From: Alphaproteobacteria bacterium | GTDB taxonomy: Bacteria; Pseudomonadota; Alphaproteobacteria; ATCC43930; CGMCC-115725 | Length of the DNA: 64,000 nucleotides | Reading direction: 5' to 3' | NCBI GenBank assembly: GCA_028871055.1 | Contig: JAGWON010000009.1 | Location: forward strand, 62,001-126,000 | In this document: positions 1-64,000 of the stretch, piece by piece | How positions within the stretch are numbered: position 1 is the first letter of the stretch | Layout of the letters: each line of letters starts with the position of its first letter | Translations under genes and position numbers: made by a program | Notes under the pieces: model-generated | Seen by the model: only the letters and a program-made list of their open reading frames with translations | Told to the model about the DNA's origin: nothing | Database searches by the model: none

Positions 1-4
1 AGCC

Positions 5-92
5 GAATCGGCGCATCCTGCGCCGTCCCGAGTCGGGGTGTCAATATGTTCGGCGAGTCAATGGCTTAGTCGAATTCATTCGGATTTGAGTC
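5..92. promoter_or_regulatory. Cluster of four GANTC methylation sites at the left edge
   Basis: Four GANTC motifs lie at 5-9, 30-34, 55-59 and 88-92, in the short stretch after rnhB and its last codons. GANTC is the target of the cell-cycle methyltransferase CcrM in alphaproteobacteria. In several members of the class rnhB is followed by ccrM, and the Caulobacter ccrM promoter is itself controlled by GANTC methylation. The next gene is outside the window, so a role in driving ccrM is inference. Confidence 0.35.
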
Positions 93-695
93 GAATTCGA
101 TGCTGAGCTGTAGGGGCGCGAACGACATCCGGTGATGGCGGGTTGGGCCGAGCGCGAGCAAGCCGGCGCGGTGCTCTTCGGTGGCATAGCCGACATTGGT
201 CTCCCAACCGTAGCCGGGATAACGCCGCGCCAGCGCCCGCATCAGCCGGTCGCGGGTGACCTTGGCAATGATCGAGGCAGCGGCGATCGACAGTGACAGC
301 CCGTCGCCGCCGATCACCGTACGAGTGCGGCACGGCAGCGGCGGCGTCATGTTGCCGTCGACAAGCGCCCAATGCGGCACCGCGGGGAGGGCGTCGAGCG
401 CGCGCCGCATGGCGAGAAGCGAGGCTTGCAGGATATTGATGCGGTCGATCTCGCCGACCGAGGCGGCGCCGATGCCAATCCGCGCACACGACCACAGCCG
501 CGCGGCGTATTCCTCTCGCTGTTCGCGCAGCAGCTTCTTCGAATCGTCGATTTGCTTGCGCAAGCCGCGCGGCAGCCGCGCCACATCGATGATCACTGCG
601 GCCGCGACAACCGGGCCAGCCAGAGGCCCGCGGCCTGCCTCATCGATGCCGCAGACGACGCCGTCGCATTTCCGCTCGAGCACAAGATTCGGCAT
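66..695 (-). CDS. rnhB: Ribonuclease HII
   Basis: Endonuclease that removes RNA from RNA-DNA hybrids, including single misincorporated ribonucleotides. The family signature GIDEAGRGPLAGPV near the N-terminus supplies the first catalytic Asp-Glu pair; VDGN and the SIAAASIIAKVTRD block follow, with further acidic residues. The C-terminus keeps the usual GYxTxxH and HRxSFAP elements. I start it at the ATG at 695 (MPNLVLERK), because the family begins just before GIDEAGRG and the ORF-track extension to 752 is low-complexity. It gives about 209 residues, normal for bacterial RNase HII. It is last of a minus-strand series (transglycosylase, moaB, radical SAM, rnhB). Confidence 0.96.
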   Translation of the reverse strand: MPNLVLERKCDGVVCGIDEAGRGPLAGPVVAAAVIIDVARLPRGLRKQIDDSKKLLREQREEYAARLWSCARIGIGAASVGEIDRINILQASLLAMRRALDALPAVPHWALVDGNMTPPLPCRTRTVIGGDGLSLSIAAASIIAKVTRDRLMRALARRYPGYGWETNVGYATEEHRAGLLALGPTRHHRMSFAPLQLSIEFDSNPNEFD

Positions 696-798
696 CCCGT
701 TAGGAGACACGGCGTACGCACGCGACGCAAGCGCGCCGCCGGATGCAAACACATGAATCCCGAGGATGAAATCACAGCCGCGCGCTGCTGCGGCAGCG

Positions 799-1887
799 TC
801 AGAACAGGTTGAGCTGTGCGTTCGGCGCGGGCGGTGCCGCGAATTTGCCGGTATCGAGCCGCCACAACCGCCCGCGATTAAGATTGAGCCTCAGCCGCCG
901 GCAAGCGGTCTCGAAGCGAATGCGCAGCAGTTCGGCATAAGGACCGCTGCCGGTCATGCGCTTTCCCCAATGCGGGTCGTAGTCCTTGCCGCCATGACCT
1001 TCGCGCACCAACGACATGACGTGCTTGGCCTTGGCGGGAAAATGGTCATTGAGCCATTCGATGAACAGCGGTGCCACCTCCAAGGGCAGGCGCAGCATGG
1101 TGTAGCCGGCGCCGCGCGCGCCCGCGTCGACGCTGCGCTCGAGAATGACCTCCAGCTCGACGTCGTTGAGGGCCGGAATCATCGGCGCCGCCATGACACT
1201 GGTCGGAATGCCGGCGCGCGTCAGCGCCGCGATCGCCTCCAGGCGGCGCTCGGGCGTTGCCGCGCGCGGCTCCATCACCCGCGCCAGCTTGCGGTCGAGG
1301 GTCGTCACCGAAACCGCGCACGCGGCAAGGTTGTCCTTCGCCATGTCGGCGAGGATATCGATGTCGCGCTGGATCAGCGCCGATTTGGTGACGACGGTGA
1401 CGGGATGCCGGAAGTCGCGCAGCACCTCGAGGATGCCGCGCATGATCCGGTAATGCCGCTCCGCCGGCTGGTAGGGATCGGTGTTGGTGCCGAGCGCGAT
1501 CGGCCGGCAGCGGTACGACGGCTTGCGCAACTCGGCGGCCAGTAGGGCCGGCGCCTGCTCCTTGACCAGGATCTTGCTCTCGAAGTCGAGGCCCGGCGAC
1601 AGGCCGAGATAGGCGTGGGTCGGTCGCGCGAAGCAGTAGATGCAGCCGTGTTCGCAGCCGCGATACGGATTGATCGAGTGATCGAAGGGAATATCGGGCG
1701 AATCGTTGCGCGCGATGATGCTGCGCGTGCTGTCACGCGTGAATCTCGTCGGAAGTCGCGGTGGCGCCTCGTCCGACGCACCCCAGCCGTCGTCGAAAGC
1801 CTCACGCTTCTCGTGTTCGTAGCGCCCTGTCGCGTTGGTGCCGGCGCCGCGGCCCTTCTGCAGCCGCACCCTGGCGATATCGTCCAT
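799..1887 (-). CDS. PA0069-family radical SAM protein
   Basis: Radical SAM enzyme of the SplB-like/PA0069 family, whose physiological reaction is not established. The 4Fe-4S binding motif GCEHGCIYCFARP has the CxxxCxxC spacing that binds the SAM-cleaving cluster. It is preceded by SINPYRGCE, typical of this family. The ORF track extends to 2028, into moaB; the ATG at 1887 (MDDIARVRLQ) avoids that overlap and starts where the family's RGAGTN-type N-terminal segment begins, giving about 362 residues. It is on the same strand as moaB upstream (83 nt gap) and rnhB downstream (103 nt gap). Family is certain, substrate unknown. Confidence 0.9.
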   Translation of the reverse strand: MDDIARVRLQKGRGAGTNATGRYEHEKREAFDDGWGASDEAPPRLPTRFTRDSTRSIIARNDSPDIPFDHSINPYRGCEHGCIYCFARPTHAYLGLSPGLDFESKILVKEQAPALLAAELRKPSYRCRPIALGTNTDPYQPAERHYRIMRGILEVLRDFRHPVTVVTKSALIQRDIDILADMAKDNLAACAVSVTTLDRKLARVMEPRAATPERRLEAIAALTRAGIPTSVMAAPMIPALNDVELEVILERSVDAGARGAGYTMLRLPLEVAPLFIEWLNDHFPAKAKHVMSLVREGHGGKDYDPHWGKRMTGSGPYAELLRIRFETACRRLRLNLNRGRLWRLDTGKFAAPPAPNAQLNLF

Positions 1888-1970
1888 CGCAGAATGATGC
1901 GCCGGCCTATTGAACAAATCAAGAACATGGCTCAATGCGTCGGGATCGTTCGGATCTTCGGGCGCGGCGG

Positions 1971-2525
1971 CTACCGCACCGGCGCCATGTGCTCCTTGAG
2001 GCGCGGCATCAACTCGACGAGGTTGCACGGCCGGTGACGGTTGTCGAGCTGCGGCCCGATCACCTCCCAGCCGTCACGGCAGGCGCCCGGCGAGCCAGGC
2101 AGAGCGAAAAGATAAGTGCCGCCGGCGACGCCGGCGGTGGCGCGGCTCTGGATCGTCGACGTGCCGATCTTCTGATAGCTGAGCCAGCGGAACAGCTCGC
2201 CGAAGCCGGTGATTTCCTTTTCGTAGACCGCCTGGAACGCCTCAGTCGTGACGTCGCGACCGGTGACGCCGGTACCGCCAGTCGAGATCACGACGTCGAT
2301 GCTCGGATCGGCGATCCATGCATTGAGCATCGCTACGATCTCGCTCGTCTCGTCCTTGACGATACGCTTGGCGGCAACGCGGTGACCGGCCTTGGTCGCG
2401 AGCTCGACGAGGGTGCGGCCCGACGTGTCCGAGGCTTCGTCGCGCGTGTCGGAGACCGTCAGGATCGCGATATTGACGGGAAGGAAGGGGCGCTTCTCAT
2501 CGATTGTCGGCGACACGGCGATCAT
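1971..2525 (-). CDS. moaB: MoaB/MogA-type molybdopterin-binding protein
   Basis: Small MoaB/MogA-fold protein of molybdenum cofactor biosynthesis; the family adenylylates molybdopterin before metal insertion. Visible features are the first strand with the DTRD segment, the STGGTGVTGRD loop that binds molybdopterin, and the LPGSPGACRDGWE segment. Starting at the ATG at 2525 gives about 184 residues and overlaps the 3' end of the transglycosylase gene by 29 nt, suggesting cotranscription. A Moco supply matters here because the window also encodes a molybdenum hydroxylase at 46.9-51.2 kb. Some MoaB proteins are inactive paralogues of MogA, and the sequence alone does not settle this. Confidence 0.9.
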   Translation of the reverse strand: MIAVSPTIDEKRPFLPVNIAILTVSDTRDEASDTSGRTLVELATKAGHRVAAKRIVKDETSEIVAMLNAWIADPSIDVVISTGGTGVTGRDVTTEAFQAVYEKEITGFGELFRWLSYQKIGTSTIQSRATAGVAGGTYLFALPGSPGACRDGWEVIGPQLDNRHRPCNLVELMPRLKEHMAPVR

Positions 2526-4137
2526 TGCTCTCGTGCATGTCGAAAGCGGTATAGATCGGCCACTCGCCCTCGGCAAGCGCGTCGAGATCCGGCGTCGGCT
2601 GATCGAAACGCATGCGGTAAATCCAATAATTGGTCATTACACGCTCGGTGAAGGCCCGCGACTGGGCAACCGGAAAGGTCTCGAGGAAAAGCAGCGGATC
2701 GCTGCGAGTGTCGGCCATCGCTGCCTTCGAGCGCTCGACCGCGCCGGGGCCGCCGTTGTAGGCGAGCGCGAAGAAAAACAGATTGCCGCGGATGTGGTCG
2801 TCCTTGAGCAGTGTGTGGATGTATTCCTGGGCCAGCATCAGGTTGGTCTCGGGATCGGATAGCTGCTCGTGCTGGGTGCGGCGATCGGTAACGTCTTTGC
2901 CCAGTTGCGCCGCCATCGAGCGCGCCGTAGCGGGCATGAGCTGCATCAGCCCGCGCGCGCCGGCGTTGCTTACGACTTGGGGCGCGAACTTCGACTCCTG
3001 CCGCATCACGCCGAACAGCAGGGCTCGGTCGACTGTGAAGCCGCCGCGCGGCAGCCAGCGCGGGGTCGGGTAGAGCGCTTGGTCGTGGTGCTGGCCGTCG
3101 CGCCGCGCCAGGATCGCCGCAAGCTGGAGGCTCAACGCCGGCATGTTGGCGCGATCGGCGAGAGCGACAACCGCCTGCAACACGTTGGTCGAGCCACGCG
3201 CCGCCATCAGGCGAAGCTCGGCCTCGGCTGCGGCATTGTCGCCGACTTCGAGGTCGGCCAGAACGCGACGACCGGCTGACGTGCCGGTCATCAGCCGGGC
3301 GTCGAGATCGGTAAACGGTTCGCGGTTGAAATTGAGGTAGGTGTCGACGCCGAGCAGGCGACGCGCGAGCAAGCCGTAGAAGGTTTGCGGATGCTTCGCG
3401 GCGATGCCAAGCCAATAGGCGACCTCCTGGGGTCGCCGGGTCCTGAGCGCGACGCGCGCGGTCCAAAACGCCGCCGCCGAAGTCGTCCAACGCGACTGGC
3501 CTGGCGCCTTGGCGAGGGTGGAGAACTCCTTGTGCGCCTCGTCGAGATGCCCGCTGCGCCAAGCCGCGAGCCCTGCCTGCCACAGGCCATGCGGCGAGGC
3601 GCTTGCCTCGCCGCTGCCGTGCGTCAGATGTGCCTCTGCAGCGCTCTCGCCGACGGCCGGCACCACCACCACGCCGCCGACCGGCCTGCGCGGCTGAGCG
3701 TTGGCCGGGGCACGCTTGACCGCCAAGGCATAGATCGCCTTTGCATCGGGCTCGTCGGCATGGGCGTCGAGCCAAGCCGCCAGCTCGTCATAGGTCGTGC
3801 GATAACGCGGATGGAGATAGCGCTGGGCGAGGATATGGCCGAGCAGCAGCCGATCTTTGAGCAAGCCGATCTCGCGGTCGGCAGCCCGCCATTGCCCCGT
3901 CCGTTGCAGCAACTCGATCAACCTATAGCGTTCGGCATCCGCCCCGCTCAATACGTAGGGCAGGTTGGTGCCGCGCCGGAGTTCGGTCGGCGGTGTCAGG
4001 GCAGCGGATTGGAATCCAGCGTTGAATTCACCCGCAGCCGCATCTTGGAAGGCGAACAATGCTGCTGACAATATCGCAATAACAAACAGTGCAGCGAAAG
4101 TCTTGTCCCACCGTCCCCCACGTTTCGAGCCATTCAT
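2497..4137 (-). CDS. Soluble lytic murein transglycosylase (SLT family)
   Basis: Periplasmic enzyme that cleaves peptidoglycan between MurNAc and GlcNAc, forming 1,6-anhydro products. It opens with a charged start and a hydrophobic segment at about 14-34 that acts as signal peptide or anchor. A long alpha-helical superhelical region follows, then a C-terminal SLT domain. The catalytic glutamate is in VMRQESKF at about residue 381, followed by GARGLMQLMPATA and the AYNGGPG motif. About 546 residues, somewhat shorter than E. coli Slt70. First gene of the leftward group ending in rnhB. Confidence 0.93.
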   Translation of the reverse strand: MNGSKRGGRWDKTFAALFVIAILSAALFAFQDAAAGEFNAGFQSAALTPPTELRRGTNLPYVLSGADAERYRLIELLQRTGQWRAADREIGLLKDRLLLGHILAQRYLHPRYRTTYDELAAWLDAHADEPDAKAIYALAVKRAPANAQPRRPVGGVVVVPAVGESAAEAHLTHGSGEASASPHGLWQAGLAAWRSGHLDEAHKEFSTLAKAPGQSRWTTSAAAFWTARVALRTRRPQEVAYWLGIAAKHPQTFYGLLARRLLGVDTYLNFNREPFTDLDARLMTGTSAGRRVLADLEVGDNAAAEAELRLMAARGSTNVLQAVVALADRANMPALSLQLAAILARRDGQHHDQALYPTPRWLPRGGFTVDRALLFGVMRQESKFAPQVVSNAGARGLMQLMPATARSMAAQLGKDVTDRRTQHEQLSDPETNLMLAQEYIHTLLKDDHIRGNLFFFALAYNGGPGAVERSKAAMADTRSDPLLFLETFPVAQSRAFTERVMTNYWIYRMRFDQPTPDLDALAEGEWPIYTAFDMHESNDRRVADNR

Positions 4138-4251
4138 GCGGCAGGCCTTAAACTATCTTGCCCGCCAAAGGCAAGTAAAAATTTTATAAAGTTGGCGTGG
4201 ACCGGGAATGGATTTATTCTACGGTTAATACTTCTGTGGAATAGCGCAGTA
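4138..4251. other. Intergenic region upstream of the transglycosylase gene
   Basis: This 114-bp AT-richer gap lies between the uracil-DNA glycosylase stop and the transglycosylase start. On the minus strand a weak sigma70-like pair (TTTACT, 16 nt, GATAGT) lies upstream of the transglycosylase, so the promoter for the leftward gene group is probably here. No gene or strong terminator is visible. Confidence 0.3.
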
Positions 4252-5046
4252 TTACTTCAACGATATAAGTTTCGACTGTATCGACAAGAGATCACGCCAC
4301 GCTTCACTTTTGTGTGCAGGTGCACGCAAAAGAAAAGACGGGTGATAGGTCGCCATCGTCGGCACCGGCCGGTCAAGACCGGGGACAGGTAGCTCGAACC
4401 AGCGGCCCCGTAGCCGAGTGATGCCGTCAGTCCGGTTGAGGAGCGCGGCAGTGGCCGTTCCGCCGCACAAAACCACGACTTTTGGTCTCATCAGAGCGAT
4501 GTGTCGCCACACGAACGGCAGGCAGATCGCCGTCTCGTCTGGCGTCGGCTTGCGGTTGCCGGGCGGCCGCCAGAACAGGACGTTGGTGATGTAAGCATTT
4601 TCGGCCCGCCGGATCCCGATCCCGGCCAGCATCCGGTCGAGCAACTGGCCACTTCGGCCGACAAAGGGCAGGCCGATACGGTCTTCGTCGGCCCCGGGCG
4701 CCTCGCCGATCAGCATCAGAGGAGCACCGGCATTGCCGTCGGCGAAGACGGTGTGGGTCGCCGTTCGCCTGAGAGAACACCCATCGAACGCTTCGACGGT
4801 CGCGCGCAATTCGACGAGATCTCTGGCCGCGTCCGCCCGCACCCGCGCGCTCGCCAGAACGGCGCTCTGCGGTGCCGTGACGGGCGGTGCGGTCGGCGTG
4901 ACGATCGGCGACGCAACCGGCCGCGGCATCGGCGCCGCACGCGGCTTCGGCTGCAGCCGGTCGCGCGGAGTGTCGAGAATCGCCTCGTCCGCGCCCATCG
5001 TCATCTGCCACTCGAGAAGCCGCGAAAGCGCCGCGCGATCCTGCAT
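4252..5046 (-). CDS. Family 4/5-like uracil-DNA glycosylase
   Basis: Base-excision repair enzyme predicted to remove uracil from DNA. The core motifs are GEAPGADED with the following [11 protein letters not shown], the [13 protein letters not shown] segment, and the HPSFLL motif near the C-terminus. Cysteines around the GCSLRRTA segment and in the AICLPF segment could contribute to the 4Fe-4S cluster typical of family 4. The first ligand region has one cysteine rather than a CxxC pair, as in many alphaproteobacterial homologues as I recall them. The ORF track runs on to 5595 through ETF-QO antisense; the ATG at 5046 gives 264 residues, a normal length. It diverges from ETF-QO with a 54-bp gap. 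The N-terminal 60 residues are Pro/Ala-rich and variable. Confidence 0.9.
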
Positions 5047-5088
5047 GCGGGCGAGCCTAGCATCGCTGGCTCTTTGAACACCACCGGC

Positions 5089-5094
5089 TATAGT
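5089..5094 (+). promoter_or_regulatory. Candidate -10 element for a leaderless ETF-QO mRNA
   Basis: TATAGT lies seven bases before the ATG at 5101, so transcription from this -10 would begin at or beside the start codon. No good Shine-Dalgarno precedes 5101 and no clear -35 is visible at 16-18 bp. Leaderless messages are frequent in alphaproteobacteria. The alternative is a start at the in-frame ATG at 5116. Confidence 0.35.
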
Positions 5095-5100
5095 CGCGCG

Positions 5101-6705
5101 ATGCAGCGTGAGCGCATGGATTACGACGTGCTGATCGTCGGCGCCGGTCCCGCCGGCCTTGCCGCCGCGATCCGGTTGAAGCAGCTTGCGCCGGCGATGC
5201 CGGTCTGCGTCATCGAAAAGGGATCCGAGGTCGGCGCGCACATCCTTTCCGGTGCGGTGTTCGAGCCGCGGGCGCTGAACGAGCTCATTCCCGATTGGCG
5301 CGAGCGCGGGGCGCCGTTGCTCACGCCGGCGGTGGACGATCAGTTCATCCTGCTCACGCCGCGCCGCGGCTGGCGGCTGCCGCCGCCGCCGCCCATGCGC
5401 AATCACGGCAACTACATCATCAGCCTCGGCAATCTTTGCCGGTGGTTGGCCAAGGAAGCCGAGGCGCTCGGCGTTGAGATTTATCCCGGCTTTGCCGGCG
5501 CCGAGGTGCTCTACGGCTCCGACAGTCGCGTCATCGGCGTCGCCACCGGCACGATGGGCGTCGGCAAGGATGGAAAGCCGACGGCGAATTTCCAATCAGG
5601 CGTCGAACTCCACGCCAAAATGACGCTGTTTGCCGAGGGTTGCCGCGGTTCGCTCGCCAAGTCGCTCGAGGCCCGGTTCGGCCTGCGCGCGCATTGCGAT
5701 CCGCAAAGCTATGGCATTGGGATCAAGGAGCTGTGGGAGGTTGCGTCCGAACGCCACCGCCCCGGCCGCGTCGTCCATACTATCGGTTGGCCGCTCGACT
5801 CGTGCACCTATGGCGGCTCGTTCCTTTATCACCTCGAGAACAACCAGGTTGCGGTTGGTTTCGTCGTCGGGCTCGACTATGACAATCCGTTCCTCAGCCC
5901 TTTCGAAGAATTTCAGCGCTTCAAGACCCATCCGGCGATCCGCCCTACTTTTGTCGGCGGTCGCCGCGTCTCCTATGGGGCGCGGGCACTCAACGAAGGT
6001 GGATTCCAGTCGATCCCGGCGCTGAGCTTCCCCGGCGGGCATCTGATTGGCTGTGCCGCGGGTTTCCTCAATGTGCCGAAGATCAAGGGCAGCCACACGG
6101 CGATGAAATCGGGCATGGTCGCGGCGGAGGTCGTGGCCCGGCAGCTTGCCGGCGAGAACGCCGATTTCCGCCACGCGCTCGCGGCGTCGTGGGTGTGGCC
6201 GGAGCTGCGCGGGGTGCGCAACCTGCGTCCGGCCTTCCGCTGGGGCTTGTGGGCGGGCCTTGCTCATGCCGCGCTCGATACGTATATCCTGCGCGGCAAG
6301 GCACCTTGGACCCTGCGGCAGACTGCCGACCATCTCCATCTGAAGCGGGCGCGTGCGGCGCAGCCGATCACCTATCCCAAGCCGGATGGCGCGGTGAGCT
6401 TCGACCGCCTGTCCTCGGTCTATCTGTCGAATGTCAATCACGAGGAGAATCAGCCGCCGCATCTCCGCTTGCGCCGGCCCGACGACGCGATCGCGGTCAA
6501 TTATGCGCTCTATGATTCGCCGGAGACGCGCTATTGCCCGGCCGGCGTCTACGAGATCGTGAAGGACGAAGTCGGCGCTCCGCGCCTCCAGATCAACGCG
6601 CCCAACTGCGTCCATTGCAAGACTTGTGACATCAAAGATCCGACGCAGAACATCGACTGGGTGGTGCCGGAGGGCGGCGGCGGCCCGAATTACCCGAATA
6701 TGTGA
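5101..6705 (+). CDS. Electron transfer flavoprotein-ubiquinone oxidoreductase
   Basis: Membrane-associated ETF-QO passes electrons from acyl-CoA and other dehydrogenases, via ETF, to the quinone pool. An N-terminal Rossmann FAD motif ([11 protein letters not shown]) is followed by the [12 protein letters not shown] segment typical of the family. The C-terminus carries the 4Fe-4S ligands: Cys479 in CPAGVYE and Cys503, 506 and 509 in [12 protein letters not shown]. It ends with the conserved [18 protein letters not shown] type of tail. 534 residues, full length. The ATG at 5101 is chosen because the ORF-track extension to 4501 is antisense glycosylase sequence. No etfAB genes occur in the window. 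Confidence 0.96.
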
Positions 6706-6713
6706 TGAATAGG

Positions 6714-6759
6714 CTGACCCAAGAACGGCCCGGCGGTGTAATCTCTGCCGATCACGTGA
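6714..6759 (+). promoter_or_regulatory. Predicted promoter and adjacent palindrome for the TPR-ispE pair
   Basis: A sigma70-like pair CTGACC (6714-6719) and TGTAAT (6737-6742) is separated by 17 nt. Ten bases downstream sits a perfect eight-base palindrome TCACGTGA (6752-6759), near the expected transcription start and about 20 nt before the preferred start codon. Its protein partner is unknown and an isolated 8-bp palindrome can arise by chance. Confidence 0.35.
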
Positions 6760-6778
6760 CATGGCGGACGGCGGTGCG

Positions 6779-8494
6779 ATGAAAGTGCGATTCTGTCTCG
6801 CGGGTGCGCTGGCGACGGGCATCGTCCTTGGATTGACCGCATGCCAAGGCAACTCGGCGGATCGCCCTTTGACGGCGCCGATGCGTCCCGAAAGTTCGTT
6901 CGGCGGTTATCTTGCGGCACTCCACGCCCAGCAGGCACACGATTACCGCGATGCCTCGGCCTTCATCGACGCTGCGCTCGCTGCCGATCCCGCCAACTAC
7001 AACCTGATGCGCCGCGCCTTTGCGCTGCGCGTGTCGGAGGGGCGCATTGGCGAGGCTGCGCCGCTGGCGCGCCGGATCGCGGCGCACGACGGCGCCGGCG
7101 GCCTCGCCGGATTGGTGCTGGTCGAGCAGGCGTTCAAAGCGGGCGACGATGGTCGGGCTGCCGCCGAAGCAGCCGTGGTGCCGCACGAGGGCGCGCAACG
7201 CTATGCCGTGCCGCTGCTTCTCGCTTGGGCTGATGCCGGCCGTGGCCAGGATAAGAAGGCGACGCACGATCTCGACATGATGGGCGACACGCGCGGTCTT
7301 GGGCCGCTCAAAGATCTGCACGCGACGCTCATCGCCGACTTCGCCGGCCAGACTGCGTCGGCCGCCGCTGCCTACAAGAGACTGCTCGCGGCCGAGACGC
7401 CGCCGACCACGCGGATCGCCCAGCTCGCAGGCAACTTCTACGAGCGTCAGCATGACGCGGCGGCGGCGCGTACGGTCTACCTGAGCATCGTGCCGGTCGA
7501 TGATTCCGATGTCGGCTCGGCCGGTCTCGATCGTCTGGCGCGTAACGTTGTCCCGCCCAAGCTCATCGCGACCCCGGCCGATGGCGCGGCCGAGGCGCTG
7601 TTCGATCTTGCCAGCCTGCTCGACCAGGCCGAGACACTCGACGCCGCGCTGATCTACGTCCGGCTCGCCCTCGATCTGAAGCCGGATTTCCCGTTGGCCG
7701 AGCTTCTCGCCGGCGAAATTCGCGCCCAGCAGGATCAGCCCAGCGATGCGCTCGCGCTCTATCGGCGCGTTGACCCGGCCTCGCCCTATGCCTGGACGGC
7801 GCGGATGCGCGTCGCGCTCACGCTCGATTCGCTGTCGCGGACCGACGAGGCGATCAAGCAGATCGAGGCGCTGGCGGCGGAGCAGCCGAAGCGCGCCGAG
7901 CCGCTGGTCGAGCTGGGCGACATCCTGCGCTCGCACAGCCGCTTCGACGATGCCGTCGGAGCGTACGATCGGGCGCTGGCGCGTGTCCCGAAGCCGACGT
8001 CCGGCGATTGGCGCATATTCTATAGCCGCGGCGTATCCTTCGAACGCACCGGACAATGGCCGCGCGCCGAGGCGGATCTCAAGCGCGCGCTGGAATTGCG
8101 GCCGGATCAGCCGCTGGTGCTCAATTATCTCGGCTACACCTGGATCGACAAAGGCGAGAACCTGCCCGAGGCGATCCGGATGATCGAGCAGGCGGTCAAG
8201 CTGCGGCCGGACGACGGCTATATCGTTGACAGCCTCGGCTGGGCCTATTTCCGGCTTGGTCAGTATACGCGCGCGACCGAGACGCTCGAGCGTGCGATCG
8301 AGCTGGTGCCAGAGGATCCGACGATCAACGATCATCTGGGCGACGCTTATTGGCGCGCCGGCCGCCAAGCGGAGGCGCGCTACCAATGGCGGCGCGCCCT
8401 CCAGTTCAAGCCGGAGGCGGACGAAGTGAAGACCATTCAGGCCAAGCTTGAACACGGCCTCGGCGCCGCGCCGGCAAAGGTGAGCGGCGGCTGA
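6779..8494 (+). CDS. TPR-repeat lipoprotein
   Basis: Predicted envelope lipoprotein built from tetratricopeptide repeats, a scaffold for protein-protein contacts. The ATG at 6779 gives a short basic start, a hydrophobic stretch and a lipobox GLTAC with the lipidated cysteine at about residue 22. The ATG at 6761 would add six residues. TPR units run through most of the 571 residues and are clearest in the second half, with helices such as PLVLNYLGYTWIDKG and YIVDSLGWAYFRLG spaced about 34 residues. It ends 2 nt before ispE. Related TPR proteins precede ispE in other alphaproteobacteria; no enzymatic domain is visible and the client is unknown. Confidence 0.88.
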   Translation: MKVRFCLAGALATGIVLGLTACQGNSADRPLTAPMRPESSFGGYLAALHAQQAHDYRDASAFIDAALAADPANYNLMRRAFALRVSEGRIGEAAPLARRIAAHDGAGGLAGLVLVEQAFKAGDDGRAAAEAAVVPHEGAQRYAVPLLLAWADAGRGQDKKATHDLDMMGDTRGLGPLKDLHATLIADFAGQTASAAAAYKRLLAAETPPTTRIAQLAGNFYERQHDAAAARTVYLSIVPVDDSDVGSAGLDRLARNVVPPKLIATPADGAAEALFDLASLLDQAETLDAALIYVRLALDLKPDFPLAELLAGEIRAQQDQPSDALALYRRVDPASPYAWTARMRVALTLDSLSRTDEAIKQIEALAAEQPKRAEPLVELGDILRSHSRFDDAVGAYDRALARVPKPTSGDWRIFYSRGVSFERTGQWPRAEADLKRALELRPDQPLVLNYLGYTWIDKGENLPEAIRMIEQAVKLRPDDGYIVDSLGWAYFRLGQYTRATETLERAIELVPEDPTINDHLGDAYWRAGRQAEARYQWRRALQFKPEADEVKTIQAKLEHGLGAAPAKVSGG

Positions 8495-8496
8495 GC

Positions 8497-9348
8497 TTGC
8501 TCGCTCCGGCCAAGCTCAATCTCTATCTCCATGTCGTCGGCCGCCGCGCCGACGGCTATCACCTCATCGACAGCCTCGTCGCGTTTGCCGATATCGGCGA
8601 CCAGCTGACCGCGTCGCCGGCGGACCGGCTCAGCGTCGCGGTCAGCGGCCCGTTCGCCAAGGATCTGGCTGCGATCGATCCAGCGCAGAATCTAGTCTGG
8701 CGCGCGGCGGAGCGCTTGGCGCGGGAACTGGGTCGGGCGCCGGCGGCGGCGATCATGCTGGAGAAGAATCTGCCGGTTGCCTCCGGCATCGGCGGCGGCT
8801 CGAGCGACGCGGCGGCGGCCCTCCGGTCACTCATCGCGTTGTGGCACGCGACCATCGGCGACCGGGCGCTGGCGGTGCTCGCTGCGGAGCTCGGTGCCGA
8901 CGTGCCGGTCTGTCTCGCCGGCCATGGTGCGTTCGTCGGCGGCATCGGCGAAGCGATCGAGCAGGCGCCCGCGCTGCCGCGCGCGCCGCTGGTGCTGGCC
9001 AATCCGGGCAAGGCTCTCGCCACCGCCGACGTGTTCCGGGCGCGTCGGGGTCCTTATGGCAAGGCGGCGCGCTTCGACCGCGCGCCGAAGGATCCCGTGG
9101 AGCTTGCGCGCCTTCTCGCCGCGCGCGGCAACGATCTCGATGGCGCGGCGCAGACGATCGTTCCCGAGATCGGCGAAGTGCTGGCGCAGCTCGCAGCGTG
9201 CGACGGCGCGCTCCTTGCACGCATGAGCGGCAGCGGCGCGACTTGTTTCGCGCTGTTCGCCGACGAGGGCGCGGCGCATGCCGCTGCGGCGCGGATGCGC
9301 GCCGTCAATTCCACTTGGTGGGTGGCGAACGCCCGGTTGCTGTCGTGA
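8497..9348 (+). CDS. ispE: 4-diphosphocytidyl-2-C-methyl-D-erythritol kinase
   Basis: GHMP-family kinase that phosphorylates CDP-methylerythritol in the MEP route to isoprenoids. The N-terminus has APAKLNLYLHVVGRR and DGYHLIDSLV, which form the substrate pocket; the ATP-binding glycine loop is PVASGIGGGSSDAAAAL at about residues 90-106, and a C-terminal MSGSGATCF completes the fold. 283 residues. The only suitable in-frame start is a TTG at 8497, two bases after the stop of the TPR gene, so translation is probably coupled. The upstream GTG at 8480 is out of frame. Confidence 0.94.
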   Translation: MLAPAKLNLYLHVVGRRADGYHLIDSLVAFADIGDQLTASPADRLSVAVSGPFAKDLAAIDPAQNLVWRAAERLARELGRAPAAAIMLEKNLPVASGIGGGSSDAAAALRSLIALWHATIGDRALAVLAAELGADVPVCLAGHGAFVGGIGEAIEQAPALPRAPLVLANPGKALATADVFRARRGPYGKAARFDRAPKDPVELARLLAARGNDLDGAAQTIVPEIGEVLAQLAACDGALLARMSGSGATCFALFADEGAAHAAAARMRAVNSTWWVANARLLS

Positions 9349-9358
9349 TGGCTAAAGC

Positions 9359-9380
9359 GGGCGCGTCGACGGTCGCGCCC
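9359..9380. terminator. Hairpin between convergent genes
   Basis: The 7-bp inverted repeat GGGCGCG / CGCGCCC with an 8-nt loop lies in the 40-bp gap between the convergent ispE and Sel1-repeat genes. It could terminate either strand, but neither side has a T tract, so the call is tentative. Confidence 0.35.
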
Positions 9381-9388
9381 GACGCCGA

Positions 9389-11371
9389 TCAATGCGCTGC
9401 GTTGGCCTTCTGCGACACGGTCGGCGCGGCGCTGGTCTGAATCGTCTGCTGAAGCTGCGTCGCGCGCGCTTGGGCCTTCTTGAGCTCGTCCGGTGGCAAC
9501 GCGCTCGCGATATGGTCGCGCCGTTGCGCGGCACCCTGGTCGCCGCGCGAGGCGGCAGCGGCGTACCACGCATAGGCCTCGACCAACGACTGCGGCACGC
9601 CTTCGCCGCGCTCATAGAGCAGGCCAAGATTGAATTGCGCATTGATCACGCCCGCCGCGGCGGCGCGACGGAACCAGCGCGCCGCTTCCGGCATGTCCTG
9701 CCGCACGCCGCTGCCGTTCGAATAGGCGACACCGAGATTGAACGCGGCGTTGGCGTTACCCTGCTCGGCGGCCTTCGTGTACCACGTGACCGCCTGCACC
9801 GGATCGCGCTGGACGCCCATGCCTTCGCTGTACATGACCGCGACGTTGTATTGCGCTTCGGCGACGCCGCCATTGGCGGCAGACTTGAAGAGCTGCGCGG
9901 CGTGGCCGTAATCCTGCTTCACGCCTTGGCCGAGCGCGTAGAGCACGCCGAGCCGGTATTCGGCGACGGGATCGCCCGACTTGACCCGCTGCTCGAGCCA
10001 GGCGGCGAGCTTCGCCGGGTCCTTGGGAATCTCGGCTTCGGCGCCTTGGCGCGCAGCTGCAGTTGCGGCCGCTTGTGCCTGTTGAGCGACGGGCGCGGCT
10101 TGTACCGCTTTTTCGGGCGTCGGATTGGCGGCGGCGATCTTGCGCGGCGGCAGTGGCGGTGGCGTGTCGGGCTGCGACGATGTGGTCACCGCCGGTTGCT
10201 TGGGTTGCGGTGATGCGGTTACAGCTGGCGGCGCGCTCGCGGCGGACGATGGGTTTGCGGACGACGCGGCCGGTTGCGGCGCGATGCTCTGCGGCGCGGC
10301 CGGCATCGACGTGGTCACGGGCGGCGGCGGCGTTGGCACGGTCGTTGGCGTAACCAGCGACGGCGGCAGCAGCGCACCCGGATTGCTCATGGCGGCCTGC
10401 GGCGCGGCTGCTGGCGGGTTCGACATTGCGATCGACGCCGGCGTGGTCGGCTCGGGCGGCGGCAACGGCGTCGACGGCGACAACGCCGCATGTTGTGGCA
10501 AGTTGCTGGTCGGAATGGCCGGCGGCCCCGAAATCGCGGCGCTCTCGGTTGACGTCAGGTGGCTGCGCGGCCCCGCGATGAAGCGCTGTGCGCCCAGTGC
10601 GCCAAGCGCCACGGCAAGGGCGATGGCGACGGCAATCAGGAGCGGACGCTTGGAGCGACGCGGGCGGATCGGACTGCGGAGCTCGAGCGGCTCGCGCGGG
10701 TCGAAGCCGACGCCCGATTCGACCTGCACGTAAGGCTCCGCCGCCGTGTTCTCCTCGAAAGCCGGCCACGGTGCGCCGAAGCGCGGGGCTTGTTCCTCGC
10801 GGTCGCGCCAATCGGCGACTTCGGTGGCAAAGGCGACGGCGCGGCGCTTTGACTCGCGGACCCGCTCGAGGGCCGAAGGCTGGCGCGCAACAAATGCCTC
10901 GTGCTGGTGCGGCGACGGTTGTGTCCGATCAAACGCCGGCGTCGGAGCTTCGCCGGCTTGAAACTCGATGTTGCCGGTAGGCGGCGGCGCCATCGTCGGC
11001 CGCGGCATCGGCGGCGGCTCAGGCGGCGGTGGCACGAACGATTGCTGAGGTGGCGCTGCGGGGTGCGGTTCGGGATAGGCCTGCCGCGCGCGGGCTATGA
11101 GCTCAGCCAGCGCGGCTCCGGCATTCTGCGCCGGCATCGGTGCGGGCTGAGGCGATGGCGCCATCGGCCGCGGCGGCTCGGCGTAGGCGGCGGGCGCCGG
11201 TGGCGCGACCGGCGCCGGCGGCATGAAATATTCCGCGCAGGCGCGGCGGATGGCACGCTCGAGCCAGGCGTCGACGGGGATGCCGGCAATGCGCGCCGCG
11301 CGTTCGGCGAGGAGCCGAAGCGTCGGATCGACGTCCATGTCGGACCAGCTTTGGGGCAGTTCGCGCATCAT
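9389..11371 (-). CDS. Sel1-repeat membrane protein with PodJ-like N-terminal segment
   Basis: A 660-residue protein of unknown exact role, resembling alphaproteobacterial localisation-factor/PodJL-type proteins. Residues about 8-45 form a helical segment (MDVDPTLRLLAERAARIAGIPVDAWLERAI) like the one opening PodJ-like proteins. A long Pro/Ala-rich linker follows, then one transmembrane helix at about 242-264, a Pro/Ser/Thr-rich stretch, and four Sel1 repeats from about 468 (for example AEYRLGVLYALGQGV). The topology is probably N-terminus in the cytoplasm and Sel1 repeats in the periplasm. I start it at the ATG at 11371, which overlaps the ParB-like stop by 4 nt (ATGA); the ORF-track extension to 11785 is antisense-like Arg-rich sequence. 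Sel1 repeats usually mediate protein contacts. Confidence 0.85.
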   Translation of the reverse strand: MMRELPQSWSDMDVDPTLRLLAERAARIAGIPVDAWLERAIRRACAEYFMPPAPVAPPAPAAYAEPPRPMAPSPQPAPMPAQNAGAALAELIARARQAYPEPHPAAPPQQSFVPPPPEPPPMPRPTMAPPPTGNIEFQAGEAPTPAFDRTQPSPHQHEAFVARQPSALERVRESKRRAVAFATEVADWRDREEQAPRFGAPWPAFEENTAAEPYVQVESGVGFDPREPLELRSPIRPRRSKRPLLIAVAIALAVALGALGAQRFIAGPRSHLTSTESAAISGPPAIPTSNLPQHAALSPSTPLPPPEPTTPASIAMSNPPAAAPQAAMSNPGALLPPSLVTPTTVPTPPPPVTTSMPAAPQSIAPQPAASSANPSSAASAPPAVTASPQPKQPAVTTSSQPDTPPPLPPRKIAAANPTPEKAVQAAPVAQQAQAAATAAARQGAEAEIPKDPAKLAAWLEQRVKSGDPVAEYRLGVLYALGQGVKQDYGHAAQLFKSAANGGVAEAQYNVAVMYSEGMGVQRDPVQAVTWYTKAAEQGNANAAFNLGVAYSNGSGVRQDMPEAARWFRRAAAAGVINAQFNLGLLYERGEGVPQSLVEAYAWYAAAASRGDQGAAQRRDHIASALPPDELKKAQARATQLQQTIQTSAAPTVSQKANAAH

Positions 11372-12318
11372 CGGCGTTGTCCTTCTGGCACGGCGGCGAT
11401 GCGTCGCAATGCCTCGTCGACGCCGGCTTGGTCGGAAAGCATCTGCTCCGCCGCGCGCTCGGGATCGGAGATGTCGAGCAGCGCATAGGCTTGAGCGCGC
11501 GTCAGCCGGCCGTCGACGATCAGGCCGCGCAAACGCGGCGACAATCCGAGCAGCCGCAACGTCCGCACGACATGTGCCATGTCGCGGCCGATCGCGCTGC
11601 AGACGTCGCGCGGATCGAGCGAGAATTCGGTCAGCAGGCGGAGATAGGCGCGTGCCTCGTCGACCGGCGACAACGTACCTTCGCCGAGATTTTCGGTGAG
11701 CGAGGCGAGCACGGCTTCGGGATCGGCGAGGTTCGTCACCACGGTCGGAATCTGCTGGAGGCCGAGGCGCTTGACGGCGTGCCAACGGCGCCGGCCGGCG
11801 ATGATCTCATAGCGGCCGTCGGCGCCGGGCTTGCGGCGGGCGAGGATCGGTTGACGCAACCCGTCACGGGCGATCGCCGCGACCAGCGCTTCCGGCGCAT
11901 CGGCTTCGTCGCGGCGCGTTCCGACCGAACCGGACTCGAGCAGCGACGGCGACAGCATGATTGTGGTGGCATCCACCGACTGCGTCGGCGATCCGGATTC
12001 GGGCGCACGCGACATCTGCGGCGCCGCATGCATCGTCGGCGGCTGCGGCGCAATCGGCTGCGCCGCTGGTGGGGCGACGCGCGGCGGCGCGACCGGACGA
12101 AATGGCAGCGGCTGCACCACGGCGCGCGGTTGGGCTGGCGGTGGCTGGACGATGCGCGGCGCAGCGCCAAGCACGACGCCTTCGCTGGCGGCAGTTTCGG
12201 CGATCAGCCGACCGAGCCATTGGTTGAGCGGCACGCCGGCATTTCGTGCCGCGCTCGCGGCGGCATCGCGCGCCTCCGGGGTAAGCCGATCGAATTGCCA
12301 GAGAGCGGTCGCCGTCAT
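11368..12318 (-). CDS. ParB/Srx-domain protein with PodJ-like N-terminal segment
   Basis: A 316-residue ParB-superfamily protein that is not a typical chromosome-partition ParB. Residues about 11-43 (LTPEARDAAASAARNAGVPL, then NQWLGRLI) match the N-terminal segment of the downstream Sel1 protein. A Pro-rich linker spans about 50-105. The ParB N-domain is at about 118-225, where the nucleotide-binding box reads AGRRRWHA at about 174 in place of the usual GERRxRA, followed by TENLGEGTLSPVDEARAY. A helix-turn-helix region is at about 225-275. No parA and no obvious parS site (TGTTTCACGTGAAACA) was seen beside it. It is divergent from the zapA group. A role in polarity or DNA anchoring is inference. 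Confidence 0.85.
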   Translation of the reverse strand: MTATALWQFDRLTPEARDAAASAARNAGVPLNQWLGRLIAETAASEGVVLGAAPRIVQPPPAQPRAVVQPLPFRPVAPPRVAPPAAQPIAPQPPTMHAAPQMSRAPESGSPTQSVDATTIMLSPSLLESGSVGTRRDEADAPEALVAAIARDGLRQPILARRKPGADGRYEIIAGRRRWHAVKRLGLQQIPTVVTNLADPEAVLASLTENLGEGTLSPVDEARAYLRLLTEFSLDPRDVCSAIGRDMAHVVRTLRLLGLSPRLRGLIVDGRLTRAQAYALLDISDPERAAEQMLSDQAGVDEALRRIAAVPEGQRR

Positions 12319-12374
12319 CGGACCTGGCTCCTTAAATTCTCGCCATTAGTTGCGAGTATAAGACAATTTAAAGG

Positions 12375-12389
12375 TTAATGCTCCGTTAC
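12375..12389. promoter_or_regulatory. CtrA-like site TTAA-N7-TTAC
   Basis: TTAATGCTCCGTTAC in the divergent region between the ParB-like gene and the zapA group matches the alphaproteobacterial CtrA consensus TTAA-N7-TTAA except for one base. It is about 30 bp upstream of the predicted zapA-group -35. A single near-match site could be chance, but the flanking genes suit cell-cycle control. Confidence 0.35.
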
Positions 12390-12417
12390 TGGAACAACAC
12401 ATAAGTACCGGCGCGCG

Positions 12418-12447
12418 TTGACCATTCGTTTACAAAGCGCCTAGAAT
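12418..12447 (+). promoter_or_regulatory. Predicted promoter of the zapA group
   Basis: TTGACC (12418-12423) and TAGAAT (12442-12447) are each one base from the sigma70 consensus and are separated by 18 nt. The inferred transcription start near 12454 leaves a leader of about 16 nt before the TTG start of the small coiled-coil gene. Confidence 0.55.
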
Positions 12448-12469
12448 CGCACCTTCCGGACCGAGGGGC

Positions 12470-12661
12470 TTGCAGTTGGGACGACTCGAACAGGCGGCCA
12501 AGCGGCTCGAACAGGCGGTCGTCCGGCTCGAATCGGCGGCCGAAGCCGTTTCGGACAAAGCCGCACCACCGCGCGAATCGGCCGCTGGCAGGCCTCCCGC
12601 CGATGTCGCCGCGCGCATTGATGCGGTGATCAACCGGCTTGACCGCGTGCTGGAGGGCTGA
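12470..12661 (+). CDS. Small coiled-coil protein translated just before ZapA
   Basis: A 63-residue protein with no enzyme motif. Residues about 3-30 form an amphipathic heptad-like helix (GRLEQAAKRLEQAVVRLE), then a Pro-rich break and a second helix (AARIDAVINRLDRVLEG). It starts at a TTG at 12470 and its stop overlaps the ATG of zapA (TGATG), so the two are translationally coupled. Small proteins of this kind precede zapA in related alphaproteobacteria, where they are usually annotated as hypothetical or DUF4164-like. A partner role for ZapA or FtsZ is inference from coupling and coiled-coil character. Confidence 0.75.
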   Translation: MQLGRLEQAAKRLEQAVVRLESAAEAVSDKAAPPRESAAGRPPADVAARIDAVINRLDRVLEG

Positions 12662-13008
12662 TGCCGCAGGTCACCGTCGTCATCAATGGCCGCTCCTATA
12701 CGATCGCCTGCGAACCAGGCGAGGAGGATCGAGTGCGCCAACTCGGCCGCAGCATCGACGCCAAGGTTGTGGGCTTCGCCAAGGACGCGCCGCAGGCGGG
12801 CGAGGCCCGGCTGCTGGTGATGGCGGCGCTGATGCTGGCCGACGAACTCAGCGAGGCGAGGGAAACCCTGCGCCGCGCGCGCGAACGCGGGCCGGAAAGT
12901 GGGGTCGGCGCGGCGATGCCCGACGAAGACGCGCTAGCTAATGGCATTGAACGCTTGGCGTTGCGCATCGAAACGGTTGCAGCGCGCCTCGAGGCGGCCC
13001 AAGTATAG
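12661..13008 (+). CDS. zapA: Cell division protein ZapA
   Basis: FtsZ-ring stabilising protein that cross-links FtsZ filaments at mid-cell. The N-terminal beta region reads VTVVINGRSYTIACEPGEED, followed by VRQLGRSIDAKV and a long C-terminal helix with LLVMAALMLADELSEA. 115 residues, normal for alphaproteobacterial ZapA. The ATG overlaps the stop of the small coiled-coil gene. The zapA stop codon lies inside the predicted -10 box of the 6S RNA gene, and fau follows, the same zapA-ssrS-fau order as in Escherichia coli. Confidence 0.93.
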   Translation: MPQVTVVINGRSYTIACEPGEEDRVRQLGRSIDAKVVGFAKDAPQAGEARLLVMAALMLADELSEARETLRRARERGPESGVGAAMPDEDALANGIERLALRIETVAARLEAAQV

Positions 13009-13013
13009 TGGAC

Positions 13014-13177
13014 GAGGATGGGGCTGCGCGGTGCGTTAGGCGCATGCAACCCCGGGGCCGATATCGACACCTCGGGGACTGTCTCTACCGGAGCCGTGGC
13101 TTCGGCATATGGTTCCCACCTGCGTTAGCGGGCCACGAGGGTTCGTCAAGGCCGACGGCCGAGGCGGCTCCATCCTC
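13014..13177 (+). ncRNA. ssrS: 6S RNA
   Basis: Regulatory RNA that mimics an open promoter and sequesters housekeeping RNA polymerase. The ends pair as a terminal stem: GAGGATGG at the 5' side with CCATCCTC at the 3' side, giving about 164 nt. The interior is GC-rich and can fold into a long imperfect rod with a central bulge, as 6S RNA requires. A -10 box TATAGT at 13004-13009 stands five bases upstream. The position between zapA and fau is the classic 6S locus. The ORF track translates through it, but the fau family N-terminus begins only at 13206. Confidence 0.85.
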
Positions 13178-13205
13178 AACACATTCCGTTGATGAACCGA
13201 GTCGC

Positions 13206-13799
13206 ATGCACGCCGATATCGCCGCGCTGAAGGCGACCCTCCGCGCCCAAGCGCGCGAACGCCGGGCCGTGGCCTATCGTGCGACCGGCGCGTCGATCGC
13301 GGCGAAACTCCGCGACTACCTGCCCGAGCTTTATCTGCCGTCGCGCTGCATCGTCGCCGGCTACGTTCAGCGCGGCTCGGAGCTCGATCCGCTGCCGGCG
13401 CTCAAGTTGTTGCACGATCGCGGCTATCGCCTGGCCTTGCCCGCAGTCGTGGCGAAGGACGCGCCGCTGATCTTTCGCACCTGGGCGCCGGGCGATGCGC
13501 TGGCGCCCGATGCCGCCGGTCTGCCAGCACCGTTGCCGGCGGCGGCCGAGACGGTGCCCGAGGCGCTGTTCGTGCCGCTGGTGGCGTTCGACGGCAAGGG
13601 CCACCGCATCGGAACCGGTGCCGGCTACTATGATCGCACGCTGCCTGGGCTCCGCGCGCAGAACCCGAAGCTTATCGCGATCGGTCTCGCGTTTGCCGTG
13701 CAGCAGGAGCGCGAGCTGCCGCACGAGCCGACGGATGCGCCACTCGACGCCGTGATCACCGAGCGCGGCGTGCTATGGTTTCGCGAACGCGCAGGTTGA
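13206..13799 (+). CDS. fau: 5-formyltetrahydrofolate cyclo-ligase
   Basis: Converts 5-formyl-THF to 5,10-methenyl-THF using ATP. The N-terminal helix (ALKATLRAQARERR) is followed by VAGYVQRGSELDP, and the diagnostic C-terminal motif is VPLVAFDGKGHRIGTGAGYYD. 197 residues, the usual size. The ATG at 13206 is chosen because upstream sequence belongs to the 6S RNA. Synteny with ssrS is the well-known ygfA arrangement. No domain is missing. Confidence 0.95.
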   Translation: MHADIAALKATLRAQARERRAVAYRATGASIAAKLRDYLPELYLPSRCIVAGYVQRGSELDPLPALKLLHDRGYRLALPAVVAKDAPLIFRTWAPGDALAPDAAGLPAPLPAAAETVPEALFVPLVAFDGKGHRIGTGAGYYDRTLPGLRAQNPKLIAIGLAFAVQQERELPHEPTDAPLDAVITERGVLWFRERAG

Positions 13800-13809
13800 G
13801 GGTTTCACG

Positions 13810-14655
13810 ATGAGGCTGCTGCTCTGCGGCGACGTCGTCGGACGGGCGGGACGCGAGGCGATCGTCGCCGAGCTGCCGCGCCTGCGCCGTGCATTCGCGC
13901 TCGATCTCGTTGTGGTCAACGGCGAGAACGCGGCGCACGGCTTCGGTATCACCGACAAGATCTGCGAGCAGCTCTACGCCGTTGGTTGCGACGTCATCAC
14001 CACGGGAAACCATGTTTGGGATCGGCGCGAGATCATTCCCTATATCGACGGCGATCCGCGCCTTCTGCGGCCGATCAATTTTCCACCTGGTACGCCAGGC
14101 CGTGGCTACGGCGTGTTCCGGACGCGTGATGGCCGCAAGGTGCTGGTTGCGAACGCGATGGCCCGGCTGTTCATGGACGCGATCGATGATCCGTTCGCCG
14201 CGATCGGCAAGCTGCTCGACGAACACCCGCTCGGTTCGATCGACGCGGCGCTGATCGACTTCCACGGCGAGGCGACGTCGGAAAAGACTTCGATGGGCTA
14301 TTTCTGCGACGGGCGCGCTTCCGCGGTGATCGGTACCCACAGCCATGTGCCGGCGGCCGATTACCGCATCCTGCCCAGGGGCACCGCGTATATGAGCGAC
14401 GTCGGGATGTGCGGCGACTACGATTCGGTGATCGGCATGCAGAGCGGATCAGCGGTAGCGCGCTTCGTCAAGAAGATGCCGGTCGAGCGACTCCAGGTCG
14501 CCGACGGCCCGGCAACGCTGTGCGCGGTCGTGGTCGAGACCGACGATGCAAGCGGCCTCGCCGGGCGAATCGCGCCAGTGCGAATCGGCGGCAGCCTTAC
14601 GCCGACGTGGCCACGCGAGATGGAAGAAACCGCGCGCGCATTGTCGCCGTCCTAA
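13810..14655 (+). CDS. ymdB: YmdB-family metallophosphoesterase (TIGR00282)
   Basis: Calcineurin-like phosphoesterase of the YmdB family; Bacillus YmdB hydrolyses cyclic nucleotides and affects biofilm decisions, and the alphaproteobacterial substrate is unknown. Metal-binding motifs are visible in order: GDVVGRAGR at the N-terminus, VNGENAAHGFG, TTGNHVWDR, and GTHSHVPAAD. 281 residues, full length. It starts 10 bp after fau, so cotranscription is likely. Confidence 0.92.
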   Translation: MRLLLCGDVVGRAGREAIVAELPRLRRAFALDLVVVNGENAAHGFGITDKICEQLYAVGCDVITTGNHVWDRREIIPYIDGDPRLLRPINFPPGTPGRGYGVFRTRDGRKVLVANAMARLFMDAIDDPFAAIGKLLDEHPLGSIDAALIDFHGEATSEKTSMGYFCDGRASAVIGTHSHVPAADYRILPRGTAYMSDVGMCGDYDSVIGMQSGSAVARFVKKMPVERLQVADGPATLCAVVVETDDASGLAGRIAPVRIGGSLTPTWPREMEETARALSPS

Positions 14656-14779
14656 GGCAACCGCCGCAATCCTGCCATATTGCCTCGGCTCAATAGCCGT
14701 GGGGAGAAACGCGTCGGATGGCTGAGGAATCACCCGATATGGTATGGTCGGGCGAATTCACTTGACGCCGGAATGGCAA

Positions 14780-15526
14780 ATGGCCGGGCATTCCCAATTC
14801 AAAAACATCATGCATCGCAAGGGCGCGCAGGATAAAAAGCGCGCCAAGGTCTTCACCAAGGTCATCCGCGAGTTGACCATCGCCGCGAAGAGCGGCTCTC
14901 CCGATCCGGGTACCAATCCGCGCCTGCGCGCCGCGGTCACCGCCGCCAAGGAGGCGAACATGCCGCGCGACACGATCGAGCGCGCGGTTAAGCGCGGCAG
15001 CGGCGGCACCGAAACCGACAATTACGAGGAAGTCCGCTATGAGGGCTACGGTCCGGGCGGCGTCGCGGTCATCGTCGAGGCACTGACCGACAATCGCAAC
15101 CGCACCGCCAGCGAAATTCGCGCCGCCTTCACCAAGGTCGGCGGCAATCTCAGCGAGAGCAACAGCGTCAGCTTTCTGTTCGACCGCGTCGGCCAGGTGG
15201 TCTTTCCGGCCACGGTTGATTTCGAAGCGCTGTTCGAGGCCGCGGTCGAGGCCGGCGCCGACGATGTCGAGACCGTGGGCGAGGATCATCTGGTGACCTG
15301 CGCGCCGGAGAATCTCAATGCGGTGCGCGATCGTCTCGAAGCCAGATTCGGCGCGCCCCGCTCGGCGCGGCTGGTGTGGCGCCCGAAAACCAGCGCGCCG
15401 ATCGGCCGCGACGACGCCGAGGCGTTGTTCAAGCTGCTCGAAACTTTGGAGGATAGCGACGACGTGCAGAACGTATTCGCCAATTTCGAGGTTTCCGACG
15501 ACATCATGGCGCGGTTGAGCGCGTGA
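14780..15526 (+). CDS. yebC: YebC/PmpR family protein
   Basis: Conserved YebC-family protein, annotated as a DNA-binding regulator; some members act in translation to relieve ribosome stalling. The start [20 protein letters not shown] is characteristic, as are [14 protein letters not shown] and [10 protein letters not shown]. 248 residues. I use the ATG at 14780 (MAGHSQF), since that is where the family begins, not the ORF-track ATG at 14744. It directly precedes ruvC, an arrangement found in many bacteria. Confidence 0.95.
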
Positions 15527-15557
15527 GTCCGCCGGAACGCGGTTGCTAGCGTCGGCC

Positions 15558-16070
15558 ATGCGCCTCATCGGGCTCGATCCCGGCCTGCGCCGCACCGGTT
15601 GGGGCGTCGTCGACGCCGAGGGTAACCGGCTGCGTCACGTCGCGTGTGGCACTATCGTCGTGGCCGAGACCGGCGCGCTGGCGGGGAGGCTTGCCGAACT
15701 CTTTCGCGGCCTCGCCGCCGTGCTCGACCGCTATGCGCCGGACGCGGCGGCGGTGGAGGAGACCTTCGTCAACCGCAACGCGGCGTCGACGCTCAAGCTC
15801 GGTCTCGCACGCGGGGTCGTGCTGCTCGCGCCAGCGGAGCGCGGCTTGCCGGTCTACGAATACTCCGCCAACCTGATCAAGAAATCGGTGGTCGGCTTCG
15901 GGCATGCCGAAAAGCGCCAGATTGCATTGATGGTGCACAAGCTGCTGCCCGGAGCCGATGCGGCAGCGGATGCCGCCGACGCGCTCGCCGTCGCCATCTG
16001 CCACGCGCATCACGCCGGCAGCGCACGCGTCTGGGCCGATCGCGAGCTCGTGCGCGAGACCCGGCGATGA
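15558..16070 (+). CDS. ruvC: Holliday junction endonuclease RuvC
   Basis: Resolvase that nicks Holliday junctions symmetrically after RuvAB branch migration. The first catalytic Asp is in [15 protein letters not shown], the Glu in [10 protein letters not shown], and the final acidic pair in the [16 protein letters not shown] segment. 170 residues. The ATG at 15558 (MRLIGLDPG) is preferred over the ORF-track start at 15543. Its TGA overlaps the ATG of ruvA by 4 nt, making a tightly coupled ruvCAB operon. Confidence 0.97.
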
Positions 16071-16657
16071 TCGCGATGCTAGCGGGCAGGGTCGACCAGG
16101 TCGGCCCCGACAGCGTGGTGCTCGACGTCAACGGCGTCGGCTATCTCGTCTTCTGCTCGGCGCGCAGCCTTGCCGAGGTCCCGGCGCGCGGCGAGCCGCT
16201 GCGGCTCTACATCGAGACTCATGTGCGCGAGGATCACATCCATCTCTACGGCTTCCTCGACGAGATCGAGCGCGCCTGGTTTCGCTTGCTGCTCGGCGTG
16301 CAGGGCGTCGGCGCGCGCATCGCCATGGCGATCCTCGGCGCGCTCGCGCCGGCCGAGCTCGCGACCGCGATCGTGGCGCAGGACAAGGCGTCGATCACTC
16401 GCGCCGACGGCGTCGGACCGAAGCTCGCAAGCCGCATTTTGATCGAGCTCAAGGACAAGGCGGCGGTGCTCGCGCCGGCGGCGGCCATCGCCAGCGTCAC
16501 CGAAGGCGCGACTGCCGATGCGGTTTCGGCCCTGGTCAATCTGGGCTATCCGCGCGGCGATGCTTATGGCGCGGTCGCCGAAGCGGCGCGCCGGCTTGGT
16601 CCGTCGGCGCGGCTCGACACGCTGATCAAAGTGGGATTGCGAGAGCTCGGCCGATGA
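16067..16657 (+). CDS. ruvA: Holliday junction DNA helicase subunit RuvA
   Basis: Tetrameric junction-binding subunit that targets RuvB to Holliday junctions. It begins [12 protein letters not shown]; helix-hairpin-helix elements are in [17 protein letters not shown] and [16 protein letters not shown]. The C-terminal domain III ([14 protein letters not shown]), which regulates RuvB, follows an Ala-rich linker. 196 residues, complete. It overlaps ruvC and ruvB by 4 nt each (ATGA). Confidence 0.97.
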
Positions 16658-17706
16658 CGGCGCCGCGCATCCTGTCGGCTGATCGCCGTCCCGAGGACGC
16701 CGAGGTCTCGCTACGTCCGGCGACGCTGTTGGAATTCGTCGGCCAAAAGGCCGTGCGCGATAATCTCGCGGTGTTCATCAAGGCGGCGCGCGCGCGCGGC
16801 GAAGCGCTCGACCATGTCCTGCTGTCGGGACCGCCCGGGCTCGGTAAGACCACGCTGGCGCAGATCATCGCGCGCGAGATGGGCGCAGGGTTCCGCGCGA
16901 CCTCCGGCCCAGTGATCCAGCGTGCCGGCGACCTCGCCGCGATCCTCACCAATCTCGAACCGCGCGACGTGCTGTTCGTCGACGAGATCCATCGCCTTGC
17001 GCCGGCCGTCGAGGAAGTGCTCTACCCGGCGATGGAGGATTTCGAGCTCGACCTCATCATCGGCGAGGGGCCAGCGGCGCGCTCGGTCCGTATCGACCTG
17101 CCGGCCTTCACGCTCATCGGTGCGACGACGCGCGCCGGCCTCATCACGCGTCCGCTGCGCGAGCGCTTCGGCATCCCGCTGCGGCTCCAGTTCTACGACA
17201 CCGCCGATCTGCGCGAGATCGTCGCGCGCGGGGCACGTGTGCTCGGCATGACACTCGACGCCGAAGGCGCCAGCGAGATCGCGCGACGGTCGCGCGGCAC
17301 GCCGCGCGTCGCCTCGCGGCTGCTGCGTCGGGTGCGCGATTTCGCGGCGGTGGGCGGCGCGGCGCGGATCGACGCCAAGACCGCCGATGCAGCGCTGCAG
17401 CGCCTTGAGGTCGACGGTCACGGGCTCGACGCGATGGACCGTCGCTATCTCCTGTGCATCGCCACGAATTACGGCGGCGGGCCGGTCGGCGCCGAAACCG
17501 TCGCGGCCGCACTCGGCGAAGAACGCGACGTGATCGAGGACGTGATCGAGCCCTATCTCGTCCAGCAAGGACTCGTCCACCGCACCCCGCGCGGCCGTAT
17601 GCTGACCGATGCCGGTTTCGCCTATCTCGATCTCAAGCCGGCGCGGCCCAAGGGCGCGCAGCTCGACCTGCTGGTGGCCAAGGACGCCGAGGAGGAACCG
17701 GCATGA
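16654..17706 (+). CDS. ruvB: Holliday junction branch-migration ATPase RuvB
   Basis: AAA+ motor that drives branch migration. The Walker A motif is GPPGLGKTT, Walker B is [10 protein letters not shown], sensor 1 is GATTRAG, and the arginine-finger region is [12 protein letters not shown]-terminal winged helix ([16 protein letters not shown]) follows. 350 residues. The start is the ATG at 16654 overlapping the ruvA stop. Its stop overlaps the ybgC start, linking the recombination genes with the Tol-Pal operon. Confidence 0.97.
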
Positions 17707-18179
17707 GCCTGCCGCGCGAGGGCCGTCTCGCCGACGGCGTCTACCAGTTCCCGGTTCACGTCTATTACGAGGACACCGACGCCGGCGGCGTGGTCTATTA
17801 CGCCAACTATCTCAGATTCACCGAGCGCGCGCGCAGCGAGGCGATCCGCACGCTCGGCGCGTCGCACGGGCGGCTCCGCGACGAAGCGGGCGTCATTCTC
17901 GCAGTGCACAAGCTCGCGGCCGAATATCTCGCGCCAGCGCGGCTCGACGACGATCTCGTCGTCCATACTCGCGTGCTCGACGCCACCGGCGCGACGATCG
18001 AGCTCAAGCAGGAGATCACACGCGACGGAACGCGGCTTTTTGCCATGACCTGCACCGTCGTCTGCGTCGCCAAGAATGGCCGGCCGACGCGCCTGCCGCC
18101 CGCGCTCGCCGCAGCGGTCGCGCATTTCAATCCCCCAATACCCCCAACACCCAAGGTGATCAAAGCCAATGCCCGGTAA
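17703..18179 (+). CDS. ybgC: Tol-Pal associated acyl-CoA thioesterase YbgC
   Basis: Hotdog-fold thioesterase, first gene of the Tol-Pal group. The family motif [19 protein letters not shown] holds the catalytic Asp and the dimer helix. 158 residues. The ATG at 17703 overlaps the ruvB stop (ATGA). The 3' end overlaps tolQ by 11 nt. YbgC is thought to act in phospholipid metabolism at the inner membrane; its need in the Tol system is unclear. Confidence 0.94.
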
Positions 18180-18945
18180 CGTCATCGACAATGCCGTGAA
18201 CACTCTCGCCAGCCCGTCGACTCCCGTCGACCAGCTGGCGCTCGCGGGCTCCGCGGCACCGCACGATCTTTCGATCTTCACGCTGTTCATGCAGGCCGAC
18301 ACGATCGTCAAGCTCGTGCTCTTCCTGCTGCTCGCGGCCTCGTTCTGGTCGTGGGCCGTGATCTTCGACAAGGTCAGCAAGCTCCGCCGTCTCCATCGCG
18401 ACGCCGAGCATTTCGAGGAAAGCTTCTGGTCAGGCGGTTCGCTCGACGACCTCTACGATCACGTCGGCGAGCGGCCGGAAGACCCGATGTCCGCGGTCTT
18501 CGCCGCGGCGATGCGCGAGTGGCGGCGCAGCGTCGCCAAGGGCCTCATCGACAGCACCAGCATGCGCGCCAACCTTAAGGAGCGGGTCGAGCGCGTCATG
18601 CAGATCACCCTCGGCCGCGAGATGGATCGGCTCGAGCGCTACATGCCGTTCCTCGCCACCGTGGGCTCGACGGCGCCTTTCGTCGGCCTATTCGGCACGG
18701 TGTGGGGCATCATGAACAGCTTCCAGGCGATCGCCGCCGTCAAGAATACCAGCCTAGCGGTGGTCGCGCCCGGTATCGCCGAATCGTTGTTCGCGACCGC
18801 GCTCGGACTGGTTGCCGCGATCCCGGCGGTTGTCGCCTACAACAAGTTCTCGACCGATTTCAGTCGCTATGTCGGCCGATTGCAGGCCTTCGCGACCGAA
18901 TTCAGCGCGATCCTGTCGCGGCAGCTCGACGAAAAGGCGCACTGA
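18169..18945 (+). CDS. tolQ: Tol-Pal system proton channel protein TolQ
   Basis: Inner membrane MotA/TolQ/ExbB-family subunit that with TolR harvests proton motive force for TolA. One helix is near residues 43-65 (TIVKLVLFLLLAASFWSWAV), and the two conserved helices carry PFLATVGSTAPFVGLFGTVWG and the ATALGLVAAIPAVVAYNKF segment with the channel-lining Thr. 258 residues. It overlaps ybgC and is 1 nt from tolR. Confidence 0.96.
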   Translation: MPGNVIDNAVNTLASPSTPVDQLALAGSAAPHDLSIFTLFMQADTIVKLVLFLLLAASFWSWAVIFDKVSKLRRLHRDAEHFEESFWSGGSLDDLYDHVGERPEDPMSAVFAAAMREWRRSVAKGLIDSTSMRANLKERVERVMQITLGREMDRLERYMPFLATVGSTAPFVGLFGTVWGIMNSFQAIAAVKNTSLAVVAPGIAESLFATALGLVAAIPAVVAYNKFSTDFSRYVGRLQAFATEFSAILSRQLDEKAH

Positions 18946-18946
18946 C

Positions 18947-19405
18947 ATGGCCGTTACGCTTCCGAGTTCTCGCGATCACGGCGTGCGATCGGCCAGATAC
19001 CGGCCGATGTCGGAAATCAACGTGACGCCGATGGTCGACGTCATGCTCGTGCTGCTGGTCATCTTCATGGTGACGGCGCCGCTGCTGACAGTCGGTGTGC
19101 CGGTCGATTTGCCGCAAACCCAGGCGCCGGCCATCAACGAGCCGAAGGAGCCGCTGGTCATCACCATCGACGCCAAGGGCGGCATTTATCTGCAGAATAA
19201 CCCGATCGATCCGAAGGATCTCGGCCCCCGACTGATCGCGATTACCAACAACAACCCCAACGCCACGATCTACGTCCGCGGTGACCGCGCGATCGACTAT
19301 GGCCGGGTGCTTGAGGTCATGGGCATCGTGAGTTCCGCCGGTTTTACCAAGGTCTCGCTGATCGCTGAGCTGCCCGGCACCAACGACAAGGCCTTGCGGC
19401 GCTGA
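18947..19405 (+). CDS. tolR: Tol-Pal system protein TolR
   Basis: ExbD/TolR-family stator subunit with one transmembrane helix and a periplasmic domain. The helix carries the essential proton-binding Asp in NVTPMVDVMLVLLVIFMV, followed by a short periplasmic ExbD-like domain (VRGDRAIDYGRVLEVMG). The ATG at 18947 directly follows the tolQ stop; the ORF-track start at 18812 is inside tolQ. 152 residues. Confidence 0.95.
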   Translation: MAVTLPSSRDHGVRSARYRPMSEINVTPMVDVMLVLLVIFMVTAPLLTVGVPVDLPQTQAPAINEPKEPLVITIDAKGGIYLQNNPIDPKDLGPRLIAITNNNPNATIYVRGDRAIDYGRVLEVMGIVSSAGFTKVSLIAELPGTNDKALRR

Positions 19406-19406
19406 C

Positions 19407-20249
19407 GTGACGGTTGCGCAGGTCGACAGCATGCCAGAGCGGCGCGGTGTCATCTATTCGGCCATCATGCACCTGCTCATCGTGCTGGCGGTGGTGCTGG
19501 GGCTGCCTTCGGTGTTTCAGACGCGTATCGACGAAGAACAGCCGATTGTCGTCCAGCTGGTGAATATCGGGCCGAAGACGTTGGCGACCATTAAGACGCT
19601 GACGCCGCCAAAGGAAAAAGCGCCGCCCAAGGTCGCCGAGATCGAGCCGAAGAAACCGACGCCGCCGCAACCGCAGCAGTCGAAGCCATCGCCGCCGCAA
19701 CCGCCGCCCGAGCCCAAGCCGGCCGAGGTCAAGGTTCCCGAAAAGCCCACGCCGCCCAAGCCGGAGGCCAAGTCGCAACCGCCGCAACCGCCACAACCGC
19801 TGCCGAAGCAGAAGAGGCAGGATCTGGCATTTGACGCCCTGTTGAAGAATCTGGCGGCGAAGCCGCTGCCGCAGGAGCAGTCGACGCAACCGGCAACGAA
19901 GCCGCAACCGTCGTCGCAACCGGTCGCGCCGCTGGGTTCGCAGCTTTCGGTGAGCGAGCTCGACCTCGTCAAGCAGCAGATCGAACAATGCTGGAACGTG
20001 CCGGCCGGAGCGCGCGACGCCCAGAACCTGACGCCGGAGTTCCACGTTTATATGAATCCGGACGGCACCGTACGATCCGCGACGCTGATGAATCCCGAGC
20101 GCCTGACCGACCCCTTCTTTCAGGCCGCTGCTGACAGCGCGCGCCGCGCGTTGTTCAACCCGAGCTGTCAGCCGCTCAAACTTCCGCCACAAAAATATGA
20201 CCAATGGCAGACTTTCACGATAACCTTTGACCCCAAGGACCTTTCATGA
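19407..20249 (+). CDS. tolA: Tol-Pal energy transducer TolA (TonB/TolA family)
   Basis: Spans the periplasm to link the TolQR motor to TolB-Pal at the outer membrane. It has one N-terminal transmembrane helix ([15 protein letters not shown]), a long extended Pro/Lys/Gln-rich stalk at about residues 65-170, and a C-terminal domain ([15 protein letters not shown] and [10 protein letters not shown]) with a Cys pair. 280 residues. The GTG at 19407 lies 1 nt after the tolR stop. The proline-rich stalk replaces the Ala/Lys helix of enterobacterial TolA, normal for alphaproteobacteria. Confidence 0.93.
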
Positions 20250-21565
20250 ACCGCCTGCTCCGTCCGTTCGCTCTGCTAACGCTCGCCGCGCTCTGCATCC
20301 TGCCGCTCTCCGCGCGCGCGGAGCTCCACCTCGACATCACGCGCGGCAAGATCGAGCCGTTGCCGATCGCGATCCCAATCTTCGCGGGCAACGCCCAAGC
20401 CGCGGCCGGCATCACCCAAGTGCTGTCGGCGGATCTCGAACGCTCCGGTCTGTTCAAGCCGATCGACCCGCAGGCTTTCGTCGACAAGGATCCCAACTCG
20501 CACACCCCGCCCAACTATGGCGATTGGCGGGTGATCAACGCGCAGGCGCTGATTACCGGTGATGCGACGCAGATGCCGGACGGCAGGCTCCAGGTCGAGT
20601 TCCGGCTGTGGGACGTCTTCGCCGAGCAGCAACTTACTGGCTTGCGTTACACCACGACGGCGTCCAACTGGCGTCGCATCGCCCATATCATTGCCGACGC
20701 GGTCTATAAGCGCATCACTGGCGAGGAAGGTTATTTCGACACGCGCATCGTCTACATCGCCGAGAGTGGCCCCCTCGACCGACGCGTCAAGCGCCTCGCC
20801 ATCATGGACCAGGACGGCGCCGACAACCGCTATCTCACCGACGGCCGCGCCCTCGTGCTGACGCCGCGCTTCTCGCCGTCGACGCAGGAGATCACCTATC
20901 TTTCGTACGCGCGCGGCACGCCGCGGGTCTATCTCTTCAACATAGATACCGGCCAGCAGGAGGTACTGGGCGATTTCCCGGGCATGACCTTCGCCCCGCG
21001 CTTTTCGCCCGACGGCAACCGCGTGATCATGAGTCTGTCGGTCAACGGCGCGAGCGAGATCTATACGCTCGATCTCCGCACCCGTCGCGCCGTCCAGATC
21101 ACCAACACGCAGGCGATCGACACGTCGCCGTGCTATTCGCCCGATGGTCAGCATATCGTGTTCAATTCCGATCGCGGTGGATCGCAACAGCTCTACGTGA
21201 TGAACGCCGATGGCAGCAACATCCACCGTATCAGCTTCGGCTCGGGCCGCTACGGCACGCCGGTATGGTCGCCGCGCGGCGACCTGATCGCCTTCACCAA
21301 GATCGACAACGGCCAGTTCTATATCGGCGTCATGCATCCGGACGGGTCGGGCGAACGCCTGCTTACCAGCGGCTTCCTCGTTGAGGGTCCGAGTTGGGCG
21401 TCGAACGGTCGCGTGCTGGTCTATTTCCGCCAGACGCCAGCCGACTCGCGCGGTCGGGGTGCGTCCAGCCGCCTCTATACCATCGACCTAACGGGTTACA
21501 ACGAACGCGAGGTCGTTACGCCGACCGATGCTTCCGATCCGGCTTGGTCCCCCTTGCTTCCCTAA
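20246..21565 (+). CDS. tolB: Tol-Pal system beta-propeller protein TolB
   Basis: Periplasmic protein bridging Pal and TolA. It has a Sec signal peptide ([22 protein letters not shown]), an N-terminal alpha/beta domain with the [18 protein letters not shown] segment, and a six-bladed propeller with repeated PRFSPD and SPDGQHIVF-type blades. 439 residues. The ATG overlaps the tolA stop by 4 nt. The pal gene follows after a 136-bp gap holding a second promoter. Confidence 0.96.
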
Positions 21566-21583
21566 CAATCTCAGGGCTATAGT
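21554..21583 (+). promoter_or_regulatory. Predicted internal promoter for pal
   Basis: TTGCTT (21554-21559) and TATAGT (21578-21583) are separated by 18 nt, straddling the tolB stop codon. The -35 is weak and the -10 good. A separate promoter would allow the abundant lipoprotein Pal to be made in excess of TolQRAB. The transcript leader would be about 110 nt. Confidence 0.4.
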
Positions 21584-21616
21584 CGCCAAAGTTTGTCTAT
21601 GCCACAGGTCGAATCG

Positions 21617-21635
21617 CATGTGATTTCATGTGATT
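21617..21635 (+). repeat. Tandem 9-bp direct repeat upstream of pal
   Basis: CATGTGATT occurs twice, at 21617-21625 and 21627-21635, with a period of 10 bp (one helical turn). It lies in the leader between the predicted pal promoter and the pal start. It could be a protein-binding site or an RNA element; the function is unknown. Confidence 0.4.
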
Positions 21636-21701
21636 GGGGTGTGGTAGGGGGGCCCCTTGGGCACTGCCGTCACGATCAAGAATCCAAACAAGGAGTGCAA
21701 A

Positions 21702-22166
21702 ATGAATTTCAGGTCACTTAGTGTGATCGCGGCGATGTTGCTGCTGGCAGCCTGCCAGAGTGCTCCGCAGTCCGGCGCCGGTGCCGGCGGGACCACGGCA
21801 GGCGCGGTGCCCGGCTCGCGCGAAGACTTCGTTCAGAACGTTGGCGACCGGGTCTTCTTCGACTTCGATAAGTCGGACATCAAGCCGGAAGGCGAAAAAA
21901 CTCTTGAGCGCCAGGCGGCGTGGCTGAAGAAATATCCGAACGCCAAGGTCACCGTCGAAGGCCATTGCGACGATCGCGGCACGCGCGAATATAACCTGGC
22001 GCTCGGCGCGCGTCGCGCCAACGCTGTGAAGCGCGCGCTGGTCGCTCTCGGCATCGATCCCAATCGCATCACGACGATCAGCTACGGCAAGGAACGTCCG
22101 GCCGTGATCGGTGACAACGAAGCGGCTTGGGCGCAGAACCGCCGCGGCGTGACCGTCGTCCAGTAA
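21702..22166 (+). CDS. pal: Peptidoglycan-associated lipoprotein Pal
   Basis: Outer membrane lipoprotein anchoring the envelope to peptidoglycan and binding TolB. The signal peptide ends in the lipobox LLAAC with the modified Cys at about residue 18. A Gly/Ala-rich linker leads to an OmpA-like domain with VFFDFDKSDI, EGHCDDRGTREYNLALGARRA and the ISYGKERP motif. 154 residues. The ATG at 21702 follows a good AAGGAG ribosome site; the ORF-track start at 21657 would place sequence before the signal peptide. Confidence 0.96.
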   Translation: MNFRSLSVIAAMLLLAACQSAPQSGAGAGGTTAGAVPGSREDFVQNVGDRVFFDFDKSDIKPEGEKTLERQAAWLKKYPNAKVTVEGHCDDRGTREYNLALGARRANAVKRALVALGIDPNRITTISYGKERPAVIGDNEAAWAQNRRGVTVVQ

Positions 22167-22194
22167 CGGACCGAGACGTCCGATCGGATCACGA

Positions 22195-22251
22195 GGCGCC
22201 TGCTCCTTTCCGGCGACGGACGAGTCGCGGAGGGGCAGGCGCCCTTTTTTT
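22195..22251 (+). terminator. Intrinsic terminator after pal
   Basis: A 9-bp perfect stem GGCGCCTGC (22195-22203) / GCAGGCGCC (22235-22243) encloses a structured 31-nt loop and is followed by a run of seven T residues (22245-22251). It would stop or attenuate transcription between pal and cpoB. Confidence 0.85.
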
Positions 22252-22298
22252 GCCCTAATGCTCGATCATCTCTTGGGGCGCCAAGGACTGCGGCCGCC

Positions 22299-23186
22299 AT
22301 GCGCTTCCTGATCATTTTGTTTTCGTTCGCCGTGCTGCTGGGCTCGGCTCATGCCGCGCGGGCGCAGGATTCGAGCGACGCGGCCGCGCTTAACAATCGC
22401 CTCGATCGCATGGAGCGCGATCTCAATGCGCTGGAGCGGCAGGTTTATCGCGGCGGCGGGTCGCCGCCGGCGGCGACCACGAACGGCGGTGCGCCGGAAG
22501 GTTCCGGACCGGCGGTGCTGCAAACCGAAGATCGCCTGGCCCGGCTCGATGACCAGATGCGCGATCTCAACGGCAAGGTCGAGGTCATCAACAACGCCAT
22601 CAGCCAGATGAACGAGCGGCTCGACAAGCTTTCGAATGACGTCGATATGCGGCTGAGCGCCCTCGAGCGCGGCGGCGCGGCGCCGGTTGCGAACGGCGCA
22701 TCGGGTTCGCCGGCGCCTGGGGCCGTGCCATCCCGGGCCGCCGCGGGCACACTCGGCACATTGCCGGCGGCGCCCTCGGGCGCTGCCCCGGCCGCGACGG
22801 CGGCGTCGCCGCGCGAGCAGTATCAAGACGCCTTCGCTCTGCTGCGTCGCGCCGATTATCCGGGCGCCGAGCAGGCGCTCCGCACCTTCATCGCACAGCA
22901 CCCCAACGATCCGCTTGCGGGCAACGCGCAATATTGGCTTGGCGAGACCTATTACGTTCGCCGCAACTGGAAGGACGCGGCGATCGCATTCGCCGAGGGC
23001 TACCAGAAGTATCCGAAGAGCAGCAAGGCCCCGGACGAGCTGCTCAAGCTGGCCATGTCGCTCGGCAACATGGGCCAGAAGGCCAATGCCTGCACCGCCC
23101 TGGGCCGGCTGCGACGCGACTTCCCGCAGATGCCCGCGAACGTCCGGGGTCCGGCCACCGCCGAGAAGCAGCGCCTGGGCTGCTGA
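22299..23186 (+). CDS. cpoB: Cell division coordinator CpoB (YbgF)
   Basis: Periplasmic Tol-associated protein that coordinates peptidoglycan synthesis with outer membrane constriction. It has a signal peptide (FLIILFSFAVLLGSAHAARA), a coiled-coil trimerisation region at about residues 28-125 (repeated heptads such as DRMERDLNALERQV), a Pro/Ala/Gly linker, and C-terminal TPR repeats (YQDAFALLRRADYPGAEQAL, AQYWLGETYYVR). 295 residues, full length. Confidence 0.94.
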   Translation: MRFLIILFSFAVLLGSAHAARAQDSSDAAALNNRLDRMERDLNALERQVYRGGGSPPAATTNGGAPEGSGPAVLQTEDRLARLDDQMRDLNGKVEVINNAISQMNERLDKLSNDVDMRLSALERGGAAPVANGASGSPAPGAVPSRAAAGTLGTLPAAPSGAAPAATAASPREQYQDAFALLRRADYPGAEQALRTFIAQHPNDPLAGNAQYWLGETYYVRRNWKDAAIAFAEGYQKYPKSSKAPDELLKLAMSLGNMGQKANACTALGRLRRDFPQMPANVRGPATAEKQRLGC

Positions 23187-23190
23187 CGGC

Positions 23191-24525
23191 ATGGAAGGCG
23201 CCGTCGCCGGCTCGATGACGCCGCTCGCCGCGGCCGAGTTCGAGCCGCTGATGGCGCGGTTCGCGCCGTTCGAGCCCCAACCGCATCTTGCGGTCGCCTG
23301 TTCAGGCGGCGGCGACAGCATGGCGCTCGCCGTTCTCGCCGATCGCTGGGTGCGGTCACGCGGCGGTAGCGTGACCGCGCTGATCGTCGATCATAGCCTG
23401 CGGCCGGAATCGGCACGCGAAGCGGAGAGTGTCGGCCGCGCGCTTGCCGCGCGCGGCATCACCTATTGCGTACTCGTCCGCTCCGAAGCATTGCCCGCGA
23501 CCAATCTCGAGGATGCGGCGCGTCGTGCACGCTATCGGCTGCTCGAATCCTGGTGCGAGGAGCATGGCGTTCTCCATCTGCTGACCGCGCATCATCGCGA
23601 CGACCAGGCCGAGACGCTCCTCATGAGGCTGGCGCGTGGCAGCGGGCTCGACGGCCTGACCGGTATTGCGCCGGAAAGTGCGCGCCGCGCCTGCCGTGTG
23701 TTGCGGCCGCTGCTCGGCGTTGCGCCCGAACGGTTGCGCGCGACGCTGCACGGCCTCGGCATCGGCTACGTCGAGGATCCGATGAATCACGATCCGGCGT
23801 TTCAGCGCGTGCGTCTCCGCGCAGCGCGCGCGTTCCTTGCCGAGGAGGGATTATCGGCCGATCGACTGGCCGCGACGGCGTCGCGGCTGGCGCGTGCCCG
23901 GATGGCGATCGAGGCCATGGTCGACAGCGCGCTGGCGCGCGCCGTGGTGCTTGATCCCTGCGGCTTCGTGCGGGTCGACATCGCGATCCTCAAGGCGGCG
24001 CCGGAAGAAGCCGGCCTGCGCGCGTTGTCCGCCGTGCTGGCGACGGTGGGCGGGGCGGATTATCCGGTCAGGCTCGAGCGCCTCGAGCGCCTCTACCGCG
24101 CGTTGCCCGATGGCATCGCTGGCGGGCGAACGCTCGGCGGTTGCTGGTTGCTGCCCAAGGTTGGCCGGGTCGTGGTTTGTCGGGAGCCGGCGGCCGTTGC
24201 TGGCCCGCTTGCGTTACCGCCCGGCGGGCGGTTGCATTGGGACGGGCGCTTTGCGATCACGGCGCCGGAAGGCGCGCCGGCCGGCCTGACCGTGGCGGCC
24301 ATCGGCACCGATGCCGCGGCGCGGCTGGCAGCCGAGAGTCGCGGCGGCGGCCTGCCGGCAGTGATCCGGACGACGTTGCCGGGCCTGTTCGACGCCGACG
24401 GGCTGGCGGCGGTGCCGGCTTTGGCTTGGCACCGGAGCGATGTCGGTGCGACCCTCGCCCGCCCCGAAATTGCCGTTTTCACGCCGTTGCGGCCGCTCTC
24501 GGGCTCGGGGTTTACAGTTGTTTAA
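23191..24525 (+). CDS. tilS: tRNA(Ile)-lysidine synthetase TilS
   Basis: Modifies C34 of the CAU-anticodon tRNA-Ile to lysidine so that it reads AUA. The N-type ATP pyrophosphatase P-loop is ACSGGGDSMAL at about residue 33, and the conserved HHRDDQAET and YVEDPMN motifs follow. Bacterial TilS C-terminal domains are weakly conserved and this one is Ala/Arg-rich. 444 residues from the ATG at 23191; an alternative ATG at 23215 would lose eight residues. The ORF-track start inside cpoB is an extension. ftsH follows, a common pairing. Confidence 0.94.
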   Translation: MEGAVAGSMTPLAAAEFEPLMARFAPFEPQPHLAVACSGGGDSMALAVLADRWVRSRGGSVTALIVDHSLRPESAREAESVGRALAARGITYCVLVRSEALPATNLEDAARRARYRLLESWCEEHGVLHLLTAHHRDDQAETLLMRLARGSGLDGLTGIAPESARRACRVLRPLLGVAPERLRATLHGLGIGYVEDPMNHDPAFQRVRLRAARAFLAEEGLSADRLAATASRLARARMAIEAMVDSALARAVVLDPCGFVRVDIAILKAAPEEAGLRALSAVLATVGGADYPVRLERLERLYRALPDGIAGGRTLGGCWLLPKVGRVVVCREPAAVAGPLALPPGGRLHWDGRFAITAPEGAPAGLTVAAIGTDAAARLAAESRGGGLPAVIRTTLPGLFDADGLAAVPALAWHRSDVGATLARPEIAVFTPLRPLSGSGFTVV

Positions 24526-24636
24526 GTGCAAAGTCTTCTTATGTAGTAACATGGCGCGGCGATGGGGCGGAGTGTCCGGCCCTGCAGCCTTCAGAACGAC
24601 AGGCGGCCGGCTCAGCATGGAAGGGCCATTGGACTC

Positions 24637-26583
24637 GTGAACAATTTCGGCAAAAACCTCGCCCTTTGGATCATCATCGGCCTGCTCCTGGTCGCTCTGT
24701 TCAATCTCTTTCAGAGTTCGACCACCCACGCGCCGCAGAACAGCCTAGCGTATTCCGAATTTATCAATGACGTGAACCGCGGCGAGGTCCGCCAAGTCAC
24801 CATCCAGACCGGCGCCCAGGGTAGCACAGTCGCCGGCAAGTTCAGCGACGGCCGCGACTTCTCGACCTATGTGCCGAACGATCCCAATCTCGTCAGCCGC
24901 CTGCTCGAAAAGGGCGTGGTCATCCGCGCCACACCGACCGAAGAGAACATGCCGTCGCTGTTCGGCATCCTGATCTCGTGGTTCCCGATGCTGTTGCTGA
25001 TCGGCGTGTGGATCTTTTTCATGCGTCAGATGCAGGGCGGCGGCGGCAGGGCGATGGGCTTCGGCAAAAGCCGCGCCAGATTGCTGACGGAAAAGGTCGG
25101 CCGCATCACCTTCGATGACGTCGCCGGCATCGACGAGGCCAAGAACGAGCTCGAGGAAATCGTCGAATACCTCAAGGATCCGCAGAAGTTCCAGCGCCTC
25201 GGCGGCAAGATTCCGAAGGGCGTGCTGCTGGTCGGCCCGCCCGGCACCGGCAAGACGCTGCTGGCGCGCGCCATCGCCGGCGAGGCGAACGTGCCGTTCT
25301 TCACCATCTCGGGCTCCGATTTCGTCGAGATGTTCGTCGGCGTCGGTGCGTCGCGCGTGCGCGACATGTTCGAGCAAGGCAAGAAGAACGCGCCGTGCAT
25401 CATCTTCATCGACGAGATCGATGCGGTGGGCCGCCATCGCGGCGCCGGCCTCGGCGGCGGCAACGACGAGCGCGAGCAGACCCTCAATCAGCTGCTGGTC
25501 GAGATGGACGGGTTCGAGGCGAACGAAGGCGTGATCCTGATCGCCGCGACCAACCGGCCCGACGTGCTCGATCCCGCGCTGCTGCGCCCGGGCCGCTTCG
25601 ACCGCCAAGTCGTCGTGCCGAATCCTGACGTGGTCGGCCGCGAGAAGATCCTGAAAGTGCATATGCGCAAGGTGCCGCTGGCGTCGGATGTCGACCCGCG
25701 CATCATCGCTCGCGGTACGCCTGGCTTCTCTGGCGCCGATCTTGCCAACCTCGTCAACGAGGCGGCGCTGATGGCGGCGCGCAAGGGCAAGCGCTCGGTC
25801 ACCATGGCCGAATTCGAGCAGTCCAAGGACAAGGTGATGATGGGCGCCGAGCGGCGTTCCATGGTCATGACCGAGGACGAGAAGAAGCTCACGGCCTATC
25901 ATGAAGGCGGTCATGCGCTGTGCATGCTTTACGCCGAAGGCCACGAGCCGCTGCACAAGGTGACGATTATCCCGCGCGGCCGCGCACTCGGTATCACCAT
26001 GTTCTTGCCCGAGCGCGACAAGTACAGCCAGTCGCGCAAGGAGCTCGAGGCGATGGTCACCAGCTTGTTCGGCGGCCGTGTCGCCGAGGAGCTGATCTTC
26101 GGTTCCGAGAAGGTCACCACCGGCGCCGCCGACGACATCAAGCGCGCAACCAATCTGGCGCGCCGCATGGTCACGGAGTTCGGCTTCAGCGACAAGCTGG
26201 GTCCGCTGCGCTACAGCGACAACGAAGAAGAGGTCTTCCTCGGCCATTCGGTGACGCAGCGCAAGAACGTCTCCGACGCCACCGCCAAGGTCATCGACGA
26301 GGAAATTCGCCGCATCGTCGAAGAAGGCGAGAAGCGCGCGCGCGATATCCTGACCGGCCATGTCGACGAACTGCACGCTCTTGCCAAGGGCTTGCTCGAA
26401 TTCGAGACGCTCTCGGCCGACGAGATCCGTCGTATCATCCGCGGCGAAAAGATCGTGCGCGACACCGGCCCTGCTCTCGAGGAGCCCGCCAAGCCGGCGC
26501 CCGGGCGACGCCCCTCGGTACCGTCCGCGGGTCGCGACAAGCCGGCCAGCGGCGTCGAACCCGAACCGCAGCCGGGCGGCTGA
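24637..26583 (+). CDS. ftsH: ATP-dependent zinc metalloprotease FtsH
   Basis: Membrane-anchored AAA+ protease that degrades unassembled membrane proteins and regulatory substrates. Two transmembrane helices flank a periplasmic domain (about residues 7-23 and 108-128). The AAA domain has Walker A GPPGTGKT and Walker B IIFIDEID, with the [11 protein letters not shown] pore loop and the second region of homology. The zinc site is HEGGH at about residue 422. 648 residues. The start is the GTG at 24637; an ATG at 24618 opens only a 7-codon out-of-frame ORF. The tail after the protease domain is Pro-rich and variable. Confidence 0.96.
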
Positions 26584-26605
26584 GCCGTCTCGCGCTCCAG
26601 GGGGC

Positions 26606-27982
26606 ATGGTGAAGTCGACGACGCGCAAGCTGTTCGGCACCGACGGCATCCGCGGCACCGCGAATCGCGAGCCGATGACCGCCGATACCGCGCTCAAGGT
26701 GGCGATGGCGGCGGCCTTCGTGTTGCGCCGCGGCGATCACCGCCATCTCGTCGTCATCGGCAAGGACACGCGGCTTTCGGGCTACCTGATCGAGCCCGCG
26801 CTGACCTCGGGCTTCATTGCCATGGGTATGGACGTCGTGCTGGTCGGCCCGCTGCCGACGCCGGCGATCGCCATGCTGACCCGCAGTCTGCGCGCCGATC
26901 TCGGCGTCATGATCTCGGCTTCGCACAATCCCTACGAGGACAACGGCGTCAAGCTGTTCGGCCCCGACGGTTTCAAGCTGTCCGACGAGATCGAGGCGCA
27001 GATCGAAGTGGCGTTCGACCGCGCCGCCGATCAACGCGCCACGTCCAAGGGGCTGGGCCGCGCCAAGCGCCTCGACGACGCCGGCGGCCGCTACATCGAA
27101 TTCGTCAAGAACACCTTCCCCAAGGGTCTGCGGCTCGACGGCCTGAAAGTGGTGGTCGATTGCGCCAACGGCGCCGCCTATAAGGTCGCGCCCACCGTGC
27201 TGTGGGAACTGGGTGCAGAGGTCGTGCCGGTGGCTGTCACGCCCGACGGCATCAACATCAACCGTGATTGCGGCGCCACAGCGCCCGAGACGATGCAGGA
27301 GGCGGTGGTGACGCACGGCGCCGATCTCGGTATCGCGCTCGACGGCGACGCCGACCGCCTGATCATGGCCGACGAGCATGGCCGTATGCTCGACGGCGAC
27401 CAACTGATGGCGCTGATCGCAGTCAATTGGCACCGCAACCGCCGGCTCGCGCCGTCGGGCATCGTCGCCACGGTCATGTCGAATCTGGGGTTCGAGCGAC
27501 ACTTGGCGGGCAGCGGCGTCGCCGTGACGCGCACGCAGGTGGGCGACCGCTATGTCGTCGAGACGATGCGCCGCATCGGCAGCAACCTCGGCGGCGAGCA
27601 GTCGGGCCATATCATCCTCGGCGACTATTCGACCACCGGCGACGGCCTGATCGCCGCGCTTCAGGTCCTCGCCGCGATCGTCGAAACCGGCGCGCCGGCC
27701 AGCCGGGTCTGCAAGGTTTTCGAGCCGGTGCCGCAATTGCTGCGCAACGTCCGGGTGAACGGCGTCGGCTTGCTCGACGACGGGGCGATCAAGGCCGCCA
27801 TTGGCGCCGCCGAACGCCGTCTCGGCGCGCAAGGCCGCCTGCTGGTCCGCAAATCCGGCACCGAGCCGCTGATCCGCATCATGGCCGAGGGCGAGGACCA
27901 GACGCTAGTGGCCGAGATCGTCGAGAGCGTCGCCGCTGCGGTGGCCGCGGCGGGACACGCGGAGGAAAGCGCGGCCGAATGA
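26606..27982 (+). CDS. glmM: Phosphoglucosamine mutase GlmM
   Basis: Interconverts glucosamine-6-phosphate and glucosamine-1-phosphate for UDP-GlcNAc synthesis. The start [11 protein letters not shown], the phosphoserine loop [17 protein letters not shown], the metal-binding DGDADR, and the phosphate-binding [11 protein letters not shown] are all present. 458 residues from the ATG at 26606; the ORF-track extension is out-of-frame ftsH sequence. It starts 22 bp after ftsH and overlaps thiD by 4 nt. Confidence 0.97.
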
Positions 27983-28839
27983 CCGGCCGCGTGCTCATCG
28001 TCGCCGGCTCGGATTCCTCGGCCGGTGCGGGCATCCAAGCCGATATCAAGACCGTGATGGCGCTGGGCGGCTATGCCGCCACGGCGATCACGGCGCTGAC
28101 CGCGCAGAGCACGTTCGGCGTCGCCGCCGTGCTGCCGGTCGGGCCCGATTTCGTTCGCCGCCAGATCGAGGCCGTGCTGGCCGATATCGGCGCCGATGCG
28201 GTCAAGACCGGTATGCTGGTCGATGCGGCGGTGGTCGAGACGGTGGCCGACGCGCTCGCGGCGCTCGCGCCGACCGTGCCGCTGGTCATCGATCCGGTGA
28301 TCGCTGCCACCAGCGGCACGGCGCTCCTCGATGAACCCGGCGTCGAGCGCCTGAAGCGTCGCTTGATCGCACGGGCCGCCGTGGTCACACCCAACGTCCC
28401 CGAGGCCGCGATGCTGACCGGCCTCACCGTCGCCGATCTGGACGGCATGCGGCGCGCCGCCGATGCGCTGCTGCGCCTGGGCGCCGGCGCGGTGGTGGTG
28501 AAGGGCGGCCATCTTCAGGGCGAGACGCTCGCCGACCTCGTCGTCACGCCGCGCGACAGTTTCGTGCTCGAAGCACGGCGACAGAAGACCCGCGCAACCC
28601 ACGGCACCGGCTGCACCTACGCCTCGGCTATCGCCGCCGGCCTGGCGCAGGGCTTGGCGCTCCGGCGGGCGATCGAGCGCGCGCACGATTTTGTGCAGCA
28701 GGCGATCCGCCACGCGCCCGGTCTAGGCAAAGGCCGCGGCCCGCTGGGATACGCACCGCTGCCGGCCGGGCGCAAGACGAGGGGGAAGCATGTCCGACGC
28801 CATTCGCTACGCCGACGAGCCAAGTCTCGGCGTCGATGA
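27979..28839 (+). CDS. thiD: Hydroxymethylpyrimidine/phosphomethylpyrimidine kinase ThiD
   Basis: Phosphorylates HMP and HMP-P in thiamine synthesis. The N-terminal [18 protein letters not shown], the KTGML segment, and the C-terminal anion hole [17 protein letters not shown] match the family. About 286 residues; the last 25 or so ([18 protein letters not shown]) form a basic tail beyond the usual end and overlap the GNAT gene by 50 nt. The ATG at 27979 overlaps the glmM stop. The extra tail is probably a consequence of the overlap. Confidence 0.94.
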
Positions 28840-29200
28840 ATTCGTCGACGTGCTGCGGCGCTCGACCTTGGCCGAGCGCCGGCCGATCGACGATCGCGGC
28901 CGCATCGCCCGCATGCTCGATCGCGCCGATATCAGACTTTGCGCCCGCGATGCTGCCGGGTTGCTCGTCGGCGTGTCGCGTGCGCTGACCGATTTCGCCT
29001 ACTGCCGCTATCTCACGGACTTGGCGGTTGACGCCGTCTGGCAGCGACGCGGCATCGGCAGAGAGCTGATTCGCCGCACCCACGCTCTTGCCGGGCCGGG
29101 TACGCAGCTTATCCTGCTCGCAGCGCCCAAGGCCATGAGCTATTACCCGCATGTCGGTCTGACGCGCTCGGAACGCGCTTTCACCATCGAGCGGCGCTGA
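28790..29200 (+). CDS. GNAT-family N-acetyltransferase
   Basis: Small acetyl-CoA-dependent transferase with unknown substrate. The acetyl-CoA motif A reads VDAVWQRRGIGRELIRR, with QRRGIG forming the pyrophosphate loop, and MSYYPHVGLTRSE forms motif B. 136 residues, a compact single domain. It has a strong GGGGGA ribosome site and starts inside the 3' end of thiD. The position after thiD gives no clear substrate hint. Confidence 0.88.
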   Translation: MSDAIRYADEPSLGVDEFVDVLRRSTLAERRPIDDRGRIARMLDRADIRLCARDAAGLLVGVSRALTDFAYCRYLTDLAVDAVWQRRGIGRELIRRTHALAGPGTQLILLAAPKAMSYYPHVGLTRSERAFTIERR

Positions 29201-29235
29201 GCTAGATTGCCGCGCCGCGGAGTGGAGTGCAGGTG

Positions 29236-29685
29236 ATGGCCGAGCGCTATTTCGACGATTTCAAGGTGGGCGAAAGGTTCAGCACCGCGACCAAGACCGT
29301 CACCCAGGACATGATCGTCGAATTCGCCAAGGTCTACGACCCGCAGCCGTTCCACATCGATCCCGCAGCGGCGAAGCACAGCATCTTCGGCGGGCTGATC
29401 GCGAGCGGCTTCCAGACCCTCGCGCTGGGCTTCCGGCTGTTTTGGGATACCGGGCTGTTCAAGGCCGCCAGCATGGGCTCGCCCGGCTTCGACGAACTCC
29501 GCTGGCTCAAGCCGGTGCGGCCGGGCGACACGTTGCGCGTCGAGATGGAGGTGACGGAGAGCCGCCCGTCGCAATCGAAGCCCGACCGCGGCATCATACG
29601 CGCCGGCTTCCGAATCCTAAACCAGAACAGCGAGGCGGTGCTGACCTTCAACTCGATGCACCTGCTCAAGCGCAAACTGGACTGA
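29236..29685 (+). CDS. MaoC-like hotdog dehydratase
   Basis: Probable (R)-specific enoyl-CoA hydratase or related hotdog enzyme. The hydratase motif reads FAKVYDPQPFHIDP, carrying the Asp and His expected in catalysis, followed by FGGLIASGFQTLAL. 149 residues with a single hotdog domain. The ATG at 29236 is preferred over the GTG at 29227. It ends about 140 nt before serC. No substrate can be assigned from the sequence. Confidence 0.88.
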   Translation: MAERYFDDFKVGERFSTATKTVTQDMIVEFAKVYDPQPFHIDPAAAKHSIFGGLIASGFQTLALGFRLFWDTGLFKAASMGSPGFDELRWLKPVRPGDTLRVEMEVTESRPSQSKPDRGIIRAGFRILNQNSEAVLTFNSMHLLKRKLD

Positions 29686-29777
29686 CGCGGCGATTCGGCT
29701 GCGGCAGGACGACGCGCCGCGGCTCCTTTTACCATGTGCGATTGACGCGGCCGGCGAACGCCCGTAGTTTCTTCGGC

Positions 29778-29826
29778 GGGACACGCCCCCCCAACGGGGC
29801 GCGGCTATTCTGGAAGGAATAGATTC
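29778..29826 (+). promoter_or_regulatory. serC leader hairpin (candidate alphaproteobacterial serC RNA motif)
   Basis: A hairpin CGCCCC (29784-29789) / GGGGCG (29796-29801) with loop CCCAAC stands just upstream of the serC start, followed by GGAAGGAAT, which looks like the ribosome site. A cis-regulatory element named the serC motif has been described upstream of serC-serA operons in alphaproteobacteria, and this hairpin sits in the same place. I have not matched it to the published consensus position by position. Confidence 0.5.
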
Positions 29827-30984
29827 ATGAAGCCGAATTCTCGGCCCGCCAATCCGTCATTTTCGTCTGGTCCTTGCGCCAAGCGTCCCGGGTGGAGCTT
29901 GCAGGCGCTCGATGCCGCGCTGCTGGGCCGCTCGCATCGCTCCAAGCCGGGCAAGGCCAAGCTGAAAGAGGTAGTCGACCGTTCGCGGCACCTCCTCGGC
30001 ATGCCGAAGGACTACCGCCTCGGCATCGTGCCCGCTTCCGATACTGGCGCGGTCGAGATGGTGATGTGGTCGCTCTTGGGCGCGCTCGGCGTCGACCTGC
30101 TGGCCTGGGAGGTCTTTGGCGAGGGCTGGGCAACCGACGTCGAGAAGCAGCTCAAACTCGCGGATCTGCGCGTCATGCGCGCGCCCTACGGCGCGATTCC
30201 CGATCTCGCCAAGGTCGATACCGACCGCGATGTGGTCTTTCCCTGGAACGGCACGACGTCGGGCGCGCGCATCCACGGCGGCGACTGGATCAAGTCCGAC
30301 CGCAAGGGCCTGACCATCTGCGACGCGACATCCGCGGTTTTCGCGATGGACCTGCCGTGGCCCAAGCTCGACGTTGTCACCTGGTCCTGGCAGAAGGTGC
30401 TCGGCGGCGAGGCGGCGCACGGCATGCTCGCGCTGTCGCCCCGCGCCGTGGAGCGGCTTGAGACCTACAAGCCCGCCTGGCCGCTGCCCAAGATCTTCCG
30501 CCTCACCTCGAAGGGCAAGTTTGCCGAGAACATTTTCCAGGAAGAGACCATCAACACGCCATCCCTGCTCGTGGTTGAGGACGCGATCGACGGGCTCAAA
30601 TGGGCCGAATCGATTGGCGGGCTCGCCGCGCTCAAGACACGCTGCGAGGCCAACTTGGCTGCAATCGCCCGTTGGGTGGCGAAGTCGGCGTGGATCGAGT
30701 TCCTGGTCGCTGATCCGAAGATCCGCTCCTGCACCTCGGTCTGCCTCAGGATCGTCGATGACTGGTTCCTGCGCCTGACGCCGGACGCACAGCGCGCCCA
30801 GGTGAAGCGCATCGAGGCGCTGCTCGACGCCGAAGGTGTTGCCCACGACATCGCCGGCCATCGCGACGCGCCGCCGGGCCTGCGGATCTGGTGCGGCGCC
30901 ACCGTCGAGACCCGCGACGTCGAAGCGCTGCTGCCGTGGCTCGACTGGGCGTTCGGCGACGTGCGCCGCGCCGCCGCCGCCTGA
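29827..30984 (+). CDS. serC: Phosphoserine aminotransferase
   Basis: PLP-dependent conversion of 3-phosphohydroxypyruvate to phosphoserine in serine synthesis; it may also act on the vitamin B6 intermediate. The start [15 protein letters not shown], the [13 protein letters not shown] segment with the Asp that contacts PLP, and the Schiff-base lysine in [10 protein letters not shown] are visible. 385 residues, the proteobacterial SerC subtype. It is followed after 14 bp by serA, which makes its substrate. Confidence 0.95.
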
Positions 30985-30998
30985 ACCTGGTCGCCATC

Positions 30999-32576
30999 AT
31001 GCCCAAGGTGCTGATTTCAGACGAGCTGAGCCCGCGCGCCGTCGCCGTTTTCAAGGAACGCGGCGTCGAAACGGTGGTCAACACCAAGCTGACGCCCGAC
31101 GAGCTCAAGAAAGTCATCATCGACTTCGACGGCCTTGCCGTGCGCTCGGCGACGAAGGTCACCAGGCCGGTGATCGAGGCCGCCACGAAGCTCAAGGTGA
31201 TCGGCCGCGCCGGCATCGGCGTCGACAACATCGACGTCGCGGCCGCGACCCAGCGCGGTATCGTGGTGATGAATACGCCCTTCGGCAATTCGATCACCAC
31301 CGCCGAGCACGCCATCGCCCTGATGATGGCGCTGGCGCGGCAGCTCCCTGCGGCCGATCGCTCGACCCAGGCGGGAAAGTGGGAGAAGTCCAAATTCATG
31401 GGCGTCGAGGTCACCGGCAAGACGCTCGGCGTCATCGGCTGCGGCAACGTCGGCTCGGTCGTCACTGACCGCGCCATCGGGCTCAAGATGAAGGTCGTCG
31501 CCTACGACCCGTTTCTGTCGCCCGAGCGTGCGGTGGCGCTCGGCGTGGAAAAGGTCGCGCTCGACGAGCTGTTGGCGCGGGCCGATTTCATCACTCTGCA
31601 TACGCCGCTGACCGAGGCGACCCGCAACATCATTGATGCCAAGGCGCTGGCCAAGACTACGAAAGGCGTGCGCATCGTCAATTGCGCGCGTGGCGGCCTT
31701 GTCGTCGAGGCGGATCTGAAGGCGGCGCTCGATTCGGGCCAAGTGGCCGGCGCAGCGGTCGACGTCTTCCCGGTCGAGCCGGCCAAGGAGAACGTCCTTT
31801 TCGGCCATCCGAACGTCATCGCCACGCCGCATCTCGGCGCCTCGACGACCGAGGCGCAGGAGAACGTCGCGCTCCAGATCGCCGAGCAGATGGCGGATTA
31901 CCTGGTCTCGGGCGCCGTGACCAATGCGCTCAACATGCCGTCGCTTTCGGCTGAGGAGGCGGTGCGGCTCAAACCCTACATCACGCTGGCCGAGCAGCTC
32001 GGCTCCTTCGCCGGCCAGCTAACCGATGCCGGACTCAAGAGCATCGCGATCGAATACGAGGGCCATGCCGCCGAGCTCAACATCAAGCCGCTGACCGCGA
32101 TCACGCTCGCCGCGCTGCTCGGACCGCAGCTCGATTCGGTCAACATGGTCAACGTGCCGGTGGTGTGCAAGGAACGCGGCATCGCGGTCTCCGAGACGCG
32201 CAGCACCGAGCCGAGCGACTTCCAGACTCTGATCCGCGTCACCGTGCAGGGGACGAACGGCGCGCGCAGCGTCGCCGGCACGCTGTTCGGCGGCGACCGG
32301 CCGCGCATAGTCGATATCGAGGGAATCGCGCTCGAGGCCGAACTCGGCGCGCACATGCTCTTCGTCCGCAACCACGACAAGCCCGGTTTCATCGGCAATC
32401 TCGGTCAGACCTTGGGCGAGGCAGCGATCAACATCGCGACCTTCCATCTCGGCCGCTCGGCACCGGGCCGGGATGCGATCTGCCTGGTGCAGGTGGATCA
32501 GCCGCTGGGCGAACCGTTGCTCGACAAGGTGCGCCACATCGCCAACGTGGTGCAGGCGAAACAGCTGCACTTTTAG
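30999..32576 (+). CDS. serA: D-3-phosphoglycerate dehydrogenase
   Basis: NAD-dependent first enzyme of serine synthesis. The long form (525 residues) has a catalytic/NAD domain (GVIGCGNVGS Rossmann loop, NCARGGLVVE, and the active-site His in PHLGASTTEAQ), an intervening domain (about residues 320-450), and a C-terminal ACT domain (MLFVRNHDKPGFIGNLGQTL) for serine feedback. The ATG at 30999 gives MPKVLISDEL; the ORF-track extension lies in serC. Confidence 0.97.
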   Translation: MPKVLISDELSPRAVAVFKERGVETVVNTKLTPDELKKVIIDFDGLAVRSATKVTRPVIEAATKLKVIGRAGIGVDNIDVAAATQRGIVVMNTPFGNSITTAEHAIALMMALARQLPAADRSTQAGKWEKSKFMGVEVTGKTLGVIGCGNVGSVVTDRAIGLKMKVVAYDPFLSPERAVALGVEKVALDELLARADFITLHTPLTEATRNIIDAKALAKTTKGVRIVNCARGGLVVEADLKAALDSGQVAGAAVDVFPVEPAKENVLFGHPNVIATPHLGASTTEAQENVALQIAEQMADYLVSGAVTNALNMPSLSAEEAVRLKPYITLAEQLGSFAGQLTDAGLKSIAIEYEGHAAELNIKPLTAITLAALLGPQLDSVNMVNVPVVCKERGIAVSETRSTEPSDFQTLIRVTVQGTNGARSVAGTLFGGDRPRIVDIEGIALEAELGAHMLFVRNHDKPGFIGNLGQTLGEAAINIATFHLGRSAPGRDAICLVQVDQPLGEPLLDKVRHIANVVQAKQLHF

Positions 32577-32578
32577 GC

Positions 32579-32600
32579 GGCCGCGAACCGGGTCGCGGCC
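32579..32600 (+). terminator. Hairpin after serA
   Basis: GGCCGCGA / TCGCGGCC form a perfect 8-bp stem with loop ACCGGG, starting three bases after the serA stop. It is not followed directly by a T run, so it may be a weak terminator or a 3' end stabiliser. A second, shorter inverted repeat (GTTCC / GGAAC) follows at about 32619-32636. Confidence 0.45.
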
Positions 32601-32697
32601 GGAATCGTCGGCAAAAAAGTTCCGCTACGCGGGAACGGGCGACGATGCGCATCCCTATAGTGTTCCGGAAGCTCGCGGGAATCCGATGGAGGGATTC

Positions 32698-32814
32698 ATG
32701 GCCGGCCTTCGTCGCTATGTCGGGGTTGCGGCGGCACTCGCGCTGCTCGCGGCGCTCAGCGGTTGTGTGATCATCGCGCCGCTGCCGCACCGTTACTATC
32801 GCGGCTACTATTAA
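32698..32814 (+). CDS. Very small lipoprotein
   Basis: A 38-residue predicted lipoprotein: basic start (MAGLRRYVG), hydrophobic core, lipobox LSGC, then a 16-residue Tyr/Arg/Pro tail (VIIAPLPHRYYRGYY). The ATG at 32698 is preceded by a GGAGGG ribosome site with correct spacing; this site overlaps the in-frame ATG at 32686. The ORF track shows it only as the tail of a longer frame overlapping serA. Tiny Tyr-rich lipoproteins of this form are common in alphaproteobacteria; the role is unknown. A TATAGT -10-like box lies at 32656-32661. Confidence 0.65.
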   Translation: MAGLRRYVGVAAALALLAALSGCVIIAPLPHRYYRGYY

Positions 32815-32912
32815 GCCGATCCGCTCGCGCGGAGTCGCGCCGCTCGCGTGGTCGGTCGTGATCGCGGCGCAGGATTGTTGCCGCGGCGCGTCAAACCGGC
32901 TATTCCGGCTCC

Positions 32913-34058
32913 GTGAACGAGACGCTGCACAAGGCGCTGTTGCCCGAAGGCCTGCGCGATCTGCTCCCGCCCGATGCCGGCATCGAGGCCGACGTAGTGT
33001 CGCGGCTGATGGCGGTGCTGGCGAGCCACGGCTACGAACGAGTCAAGCCGCCGCTTGCCGAGTTCGAGAACAATCTGCTGTCGGGCGCCGGTGCCGCGAT
33101 GGCGAAGGACACCTTTCGGGTGATGGATCCGGTGTCGCAGCGCATGATCGGCCTGCGAGCCGATATGACACCGCAGGTCGCGCGTATCGCGGCGACGCGG
33201 CTCAAGAAAGCGCCACGGCCCCTGCGCCTGTGCTATGCCGGCCAGGTGCTGCGCGTCAAAGGCAGCCAGCTTCGGCCCAGCCGCCAGGTCGGCCAAGTTG
33301 GCGCCGAACTCATCGGTCCGGCCGATGTCGCCGCCGATGCCGAGGCGATCTCGCTCGCCGCTGAGGCGCTTGCCGGTCTCGACCTTCAAGGAATTTCGGT
33401 CGATCTGACGCTGCCGACGCTGGTGCCGGCGATCTGCCGCGCCGCCAAGCTCGATCCGGCGCAAGGCGACGCGGTGCGCCGCGCGCTCGACCACAAGGAT
33501 GCGGCCGCCCTCCGGAAGGCTGCCGGACCGGTGGCGACGGTGCTCGGCGAACTCCTCAAGGCGGCGGGGACCGCCGAGAAATCGCTTGCCAAGCTTGCGG
33601 CGCTCGACTTGCCGAAATCGGCGGCGGACGAGCGCGCGCGGCTCGGCGACGTCATTGGTCGGGTGAAGCAGGCGGCGCCTGCGCTCGTCATCACCGTCGA
33701 TCCGGTTGAGAATCGCGGCTTCGAGTATCACACGGGCGTTAGCTTCACGTTCTTCGCCAAGGCGGTCCGCGGCGAGTTGGGCCGCGGCGGACGCTATCGC
33801 ACCGATAACGGCGGCGGCGAGGACGCCACGGGCTTCACGCTCTACGCCGACACCATCCTCCAGGCGCTGCCGGAGCCGCCGGCGCCGCGCCGGATTTACG
33901 TGCCGTTCGACGGCGATCTCGGTTCGGCAAGACGGTTGCGCACCGAAGGCTGGATCACGGTTGCCGGCCTCGCGCCGGTCCGAAATGCGCGCGACGAGGC
34001 GAAACGATTGAATTGCGGCCATCTGCTCGATGGCGGCAAGATCATCGTGCTGACCTAG
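32913..34058 (+). CDS. hisZ: ATP phosphoribosyltransferase regulatory subunit HisZ
   Basis: Histidyl-tRNA synthetase paralogue that activates short-form HisG in histidine biosynthesis. It keeps class II features ([13 protein letters not shown] and [21 protein letters not shown]) and has a C-terminal RGGRYRTD-type segment, but no anticodon-binding domain. 381 residues, starting at a GTG at 32913. No hisG lies in the window; the hisZ-purA pairing is widespread in Rhodospirillales. Confidence 0.93.
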
Positions 34059-34077
34059 GCGCGCCGGGAGCCAATCG

Positions 34078-35370
34078 ATGGCGAATGTTGCGGTAATCGG
34101 CGCTCAATGGGGCGACGAGGGAAAGGGAAAGATCGTCGACTGGCTGAGCGAGCGCGCCGACGTGGTGGTGCGCTTCCAGGGCGGACACAACGCCGGCCAC
34201 ACGCTCGTCGTCGGCAACGTCGAGTACCGGCTCAGCCTGTTGCCCTCGGGCGTGGTGCGCAAGGGCAAGCTGTCGATCATCGGCAATGGGGTGGTCGTCG
34301 ATCCCTGGGCCCTGATCAAGGAAATCGACAACATCGCGGACAAGGGCGTGACGGTCACGCCGGCGAGCCTGCGCGTCGCCGAGAACGCGGCACTGATCCT
34401 ACCGTCGCACGGGCAGATCGACCGTGCGCGCGAGGAAGCGCGCGGCGCCCACAAGATCGGTACCACCGGCCGCGGCATCGGCCCGGCCTACGAGGACAAG
34501 GTCGGCCGCCGCGCGCTACGGTTGTGCGATCTCGCTGATCCCGCGAGCCTGCCGGACAAGCTCGACGAGCTGCTGCTCCATCACAATGCGTTGCTGCGCG
34601 GGCTGGGCGCCGCCGAGGTGAAGCGCGAGCCGCTGCTCAAGGCGCTGCTCGAAATTGCTCCCAAGGTGCTGCCCTATGCCGATCGCGTATGGGAACGGCT
34701 CGACCAGGCGCGTCGCGCCAACAAGCGAATCCTATTCGAAGGCGCGCAGGGCGTGATGCTCGACGTCGATCACGGTACCTATCCCTTCGTGACGTCGTCG
34801 CATACTCATCCGGGCGAAGCGGCGTCGGGTGCCGGAATCGGCCATTCCGCGGTCGGCTATGTCCTCGGCATCACCAAGGCCTATACGACGCGTGTCGGCA
34901 GCGGTCCGTTCCCGACCGAGCTCACCGACAAGGTCGGCCAGACCCTGGGCGAACGCGGGCGCGAGTTCGGCGTGGTCACCGGGCGCAAGCGCCGCTGCGG
35001 TTGGTTCGACGCGATCATGGTGCGCCAGGCGGTCAAGGTCGCCGGCATCGATGGCATCGCGCTGACCAAGCTCGACGTGCTCGACGGGTTCAAGGAGATC
35101 AAGGTGTGCACCGGTTACCGCCTGCGCGGCGAGACGCTCGACCATCTGCCGGCTGGGGCAAACCTGCAGGCGGCGGTCGAGCCGGTCTACGAGACGGTCG
35201 AGGGCTGGAGCGAAAGTACGCGCGGCGCACGGCGCTGGGCGGATCTGCCGGCGCTCGCGATCAAATACATCCGTCGCATCGAGGAGCTGATCGGCGCGCC
35301 GGTGGCGCTGCTCTCGACCAGCCCCGAGCGCGAGGACACCATCCTCGTGCACGATCCTTTCGCGGGGTGA
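34078..35370 (+). CDS. purA: Adenylosuccinate synthetase
   Basis: GTP-dependent conversion of IMP and aspartate to adenylosuccinate. The N-terminal [16 protein letters not shown], the QGGHNAGHT substrate segment, [14 protein letters not shown] and the switch region are intact. 430 residues. It starts 20 bp after hisZ. It converges with the minus-strand hydrolase with a 10-bp gap and no obvious terminator. Confidence 0.97.
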
Positions 35371-35380
35371 GCGGGGCGGC

Positions 35381-36043
35381 TCAAACCTTGGCGGTCGCCC
35401 GCGCCGTCCGGAGCCGCGCGACGATATAGCCCTCGATCGTTTCCGACAGCGTGTCGAGGCGGTCGGCGAAGAAATGGTCGGCGCCAGCGATGACCCGATA
35501 ATCGACCTTGAGCGAGCGCTGCTTTTGCAGCCGTTGGGCCAGCTCCTTCACGCCATCGGGCGCGACGATCTGGTCGCTGTCGCCCTGGACGATGAGGCCG
35601 GCCGCAGGCGGCCGGGTCAGAAAGTTGAAGTCGACCAGGTTGACAGGCGGCGCGACCGCGACGAAGGCGTCCGATTCCGGGCGCCGCGCCAGTAGTTGCA
35701 AAGCGATCCACGCGCCAAACGAGAAACCGGCGATCCAGCACTGCTCCGCGTCGGGATTGCTGTTCTGGAGCCAGTCGAGCGCCGCTGCCGCGTCGGCGAG
35801 CTCGCCCTCGCCATTGCCATAGCTGCCCTGGCTCTTGCCGACACCGCGAAAGTTGAACCGCAGCGCGGCGAAGCCCCGGCGCGCGAAGGTGTGGAACAGG
35901 GTATAGACCACCTTGTTGTGCATGGTCCCGCCATGCTGCGGGTGCGGATGAAGGATCAGCGCGATCGGTGCGTTTTCGACCCGGGACGGATGATAGCGCG
36001 CCTCAAGCCGGCCGGCCGGGCCAGTCAGAACCAATTCAGGCAT
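35381..36043 (-). CDS. Small alpha/beta hydrolase
   Basis: COG2945-type alpha/beta hydrolase of 220 residues. The family motif LHPHPQHGGTMHNKVVY is at the N-terminus, the nucleophile elbow is GFSFGAW, an Asp is in VQGDSDQIV, and the His is in GADHFF, completing a catalytic triad. Members are annotated as CoA thioesterases or dienelactone-hydrolase-like esterases; the substrate is unknown. It is transcribed divergently from the cysE-isc operon. Confidence 0.88.
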   Translation of the reverse strand: MPELVLTGPAGRLEARYHPSRVENAPIALILHPHPQHGGTMHNKVVYTLFHTFARRGFAALRFNFRGVGKSQGSYGNGEGELADAAAALDWLQNSNPDAEQCWIAGFSFGAWIALQLLARRPESDAFVAVAPPVNLVDFNFLTRPPAAGLIVQGDSDQIVAPDGVKELAQRLQKQRSLKVDYRVIAGADHFFADRLDTLSETIEGYIVARLRTARATAKV

Positions 36044-36109
36044 CGTGAAGCTTTAACCCAGTGGGAAAGTCGGGATTGATACCACATGTCCAGCGGGACT
36101 CAACGATCT

Positions 36110-36152
36110 AACCGGTCACAAACTTGACCGGTTTACTAGGAATAGATATAGT
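36110..36152 (+). promoter_or_regulatory. Isc operon promoter with IscR-type site and overlapping dyad
   Basis: TTGACC (36124-36129) and TATAGT (36147-36152) are separated by 17 nt, a near-consensus sigma70 promoter. The segment AACTTGACCGGTTTACTAGG with the following AATA (36121-36144) resembles Escherichia coli iscR type 1 sites, in which TTGACC and TTTACT are spaced the same way. A perfect 9-bp dyad AACCGGTCA / TGACCGGTT (36110-36133) overlaps the -35. Bound IscR would block RNA polymerase, giving autorepression of the operon that encodes it. The 5' leader to cysE is about 85 nt. Confidence 0.6.
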
Positions 36153-36242
36153 CTCGACCTCCCGCCCAAACAATGCGCGGAGGCAGATTTCCCACGCTAG
36201 GCAATCGCGGGTGATGGGATCATATAACAAACAGGATCCGAA

Positions 36243-36971
36243 ATGTTGAAGGCTTTGCGCGAACAAATCGACACCATCCTCCGGCTCGATCCGGCGGCCC
36301 GTTCGCGCGTGGAAATCGTGCTCGCCTATCCGGGGTTCCATGCCGTGGTATTCCACCGCCTGGCGAACTGGATGTGGCGGCACAGATTCGAGGTGCTGGC
36401 GCGCTTCACCTCGAACGTCGCCCGGCTGTTGACCGGGATCGAGATCCATCCAGCCGCCAAGATTGGTCGCCGGCTGTTCATCGACCACGGCACGGGCGTG
36501 GTGATCGGCGAGACCACCGAGATCGGCGACGACGTGACGCTTTACCAGGGCGTCACCCTCGGCGGAACGTCACTCAGTCGCGGCAAGCGCCATCCGACAC
36601 TCGAGGACGGCGTCATCGTCGGCGCTGGCGCCAAGGTCTTGGGCGGCTTCACCGTCGGTGCGGGCGCCCGAGTCGGCGCCAATGCTGTCGTGTTGCACGC
36701 GGTGGCGCCGGGCGAGTCGGTCGCTGGCATCCCGGCCAAACCGACCGGGGTCAAGCGCGAGGCACCCAAGGATTTCCTGCCATACGGCACGCCGTGCGAG
36801 GACCTGCCCGATCCGATCGCGCGCTGTGTCGCCAGCCTGATGGACGAGGTCGCGAATCTCAAGCAGCGCATCGCCGAACTCGAGAACAAGACCGAGCTTC
36901 CCGCCCGGGAGATTCCCGCCGAGGCGCAGCCGGCGCGGGCGCGTCGAATCCTGCGGGGTGTGGAGGACTGA
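36243..36971 (+). CDS. cysE: Serine O-acetyltransferase
   Basis: First enzyme of cysteine synthesis, acetylating serine. It has an alpha-helical N-terminal region, then left-handed beta-helix hexapeptide repeats ([27 protein letters not shown]) with the catalytic His in the DHGTG segment. The C-terminal extension (about residues 190-242) contains a coiled helix and a Pro/Arg tail. 242 residues. It precedes iscR by 1 nt, tying cysteine synthesis to Fe-S regulation. Confidence 0.94.
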
Positions 36972-36972
36972 T

Positions 36973-37464
36973 ATGAGGCTTAGCACGAAGGGACGCTATG
37001 CCGTGATGGCGATGGTGGACATCGCCAAGCACGCCGAGGGTACGCCAATCACGCTGGCTGAGATCGCCGAGCGGCAATTGATCTCGCTCTCCTACCTGGA
37101 GCAGCTCTTCGCCAAACTGCGCAGCGCCGGTCTGGTCAAGAGCGTGCGCGGACCCGGTGGCGGCTATCTGCTCGCCCGCGGCGCCGAGGGTACGCGTATC
37201 TCCGACATCATCATCGCAGTCGACGAGCCGATCCGCACCACGCGCTGCACACCCGGTGCGCCGATGGGCTGCAGCGGCAACAAGAGCCGCTGTCTCACCC
37301 ACGATCTGTGGGAGGAACTCGGCAACCAGATCCGGCTCTATCTGAGCTCGGTGACGCTGGCCGATGTGGTCGCCAACCGGCTGCTCGGCCACAGTGGCGT
37401 GCTCCACCGCGAGCGCGCCGATGAGGAACAGCCCGTGTCGGCGCCATCGCTCGCCGCGCAGTGA
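36973..37464 (+). CDS. iscR: Rrf2-family regulator, IscR-like
   Basis: Fe-S-sensing transcription factor. The N-terminal winged helix begins MRLSTKGRYAVMAMVDIA, with the GPGGGYLLARG wing. Three cysteines (CTPGAPMGC ... CLTH) in the RCTPGAPMGCSGNKSRCLTH segment can bind a 2Fe-2S cluster with the nearby His. The ATG at 36973 is chosen; the ORF-track GTG at 36958 lies inside cysE. 163 residues. It overlaps the next gene by 4 nt and probably represses its own operon through the site at 36121-36144. Confidence 0.93.
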   Translation: MRLSTKGRYAVMAMVDIAKHAEGTPITLAEIAERQLISLSYLEQLFAKLRSAGLVKSVRGPGGGYLLARGAEGTRISDIIIAVDEPIRTTRCTPGAPMGCSGNKSRCLTHDLWEELGNQIRLYLSSVTLADVVANRLLGHSGVLHRERADEEQPVSAPSLAAQ

Positions 37465-38597
37465 CGTCGAAAGTTGTTTCCGTGCCCGCCCGTTTGTCCT
37501 ATCTCGACTGGAACGCGACGGCGCCGGTGCGGCCGGAGGCCGCGGCGGCGGTGGCGCGTGCGCTGACGCTGGGCGGCAATCCATCTTCGGTCCATCGCGC
37601 CGGGCGCGCGGCACGCCGTCTGGTGGAGGCCGCGCGTGCCGAGGTGGCGGCGCTGGTCGGCGCCCAGGCCGAAGACGTTGTGTTCACCTCGGGCGGTACG
37701 GAAGCCAATACGCTGGCGCTGCAGGCGTTTCCTGACCGACGCCTCCTGATTTCGGCGATCGAGCATGACTCGGTGATGGCCAACGCACCCCAGGCAGTGC
37801 GCATCCCCGCGACGCGCGACGGGCGCGCCGACTTGGCGGCGCTGGAGCGGCTGCTTGTAGCCGACCGCCGCCCAGCGCTGGTTTCGCTCATGTTCGCCAA
37901 TAACGAGACCGGCGCGGTCCAGCCAGTCGCGGATGGGGCGCGCCTGGCACACGCGCACGGCGCGCTATTTCATTGCGATGCTATCCAGGGTGCAGGCCGC
38001 CAGCCGATCGACATCCGGCGTCTCGGCTGCGACCTGTTGACGCTTTCGGCGCATAAGCTCGGTGGGCCGATGGGCGTCGGCGCGCTGATTGTCGCATCCG
38101 GCCTCGATATCGTGCCGTTGATCCACGGCGGCGGTCAGGAGCGCGGCCGCCGCGCCGGTACCGAGAACTTGCCGGGTATTGCCGGCTTCGGCGCCGCGGC
38201 ACTGGCCGCTGTGGCCGGCCTGGCGGCGTGGCCCAACGTCGCGGCATTGCGTGAGCAGGCCGAATCCCGGCTTCTGGCGATTACACCCGATGCGGTGATC
38301 CACGCCGCGGCGGCGACGCGTTTGCCCAACACGATCTGCATCTCGATGCCGGGGGTTCCGGCCGCGACCCAGGTCATGGCGCTCGACCTCGCCGGCGTGA
38401 TGGTCAGCGCCGGCGCCGCGTGCTCCTCGGGCAAAGTGCGGCGCAGCCACGTGCTCGACGCTATGGGCGTTCGGGAGCGCGAGGCCGAATGCGCCATCCG
38501 CGTCAGTCTGGGTTGGAATACCACGGCAACCGAAATCGACCATCTGGTCGAGGCCTGGGGTGCGCTCTACGCGAGGACGAGGGCGTCCGCCGCATGA
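37461..38597 (+). CDS. Cysteine desulfurase, NifS-like
   Basis: PLP enzyme that transfers sulfur from cysteine. The PLP lysine is in LSAHKLGGPMGVGAL, and the catalytic Cys is in GAACSSGKVRRSHVL, a NifS-like active-site loop distinct from the IscS loop of the next gene. 378 residues. It starts at a GTG at 37461 overlapping the iscR stop. A pair of desulfurases after iscR occurs in other Rhodospirillales; how they divide the work is unknown. Confidence 0.93.
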   Translation: MTSKVVSVPARLSYLDWNATAPVRPEAAAAVARALTLGGNPSSVHRAGRAARRLVEAARAEVAALVGAQAEDVVFTSGGTEANTLALQAFPDRRLLISAIEHDSVMANAPQAVRIPATRDGRADLAALERLLVADRRPALVSLMFANNETGAVQPVADGARLAHAHGALFHCDAIQGAGRQPIDIRRLGCDLLTLSAHKLGGPMGVGALIVASGLDIVPLIHGGGQERGRRAGTENLPGIAGFGAAALAAVAGLAAWPNVAALREQAESRLLAITPDAVIHAAAATRLPNTICISMPGVPAATQVMALDLAGVMVSAGAACSSGKVRRSHVLDAMGVREREAECAIRVSLGWNTTATEIDHLVEAWGALYARTRASAA

Positions 38598-39805
38598 CTG
38601 CCGCCATCGTCCGCCGACCCAACGCGGCGCCAGTCTATCTCGACAATCAGGCGACCACGCCGTGCGATCCGCGCGTGGTCGAGGCGATGCTGCCGTGGTT
38701 CACCGAAAAGTTCGGCAATCCCAATTCGCTGACCCACGCCTATGGCCGCGAGGCCGAGCAGGCGGTGGAGCAGGCGCGCGCCGAGCTCGCCGATCTGATC
38801 GGCGCCGATCCGCGTGAGATCGTGTTCACCTCGGGCGCGACCGAAGCCAACAACATGGCGGTCAAAGGCGCGGCGCGCTTCCACCGCCAGTTCGGCAAGG
38901 ATGGCGTGGTCACGCTGGCGACCGAGCATAAGTGCGTGCTCGAAAGCACCATGGCGCTGGCGCGCGACGCGTTCCGCGTTTCCATCCTCTCCGTCGGGCA
39001 CGACGGGCTCGCCGATCTCGACGCGCTGGCGCGCGCCATCGACGACCGAACCGCGATTGTCTCGGTGATGATCGCGCACAACGAGATCGGCGTGCTGCAG
39101 CCGATCAAGGAGATCGCCGCGCTCGCGCATGCGAAGGGCGCGCTGTTCCACACCGACGCCGCCCAGGCCGTCGGCAAGATCGCGTTCGACGTCGCCGAGC
39201 TCGGCGTCGATCTGATGTCAATCTCCGGCCACAAGGTCTATGGACCCAAGGGCATCGGCGCGCTTTATCTGCGCCGCCGGCCGCGGGCGCGGATCGAGCC
39301 GCTGTTCGACGGCGGCGCGCAAGAGCGCGGCATGCGTTCGGGCACGCTGCCGGTGCCGCTGATCGTCGGATTGGGCCGAGCCGCCGTCCTGGCCAAGGCC
39401 GAAATGGCGGGCGAGGCGCAACGGCTGCTGGCGCTCCGAGCGCGTTTCCTGTCTGGTCTGCGCGCGAAGCTTCCGGACGCGATCCTGAACGGCCATGCCG
39501 AGCAACGGCTGCCGGGCAATCTCAACCTGAGCTTCCCCGGCCTCAAGGCCATCGACTTGATCGGCGCCTGCCCGGGCCTGGCACTATCGACCGGCTCGGC
39601 CTGCACCGCCGCCGAGGTCGAGCCGTCCTATGTGCTGCGCGCGCTCGGGCTGGGCGATGATCTTGCCGGCGCCTCTCTGCGCATCGGCCTCGGCCGCTTC
39701 ACCACCGCGACCGAGGTCGATTTCGCCGTCGACGCGCTGGTCGTCGCGGTCCGGCGGTTGCGTGCAGGCGAGCGGATGACAAGCGAAGCCTCCGGCATTA
39801 CATAA
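38594..39805 (+). CDS. iscS: Cysteine desulfurase IscS
   Basis: Group I PLP desulfurase, the main sulfur donor for Fe-S assembly and for MnmA. YLDNQATTPCDPRVVEAM opens the fold; the PLP lysine is in SISGHKVYGPKGIGAL, and the mobile Cys loop is STGSACTAAEVEPSYVL, as in IscS. 403 residues. The ATG at 38594 overlaps the stop of the NifS-like gene. iscA follows after 15 bp. Confidence 0.95.
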   Translation: MTAAIVRRPNAAPVYLDNQATTPCDPRVVEAMLPWFTEKFGNPNSLTHAYGREAEQAVEQARAELADLIGADPREIVFTSGATEANNMAVKGAARFHRQFGKDGVVTLATEHKCVLESTMALARDAFRVSILSVGHDGLADLDALARAIDDRTAIVSVMIAHNEIGVLQPIKEIAALAHAKGALFHTDAAQAVGKIAFDVAELGVDLMSISGHKVYGPKGIGALYLRRRPRARIEPLFDGGAQERGMRSGTLPVPLIVGLGRAAVLAKAEMAGEAQRLLALRARFLSGLRAKLPDAILNGHAEQRLPGNLNLSFPGLKAIDLIGACPGLALSTGSACTAAEVEPSYVLRALGLGDDLAGASLRIGLGRFTTATEVDFAVDALVVAVRRLRAGERMTSEASGIT

Positions 39806-39820
39806 GGGTTGGAGATTCCC

Positions 39821-40159
39821 ATGGCCCTGAAACAGGCGATGACGGTGACCGACGCGGCGGCCAAGCGCATCCAGGCGCTCCTGGCCCAGCGCGGCAAGCC
39901 GTCGGCCGGCGTCCGCGTCGGCGTGCGCGCCCGCGGCTGCTCGGGCCTGACCTATACGCTCGAATATGCCGATGAGAAGGGCAAGCTCGACGAGGTCGTC
40001 CAGGAAAAGGGCGTCACCATTTTGATCGATCCCAAGGCGACGATGTTCATCATCGGTACCGAGATGGATTACGTCGAGGACAAGCTGCAATCGGGCTTCA
40101 CCTTCCGCAATCCGAACGAAAAAGGCCGGTGCGGCTGCGGCGAATCGTTCCACGTCTGA
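39821..40159 (+). CDS. iscA: Iron-sulfur cluster assembly protein IscA
   Basis: A-type carrier that delivers Fe-S clusters. It has the three conserved cysteines: one in RARGCSGLTYT and two in the C-terminal GRCGCGESF. 112 residues from the ATG at 39821, with a GGAG ribosome site. In classical isc operons iscU lies between iscS and iscA; here iscA follows iscS directly and no iscU is present. Confidence 0.95.
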   Translation: MALKQAMTVTDAAAKRIQALLAQRGKPSAGVRVGVRARGCSGLTYTLEYADEKGKLDEVVQEKGVTILIDPKATMFIIGTEMDYVEDKLQSGFTFRNPNEKGRCGCGESFHV

Positions 40160-40175
40160 GGTCCGCGCAGTCCCG

Positions 40176-40622
40176 ATGAAGCTGTTCCAGATCGAGGAGC
40201 CCGAAGGCGCGCCGCTTTCGGCCGAGGGGTCAGGCGCCGCGGTGGGCATCGATTTGGCGGCGGACTCGGCGGCCGTCGCCATCGCGCTCGGCGGCAATGC
40301 CGAGATCCTGACCGGCGCCAATGGCGAGCAGCGGCTGGACGTCACGGGGCAGGCACCCGCCGAGGTCCTGCTGGCGCTCCGCGCACGTGCCGAGAAGCAG
40401 CTCGCTCGGCCGGTGACCCATGCGGTGATCGCGATTGAGGATACAGTCGGCGCCGCCGCGCTCGCAGCGGCCGCCCAATCGGCCGGTTTTTCCATACTGC
40501 GCGTGGTGACGCGGCGTGAAGCTGCGGCGAAGGATGCCGGCAAGGACGCGGTCGCGCTGGGAGCGGCACGGCTGGCCGAGGATTTGGCGCCGCGAGCTGA
40601 TATAACGTCGCCCCAAGTTTGA
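40176..40622 (+). CDS. Shortened HscA/Hsp70-like protein
   Basis: A 148-residue protein at the place where hscA usually lies (between iscA and fdx). Its N-terminus [13 protein letters not shown] resembles the LLQI-EPG opening of Hsc[17 protein letters not shown] aligns with the Hsp70 phosphate-1 loop (usually GIDLGTTNSLVA), but the Gly-Thr-Thr is lost. [32 protein letters not shown] resembles the VITVPAYF...LAGL-VLRL segment, ending near GAARLAEDL. Most of the nucleotide-binding domain and the whole substrate-binding domain are missing. It is open from start to stop, so it is a reduced but maintained gene, or a recent decay product. ATPase activity is unlikely. Homology is inferred from position and these alignments only. 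Confidence 0.65.
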
Positions 40623-40638
40623 TTGCGGATCGGATCGC

Positions 40639-40971
40639 ATGCCCAAGATGACTTTCATCGAACGCGACGGCACCCGGAAGACCGTGGACGCGCCGGTCGG
40701 CCTGTCCGTGCTCGAGATCGCGCACCAGAACGACGTCGACATCGAGGGCGCGTGCGAAGGCTCGCTGGCCTGCTCCACGTGTCACATCGTCATCGAGCCG
40801 GAATGGTACGAGCTGCTGAAGGATGCGACCGAGGACGAAGAGGACATGCTCGACCTTGCCTTTGGCCTGACCAAGACGTCGCGGCTGGGCTGCCAGATCG
40901 TAATGACCGAAGAGCTCGACGGCCTCACCGTTCGCTTGCCGCAGACGACGCGCAACATGATGAACACCTGA
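40639..40971 (+). CDS. fdx: Isc-type 2Fe-2S ferredoxin
   Basis: Adrenodoxin-type ferredoxin that supplies electrons for cluster assembly. Four cluster cysteines are in the [13 protein letters not shown] segment and the LGCQIVM segment. The acidic stretch [16 protein letters not shown] is the partner-binding region. 110 residues, the usual size. Its stop overlaps the start of mnmA (TGATG). Confidence 0.95.
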
Positions 40972-42056
40972 TGGACCCGGCGCTGACTCCTGGCGCGCGC
41001 GTCGTCGTCGCCATGTCGGGCGGCGTCGACAGCTCGACCGTGGCGGCGCTCCTGGCCGAGCGCGGCTGCGATGTCGTCGGCGTTACGCTGCAGCTCTACG
41101 ATCACGGCGGTGCGACCGGGCGCAAGGGCGCATGCTGTGCCGGCCAGGACATCCGCGACGCCGCGCGCGTCGCCGAGACGCTCGACATTCCCCATTACGT
41201 GCTCGACTACGAGAAGCGATTCCGTACCGAGGTGATCGACGATTTCGCCGATTCCTACCTCGCCGGCGAGACGCCGGTGCCATGTGTCCGCTGCAATGAG
41301 ATCGTGAAGTTCCGCGATCTGCTCGCCGTGGCACGCGATCTCGGCGCTCAGGCGCTTGCCACCGGCCACTATGCGCGGCGCGCCGACGGCGTCGACGGGC
41401 CGGAGCTGCATCGCGCCGCGGATGCCGGCCGCGACCAAAGCTATTTCCTCTACCGCACGACGCGCGCGCAGCTCGCGTTCCTGCGCTTTCCCTTGGGCGA
41501 CTTCACCAAGGACGAAACCCGTGCGCTGGCATCGCGTTTTGCGCTGCCCGTGGCGCAGAAGCCGGACAGCCAGGACATCTGCTTCGTCCCAGCAGGCCGC
41601 TATGACGACATGATCGAAAAACTGCGCCCCGGTGCCACCGAGCCGGGCGAGATCGTCGACGAGGTGGGCCGCGTGCTCGGCCATCACGACGGCGTCATCC
41701 ATTTCACCGTCGGCCAGCGCAAGGGCCTCGGCGTGGCCGGCGGCCAGCCGCTCTACGTGCTACGGCTCGAGCCGGCAAGCCGGCGCGTCGTCGTCGGGCC
41801 GCGCGCCAGTCTCGGCGCCAGGCACGTGCCCTTCGATCACATCAACTGGCTTGGCCCGCGTCCGGGCAAGTCGGGAATTCGCGTTGCGGTCAAGCTGCGC
41901 TCAGCGCAGCCGCCGTTGCCCGCGACCCTTCTCCTCGAGACCGAGCGCGGCATGGCGGTGCTCGACGAGCCCGCTTTCGGCGTGGCACCGGGCCAGGCTT
42001 GCGTCGCCTATGACGGCGACCGCCTGCTGGGCGGCGGCTGGATCGCGCGCGCCTGA
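40971..42056 (+). CDS. mnmA: tRNA-specific 2-thiouridylase MnmA
   Basis: Thiolates U34 of Glu, Gln and Lys tRNAs using persulfide sulfur that originates from IscS. P-loop [15 protein letters not shown], the first active Cys in [17 protein letters not shown], and the second Cys in DSQDICFVP are intact. 361 residues from the ATG at 40971. Its place at the end of the isc operon links sulfur mobilisation with tRNA thiolation. Confidence 0.95.
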
Positions 42057-42105
42057 TCGCCGCTAGGCTTGCCGCGCGTGCGGCGCTCCCCGATACTGCG
42101 CCGCC

Positions 42106-43335
42106 ATGACCGCTGCCAAGAAAACCCGCGAAACTGTCAAGAAGGTCGTGCTCGCCTATTCGGGCGGGCTCGACACCTCCGTCATCCTGCGCTGGCTGCA
42201 GGAGACCTATGGCTGCGAGGTGGTGACCTTCACCGCCGATATCGGCCAGGGCGAGGAGCTCGCACCCGCGCGCAAGAAGGCCGAGCTCATGGGCGTGAAG
42301 CAGATCTTCGTCGAGGATCTGCGCGAGGAATTCGTGCACGACTTCGTCTTCCCGATGTTCCGGGCGAACGCGCTCTACGAGGGACAATACCTGCTCGGCA
42401 CCTCGATCGCGCGGCCGCTGATCGCCAAGCGTCAGATCGAGATCGCCGAGGCGACCGGCGCCGACACCGTCGCCCACGGTGCCACCGGCAAGGGCAACGA
42501 CCAGGTGCGTTTCGAGTTGGCGTATTACGCGCTCAAGCCGGACATCAAGGTGATCGCGCCGTGGCGCGAATGGGATCTCAACTCGCGCACCAAGTTGATC
42601 GAGTACGCCGAGCAGCATCAGATCGAGATCGCCAAGGACCAGCGCGGCGAGGCGCCGTTCTCGACCGACGCCAACCTTTTGCACATCTCGGCCGAGGGCA
42701 AGGCGCTCGAGGACCCGTGGCACGAGCCCGAGGAGTTCGTCTATAGCCGGACGGTGGCGCCCGAGCAGGCGCCAAATCAGCCGGAATACGTCGAGGTCGA
42801 ATTCGTCAAGGGCGATCCGGTCGCGGTCGACGGCAAGAAACTGTCGCCGGCGGCGCTGCTCGCGCGGCTCAACAAGCTCGGCGGCAGGCACGGCATCGGC
42901 CGGCTCGACCTGGTCGAGAATCGCTTCGTCGGCATGAAATCACGGGGCATTTACGAGACTCCCGGCGGCACCATCCTGCACGCGGCGCATCGCGGCATCG
43001 AGAGCATCACGCTCGACCGCGGCGCGGCGCACCTCAAGGACGAGTTCATGCCGCGCTATGCCGAGCTGATCTACAACGGCTTCTGGTTCTCGCCCGAGCG
43101 CGCCATGCTCCAGGCGCTCATCGACAAGAGCCAGGAGAACGTCGCCGGTACGGTGCGCCTCAAGCTCTACAAGGGCTCGGTGCGGGTGGTCGGGCGCAAA
43201 TCGCCCAACAGCCTCTATAGCCTCGCGCACGCGACGTTCGAGGCCGATCAGGTCTACGACCAGCGCGATGCCGAAGGGTTCATCAAGCTCAACGCGCTGC
43301 GGCTGCGACTCGCCGCGCGCCTGCGCCGAAAATAA
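42106..43335 (+). CDS. argG: Argininosuccinate synthase
   Basis: ATP-dependent ligation of citrulline and aspartate in arginine synthesis. The pyrophosphatase P-loop [16 protein letters not shown], the [15 protein letters not shown] segment and [10 protein letters not shown] match. 409 residues. It starts 50 bp after mnmA and may have its own expression signals. No argH lies in the window. Confidence 0.97.
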
Positions 43336-43380
43336 TCACAACGGACTGGGCTGAAATTGGCCCCAGGCTTGGTTTGCCGA

Positions 43381-43428
43381 ATTTCAACCAAGTCATTGAA
43401 ATAAAATGGTAATAGCTCAAGATTGAGC
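43381..43428. promoter_or_regulatory. Two perfect dyads between argG and the small lipoprotein gene
   Basis: ATTTCAA / TTGAAAT (43381-43402, 8-nt spacer) and GCTCAA-GA-TTGAGC (43415-43428) are perfect inverted repeats in a 179-bp AT-richer gap. Their compact, operator-like spacing suggests a repressor or activator of the downstream lipoprotein gene; neither has a following T tract. A third, shorter repeat (CCGCG / CGCGG) lies at about 43428-43444. Confidence 0.4.
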
Positions 43429-43514
43429 CGCGAATTGACCGCGGAAACTCCTTGTTTTTGCCATGATCAGCGACCATGTTCGTTGAGTCGCCCATAGCAA
43501 AAGGGGATTGAACC

Positions 43515-43757
43515 ATGGGTTCGCGCATTGCCATTCTGACGTTGGTAGCCGGTCTGGTGCTTTCAGGCTGCGGCACATCGCCAGGTGACCGTGGCCTGTC
43601 GGGCGCCGGTATCGGTGCGGCGGGTGGCGCCGTGGTTGGAGCGCTGGTTGGCGCGCCTCTGGCAGGTGCGGCAATCGGTGCTGGTGCCGGTGCTCTGACC
43701 GGCATGGCCACCAGCCCGTCGAGTGTCTATCTCGGCAAGCCGGCCTGGGAACAGTAA
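43515..43757 (+). CDS. Small glycine-zipper lipoprotein
   Basis: An 80-residue predicted lipoprotein. The signal peptide ends in the lipobox VLSGC; the rest is a Gly/Ala-rich glycine-zipper helix (GAGIGAAGGAVVGALVGAPL) resembling OmpA-linked or SlyB-like zippers, with a short polar tail. Such proteins insert or pack in the outer membrane; the role is unknown. It is bracketed by dyads upstream and a strong terminator downstream, so it is probably a single-gene transcript. Confidence 0.8.
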   Translation: MGSRIAILTLVAGLVLSGCGTSPGDRGLSGAGIGAAGGAVVGALVGAPLAGAAIGAGAGALTGMATSPSSVYLGKPAWEQ

Positions 43758-43790
43758 CCGGCTCGACGATCGTCAGTCGCTGACGGCATC

Positions 43791-43826
43791 GCCCCCTCGG
43801 GGTCGTCCCGAGGGGGCTTTGCTTTG
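43791..43826 (+). terminator. Intrinsic terminator after the glycine-zipper gene
   Basis: A perfect 11-bp stem GCCCCCTCGGG (43791-43801) / CCCGAGGGGGC (43807-43817) with a 5-nt loop is followed by TTTGCTTT. It lies between the convergent lipoprotein gene and folD and may act on both strands, best on the plus strand. Confidence 0.9.
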
Positions 43827-43835
43827 CACACTTCG

Positions 43836-44726
43836 CTAAAGCGTCGGTTCGGGCAGTCCGCGCCGGCGACACGCCGCGACCACCGTGTTGCGCAGCAGAC
43901 AGGCGATGGTCATCGGACCGACGCCACCGGGCACCGGCGTGATCGCACCGGCGACGCGCTGGGCTTCGGCGAAGGCAACGTCGCCGACCAGGCGGCTTTT
44001 GCCGTCGCCGTCGGCGATACGATTGATGCCGACGTCGATCACCGTCGCGCCCGGCTTGATCCAGTCGCCGCGCACGAACTCAGGGCGGCCGATCGCGGCC
44101 ACCAGCAGATCGGCGCGGCGCGCCACCGCCGGCAGCTCCCGCGTCCGCGAATGCGTGACCGTCACCGTGCAATGCTCGCCCAGCAGCAGCGCCGCCATCG
44201 GCTTGCCGACGATGTTGGAGCGCCCGACCACCACGGCTTCGGCGCCCGCGAGGTTATTGCCCAGGCTCTCGCGCGCCAGTAGCAGGCAGCCATAGGGCGT
44301 GCATGGCACGAGCGCCCGGCCGCCGCTCCACAGCCGCCCCACATTCTCGGGATGGAATCCGTCGACGTCCTTGGCGGGGTTGATCGCCTCGATGACGCGT
44401 TGCGCATCGATCTGCCGCGGCAAGGGAAGCTGGACGAGAATGCCGTCGACCGCGTTATCGGCGTTGAGCTGCGCCACCAACCGCAGCAACTCGGGCTCGC
44501 TGGTCGCTGCCGGCAGGCGATGGGTGAAGCCTTTGAGGCCGGCGTCGTCGGTCGCCTTGGTCTTGCTCTTGACGTAGACCTGGCTTGCCGGATCGTCGCC
44601 GACCAAGACCGCCGCCAGGCCTGGCACGACGCCGTGCGCAGCCTTGAGCGCGGTGGCCGCGGCGGCGACGTCGGCGCGGAGCCGCGCGGCGACCGCCTTG
44701 CCGTCGATCAGTCGGGCAGCAGCCAT
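43836..44726 (-). CDS. folD: Methylenetetrahydrofolate dehydrogenase/cyclohydrolase FolD
   Basis: Bifunctional folate enzyme interconverting 5,10-methylene-, methenyl- and 10-formyl-THF. The catalytic lysine segment is [17 protein letters not shown], the NADP loop [16 protein letters not shown], and the C-terminal motif [15 protein letters not shown]. 296 residues. Last gene of a leftward group yggT-yggU-folD, overlapping yggU by 19 nt. Confidence 0.96.
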
Positions 44727-45034
44727 GGCTTCAAGCCTTGTTCGAGCTGCGCGCCGAGAGCGGCAGGATCGCCGGCAATATGGACCAGCTTGCGGCGTCC
44801 GCCGCCGCCCGCGGCGATGCTAAGATCGCTCTTGCGCAGGCCGAAATGGCTTGCCAACAGACGGAGCAGCGCGGCGTTCGCCTCGCCGTCCTGCGGCGGC
44901 GCATGGACGGCAAGCTTCAACACGACGCCGTCCGGCTCGTCACTCAGGCCGAGCACGCGGTCCTGCGCGGCCCGGGGTGCGACGCGCACGGCCAGCGTCG
45001 CGCCGCTTCGTCCGAGGCGGAAAGGAAGCGCCAT
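44708..45034 (-). CDS. yggU: DUF167 (YggU) family protein
   Basis: Conserved DUF167 protein without known function; the fold is small alpha/beta. It shows [16 protein letters not shown] and the [17 protein letters not shown] motif. 108 residues. It overlaps folD and is 7 nt from yggT, the same neighbours as in many alphaproteobacteria. Confidence 0.92.
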
Positions 45035-45041
45035 CGCCGCG

Positions 45042-45347
45042 TTAGCCGCCGCTCAGATAATAGATGAGTTTTCCGAGCTCCATTTCGATGAGCCACAGGA
45101 TTAGCAGCAGGATCACCGGCGAAATATCGATGCCGCCGAAATTGGGCAGGACGCGCTGGATCGGGCGCAGCGCGGGTTCGGTCGCGCGGTAAAGGAAGTT
45201 CGCCACCATGCGCACGGCGTGGTTGCGCGTATCGATGACGCCGAACGCCATGAGCCATGAGAACACCGCGGCGATGATGACGATCCACCAATAGAGGTCG
45301 ATCACGTAGATGACGATGACGACGACCGGCACCAGGAAATCACCCAT
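45042..45347 (-). CDS. yggT: YggT family membrane protein
   Basis: Inner membrane protein with two hydrophobic segments (about residues 5-32 and 76-96) around a short loop. The family motif [15 protein letters not shown] is present. 101 residues, a single YggT repeat. Members are linked to osmotic or cell-envelope roles and to early photosynthetic and division complexes, but no defined function is shown. First gene of the leftward trio. Confidence 0.92.
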
Positions 45348-45436
45348 GGACCGATTCTCCCCTCCATGCTGCGGCGTGCGAACCCTAAGCGATAGGCCTT
45401 GAGCCGCGCAAGGACGAGCGATGTCGCGAGCGCGCC

Positions 45437-45466
45437 TTGACAGTCCGCGCGACCACGACCCATATT
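45437..45466 (+). promoter_or_regulatory. Predicted promoter of the tRNA-Ala gene
   Basis: A perfect TTGACA (45437-45442) and CATATT (45461-45466) are 18 nt apart and 15 bp upstream of the mature tRNA 5' end. The ORFs listed here by the track are probably not real genes. Confidence 0.6.
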
Positions 45467-45481
45467 CCGCGCGACGTGGGC

Positions 45482-45557
45482 GGGGCAGTAGCTCAGTTGG
45501 GAGAGCGCGACGTTCGCAATGTCGAGGTCAGGGGTTCGATCCCCCTCTGCTCCACCA
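45482..45557 (+). tRNA. tRNA-Ala (anticodon CGC)
   Basis: A 76-nt cloverleaf with encoded CCA. The acceptor stem GGGGCAG pairs with CTGCTCC (one G-U). The D arm is GCTC...GAGC, and the anticodon stem CGACG/TGTCG holds the loop TTCGCAA with anticodon CGC, reading GCG alanine codons. The T arm is AGGGG TTCGATC CCCCT in form. It matches alphaproteobacterial tRNA-Ala except for the anticodon stem. An integrase fragment lies just downstream, so its 3' end is a likely attachment site. Confidence 0.95.
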
Positions 45558-45644
45558 TCGCTCGCACGACGCCAAGTTCCGCAAATTCCAGGCGTTTTTC
45601 CTCCCTCCCGGGGAACTACGGAGGGAACTACGAGCCGTCGTCTG

Positions 45645-45872
45645 ATGCCGCATGCGCGACTTTGGAAAGGACGTTACCGGATCCGCGCACCGATCCGTGA
45701 AGATCGGCGGCGGCACTTCGGCGGCCGAAAATACTACCTCAAAGCGCTCGGCACTTCGGATAAGCGCGAAGCCGAGCAACGGACAATCCCGGCTCTCGCC
45801 GAGTTTCAACGCCAATGCCGCGTGCGGCTCATCGACGAGCCGCGTTCAGCCCTCCATAGCGCCGGGCGCTAA
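45645..45872 (+). pseudogene. Tyrosine integrase N-terminal remnant
   Basis: An open frame of 75 codons beginning [16 protein letters not shown] resembles the first 50 or so residues of phage-type tyrosine integrases, where a beta region is followed by RHFGGRKYYLKALGTSDKREAEQR; GTSDKREAE is the characteristic segment. It stops after about 75 residues, far short of a full integrase (usually over 300), and no catalytic RHRY region follows. Its location 87 bp downstream of tRNA-Ala, same strand, is the classic layout of an integrated element. A short direct repeat GGAACTACG flanks GGAG just before it (45611-45632). Confidence 0.65.
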
Positions 45873-46033
45873 AATGAGACGTTAGGGTAAGGCGGCCGCG
45901 TTGGATTAGCATATCCTGTGAAAACGCGGCCTTGCGCCCTCGCCTTGACCAAGAAGGGCGGTATGCCGGTTCAGGAAGGCGTCGGGATCATGCTCTGTCG
46001 GCCATACGCTGCCCCGGCGCGAGGGCTAATGCG
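45873..46033. repeat. Non-coding remainder of the island scar with inverted repeat
   Basis: This stretch holds no gene I can support. GGCCGCG (45894-45900) and CGCGGCC (45925-45931) form a 7-bp inverted repeat around a 24-nt AT-richer loop, which could terminate upstream transcripts or mark a junction. The AraC gene begins at 46034. The promoter of the AraC gene was not identified with confidence. Confidence 0.35.
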
Positions 46034-46891
46034 ATGTCCAATGCGCTGAGGATCGCACACGGCAGGTTCGGGCGCGTCGCGCTCCTTGACATGGACGCGT
46101 CGCTGGTTCGTCACGCCCATCCCCATTGCCACGTCCTCATCAAGGCCGAGGGCGCCGATACGCACTTCATGGTCCGCGATCAGCTAGTGCCGCTCACCGC
46201 GAACAACGCGGTCCTGATCAACGCCTGGGAGCCGCACGCTTACGTGCATGATCCCAGCCATCCGCGTACCGTCATCCTTGCCTTCTATATTGAGCCCGGC
46301 TGGCTGTCGGGCTTTCGTCGCAACTGGGGCGCCAGTGCCGCGCCCGGCTTCTTCGAGCGTCACTCGGATTGGCTCACCGCCGCCATTCGCCGCCGGGCGA
46401 ACGAACTCGCCGCCGTGCTGATGGCGGCGCCCGACGCCGGTGAGGCGCAGGAAGCGCTGATCTCCGAATTGATGATCGCGGTAATCGAGCGCTACGCGCC
46501 GTGGCGTAGCACCATGCTACGCGATTTCGAGCCGGATGGCCGGGTCGATTATCGCATCCGCCGAGCTCTGATATCGATCCGGGGCAACAGTGCCGGCGTT
46601 ACCGACATGACCTGCCTGGCGCGCGAGGTCGGCCTGTCGCGCACCCATTTCTTCCGCCTGTTCGGCCGAACGATGGACATCAGTCCGCGCGTCTTCCTTA
46701 ATACGGTGCGCATGGAGACTGCGGTCGCCGAGGTCATGGACGGCGATACCGGCATGGCCGAGGTCAGCGACCGTCTCGGCTTCAGCGCCCCGGCGCATTT
46801 CACGCGCTTCTTCCGCGACCATGCCGGCGCACCGCCGCGCGAATTCCGCGCCATCGCGCGTCTCAACGCGCCGCACAAGATCGCGAGCTAG
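46034..46891 (+). CDS. AraC-family transcriptional regulator
   Basis: Likely pathway-specific activator of the downstream catabolic genes. It has an N-terminal cupin-like sensor domain (HAHPHCHVLIKAEG and INAWEPHAYVHDPSH) and a C-terminal double helix-turn-helix (CLAREVGLSRTHFFRLFGRT; VSDRLGFSAPAHFTRFFRDH). 285 residues. I use the ATG at 46034 (MSNALRIAHG) rather than the ORF-track start at 45932. It is the first gene after the integrase scar and is transcribed with the pathway. The effector is probably a furan or aromatic acid, by context. Confidence 0.9.
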   Translation: MSNALRIAHGRFGRVALLDMDASLVRHAHPHCHVLIKAEGADTHFMVRDQLVPLTANNAVLINAWEPHAYVHDPSHPRTVILAFYIEPGWLSGFRRNWGASAAPGFFERHSDWLTAAIRRRANELAAVLMAAPDAGEAQEALISELMIAVIERYAPWRSTMLRDFEPDGRVDYRIRRALISIRGNSAGVTDMTCLAREVGLSRTHFFRLFGRTMDISPRVFLNTVRMETAVAEVMDGDTGMAEVSDRLGFSAPAHFTRFFRDHAGAPPREFRAIARLNAPHKIAS

Positions 46892-46948
46892 CCGTATGGC
46901 GGTGGGCAGTGTTCCGCCGTTGATGCGGCGACAGGCGGGGTGTCGCCC

Positions 46949-49918
46949 ATGGACGTGACCGCCGACGAGCCCCGGCCGTGGCTCGGCCGCTCGCTGCCGC
47001 GCGTCGAGGACGCCGCGCTGCTCATCGGACGCGGCCGCTATATCGACGATCTCGGCGTGCCACCCGGCACGCTGCATGCGGCGATCCTGCGTTCGCCACA
47101 CGGCCATGCAGAAATTGTATCGATCGACCCGACGCGCGCTCGCGCCTTGCCGGGGGTCACTGCCGTGCTTGTCGGCAGCGATGTCCAGGCCCATTCGGCC
47201 AGCCTCTTGGTTGGCGTCAAGGCGCCGATCGAATGCTGGCCGATCGCGACCGATCGCGTTCGATATGTCGGCGAGCCGGTGGCCGTGGTAGCGGCACGCG
47301 ACCGCTATGTTGCCGAGGATGCGCTCGACCTGATCGAGGTCGCTTACCGGCCTCTACCGGCGGTGATCGATCCACGCGCGGCGTTGGCGCCCGATGCGCC
47401 GGTCCTGCATCCGGGCCTCGAGGGCAATCTGGCGAGCGACCGCGTCTTCCGCTACGGCGATCCCGAGCGCGCCTTCGCCGATGCGGCGCATCGCGTCGCC
47501 ATCGAGGTCGATTATCCGCGCAGCGCCTGTACCCCGATCGAGACCTATGGCGTCGTCGCCGAATACGATCCCGGCCTCGATGCCTACGACGTGCTGGCGA
47601 ATTTCCAGGGCCCGTTCAGCATCCACGCGGTCATCGCGCGCGCTCTCAAGGTGCCGGGCAACCGGTTGCGGCTGCGCACGCCGCCGGATTCGGGCGGCAG
47701 CTTCGGCGTCAAGCAAGGGGTCTTTCCCTACATTGTGCTGATCGCGCTCGCCGCCCGCGCCACCGGCCGGCCGGTCAAATGGATCGAAGACCGGCTCGAG
47801 CACCTGGCGGCGTCCACCTGCGCCACCAACCGCTTTACGCGGCTCGAGGCGGCGGTGGCGGCGGACGGCCGTATCACCGCGCTCACCTGGGATCAGATCG
47901 AGGATTGCGGCGCCCACTTGCGCGCGCCCGAGCCGGCAACGCTCTATCGCATGCACGGCAACATGACCGGCGCCTACGACATCCGGAACGTATCGATCCG
48001 CAACCGCGTCGTGCTGACCAACAAGATGCCGACCGGCCTCAACCGCGGCTTCGGCGGCCCACAGGTCTATTTCCCGCTCGAACGGCTGATGCAGCGCATT
48101 GCGCACGAGCTCGGCCTCGACCCGCTCGACGTGATCCGCCGCAACCTGGTGCCGCGGGGCGCCTTTCCCTACCGCACCGCCAGCGGCGCGCTGCTCGATT
48201 CCGGAGATTACGCTGCGGCGATGGAATCGGCGCTGCTGCAAGGCGGCGTCGCGGAGCTAATCGCGCGGCGCGATGCAGCGCGCCGGGACGGCCGGCTTTA
48301 TGGCATCGGTTATGCCGCTGTGGTCGAGCCGAGCGTCTCCAACATGGGGTACATCACCACGGTGCTGACCGCCGCCGAACGCCGCAAGGCCGGTCCCAAG
48401 AACGGCGCGCAGTCGACCGCCACCATTGCACTCGATCCGGTCGGTTCGGTCACGGTTCACGTTGCGTCGGTGCCGCAGGGGCAGGGGCACCGCACCGTGC
48501 TGGCCCAGGTCGTGGCCGACGTGCTCGGTCTCAAGCCCGCGGAAGTGCGCGTTGTCACCGATGTTGACACGGCCAAGGACGGCTGGTCGATCGCCTCGGG
48601 CAATTATTCGAGCCGCTTTGCGCCGGCGGTGACCGGCGCCGCGCATTTAGCCGCGATGCGGCTGCGCGAGCGCCTGGCGCACATCGCCGCAGCGCAACTC
48701 AACGTGCCAGCGGTGGACGTCGTCTTCGATGGAGGTCGGGTACAGGCGCGGCGCAATCGCGACAACGCGCTCTCCTTCGCGCGCGTTGCCGCGGCCAGCC
48801 ACTGGGCACCGGGGACGCTGCCGAGCGAGGCCGATACTGCGATCCGCGAGACCGTGTTCTGGACGCCGCCAGAGTTGACGGCCCCGAACGACGCCGACGA
48901 GATCAACAGTTCGCTCTGCCACGGCTTTATCTTCGATATCTGCGCGGTCGAGATTGATCGCGTCACCGCCGAGGTCAGGATCGATCGCTATGTCAGCATG
49001 CATGATTGCGGCCGCATGCTGCATCCCGGCATGGTCGCGGGCCAAGTCAACGGCGGCTTTGCCCACGCGCTCGGCGCGGCGCTTCTCGAGGAGCATGCCT
49101 ACGGACCCGACGGCAGCCTGCTCACCGGCACGCTCGCCGACTACTTGATCCCGACCGCCATGGAGGTGCCGGAACCCCTGATCCTTCATCACGAGACGCC
49201 ATCGCCGTTGACGCCGCTCGGCGCCAAAGGCGTGGGCGAGGGGAATTGTATGTCGACGCCGGTCTGCATCGCCAATGCGGTCGCCGACGCGCTCGGCGTC
49301 GCGGACGTGTCGCTGCCGCTGCTGCCGGCACGGTTGGCCCAGCAAGTTCATGGGCCCGAGAAAGCGCCGAGGGGTAAGACGCCCGTGCGGCCGGCGGCGA
49401 AGGAGGCGGCCAGCGAGCGTCAGCTCTTCGGCGAGGGCGAGGCGTCGGTCGACGCGCCGGCGACGACGATCTGGGCGATGCTGCTCGATCCCAACGCGCT
49501 GATGGCGGTGGTGCCGGGTGCGCATGCGATCGAGAAAGTCTCGGACACATGCTTCACCGCCGAGATTACGCTGGGTATCGGCCCGGTGAAGGGCCGCTAC
49601 CGCGCGACAATGGAACTTTCGGACCTCGATCCGCCGCGCGCGCTGACCCTCACCGGCTCGGCCGATGGAGCGCTCGGCTTCGGACGCGGCACCGGCCAGG
49701 TCACGCTCCGCGAGGAAGCGCCCGGGCGCACGGTGATCGGCTATCGCTACCAAGCCGCGATTGGCGGCAAGGTCGCGTCGATCGGCGGAAGGCTGCTCGA
49801 TGGCGCTGCGCGCGTCATCATCGGCCAGTTTTTCGCCAGCCTGGCCCGTCAGGCCGGCGGTGGCGGCCGGCCGGCCGGACTTTGGGCGTGGCTGCGCCGC
49901 TTGCTGGGGTTCGCATGA
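46949..49918 (+). CDS. hmfA: Molybdenum hydroxylase large subunit with fused CoxG domain (2-furoyl-CoA dehydrogenase HmfA-like)
   Basis: Molybdopterin-binding subunit of a xanthine-oxidase-family enzyme. It starts with GRSLPRVEDAALLIGRGRYIDD, the usual N-terminal domain, and has SGGSFGVKQG, LNRGFGGPQVYF and GAKGVGEGN, whose Glu is the likely catalytic base. The last 170 or so residues form a separate SRPBCC/CoxG domain (GEGEASVDAPATTIWAMLLD ... GTGQVTLREEA), unlike most separate CoxG proteins. 989 residues from the ATG at 46949; a GTG at 46940 is possible. The order large-FAD-FeS-ligase-hydratase matches hmfABCDE for 2-furoate. The hmf assignment is inference from synteny. Confidence 0.7.
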   Translation: MDVTADEPRPWLGRSLPRVEDAALLIGRGRYIDDLGVPPGTLHAAILRSPHGHAEIVSIDPTRARALPGVTAVLVGSDVQAHSASLLVGVKAPIECWPIATDRVRYVGEPVAVVAARDRYVAEDALDLIEVAYRPLPAVIDPRAALAPDAPVLHPGLEGNLASDRVFRYGDPERAFADAAHRVAIEVDYPRSACTPIETYGVVAEYDPGLDAYDVLANFQGPFSIHAVIARALKVPGNRLRLRTPPDSGGSFGVKQGVFPYIVLIALAARATGRPVKWIEDRLEHLAASTCATNRFTRLEAAVAADGRITALTWDQIEDCGAHLRAPEPATLYRMHGNMTGAYDIRNVSIRNRVVLTNKMPTGLNRGFGGPQVYFPLERLMQRIAHELGLDPLDVIRRNLVPRGAFPYRTASGALLDSGDYAAAMESALLQGGVAELIARRDAARRDGRLYGIGYAAVVEPSVSNMGYITTVLTAAERRKAGPKNGAQSTATIALDPVGSVTVHVASVPQGQGHRTVLAQVVADVLGLKPAEVRVVTDVDTAKDGWSIASGNYSSRFAPAVTGAAHLAAMRLRERLAHIAAAQLNVPAVDVVFDGGRVQARRNRDNALSFARVAAASHWAPGTLPSEADTAIRETVFWTPPELTAPNDADEINSSLCHGFIFDICAVEIDRVTAEVRIDRYVSMHDCGRMLHPGMVAGQVNGGFAHALGAALLEEHAYGPDGSLLTGTLADYLIPTAMEVPEPLILHHETPSPLTPLGAKGVGEGNCMSTPVCIANAVADALGVADVSLPLLPARLAQQVHGPEKAPRGKTPVRPAAKEAASERQLFGEGEASVDAPATTIWAMLLDPNALMAVVPGAHAIEKVSDTCFTAEITLGIGPVKGRYRATMELSDLDPPRALTLTGSADGALGFGRGTGQVTLREEAPGRTVIGYRYQAAIGGKVASIGGRLLDGAARVIIGQFFASLARQAGGGGRPAGLWAWLRRLLGFA

Positions 49919-50742
49919 AGCCGGCGCGCTTCGATTACGTCGCCGCCGCCAGTGCCGAGGAGGCACTCGAGGCGCTGGCGCAAGAAGGCGGCAATGCGCG
50001 CATCCTCGCAGGTGGCCAGTCGCTCCTGCCGATGCTCAACATGCGGCTGGCACGTCCCACCGTGCTGATCGACATCATGGGCGTCGACGAATGGCGAGCG
50101 GTGGACCGCGACGGCGACGTGCTGCGCATCGGCGCAGCGGTACGCCAAGTCGCGCTCGAGCAGGACCCCGACCTGGCACGGTTCCAGCCGTTGCTGGCGG
50201 CGGCGCTGCCCTGGGTCGGCCATCCACAGACCCGCAGCCGGGGCACCGTGTGCGGCTCGATCGCCCATGCCGATCCTAGCGCAGAGCTGCCGTTGGTGCT
50301 GGTCGCGCTCGGCGGCACGGTGCATCTGCGTTCGCGGCGGCGCAAGCGCGTGCTGTCGGCGCAGAATTTCTTCACCGGCATGATGTCGACGGCGCGCGAA
50401 GACGACGAATTGATCGAGGCGATTGCGCTGCCGAAAGCCCGCACCCGAACGGGTTACGCTTTCCGCGAGGTGGCTCGGCGCCACGGCGATTTCGCCATCG
50501 TCGCCTGCGCGGCGGTCGTCAACGGCGTGCGGGCACAACTGGCGGTCGGCGGCGTCGCCGACCGGCCCGCGCTATGCGAATTGCCCGCGCCGGGCGCGGC
50601 CGGACTCGATGAGGCGCTCGACGACTTCGCCTGGAGCCTCGAGGCGCGCGATGACCTCCACGCCACGGCGCGCTATCGCCGCGAACTGGTCCGCCGCCTG
50701 GGTCGCACCACGCTCGAGGAGGCCGTGCGATGCCGCGCCTGA
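49915..50742 (+). CDS. hmfB: FAD-binding subunit of the molybdenum hydroxylase (HmfB-like)
   Basis: Medium subunit carrying FAD for electron transfer. FAD motifs LAGGQSLLPMLNMRLARP and GTVCGSIAHADPSAELP are typical of the CO dehydrogenase/xanthine oxidase family. 275 residues. The ATG overlaps the stop of the large subunit (ATGA) and the 3' end overlaps the FeS subunit by 13 nt. Proteins of this type cannot be given a substrate from sequence; the context suggests furoyl-CoA. Confidence 0.75.
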   Translation: MKPARFDYVAAASAEEALEALAQEGGNARILAGGQSLLPMLNMRLARPTVLIDIMGVDEWRAVDRDGDVLRIGAAVRQVALEQDPDLARFQPLLAAALPWVGHPQTRSRGTVCGSIAHADPSAELPLVLVALGGTVHLRSRRRKRVLSAQNFFTGMMSTAREDDELIEAIALPKARTRTGYAFREVARRHGDFAIVACAAVVNGVRAQLAVGGVADRPALCELPAPGAAGLDEALDDFAWSLEARDDLHATARYRRELVRRLGRTTLEEAVRCRA

Positions 50743-51236
50743 GCGCTGATTGCCGCCATATGGTGAGCTTCACGCTCAACGGCGCCCCGGTCTCGGGCGA
50801 GGCCGAGCCGCGCATGCTGTTGAGTGATTTCTTGCGCTACGTCGTCGGTGCCACCGGCACACATGTCGGTTGTGAACACGGACTGTGCGGCGCGTGCACG
50901 GTCGAGATCGACGGACAGCCAGGTCGTGCCTGCCTGACGCTCGCGGTGCAGGTGCGCGGCGCGCAAATCCGTACCGTTGAGGGGTTGGCGCCCGCGCCCG
51001 ACCGGCTCTCGGTGCTGCAGGAATGCTTCCGCGAGCATCACGGGTTGCAATGCGGTTTCTGTACCCCGGGAATCCTGGTCACGCTCGACGCCCTGCTGCG
51101 CGACAACCCAGCCGCGTCCGAGCCCGAAATTCGCGAAGCGCTCGCGGGTCATCTCTGCCGGTGTACCGGCTATGTTTCGATCATGCGGGCGGCGCTCGCC
51201 GCCCAGCAGCGCCTTGGGAAGAAGACAGATGCTTGA
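50730..51236 (+). CDS. hmfC: 2Fe-2S subunit of the molybdenum hydroxylase (HmfC-like)
   Basis: Small subunit with two 2Fe-2S clusters. The N-terminal plant-type motif is CEHGLCGACTVEIDG with a later Cys in GRACLTL; the C-terminal domain has CGFCTPG and CRCTGY. 168 residues. The start at 50730 (ATG) lies in the previous gene; a second ATG at 50760 is possible. It completes the three-subunit enzyme. Overlap with the ligase gene is 8 nt. Confidence 0.78.
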   Translation: MPRLSADCRHMVSFTLNGAPVSGEAEPRMLLSDFLRYVVGATGTHVGCEHGLCGACTVEIDGQPGRACLTLAVQVRGAQIRTVEGLAPAPDRLSVLQECFREHHGLQCGFCTPGILVTLDALLRDNPAASEPEIREALAGHLCRCTGYVSIMRAALAAQQRLGKKTDA

Positions 51237-52785
51237 TCTCGGAACCAGCTTTCTCGCCAGCGTGGCGCGCGATCCCGACGCGCTCGCGATCGTCGACGGC
51301 GACCTGCGACTCGGCTACGCGGCGTGGCTCGACAAGATCTCTTGCATCGTCGCGGGGCTCGACGCGCTCGGCCTGAAGAAAGGCGACCACCTCCTGACCG
51401 TGCTGCAGAACCGCTGGGAGGCGGCGACGCTACATTGGGCGTGCCAATTCGCCGGCATCATCCTGACGCCGCTCAATTGGCGGGTGAAGGCCGACGAGAT
51501 CGATTACTGCATCGAGGACGCTGGGGCTGCCGCGTTGGTTTACGAGGACGTATCGGCCAAAGCCGTGGCCCTGTCGCACCGCGCCGCTGCGCTGCCGCGC
51601 ATCCGTGTCGGCGCCGCTGCGCCGGGCGAGACCGCGTTCGCCGCCATGCTGGCGCAAAGCGCACCCAGGGTGACGCCGCGCGTCGATGCCGACGCCTGGT
51701 CGCTGATGCTCTATACCTCGGGCACCACATCGCGCCCCAAGGGCGTGCCGCGCCGCCACTGCGCCGAGCGCGCGGCGGCGCTGGCCCATGTCGCGCAAAA
51801 TCTCTACGCGCATGGCGAGCGTACCCTCGGCGTGATGCCGCTCTATCACACCATGGGCGTGCGGTCGCTGCTCGCCATGTCGCTGATCGGCGGTGTCTTC
51901 GTCTGCCTGCCACGCTTTGACGTGCGGGCGGCGCTCGGCCTGATCGCGCGCGAGCGCGTGACAAACCTTTATCTCGTTCCGACGCTCTATCACGATCTCG
52001 TCCACCATCCGGATTTTGCCAGGTCCGACATGCGCTCGGTGCGCAAGCTCGGCTTCGCTGGCGCGCCGATGACCGATGCCCTCTTGAAGAAGCTCGACGC
52101 GGTGTTCAAGCCCGAGGTGTTCGTGAATCACTACGGCAGTTCTGAGGTCTATACTTTCACCATCGACCAGAAGGCGGCGGCGAAACCGGGATCGGCCGGC
52201 CGCGCCGGGCTCAATCAGATGATCCGGGTGGCCAAGCTCGGCGCCAACACGCCGGCGGAGCTGGCCGGGGTCGGCAAGGAAGGCGAGATCATCGCGCTCA
52301 TGGCCGGCGACGAATCCTTCGAAGGTTATTGGCGCCGGCCCGACGCCGACGCCAAGGCGCTGCGCGACGGTTGGTATTTCACCGGCGACACCGGCTATTT
52401 CGACGCCGCCGGCGACCTGTTCGTTACCGGCCGGGTCGACGACATGATCATCACCGGCGGCGAGAACGTCTCGCCGGTCGAGATCGAAAGCTGTCTCTCG
52501 CTGCATCCGGCGGTGTCCGAGGTCGCAGTGGTGGGATTGGCCGACGAGCGTCTGGGCAAGGCGGTCACTGCCTTCATTAAGCGTGCCGCGCCGGTGACCC
52601 CGGCGGAGATCGACGAGTTCTGCCGAAAATCCGGCCTCGCCAACTTCAAACGCCCGCGCCGCGTGATCTTCGTCAGGGATATCCCAAAATCGCCGGTCGG
52701 CAAGCTGTTGCGCCGTAAGTTGGTGGCGGGCGAATACCAGCTTGCCGACGCAGTGTCGCGTGCAGAAGAGGAAGCAAAGACATGA
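51229..52785 (+). CDS. hmfD: Acyl-CoA synthetase (2-furoate-CoA ligase HmfD-like)
   Basis: AMP-forming CoA ligase of the ANL superfamily that activates a carboxylic acid. The AMP motif is LMLYTSGTTSRPKGVPRRH, A5-type YGSSEV and the TGDTGYFD segment follow, and the C-terminal lysine motif is PKSPVGKLLRRKL. 518 residues from the ATG at 51229. Its place after the hydroxylase subunits matches hmfD, which makes 2-furoyl-CoA. An aromatic acid such as a hydroxybenzoate cannot be excluded. Confidence 0.75.
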   Translation: MLDLGTSFLASVARDPDALAIVDGDLRLGYAAWLDKISCIVAGLDALGLKKGDHLLTVLQNRWEAATLHWACQFAGIILTPLNWRVKADEIDYCIEDAGAAALVYEDVSAKAVALSHRAAALPRIRVGAAAPGETAFAAMLAQSAPRVTPRVDADAWSLMLYTSGTTSRPKGVPRRHCAERAAALAHVAQNLYAHGERTLGVMPLYHTMGVRSLLAMSLIGGVFVCLPRFDVRAALGLIARERVTNLYLVPTLYHDLVHHPDFARSDMRSVRKLGFAGAPMTDALLKKLDAVFKPEVFVNHYGSSEVYTFTIDQKAAAKPGSAGRAGLNQMIRVAKLGANTPAELAGVGKEGEIIALMAGDESFEGYWRRPDADAKALRDGWYFTGDTGYFDAAGDLFVTGRVDDMIITGGENVSPVEIESCLSLHPAVSEVAVVGLADERLGKAVTAFIKRAAPVTPAEIDEFCRKSGLANFKRPRRVIFVRDIPKSPVGKLLRRKLVAGEYQLADAVSRAEEEAKT

Positions 52786-53576
52786 GCGACCATAATTCCC
52801 GTCTCCAGAGCCTGGACGGCTTCCGCGTCACGGTCGACGCGGCCCGCGCGCGCGCCGACGTCGTGCTCGACCGGCCGCCCTTCAACGTCATCACCATGCC
52901 GCAGCGCGACCAGATCCGCCGCGTCTTCGAGGCGCTCGATGAGGACGAACGGGTGCGCGTCATCGTGCTCGGCGCCGCCGGCGAGCATTTCTCCTCGGGT
53001 GGTTACATCAAAGGCTTCATGGAGGCTTCGCCCGAGCACGTCTCGAAACTCGCCTGGAACATCGCCGCGCCGGCGCGGTGCAGCAAGCCGGTGATCGCGG
53101 CCAATCGCGGCTTTTGCTTCGGCGTCGGCTTCGAGATTTCGCTCGCCTGCGATTTCCGCTTGACTTCGGAAACCTGCTTTTACGCGCTTCCGGAACAGAA
53201 GCTGGGGCAAATCCCGGGCTCCGGCGGCTCGGCGCGGCTCCAGAAGATTGTCGGCATCACCCGCACCAAGGACATCGTCATGCGCTCAAAGCGCATACCG
53301 GCGAAGCAGGCCTATGAATGGGGTCTTGCCACCGAGCTGGTGCCGGATGCCAAGCTCGAAGCGGCGACTGATGCGCTGGCGCAGGAGCTGGTCGGCTTTT
53401 CGCCGCTGGCGCAACGCACAGCAAAGAAGTTGCTCAACGACACTGAGGACGCGTCGCTCTCGGTCGCGATCGAGCTCGAGGGCCATTGCTACAGCCGGCT
53501 GCGCACATCGGAGGACTTCAAGGAAGGCGTCGCGGCATTTCACGAAAAACGCACGCCCAAGTTCCGCGGCGTTTGA
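52782..53576 (+). CDS. hmfE: Enoyl-CoA hydratase-family protein (HmfE-like)
   Basis: Crotonase-fold protein of 264 residues. The oxyanion motif is AAGEHFSSGGYIKGF and the second loop NRGFCFGVGFEISLACDF. In furoate pathways the equivalent enzyme hydrolyses 2-oxoglutaroyl-CoA formed from hydroxylated furoyl-CoA. The LPEQKLGQIPGSGGSARL segment replaces the usual catalytic Glu loop with GQIPG, so hydratase activity itself may be altered. It overlaps the ligase by 4 nt. Hydrolase or hydratase cannot be decided from sequence. Confidence 0.65.
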   Translation: MSDHNSRLQSLDGFRVTVDAARARADVVLDRPPFNVITMPQRDQIRRVFEALDEDERVRVIVLGAAGEHFSSGGYIKGFMEASPEHVSKLAWNIAAPARCSKPVIAANRGFCFGVGFEISLACDFRLTSETCFYALPEQKLGQIPGSGGSARLQKIVGITRTKDIVMRSKRIPAKQAYEWGLATELVPDAKLEAATDALAQELVGFSPLAQRTAKKLLNDTEDASLSVAIELEGHCYSRLRTSEDFKEGVAAFHEKRTPKFRGV

Positions 53577-53592
53577 CCGAACGGAGGATCCA

Positions 53593-55026
53593 ATGCCGGA
53601 CCAGTCCCGCCTCAACGCGCCGGTGGCTGCGCCAGTGACCACTTTGCGCGGCTGGCTTGACAATCTGGCCGAGCATGGTCGCTTGGCGGTGATCCGGCCG
53701 GATGTCGGCTTGCGCTTCGAGCTCGCCGCGATCTCGAAGCGGCTCGACGGCAGCAAGGCGACGTTCTTCCCACACCCAGGTGGCCATGCGATTCCTGTCG
53801 TCTCGGGGCTGTTCGGCGATCGGGCCTGGGTGGCGGATGCGATGGGCGTGACGGCCGATGCCGTCCTGGCGCGCTTCAGCGCCGCGGTGGCGAATCCACT
53901 GCCCTGGCGAGAGGTGAAATCGGCACCGGTCCAGGAAATCGTCCACGACCAGGTTGACCTGCTGCGCCTGCTGCCGATTCCGACGCATAACGAACTCGAC
54001 AGCGGGCCCTATATCAGCGCCGGGCTGCTGATCTCGCGCAACCCGCGCACTGGCGTGCAGAACGTCGCCATCCACCGCTGCCAGGTGAACGCGCCGGACG
54101 AGCTCGGCATTCTCTTGTTGCCGCGCCATACCCTTGCCTTCTACGAGGCGGCGGAGCGGGATGCCGAGGCGCTCGAGATCGCCATTGTCATCGGCGTCGA
54201 TCCGCTGACCTCGCTCGCCTCGCAGTCGATCGCGCCGCTCGATTTCGACGAACTCACCATCGCCGGCGCGCTGCACGGTGAGCCGATCGAGGTGGTGAAA
54301 TGCCAGACCAACGCGGTGCGCGTGCCGGCTAGCGCCGAGATCGTGCTCGAAGGCCGCATTCTGCCGCACCGGCGCGAACCCGAAGGCCCATTCGGCGAGT
54401 TCCCGCAATACTACGGCGAACGTGCGAAACGCCACGTCGCCAAGATCGACCGCATCACCCATCGCCGCGACGCGATCTTCCATACCATCGTCGGCGGAGC
54501 GAACGAGCATCTTCTTCTGGGCGCGATCCCGCGCGAGGCGACGCTGCTCGGCCACCTGCGCCGCAACTTCCCGAACGTGCTTGACGTGCATCTTTCAATG
54601 GGCGGCGTTGGGCGCTACGTGCTCTATGTCAAGCTGCACAAGCGTCAGGAGGGCGAGGCGAAGAACGTGATCATGGGCGCCTTCGCCGGACATTACGACA
54701 TAAAGCACGTCATCGTGGTCGACCAGGACGTCGACATCCACAATTGGCGCGAGGTCGAATGGGCGGTCGCGACGCGCGCCCAGGCGGACCAGGATCTGGT
54801 CATAGTCGCCAACGCTCAGGGCTCGAAGCTCGATCCCTCGTCGCACGATGGCGTCAGCGCCAAGATGGGTATCGACGCGACCGTGTCGCTCTCGGCACCC
54901 GCCGGGAAATTCAAGCGTATTTATGTGCCGGGCGAGGAAAGCGTCGATCTGGCAGCGGTCGTGGATACCAAGATGGGCGGCGACTGGCGCCACGCGAGGG
55001 ATGGGCAGGGCCAACGAACGAAATGA
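53593..55026 (+). CDS. hmfF: UbiD-family prenyl-FMN decarboxylase (HmfF-like)
   Basis: Decarboxylase that uses prenylated FMN. The active-site region includes the EGPFGEFPQYYGE motif, part of the conserved Glu-Arg-Glu network, with DPLTSLASQSIAP and HRREPEG before it. 477 residues from the ATG at 53593. In hmf clusters the equivalent enzyme removes one carboxylate from 2,5-furandicarboxylate to make 2-furoate, which fits this position. No ubiX-like flavin prenyltransferase is in the window, so prFMN must be made elsewhere in the genome. Confidence 0.68.
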   Translation: MPDQSRLNAPVAAPVTTLRGWLDNLAEHGRLAVIRPDVGLRFELAAISKRLDGSKATFFPHPGGHAIPVVSGLFGDRAWVADAMGVTADAVLARFSAAVANPLPWREVKSAPVQEIVHDQVDLLRLLPIPTHNELDSGPYISAGLLISRNPRTGVQNVAIHRCQVNAPDELGILLLPRHTLAFYEAAERDAEALEIAIVIGVDPLTSLASQSIAPLDFDELTIAGALHGEPIEVVKCQTNAVRVPASAEIVLEGRILPHRREPEGPFGEFPQYYGERAKRHVAKIDRITHRRDAIFHTIVGGANEHLLLGAIPREATLLGHLRRNFPNVLDVHLSMGGVGRYVLYVKLHKRQEGEAKNVIMGAFAGHYDIKHVIVVDQDVDIHNWREVEWAVATRAQADQDLVIVANAQGSKLDPSSHDGVSAKMGIDATVSLSAPAGKFKRIYVPGEESVDLAAVVDTKMGGDWRHARDGQGQRTK

Positions 55027-55151
55027 GACTTCTAGGTAAGTACGATGACCGCTCCATGATCTACTCTATGGGCATGGCGCCGCCTGTTGGAACCTGACAG
55101 GCACAAAGAACGCCGCACAATAAACCACGAATGATAGGGGGAAAAACGGGC

Positions 55152-56468
55152 ATGTCGAGCACCGCTGGAACCACGAGCGTAGCCTGGCCGGTCGGCAAGA
55201 AACAGATGGTGACGGCGATCATCGCCTCGTCGCTGGGCTGGGCTCTCGATCTTTTCGACCTCTTCATCCTGCTCTACGTCGCGCCGATCGTCGGCAAGCT
55301 GTTTTTCCCGTCGGCCTTTCCGACACTCTCGCTGGCGGCAGTCTATGCCTCCTTCGCCGTCACGCTGCTGATGCGGCCTTTCGGCTCGGCGCTGTTTGGG
55401 TCCTACGCCGACCGCTTCGGCCGTCGCGGCACGATGATCGTCGCAGTCGTCGGCGTCGGCATCTCCACGGCGCTGTTCGGCGCGCTGCCGACCATCGATC
55501 AGATCGGCGCCGCGGCCCCGATGATCTTCCTCGTCCTGCGGCTGGTCCAAGGCCTGTTCGTCGGCGGCGTGGTCGCCTCGACCCATACCATCGGCACCGA
55601 ATCTGTCCCACCCTACTGGCGCGGCGCGATGTCGGGCCTGATCGGCGGCGGCGGCGCCGGCATCGGCGCGTTGTTGGCCTCGATCGTCTATTTCATCACC
55701 ACCGAGGCATTCCCTGGCGACCTTTACGCCGTGTGGGGTTGGCGCTGCATGTTCTTCTCCGGGATTCTCAGCTCGATCCTGGGATTCTTCATCTTCAGCA
55801 GCCTCGAGGAATCGCCCATTTGGGCGGAGCTTGCGGCCAAGCGTAGTCAGGTGATGAAGGCACCGGTGCGCGCGCTGTTCTCGCGCGAATATCTTCCGGT
55901 GCTTCTTGTCAACCTGATGATGACCGTCGGCGGCGGCGCAGGCTATTACCTGACCTCGGGCTATCTGCCGGCCTTCCTCAAGGTCGTGAGCAAGATTCCG
56001 AGCAGTTCGGCGTCGCTGATCTTGATCGCTGGAAGCTTCATTGCGATCATCGCGTCGATCACGGCCGGCCACCTGAGCACGTTGTGGGGACGCAAGCGCA
56101 CGCTGCTGATCCTGGCGCTGATTCGGATCGTGCTGCTGCCGCTGTGCTACCTCGAGATGGCGAATACCAGTGACATCGCGACGCTTGCATTCTGGGGGCT
56201 GCTGCTGACCTTCTTCGGCAACGCGGGCTACGCACCGCTGTTGATCTTCCTCAACGAGCGCTTCCCGACCGCGATGCGTTCGACCGGCACCGGCCTGTCG
56301 TGGAATATCGGCTTCGCGATCGGCGGCATGATGCCGATCTTCGTCTCGTTGTCCTCGGCGACGCCGGCCGATCTGCCGAAGATGCTGACGATCTTCGTCT
56401 TCGGGATTTCGGTGCTGTTCCTGCTCGGGGCGCTGGTCATCCCGGAGACCAGGGGCAACTTCAAGTAA
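55152..56468 (+). CDS. MFS transporter, probable organic acid uptake
   Basis: Twelve-helix major facilitator transporter of 438 residues, metabolite:H+ symporter-like. The start has SLGWALDLFDLFILL with a buried Asp pair, motif A is in GSYADRFGRRGTMI, and the helix 10-12 region carries RFPTAMRSTGTGLSWNIGF. I use the ATG at 55152 (MSSTAGTT), which has a GGGGG-type ribosome site; 55131 is possible. It lies in the catabolic block after the decarboxylase, so furan or aromatic acid uptake is likely. Confidence 0.85.
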   Translation: MSSTAGTTSVAWPVGKKQMVTAIIASSLGWALDLFDLFILLYVAPIVGKLFFPSAFPTLSLAAVYASFAVTLLMRPFGSALFGSYADRFGRRGTMIVAVVGVGISTALFGALPTIDQIGAAAPMIFLVLRLVQGLFVGGVVASTHTIGTESVPPYWRGAMSGLIGGGGAGIGALLASIVYFITTEAFPGDLYAVWGWRCMFFSGILSSILGFFIFSSLEESPIWAELAAKRSQVMKAPVRALFSREYLPVLLVNLMMTVGGGAGYYLTSGYLPAFLKVVSKIPSSSASLILIAGSFIAIIASITAGHLSTLWGRKRTLLILALIRIVLLPLCYLEMANTSDIATLAFWGLLLTFFGNAGYAPLLIFLNERFPTAMRSTGTGLSWNIGFAIGGMMPIFVSLSSATPADLPKMLTIFVFGISVLFLLGALVIPETRGNFK

Positions 56469-56484
56469 CCGGCGGGCAGGCGGC

Positions 56485-57243
56485 ATGGGACGGCTGAACG
56501 GGCGGGCTATCATCGTCACCGGTGCGGCGCAGGGCATCGGCGCCGCCTATGCCAAGGCGCTTGCAGCCGAGGGCGCGCGCCTTGGCCTCTGCGACCTGCA
56601 AGTGCCCGATTCCACCGTCGCGGTGATCAAGCAGGCCGGCGGCGACGCCTTTGGCATGGCCTGCGACATCACCGACGGCAAGGCGGTGGGCCGGCTCGTC
56701 CAGGCCACCGAAAAGGCCTTCGGCGGGGTGCAGGGCCTAGTCAACAACGCGGCGCTGTTCGGCAACCTGCCGCTGAAACGCATCGAGGAAATCGAGTCCG
56801 CGGAATTCGACCGCGTCATGTCGGTTAATGTCCGCGGCTCGTTCGAATGCGTGAAGGCGGTGCTGCCGGTGATGCGGCGCCAGCGCTACGGCAAGATCAT
56901 CAATGTTGCCTCGGGCACCGTGTTCAAGGGCACGCCGATGATGCTCCACTACGTCGCGTCGAAAGGGGCAATCGTCGCCCTGACGCGCAGCGTCGCGCGC
57001 GAATGCGGCGACGACGGCATCCGCTGCAACTGCCTCGCGCCCGGCCTGACCATGTCCGAGAACGTGCGCAGCAACCCGGCTTGGGCCGACGCAATCGTCA
57101 AGGCCAACATCGCCAGCCGTTGCATCAAGCGCGAAGCGACGCCCGACGATCTGTTGGGCACGCTGGTGTTCCTGGCGTCCGCCGATAGCGATTTCATGAC
57201 CGGTCAGACTGTCGTGGTGGACGGCGGCTCGGTCACCCATTAA
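56485..57243 (+). CDS. Short-chain dehydrogenase/reductase
   Basis: NAD(P)-dependent SDR of 252 residues. The cofactor motif is VTGAAQGIGAAYA; NNAALFG follows; the catalytic tetrad is in the VASGTVFKG and YVASKGAIVAL segments; the C-terminus is DFMTGQTVVVDGGSVTH. The acidic residue in LGLCDLQVP suggests NAD. It is the last gene of the catabolic block, where a furfuryl alcohol or related alcohol could be oxidised; this is inference only. Confidence 0.88.
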   Translation: MGRLNGRAIIVTGAAQGIGAAYAKALAAEGARLGLCDLQVPDSTVAVIKQAGGDAFGMACDITDGKAVGRLVQATEKAFGGVQGLVNNAALFGNLPLKRIEEIESAEFDRVMSVNVRGSFECVKAVLPVMRRQRYGKIINVASGTVFKGTPMMLHYVASKGAIVALTRSVARECGDDGIRCNCLAPGLTMSENVRSNPAWADAIVKANIASRCIKREATPDDLLGTLVFLASADSDFMTGQTVVVDGGSVTH

Positions 57244-57264
57244 GGCCGACTGCCAACCCACCCG

Positions 57265-58233
57265 TCAACCCGACCGATAAAGCGGTAGCTTGGTGCCGGC
57301 GGCGGTGCGCTCGACCACGACGTCGCGCCGAAACCGGAAGAGCTTCGCCGGCCGTCCGCCGGTCGCGGTCGAAACCTTGCCGGTTTCCTCGACCAACCCC
57401 TGTTGTTCGATGAGGCGGCGGAAGTTCTGCTTGTGGAGACGCTGCCCGGCCAGCGCCTCGACCGCGCACTGCAATTGAAAGAGCGTGAAGCTTGCCGGCA
57501 TCAGCTCGAACACCACCGGCCGGTATTTGATCTTGGCGCGCAGCCGGGCGATGCCGGTGGCGAGGATGCGGCGGTGGTCGTGCATCATCGGCATTCCGAG
57601 GGCGAGGGTGCCGTCCGCGGATGGCCTGCTTTCCGCCTCGGGCACGAGCCCCGCTTCCCACAGCAGCTCGTAGCGTTGGAGCACGAACTCCTCATTCCAA
57701 CCGCGCCCCGACGTTGCAAAGGCGACCTCGATGCGTTCGCGCCGTTCACGTTTCAGCGGCTCCGGCCCTTGCCGCACCCATGCCCGCAACCGCGGCACGA
57801 TCGCGCTTGCGATCAGCCGCGGCGATCCGCGCCGCCAGTCCTCCCAGGGAAAATAGCGATACCAGTTGTGCCACGCGGCTTCCGCGCCATCGGCGCCGGC
57901 GCGTTCGCGCGTCAGGCCGAGATAGCTGATCGAAATCAGGCGCTCGATCGTTCCCGCGCGCGTGCGCTCGCGATCGGCGAAGGTATAGAGCTGCTCGACA
58001 TAACCCAGCGCATGCCCGGTCTGGTCCTCGACCCACGAACGCACGCCACTCTGCAAGGTGCGATGGCGCGATTGCAGCGGACCCGCGGGCAGGAGCTGGC
58101 CGCCGTGCAGCGCGAGCACGCGCGGCTCATCGGCGGTAACGGCGACGATGACCGCCGTCAGTTCGACGGCAAGCGCGCTGGTCGCCGGCTCGGTACCGGG
58201 TTCGGGCCTGCGCTCGAGGTCGAGTCGGGTCAT
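57265..58233 (-). CDS. nadQ: NAD biosynthesis regulator, NadQ-type (NUDIX-like plus winged helix)
   Basis: Predicted repressor of NAD biosynthesis. It has a NUDIX-like N-terminal sensor domain (VELTAVIVAVTADEPRVLAL to SYLGLTRE, about residues 25-125) lacking an intact NUDIX catalytic box, and a C-terminal winged helix with AGQRLHKQNFRRLIEQQGLV and GGRPAKLFRFR. 322 residues from the ATG at 58233 (MTRLDLERR); the ORF-track extension to 58371 is upstream sequence. It diverges from nadABC. NadQ-type proteins are the alphaproteobacterial NAD regulators in comparative work; the ligand here is unproven. Confidence 0.8.
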   Translation of the reverse strand: MTRLDLERRPEPGTEPATSALAVELTAVIVAVTADEPRVLALHGGQLLPAGPLQSRHRTLQSGVRSWVEDQTGHALGYVEQLYTFADRERTRAGTIERLISISYLGLTRERAGADGAEAAWHNWYRYFPWEDWRRGSPRLIASAIVPRLRAWVRQGPEPLKRERRERIEVAFATSGRGWNEEFVLQRYELLWEAGLVPEAESRPSADGTLALGMPMMHDHRRILATGIARLRAKIKYRPVVFELMPASFTLFQLQCAVEALAGQRLHKQNFRRLIEQQGLVEETGKVSTATGGRPAKLFRFRRDVVVERTAAGTKLPLYRSG

Positions 58234-58302
58234 GTGTTCGCGCCTTCGCCGCCTATTACGCCATAGGGCGGAGCGGCGCGCCATCCGGCGGCCGCGGCGG
58301 TC

Positions 58303-58333
58303 TTGACAGCCATTATGTTCAACCCTAGCATAA
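58303..58333 (+). promoter_or_regulatory. nadABC promoter with overlapping dyad (candidate NadQ operator)
   Basis: TTGACA (58303-58308) and TAGCAT (58326-58331) are 17 nt apart. The inverted repeat TTATG (58313-58317) / CATAA (58329-58333) spans the spacer and the -10, so a bound repressor would block RNA polymerase. The divergent nadQ gene makes NadQ the natural candidate. I have no consensus to test it against. Confidence 0.55.
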
Positions 58334-58376
58334 CTTCGGTAATGGGCGTTCGCGCCCGTTTTCTTTGCCACCTGAA

Positions 58377-58393
58377 ATGCTCAGAAGGAGCAT
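58377..58393 (+). promoter_or_regulatory. Hairpin enclosing the nadA ribosome site
   Basis: ATGCTC (58377-58382) and GAGCAT (58388-58393) form a perfect 6-bp stem whose loop and right arm hold the Shine-Dalgarno AGAAGGAG, four bases before the nadA ATG. The hairpin could reduce nadA translation, or the dyad could be a second protein site. Confidence 0.45.
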
Positions 58394-58396
58394 AAT

Positions 58397-59368
58397 ATGC
58401 TGGATACGATCACCCTCGAGAGGCTTTACCAGCGCGTGCGCCAGGCCATTCCGCCGGTCGAATGGCCGGTCTTCGCCGACGACATCGCGGCCATCCTGGC
58501 GCTGAAGCAGGCGCGCAACGCCGTCATCCTGGCGCACAACTACCAGACACCGGAGATCTACCACTGCGTCGCCGACATCACCGGCGACAGTCTCGCTCTG
58601 GCGCGCGAAGCGGCGAAAACCGCCGCACGCACCATCGTCCTGGCTGGCGTGCACTTCATGGCGGAGACCGCCAAGCTCCTCAATCCCGACAAGACGGTGT
58701 TGATCCCCGATCTGCATGCCGGCTGCTCGCTGGCCGGCTCGATCACCGCCGCCGACGTGCGGCTGCTGCGCCAGCGCTATCCCGGCGTGCCGGTGGTCAG
58801 CTACGTCAACACCTCCGCCATGGTGAAAGCGGAATCCGACATCTGCTGTACCTCGGGCAACGCGAAGAGAGTCGTCGAATCGCTCGGCGTATCGCGCGTC
58901 ATCATGCTGCCCGACGAATATCTGGCGCAGAATGTGGCGGCCGAGACGGGAGTCGAGATCGTCGCCTGGCGCGGTCACTGCGAAGTGCACGAGCGCTTCA
59001 CGGCGTCGGAAATCCGCTCGCTCCGCGCGGAGCATCCGGGCATTGTCGTGCTTGCCCATCCTGAATGCCCTCCCGACGTCGTCGCCGAGGCCGATTTCGC
59101 CGGCTCGACCGCGGCGATGTCGAATTACGTCGCCACGAAACATCCGGCGCGCGTCGTGCTCATGACGGAATGCTCGATGAGCGACAATGTCGCGCTCGAG
59201 CATCCCGAGACGGCGTTCGTGCGGCCGTGCAACCTCTGCCCGCACATGAAGCGCATCACCCTGTCCAACATCCGTCATGCGCTCGAAACCATGACGCACG
59301 AGGTGACGATCGATCCGCGCATCGCCGTTCCGGCGCGCCGTGCCGTCGAGCGCATGCTGGCGGCGTGA
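58397..59368 (+). CDS. nadA: Quinolinate synthase
   Basis: 4Fe-4S enzyme condensing iminoaspartate and dihydroxyacetone phosphate to quinolinate. Substrate motifs are [10 protein letters not shown] and [15 protein letters not shown]; cluster cysteines are in [18 protein letters not shown] and CNLCPHMK. 323 residues. It is followed after 6 bp by nadB, which makes iminoaspartate. Confidence 0.97.
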
Positions 59369-59374
59369 GCCCAG

Positions 59375-60922
59375 ATGGATTCGATCTCACAGACCTTCGT
59401 CGGTTGCCCGGTCGTGATCGGTGCCGGCATTGCCGGATTGATGACGGCGCTGCATCTCGCCCCCGAGCCGGTCATCGTCTTGGCCAAGGCGCCGCTCGGA
59501 TCGGGTTGCGCCAGCGGCTGGGCGCAAGGCGGCATCGCCGTCGCAGTTGGTGAAGACGACGATCCTGTGCGCCATGCCGCCGACACCCTTGCTGCCGACG
59601 GGCTATGCGACCAGGCGGTGGTGCGGCGGATCACCGCCGCCGGCCCAGCGGCTCTCGCCGAGCTCGTCCGCCGCGGCGTCGTCTTCGACCGTGCACCGGC
59701 CGGGCCTTACAAGCTCGGTCTTGAGGGCGGTCATGGCCGTCGCCGTATCGTGCATGCCGCGGGCGACGGAACCGGGCGGGCGATCATGATGGCGCTGATC
59801 GAGGCGGTGCGACGGACGCCATCGATCACCGTGCTCGAAGGCGTCGACGCGCGCAGGCTGACCGTCGAGGACGGCGCCGTCGCGGGCGTGCTCGCGGTCG
59901 CGGCGGATGGACTGCGGATCCTGCCAAGCGCACGCGTGGTGATCGCGACCGGCGGCATCGGCGGACTCTATCGTGAAACGACCAACCCGCTCTCGGCGAT
60001 CGGCCAGGGCCTGGTCCTGGCCGCTCGAGGCGGCGCGGCGCTCGCCGATATGGAGTTCGTCCAGTTCCATCCGACGGCACTTGATGCCGGTCTCGATCCG
60101 ATGCCGCTGGTGAGCGAGGCGGTGCGCGGGGAAGGGGCGCTGCTCGTCGATGAGGCGGGAAACCGGTTCATGGTCGATTATCCGCGCGCGGAGCTCGAGC
60201 CGCGCGACGTCGTGTCTCGCGCGGTATGGCGCGAGTCCGCTGTCGGCCGCCGCGTCTTCCTCGATGCGCGCGGCGTGCTCGGCGGCCGCTTCGCCGAGCG
60301 CTTCCCGGGCATTGCCGCGGCGTGTTGCGCCGCCGGCATCGATCCGGCGGTCGATCCGATCCCGATTCGCCCGGCCGCGCACTATCACATGGGCGGAATT
60401 GCCGTCGACGCGGCGGCACGCAGCTCGATCGCCGGGCTGTGGGCGGTGGGCGAAGCCGCGGCGAGTGGCCTCCACGGCGGCAATCGCCTGGCGAGCAACT
60501 CACTGCTCGAAGCCTGCGTCTGCAGCCACGCGGTCGCGGACTCCGTTGCCGGCGCGGCGTCGCGGCCGCCGCGCCTCCGGACGGCCGGCGTCTCGTATCT
60601 CCCGCTGTCGCCACGGGCCGAAAAGGTGCGCCGGATCATGGCAGAGCACGTCGGCGTGTTGCGCGACCGCCGCGGGTTGGCCGCGGCGATCGGCGCGCTG
60701 GCGCCGCTCGCCTTTGCCTCCGGTCTGGAGGCAGATCCGGCCCTCGTCGGCCTCTTTATCGCGGTGGCGGCGCTGCAGCGGGCGGAGAGCCGCGGCAGTC
60801 ATAGCCGAACAGATTTTCCCGCCCACTCGCCCGACGGTGCGCGCCGCTCGTTGCTTCGGCTTGCGGACGTGGAGCGCGCGGCACTCGACGCCGTCGACGA
60901 CCGCGTCTCGTCCGGAGCGTGA
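59375..60922 (+). CDS. nadB: L-aspartate oxidase
   Basis: FAD enzyme that oxidises aspartate to iminoaspartate, the substrate of NadA. The FAD motif is VIGAGIAGLMTAL; GCASGWAQGGIA, EGGHGRRRIVHAAGDGTG and HYHMGGIAVD are conserved with succinate dehydrogenase flavoproteins. 515 residues. The nadB stop is 4 nt from nadC. Confidence 0.97.
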   Translation: MDSISQTFVGCPVVIGAGIAGLMTALHLAPEPVIVLAKAPLGSGCASGWAQGGIAVAVGEDDDPVRHAADTLAADGLCDQAVVRRITAAGPAALAELVRRGVVFDRAPAGPYKLGLEGGHGRRRIVHAAGDGTGRAIMMALIEAVRRTPSITVLEGVDARRLTVEDGAVAGVLAVAADGLRILPSARVVIATGGIGGLYRETTNPLSAIGQGLVLAARGGAALADMEFVQFHPTALDAGLDPMPLVSEAVRGEGALLVDEAGNRFMVDYPRAELEPRDVVSRAVWRESAVGRRVFLDARGVLGGRFAERFPGIAAACCAAGIDPAVDPIPIRPAAHYHMGGIAVDAAARSSIAGLWAVGEAAASGLHGGNRLASNSLLEACVCSHAVADSVAGAASRPPRLRTAGVSYLPLSPRAEKVRRIMAEHVGVLRDRRGLAAAIGALAPLAFASGLEADPALVGLFIAVAALQRAESRGSHSRTDFPAHSPDGARRSLLRLADVERAALDAVDDRVSSGA

Positions 60923-60926
60923 ATCG

Positions 60927-61775
60927 ATGACCGTCCTGCCGCTGCCGACGATCATGGTCGAGCCTCTGGTGCGCGCGGCGCTGCTCGAAGATCTGGGTCG
61001 TGCCGGCGACATCACGACCGACGCGATCGTGCCGCCCGGCGCCCGCGCCGAAACCGCGCTGGTTGCGCGGGGGGCCGGCGTGGTGGCTGGGCTCGATTGC
61101 GCCCTCATGGCGTTTCGGCTGATCGAGCCCGCGCTCGCGGCCGAAATTGCCCGACCGGACGGCAGCGCCGTCGCCGGCGGCGACGTTATCGCGACGATTT
61201 CCGGTCCGACGCGCGGCATCCTGTCGGCCGAGCGCGTGGCGCTCAACTTCGTCTGCCATTTGAGCGGTATCGCCTCGGCGGCGGCGGCGATCGTACAGTC
61301 GATCAAGGGACACCGCGCGCACCTCGTTTGCACGCGCAAGACGATACCGGGCCTGCGCGCGCTGCAGAAATATGCCGTCCGCGTCGGCGGCGGGTTCAAT
61401 CATCGTTTCGGCCTCGATGACGGCGTGCTGATCAAGGACAATCACGTTGCCGCCGCCGGCAGTCTCGAGGCGGCGATCAAGCGCGCCCGCGCCGCCATCG
61501 GCCACCTTGTCAAAATCGAGCTCGAGGTTGACACACTGCAACAGCTCGAGGAGGCGCTCCGCCTTCCGGTCGATGCCGTGCTGCTCGACAACATGAGCCT
61601 CGACGATCTGCGCAGCGCGGTGGCGATGACCGCAGGCCGGTTCGCCACTGAGGCCTCGGGCCGTATCACGCCGGAGACCGCGCCCGCGGTGGCGGCGACC
61701 GGCGTCGATCTGCTGTCGAGCGGATGGCTCACGCACAGCGTCACGGCGCTCGATATCGGCCTCGATTGGCGCTGA
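60927..61775 (+). CDS. nadC: Nicotinate-nucleotide diphosphorylase (carboxylating)
   Basis: Converts quinolinate and PRPP to nicotinate mononucleotide. The segments CTRKTIPGLRALQKYAV, GGGFNHRFGLDDGVLIKDNH and the LDNMS motif are typical. 282 residues from the ATG at 60927; the ORF-track start inside nadB is an artefact. It completes de novo NAD synthesis from aspartate. Confidence 0.97.
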   Translation: MTVLPLPTIMVEPLVRAALLEDLGRAGDITTDAIVPPGARAETALVARGAGVVAGLDCALMAFRLIEPALAAEIARPDGSAVAGGDVIATISGPTRGILSAERVALNFVCHLSGIASAAAAIVQSIKGHRAHLVCTRKTIPGLRALQKYAVRVGGGFNHRFGLDDGVLIKDNHVAAAGSLEAAIKRARAAIGHLVKIELEVDTLQQLEEALRLPVDAVLLDNMSLDDLRSAVAMTAGRFATEASGRITPETAPAVAATGVDLLSSGWLTHSVTALDIGLDWR

Positions 61776-61844
61776 CGACCAAGATGGCCTCGGCACGCAG
61801 TATCGCTTGCGATTTCGGCGGTTTTCGCCGATTGATCCGTGGCC

Positions 61845-63242
61845 ATGGCTGACTTGGCCCAATCCTGCGACGTGCTGGTGGCGGGCGGCGGCAATGCGGC
61901 GCTCTGCGCTGCCATCACCGCGCGCGAGGCCGGCGCGACCGTCCTGCTCGCCGAGTATGCGCCGTGCGATTTCCGCGGTGGCAACAGCCGCCATACCCGG
62001 AATTTCCGCGTTATGCACGGCGCGCCGACGGCGACGCTGACCGAAGCCTATGGCGAGGATGAATATTGGGACGATCTGCGGCGTGTCACCGCGGGCGAGA
62101 CCGACGAAGCGCTGGCGCGGCTGACCATCCGCGGCTCGGCGGCGGCCATGCCGTGGATGGAGCGCCACGGCGCACGATTCCAGCCGTCACTGACCGGTAC
62201 GCTCAGCCTGTCGCGCACGAACGCGTTCTTTCTGGGCGGCGGCAAGGCGCTGCTCAATGCCTATTATCGCGCGGCGGAGCGGCTCGGCGTTTCGATCCTT
62301 TACGGCGCCGAGGTGCGGGAGCTGCATCTCCGGGACGGCGCGATCGAGTCCGTCGCCGTCGATATTGGCGGAACGACCGCGACCGTGCGCGCCAAGTCCG
62401 TCGTGGTCGCATCGGGAGGCTTTCAGGCGAACATCGATTGGCTCCGGCAATATTGGGGACCGGCGGCCGACAATTTCCTGATCCGCGGCACGCCCTATGC
62501 CACAGGACGCGTTCTGCGCAATCTGCTCGATCAGGGCGTGATGCCGGTCGGCGATCCGACGCAATGCCACGCCGTCGCCATCGACGCGCGCGCGCCGAAA
62601 TTCGACGGCGGGATCGTGACACGCCTCGATGCCGTGCCGTTCAGCATCATGGTCAATCGCGACGGGCGGCGCTTCTACGATGAGGGCGAGGATCTATGGC
62701 CCAAGCGCTATGCCATCTGGGGCCGTCTGATCGCGCAACAGCCGGATCAGATCGCCTATGCGATCACCGATGCGAAGGCGCTGACTCTGTTCATGCCGAC
62801 GATGTTTCGGGCGATCACGGCGGCGTCGGTTGGCGAGCTCGCGGGCAAACTCGGCCTCGATGCGGCGGTGCTCGCCAATACGGTGCGGACATACAATGCG
62901 GCGGTCCGGCCAGGTGCCTTTAATGACAAGGTTTTCGACGATTGTCGGACGGAAGGGCTGACGCCACCCAAGTCGCATTGGGCGCAGCCGATCGACACGC
63001 CGCCCTACCATGCCTATCCGCTGCGGCCGGGAATCACCTTCACCTATCTTGGCGTAAAGGTGGATGATCGGGCGCGCGTTCTGATGACGGGCGGGCGGGC
63101 AACACGCAACCTCTTTGCCGCCGGCGAGATCATGGCGGGTAACGTCCTGGGCCGCGGGTATCTGGCGGGATTCGGCATGACCATCGGCACGGTGTTCGGG
63201 CGGATCGCCGGGGTGGAGGCCGCGACGCATGCATGCCACTGA
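61845..63242 (+). CDS. tcuA: FAD-dependent tricarballylate dehydrogenase
   Basis: Flavoprotein that oxidises tricarballylate to cis-aconitate, working with TcuB. The FAD Rossmann motif is VLVAGGGNAALCAAI, followed by RGGNSRHTRNFRVMH and the C-terminal AAGEIMAGNVLGRGYL, typical of TcuA. 465 residues from the ATG at 61845; a GTG at 61839 is possible. Its stop overlaps the tcuB start by 14 nt. It starts about 70 bp after nadC. Confidence 0.93.
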   Translation: MADLAQSCDVLVAGGGNAALCAAITAREAGATVLLAEYAPCDFRGGNSRHTRNFRVMHGAPTATLTEAYGEDEYWDDLRRVTAGETDEALARLTIRGSAAAMPWMERHGARFQPSLTGTLSLSRTNAFFLGGGKALLNAYYRAAERLGVSILYGAEVRELHLRDGAIESVAVDIGGTTATVRAKSVVVASGGFQANIDWLRQYWGPAADNFLIRGTPYATGRVLRNLLDQGVMPVGDPTQCHAVAIDARAPKFDGGIVTRLDAVPFSIMVNRDGRRFYDEGEDLWPKRYAIWGRLIAQQPDQIAYAITDAKALTLFMPTMFRAITAASVGELAGKLGLDAAVLANTVRTYNAAVRPGAFNDKVFDDCRTEGLTPPKSHWAQPIDTPPYHAYPLRPGITFTYLGVKVDDRARVLMTGGRATRNLFAAGEIMAGNVLGRGYLAGFGMTIGTVFGRIAGVEAATHACH

Positions 63243-64000
63243 CGCGGTCGCCGAGGCGCGGCGGATGATGGAGATCTGCAACGCTTGCCGCTATTGCGAG
63301 GGTTATTGCGCCGTCTTCCCGGCGATGGAGCTGCGCCGCGAGTTCTCGAATGCCGATCTGAGCTATCTCGCGAATCTCTGTCACGATTGCCGGGGCTGCT
63401 TTTACGCCTGCCAGTACGCTCCGCCGCATGCGTTCGACCTCAACTTGCCGCGCACCTTCGCCCAGGTCCGCACCGAGACTTACGAGGCGTATGCGTGGCC
63501 CGGCGTGCTCGCCCGATTGTTTCGGCACAACGGCGTGGTCGTATCGCTGATCGCGGCCGTGGCGCTCGCGGCAGTGCTGCTGCTGACGACCGCCTTGCAG
63601 GTGCCGGTTGTGCTCTACGGCGTGCATACCGGTCCCGGCGCATTCTACGCGGTCGTTCCCTACGGGACGATGGCCTCGGTTGGGCTGTCGACCTTCGGCT
63701 ACGCCCTCTTTGCGCTGGCGATGGGTTTCGCACGGTTCTGGCGTGATGCGGCGGCAGGTTCACCGCGCGCGAAGCCGAGCGCCCTGTGGCGCGCCTTATG
63801 CGACGTCGCCGTTTTGCGCAACCTGTCCGGCGGCGGTTACGGCTGCAACGATCGCGATGAGTCTTTTTCCGGTCTGCGCCGATGGCTGCATCACGCCATG
63901 TTCTACGGCTTCCTCGCGTGTTTCGCGGCAACGTCGGTGGCGACGATCTACCATCATGTCTTGCGCTGGATTGCGCCTTATCCGCCGCTGAGCGCTCCGG
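63229..64000 (+). CDS. tcuB: Tricarballylate utilization 4Fe-4S protein TcuB (partial)
   Basis: The window cuts this gene after about 257 codons, so the stop is not seen. It starts at the ATG at 63229 within the end of tcuA; a second ATG is at 63233, out of frame. Two 4Fe-4S motifs, CNACRYCEGYC and CHDCRGCFYAC, are followed by hydrophobic helices (VVSLIAAVALAAVLLLTTAL, and a region near VVPYGTMASVGL). TcuB takes electrons from TcuA to the quinone pool. The ORF track does not list this frame because it is open at the edge. Confidence 0.9.
   Translation, partial: MHATDAVAEARRMMEICNACRYCEGYCAVFPAMELRREFSNADLSYLANLCHDCRGCFYACQYAPPHAFDLNLPRTFAQVRTETYEAYAWPGVLARLFRHNGVVVSLIAAVALAAVLLLTTALQVPVVLYGVHTGPGAFYAVVPYGTMASVGLSTFGYALFALAMGFARFWRDAAAGSPRAKPSALWRALCDVAVLRNLSGGGYGCNDRDESFSGLRRWLHHAMFYGFLACFAATSVATIYHHVLRWIAPYPPLSAP

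Follow-up and report, generated by a model that had tools for sequence, protein, structure and literature searches.

The best-described counterparts of the promoter analysed here are the iscR (isc) promoters of Escherichia coli and Pseudomonas aeruginosa. In E. coli, a type 1-like IscR motif lies over the −35 element TTGACC and the spacer of 17 bp, and a second site lies upstream; the two sites, A and B, are adjacent and 25 bp apart start to start. In P. aeruginosa, isc sites A and B have been footprinted and repress (site B, ATAGTTGACCTAATTACTCGGATAA), with the primary type 1 site over the promoter and the other, weaker site upstream, also 25 bp apart, and with holo-IscR as the repressing form (PMC6599224). 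Autorepression by IscR has also been demonstrated in other Alphaproteobacteria (PMC4618611, PMC11475020). Rhodobacter sphaeroides IscR represses its own promoter and is associated with the Iron-Rhodo-box, a 19-bp palindrome (PMC4618611), and Caulobacter crescentus IscR controls its own isc–suf operon in response to iron; the part of the Caulobacter IscR regulon account drawn on here contains no paired-site rule (PMC11475020).

We analysed a stretch of 64,000 nucleotides (the window) from a 3.07-Mb alphaproteobacterial assembly of 33 contigs; among its relatives in the public collection, those with names are mainly Rhodospirillales. Like the E. coli promoter, the window has a type 1-like motif over the −35 element and spacer, with TTGACC in matching register and 17 bp between the hexamers, and as in both E. 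coli and P. aeruginosa another site lies upstream of it at a matching helical phase. Unlike in those species, the two sites are 67 bp rather than 25 bp apart and the controlled unit carries cysE before iscR, whereas the E. coli unit begins with iscR and the P. aeruginosa promoter lies directly before that gene. The alphaproteobacterial comparisons share autoregulation as proposed here, but the R. sphaeroides protein is a single-cysteine IscR with a different palindrome, and C. crescentus has an isc–suf operon and a different, looser published motif. We consider it highly probable that the region is an autoregulated cysE–iscR promoter under paired IscR type 1-like operators, with holo-IscR repressing and a distal dimer reinforcing repression. 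The regulatory features are as follows.

36124–36129, plus strand: −35 element TTGACC, a sigma-70-like match in the sequence
36147–36152, plus strand: −10 element TATAGT, a sigma-70-like match in the sequence
36120–36151, plus strand: proximal IscR type 1-like operator, AAACTTGACCGGTTTACTAGGAATAGATATAG, overlapping the promoter, matrix score 30.6 bits
36053–36079, no strand assigned: distal IscR type 1-like operator, TTAACCCAGTGGGAAAGTCGGGATTGA, with half sites CCCAGT (36057–36062) and AGTCGG (36068–36073)
36110–36133, no strand assigned: perfect 9-bp dyad, AACCGGTCA-N6-TGACCGGTT, overlapping the −35 element, probably incidental

The genes on either side of this region are listed below; annotation of the translations confirms the earlier call that cysE and iscR are the first genes of the operon.

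35381–36043, minus strand: alpha/beta hydrolase, divergent, adjoining the operon in nearly all relatives
36243–36971, plus strand: cysE, serine O-acetyltransferase (TIGR01172, above cut-off)
36973–37464, plus strand: iscR (TIGR02010, 184.2 bits; ligand pattern and DNA-contact residues present)
37461–38597, plus strand: NifS/IscS-like cysteine desulfurase (profile match)
38594–39805, plus strand: IscS-like cysteine desulfurase (profile match)
39809–40159, plus strand: IscA/SufA-type carrier (profile match)
40176–40622, plus strand: HscA-related fragment protein of 148 amino acids, kept across the family
40639–40971, plus strand: ISC-type [2Fe-2S] ferredoxin, fdx (profile match)
40968–42056, plus strand: mnmA, tRNA 2-thiouridine synthase, its start overlapping the fdx stop

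From cysE to mnmA, in the order given, the operon genes overlap or are separated by intergenic gaps of at most 16 bases, and argG follows about 50 bases 3′ of mnmA. The cysE gene encodes the only serine acetyltransferase of the genome. IscU, HscB and full-length HscA are absent from the operon, both here and in the window's family, HscA being represented by a fragment only. HscB is also missing from the rest of the genome; contig C19 carries the single full-length Hsp70-family match, and the only NifU_N (IscU-like) match is SufU, within a complete SUF cluster on contig C23 (Rrf2 SUF regulator, sufB, sufC, sufD, sufS and sufU) that is separate from the IscR operon. The unit, described in the initial annotation as a combined cysteine and Fe–S operon, does not amount to a full Fe–S assembly operon; because it is without IscU, HscB and complete HscA and SUF lies elsewhere, the prediction is better worded as control by Fe–S status of cysteine synthesis, sulfur mobilisation and tRNA thiolation. 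Since the IscU-like protein occurs only in the SUF cluster, the IscR unit would supply the cysteine precursor, sulfur, carrier, ferredoxin and tRNA thiolation, and SUF would provide the scaffold. The predicted dependence of cysteine and sulfur supply on Fe–S status is well supported. Across loci the downstream machinery varies, comprising full ISC, SUF or neither within reach. The relationship of the 40176–40622 protein to HscA covers part of the nucleotide-binding domain, and the protein retains 42–56% identity in the family despite the loss of HscB and IscU.

The annotated TTGACC-17-TATAGT promoter is present at 36124–36152, the sole sigma-70-like match between 35300 and 43600 (1 observed vs 0.7 expected from shuffles). 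The sequence over it had been likened to E. coli iscR type 1 sites. Compared with the E. coli type 1 consensus (ATASYYGACTRWWWYAGTCRRSTAT), the window site agrees at 16 of 25 positions, a value commonly reached by shuffled promoters, and by itself this match is insufficient as proof; the sites of many relatives agree at 20–24 of 25. Because the E. coli consensus alone gives a chance-level score, the resemblance to IscR sites rests on comparison across relatives. From about 145 loci, taken from the public collection as well as from whole genomes, we built a proximal matrix of 32 columns on 122 relatives' sites, with the window's genus left out (consensus ATACTTGACCANNTTAGTCGGGNAANCCTATAT). This matrix places 36120 first in the 64 kb at 30.6 bits, with a runner-up at 2.6, and the site keeps rank 1 of 127,938 positions when the −35 and −10 hexamer columns are removed. 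Applied to E. coli PiscR, the same matrix scores site B best in the promoter (25.5 bits). A sequence model that includes the window site (R1) has a single match in the 3.07-Mb genome, the proximal site, and in seven of eight relatives tested it likewise has a single match, at the cysE/iscR operon promoter (six at E ≤ 0.002, one at E 0.08); the eighth, G070, has no match at E ≤ 0.5. Conservation of the motif upstream of cysE in relatives extends across Rhodospirillales and other Alphaproteobacteria, and the operator lies upstream of operons of both kinds, cysE-first (77 of 105 loci) and iscR-first (28). A signal peculiar to one species is ruled out, the loci being drawn from more than 100 contigs. 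The promoter-site model found no wider IscR regulon in the genome at E ≤ 10, and the shorter operator motif is not informative enough to scan a genome with.

Only one IscR-type site had been annotated; it corresponds to the proximal operator, and a second type 1-like site, at 36053–36079, had been overlooked. A distal matrix trained with the genus left out ranks the distal and proximal sites above every other position in the 64-kb window. The two sites have one motif in common, and in the genus conservation covers both blocks but not the DNA separating them. Upstream of 105 thinned loci, the pattern YYGAST-N5-ASTCRR was observed 40 times at 10 or more of 12 positions (15.6 expected) and 17 times at 11 or more (1.2 expected), with matches clustering at offsets −52/−53, −62 to −65 and −73/−74. 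A leave-one-out matrix with a threshold of at least 6 bits detects a distal site in 60 of the 105 alphaproteobacterial loci (57%, vs 3.9% of shuffles) and detects none in the other 45 (43%). Real control windows nearby reach the threshold in 9 of 835 cases (1%) and have no phase.

Start-to-start spacing between distal and proximal sites clusters at whole helical turns, at about 56, 67, 77 and 98 bp. Each of the 60 distal sites lies no more than 2.5 bp from an integer multiple of 10.5 bp, giving a phase mean resultant R of 0.88 at this period (n = 60), and R is 0.82 without the main, five-turn class (n = 21). The six spacing classes require at least 15 changes on a quick tree of IscR and NifS that has strong support on 16 of 57 inner branches, the loci being mutually related. 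As spacing varies in whole turns, it is probable that IscR acts in pairs, on a single face of the DNA. We also favour, with moderate confidence, a broader rule in which the iscR autoregulatory promoters of Alphaproteobacteria and of the gammaproteobacteria E. coli and P. aeruginosa have two IscR operators whose spacing varies by whole turns only (25, 56, 67, 77 and 98 bp). Such a rule would imply contact between IscR dimers via a loop, one DNA face or polymerase, and in the window's lineage it would govern the only serine acetyltransferase together with an operon that mobilises sulfur without a scaffold. A search of open-access papers yielded nothing directly on IscR helical phasing or on alphaproteobacterial cysE–iscR operons.

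One alternative is that the distal site is an activating IscR element. When +1 is set 7 bases after the −10 element, the distal centres come to lie near −62, −73, −83, −94 and −104, on the helical face used by class I activators such as CRP. IscR at the distal site could accordingly touch RNA polymerase alpha while the proximal site represses, a form of dual control. We think this rather unlikely, given that the distal and proximal sites share their motif and that site A of P. aeruginosa, which has been footprinted, contributes to repression and not to activation (PMC6599224). A second alternative assigns the distal site to the divergent alpha/beta hydrolase instead of cysE–iscR, since the site is 10 bp from the hydrolase start and the hydrolase/operon gene pair is conserved. 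Across loci, however, the distance to the hydrolase start ranges without pattern from 8 to 100 bp (sd 19), whereas the separation from the cysE/iscR promoter changes in steps of helical turns (distal-to-proximal sd 7). The distal site therefore appears to belong to the cysE/iscR promoter, and an operator of the hydrolase is an improbable explanation.

The protein encoded by the second gene of the operon resembles characterized IscR. Its cluster ligands, three Cys and one His, have the pattern C-x7-C-x6-C-x2-H (CTPGAPMGCSGNKSRCLTH in translation), the ligand region aligns with the E. coli IscR structure 4hf1, and its closest solved structures are those of E. coli IscR. The helix-turn-helix contacts S40, Y41, E43, Q44 and R59, named for E. 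coli and Caulobacter IscR (PMC11475020), are kept within SYLEQ and SVRGPGGGY (VRGPGG). The score of 184.2 bits against the NCBIfam equivalog TIGR02010 is below the cut-off of 207.55, and this is still the best family match. With five Rrf2-like matches in the genome and a perfect dyad overlapping the −35 element, the true ligand might instead be a factor that binds the dyad or another Rrf2 protein, such as the regulator linked to SUF on contig C23. We judge this very unlikely: the region upstream of the SUF regulator is without such a promoter site (best score −14), the genome contains no match besides the proximal site, which accompanies iscR in relatives, and the dyad is unconserved.

The 9-bp dyad annotated on the promoter is indeed present and perfect. 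It has no other genomic copy within 2 mismatches, and the window contains 22 perfect 9-bp dyads with loops of 0–12. In three congeners the left arm reads AACCGGCCA, AAATGGCCG and AAACGGCCC, leaving the dyad perfect in the window's species only. Because it is unconserved in the genus and one of 22 in the window, the dyad is probably incidental, and as a candidate second operator it was rejected on the differing congener arms and on how common such dyads are by chance. That the conserved block is merely a strong sigma-70 promoter with no operator, as the near-consensus hexamers within it could suggest, is scarcely credible, because 17.4 of 32.3 bits of motif information lie outside the hexamers, the site ranks first in the window on those columns by themselves, and the non-promoter motif recurs upstream in phase.

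Returning to repression from paired operators, we infer IscR binding, a requirement for the holo form, repression and cooperativity at the two sites. Holo-IscR ([2Fe-2S]) would bind the proximal site at 36120–36144, which spans the −35 element and the greater part of the spacer, and would block RNA polymerase. A second IscR dimer would occupy the distal site at 36053–36079, on a fixed helix face relative to the first, and would strengthen repression through cooperative or looped contact. When Fe–S clusters are scarce or oxidised, IscR would release the DNA, and CysE, the cysteine desulfurases, the A-type carrier, ferredoxin and MnmA would rise together. Through such a circuit, the IscR feedback switch of E. 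coli would also act on operons whose first gene encodes the enzyme committing serine to cysteine. The supply of sulfur donor would then follow the cell's Fe–S demand, and the predicted IscR control would outlive loss of the ISC scaffold. The spacing rule also bears on whether paired IscR sites act independently, as stated for E. coli, or cooperatively, a possibility raised for P. aeruginosa (PMC6599224).

Further observations concern the surroundings of the operon. The alpha/beta hydrolase (35381–36043) is oriented divergently to the operon in almost every alphaproteobacterial locus examined. Among loci without cysE, L018, L037 and those of Reyranella type (L133, L138–L141, L143, L147–L149 and L153) have a short open reading frame with a CysE-like start before iscR (MIFKN..., MVFKTFRR...), apparently in frame with iscR in the Reyranella-type loci; this frame is possibly a cysE remnant. 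Terminator-like sites are no more numerous in the region than in shuffled sequence. Upstream of the cysE ATG, at 36220–36242 in the window and also in relatives, a weakly conserved ATARCAYAGTG-like stretch replaces a clear Shine–Dalgarno sequence. Elsewhere in the window, 13018–13174 and 29774–29826 match 6S RNA and the serC leader RNA, respectively, above the Rfam gathering score.
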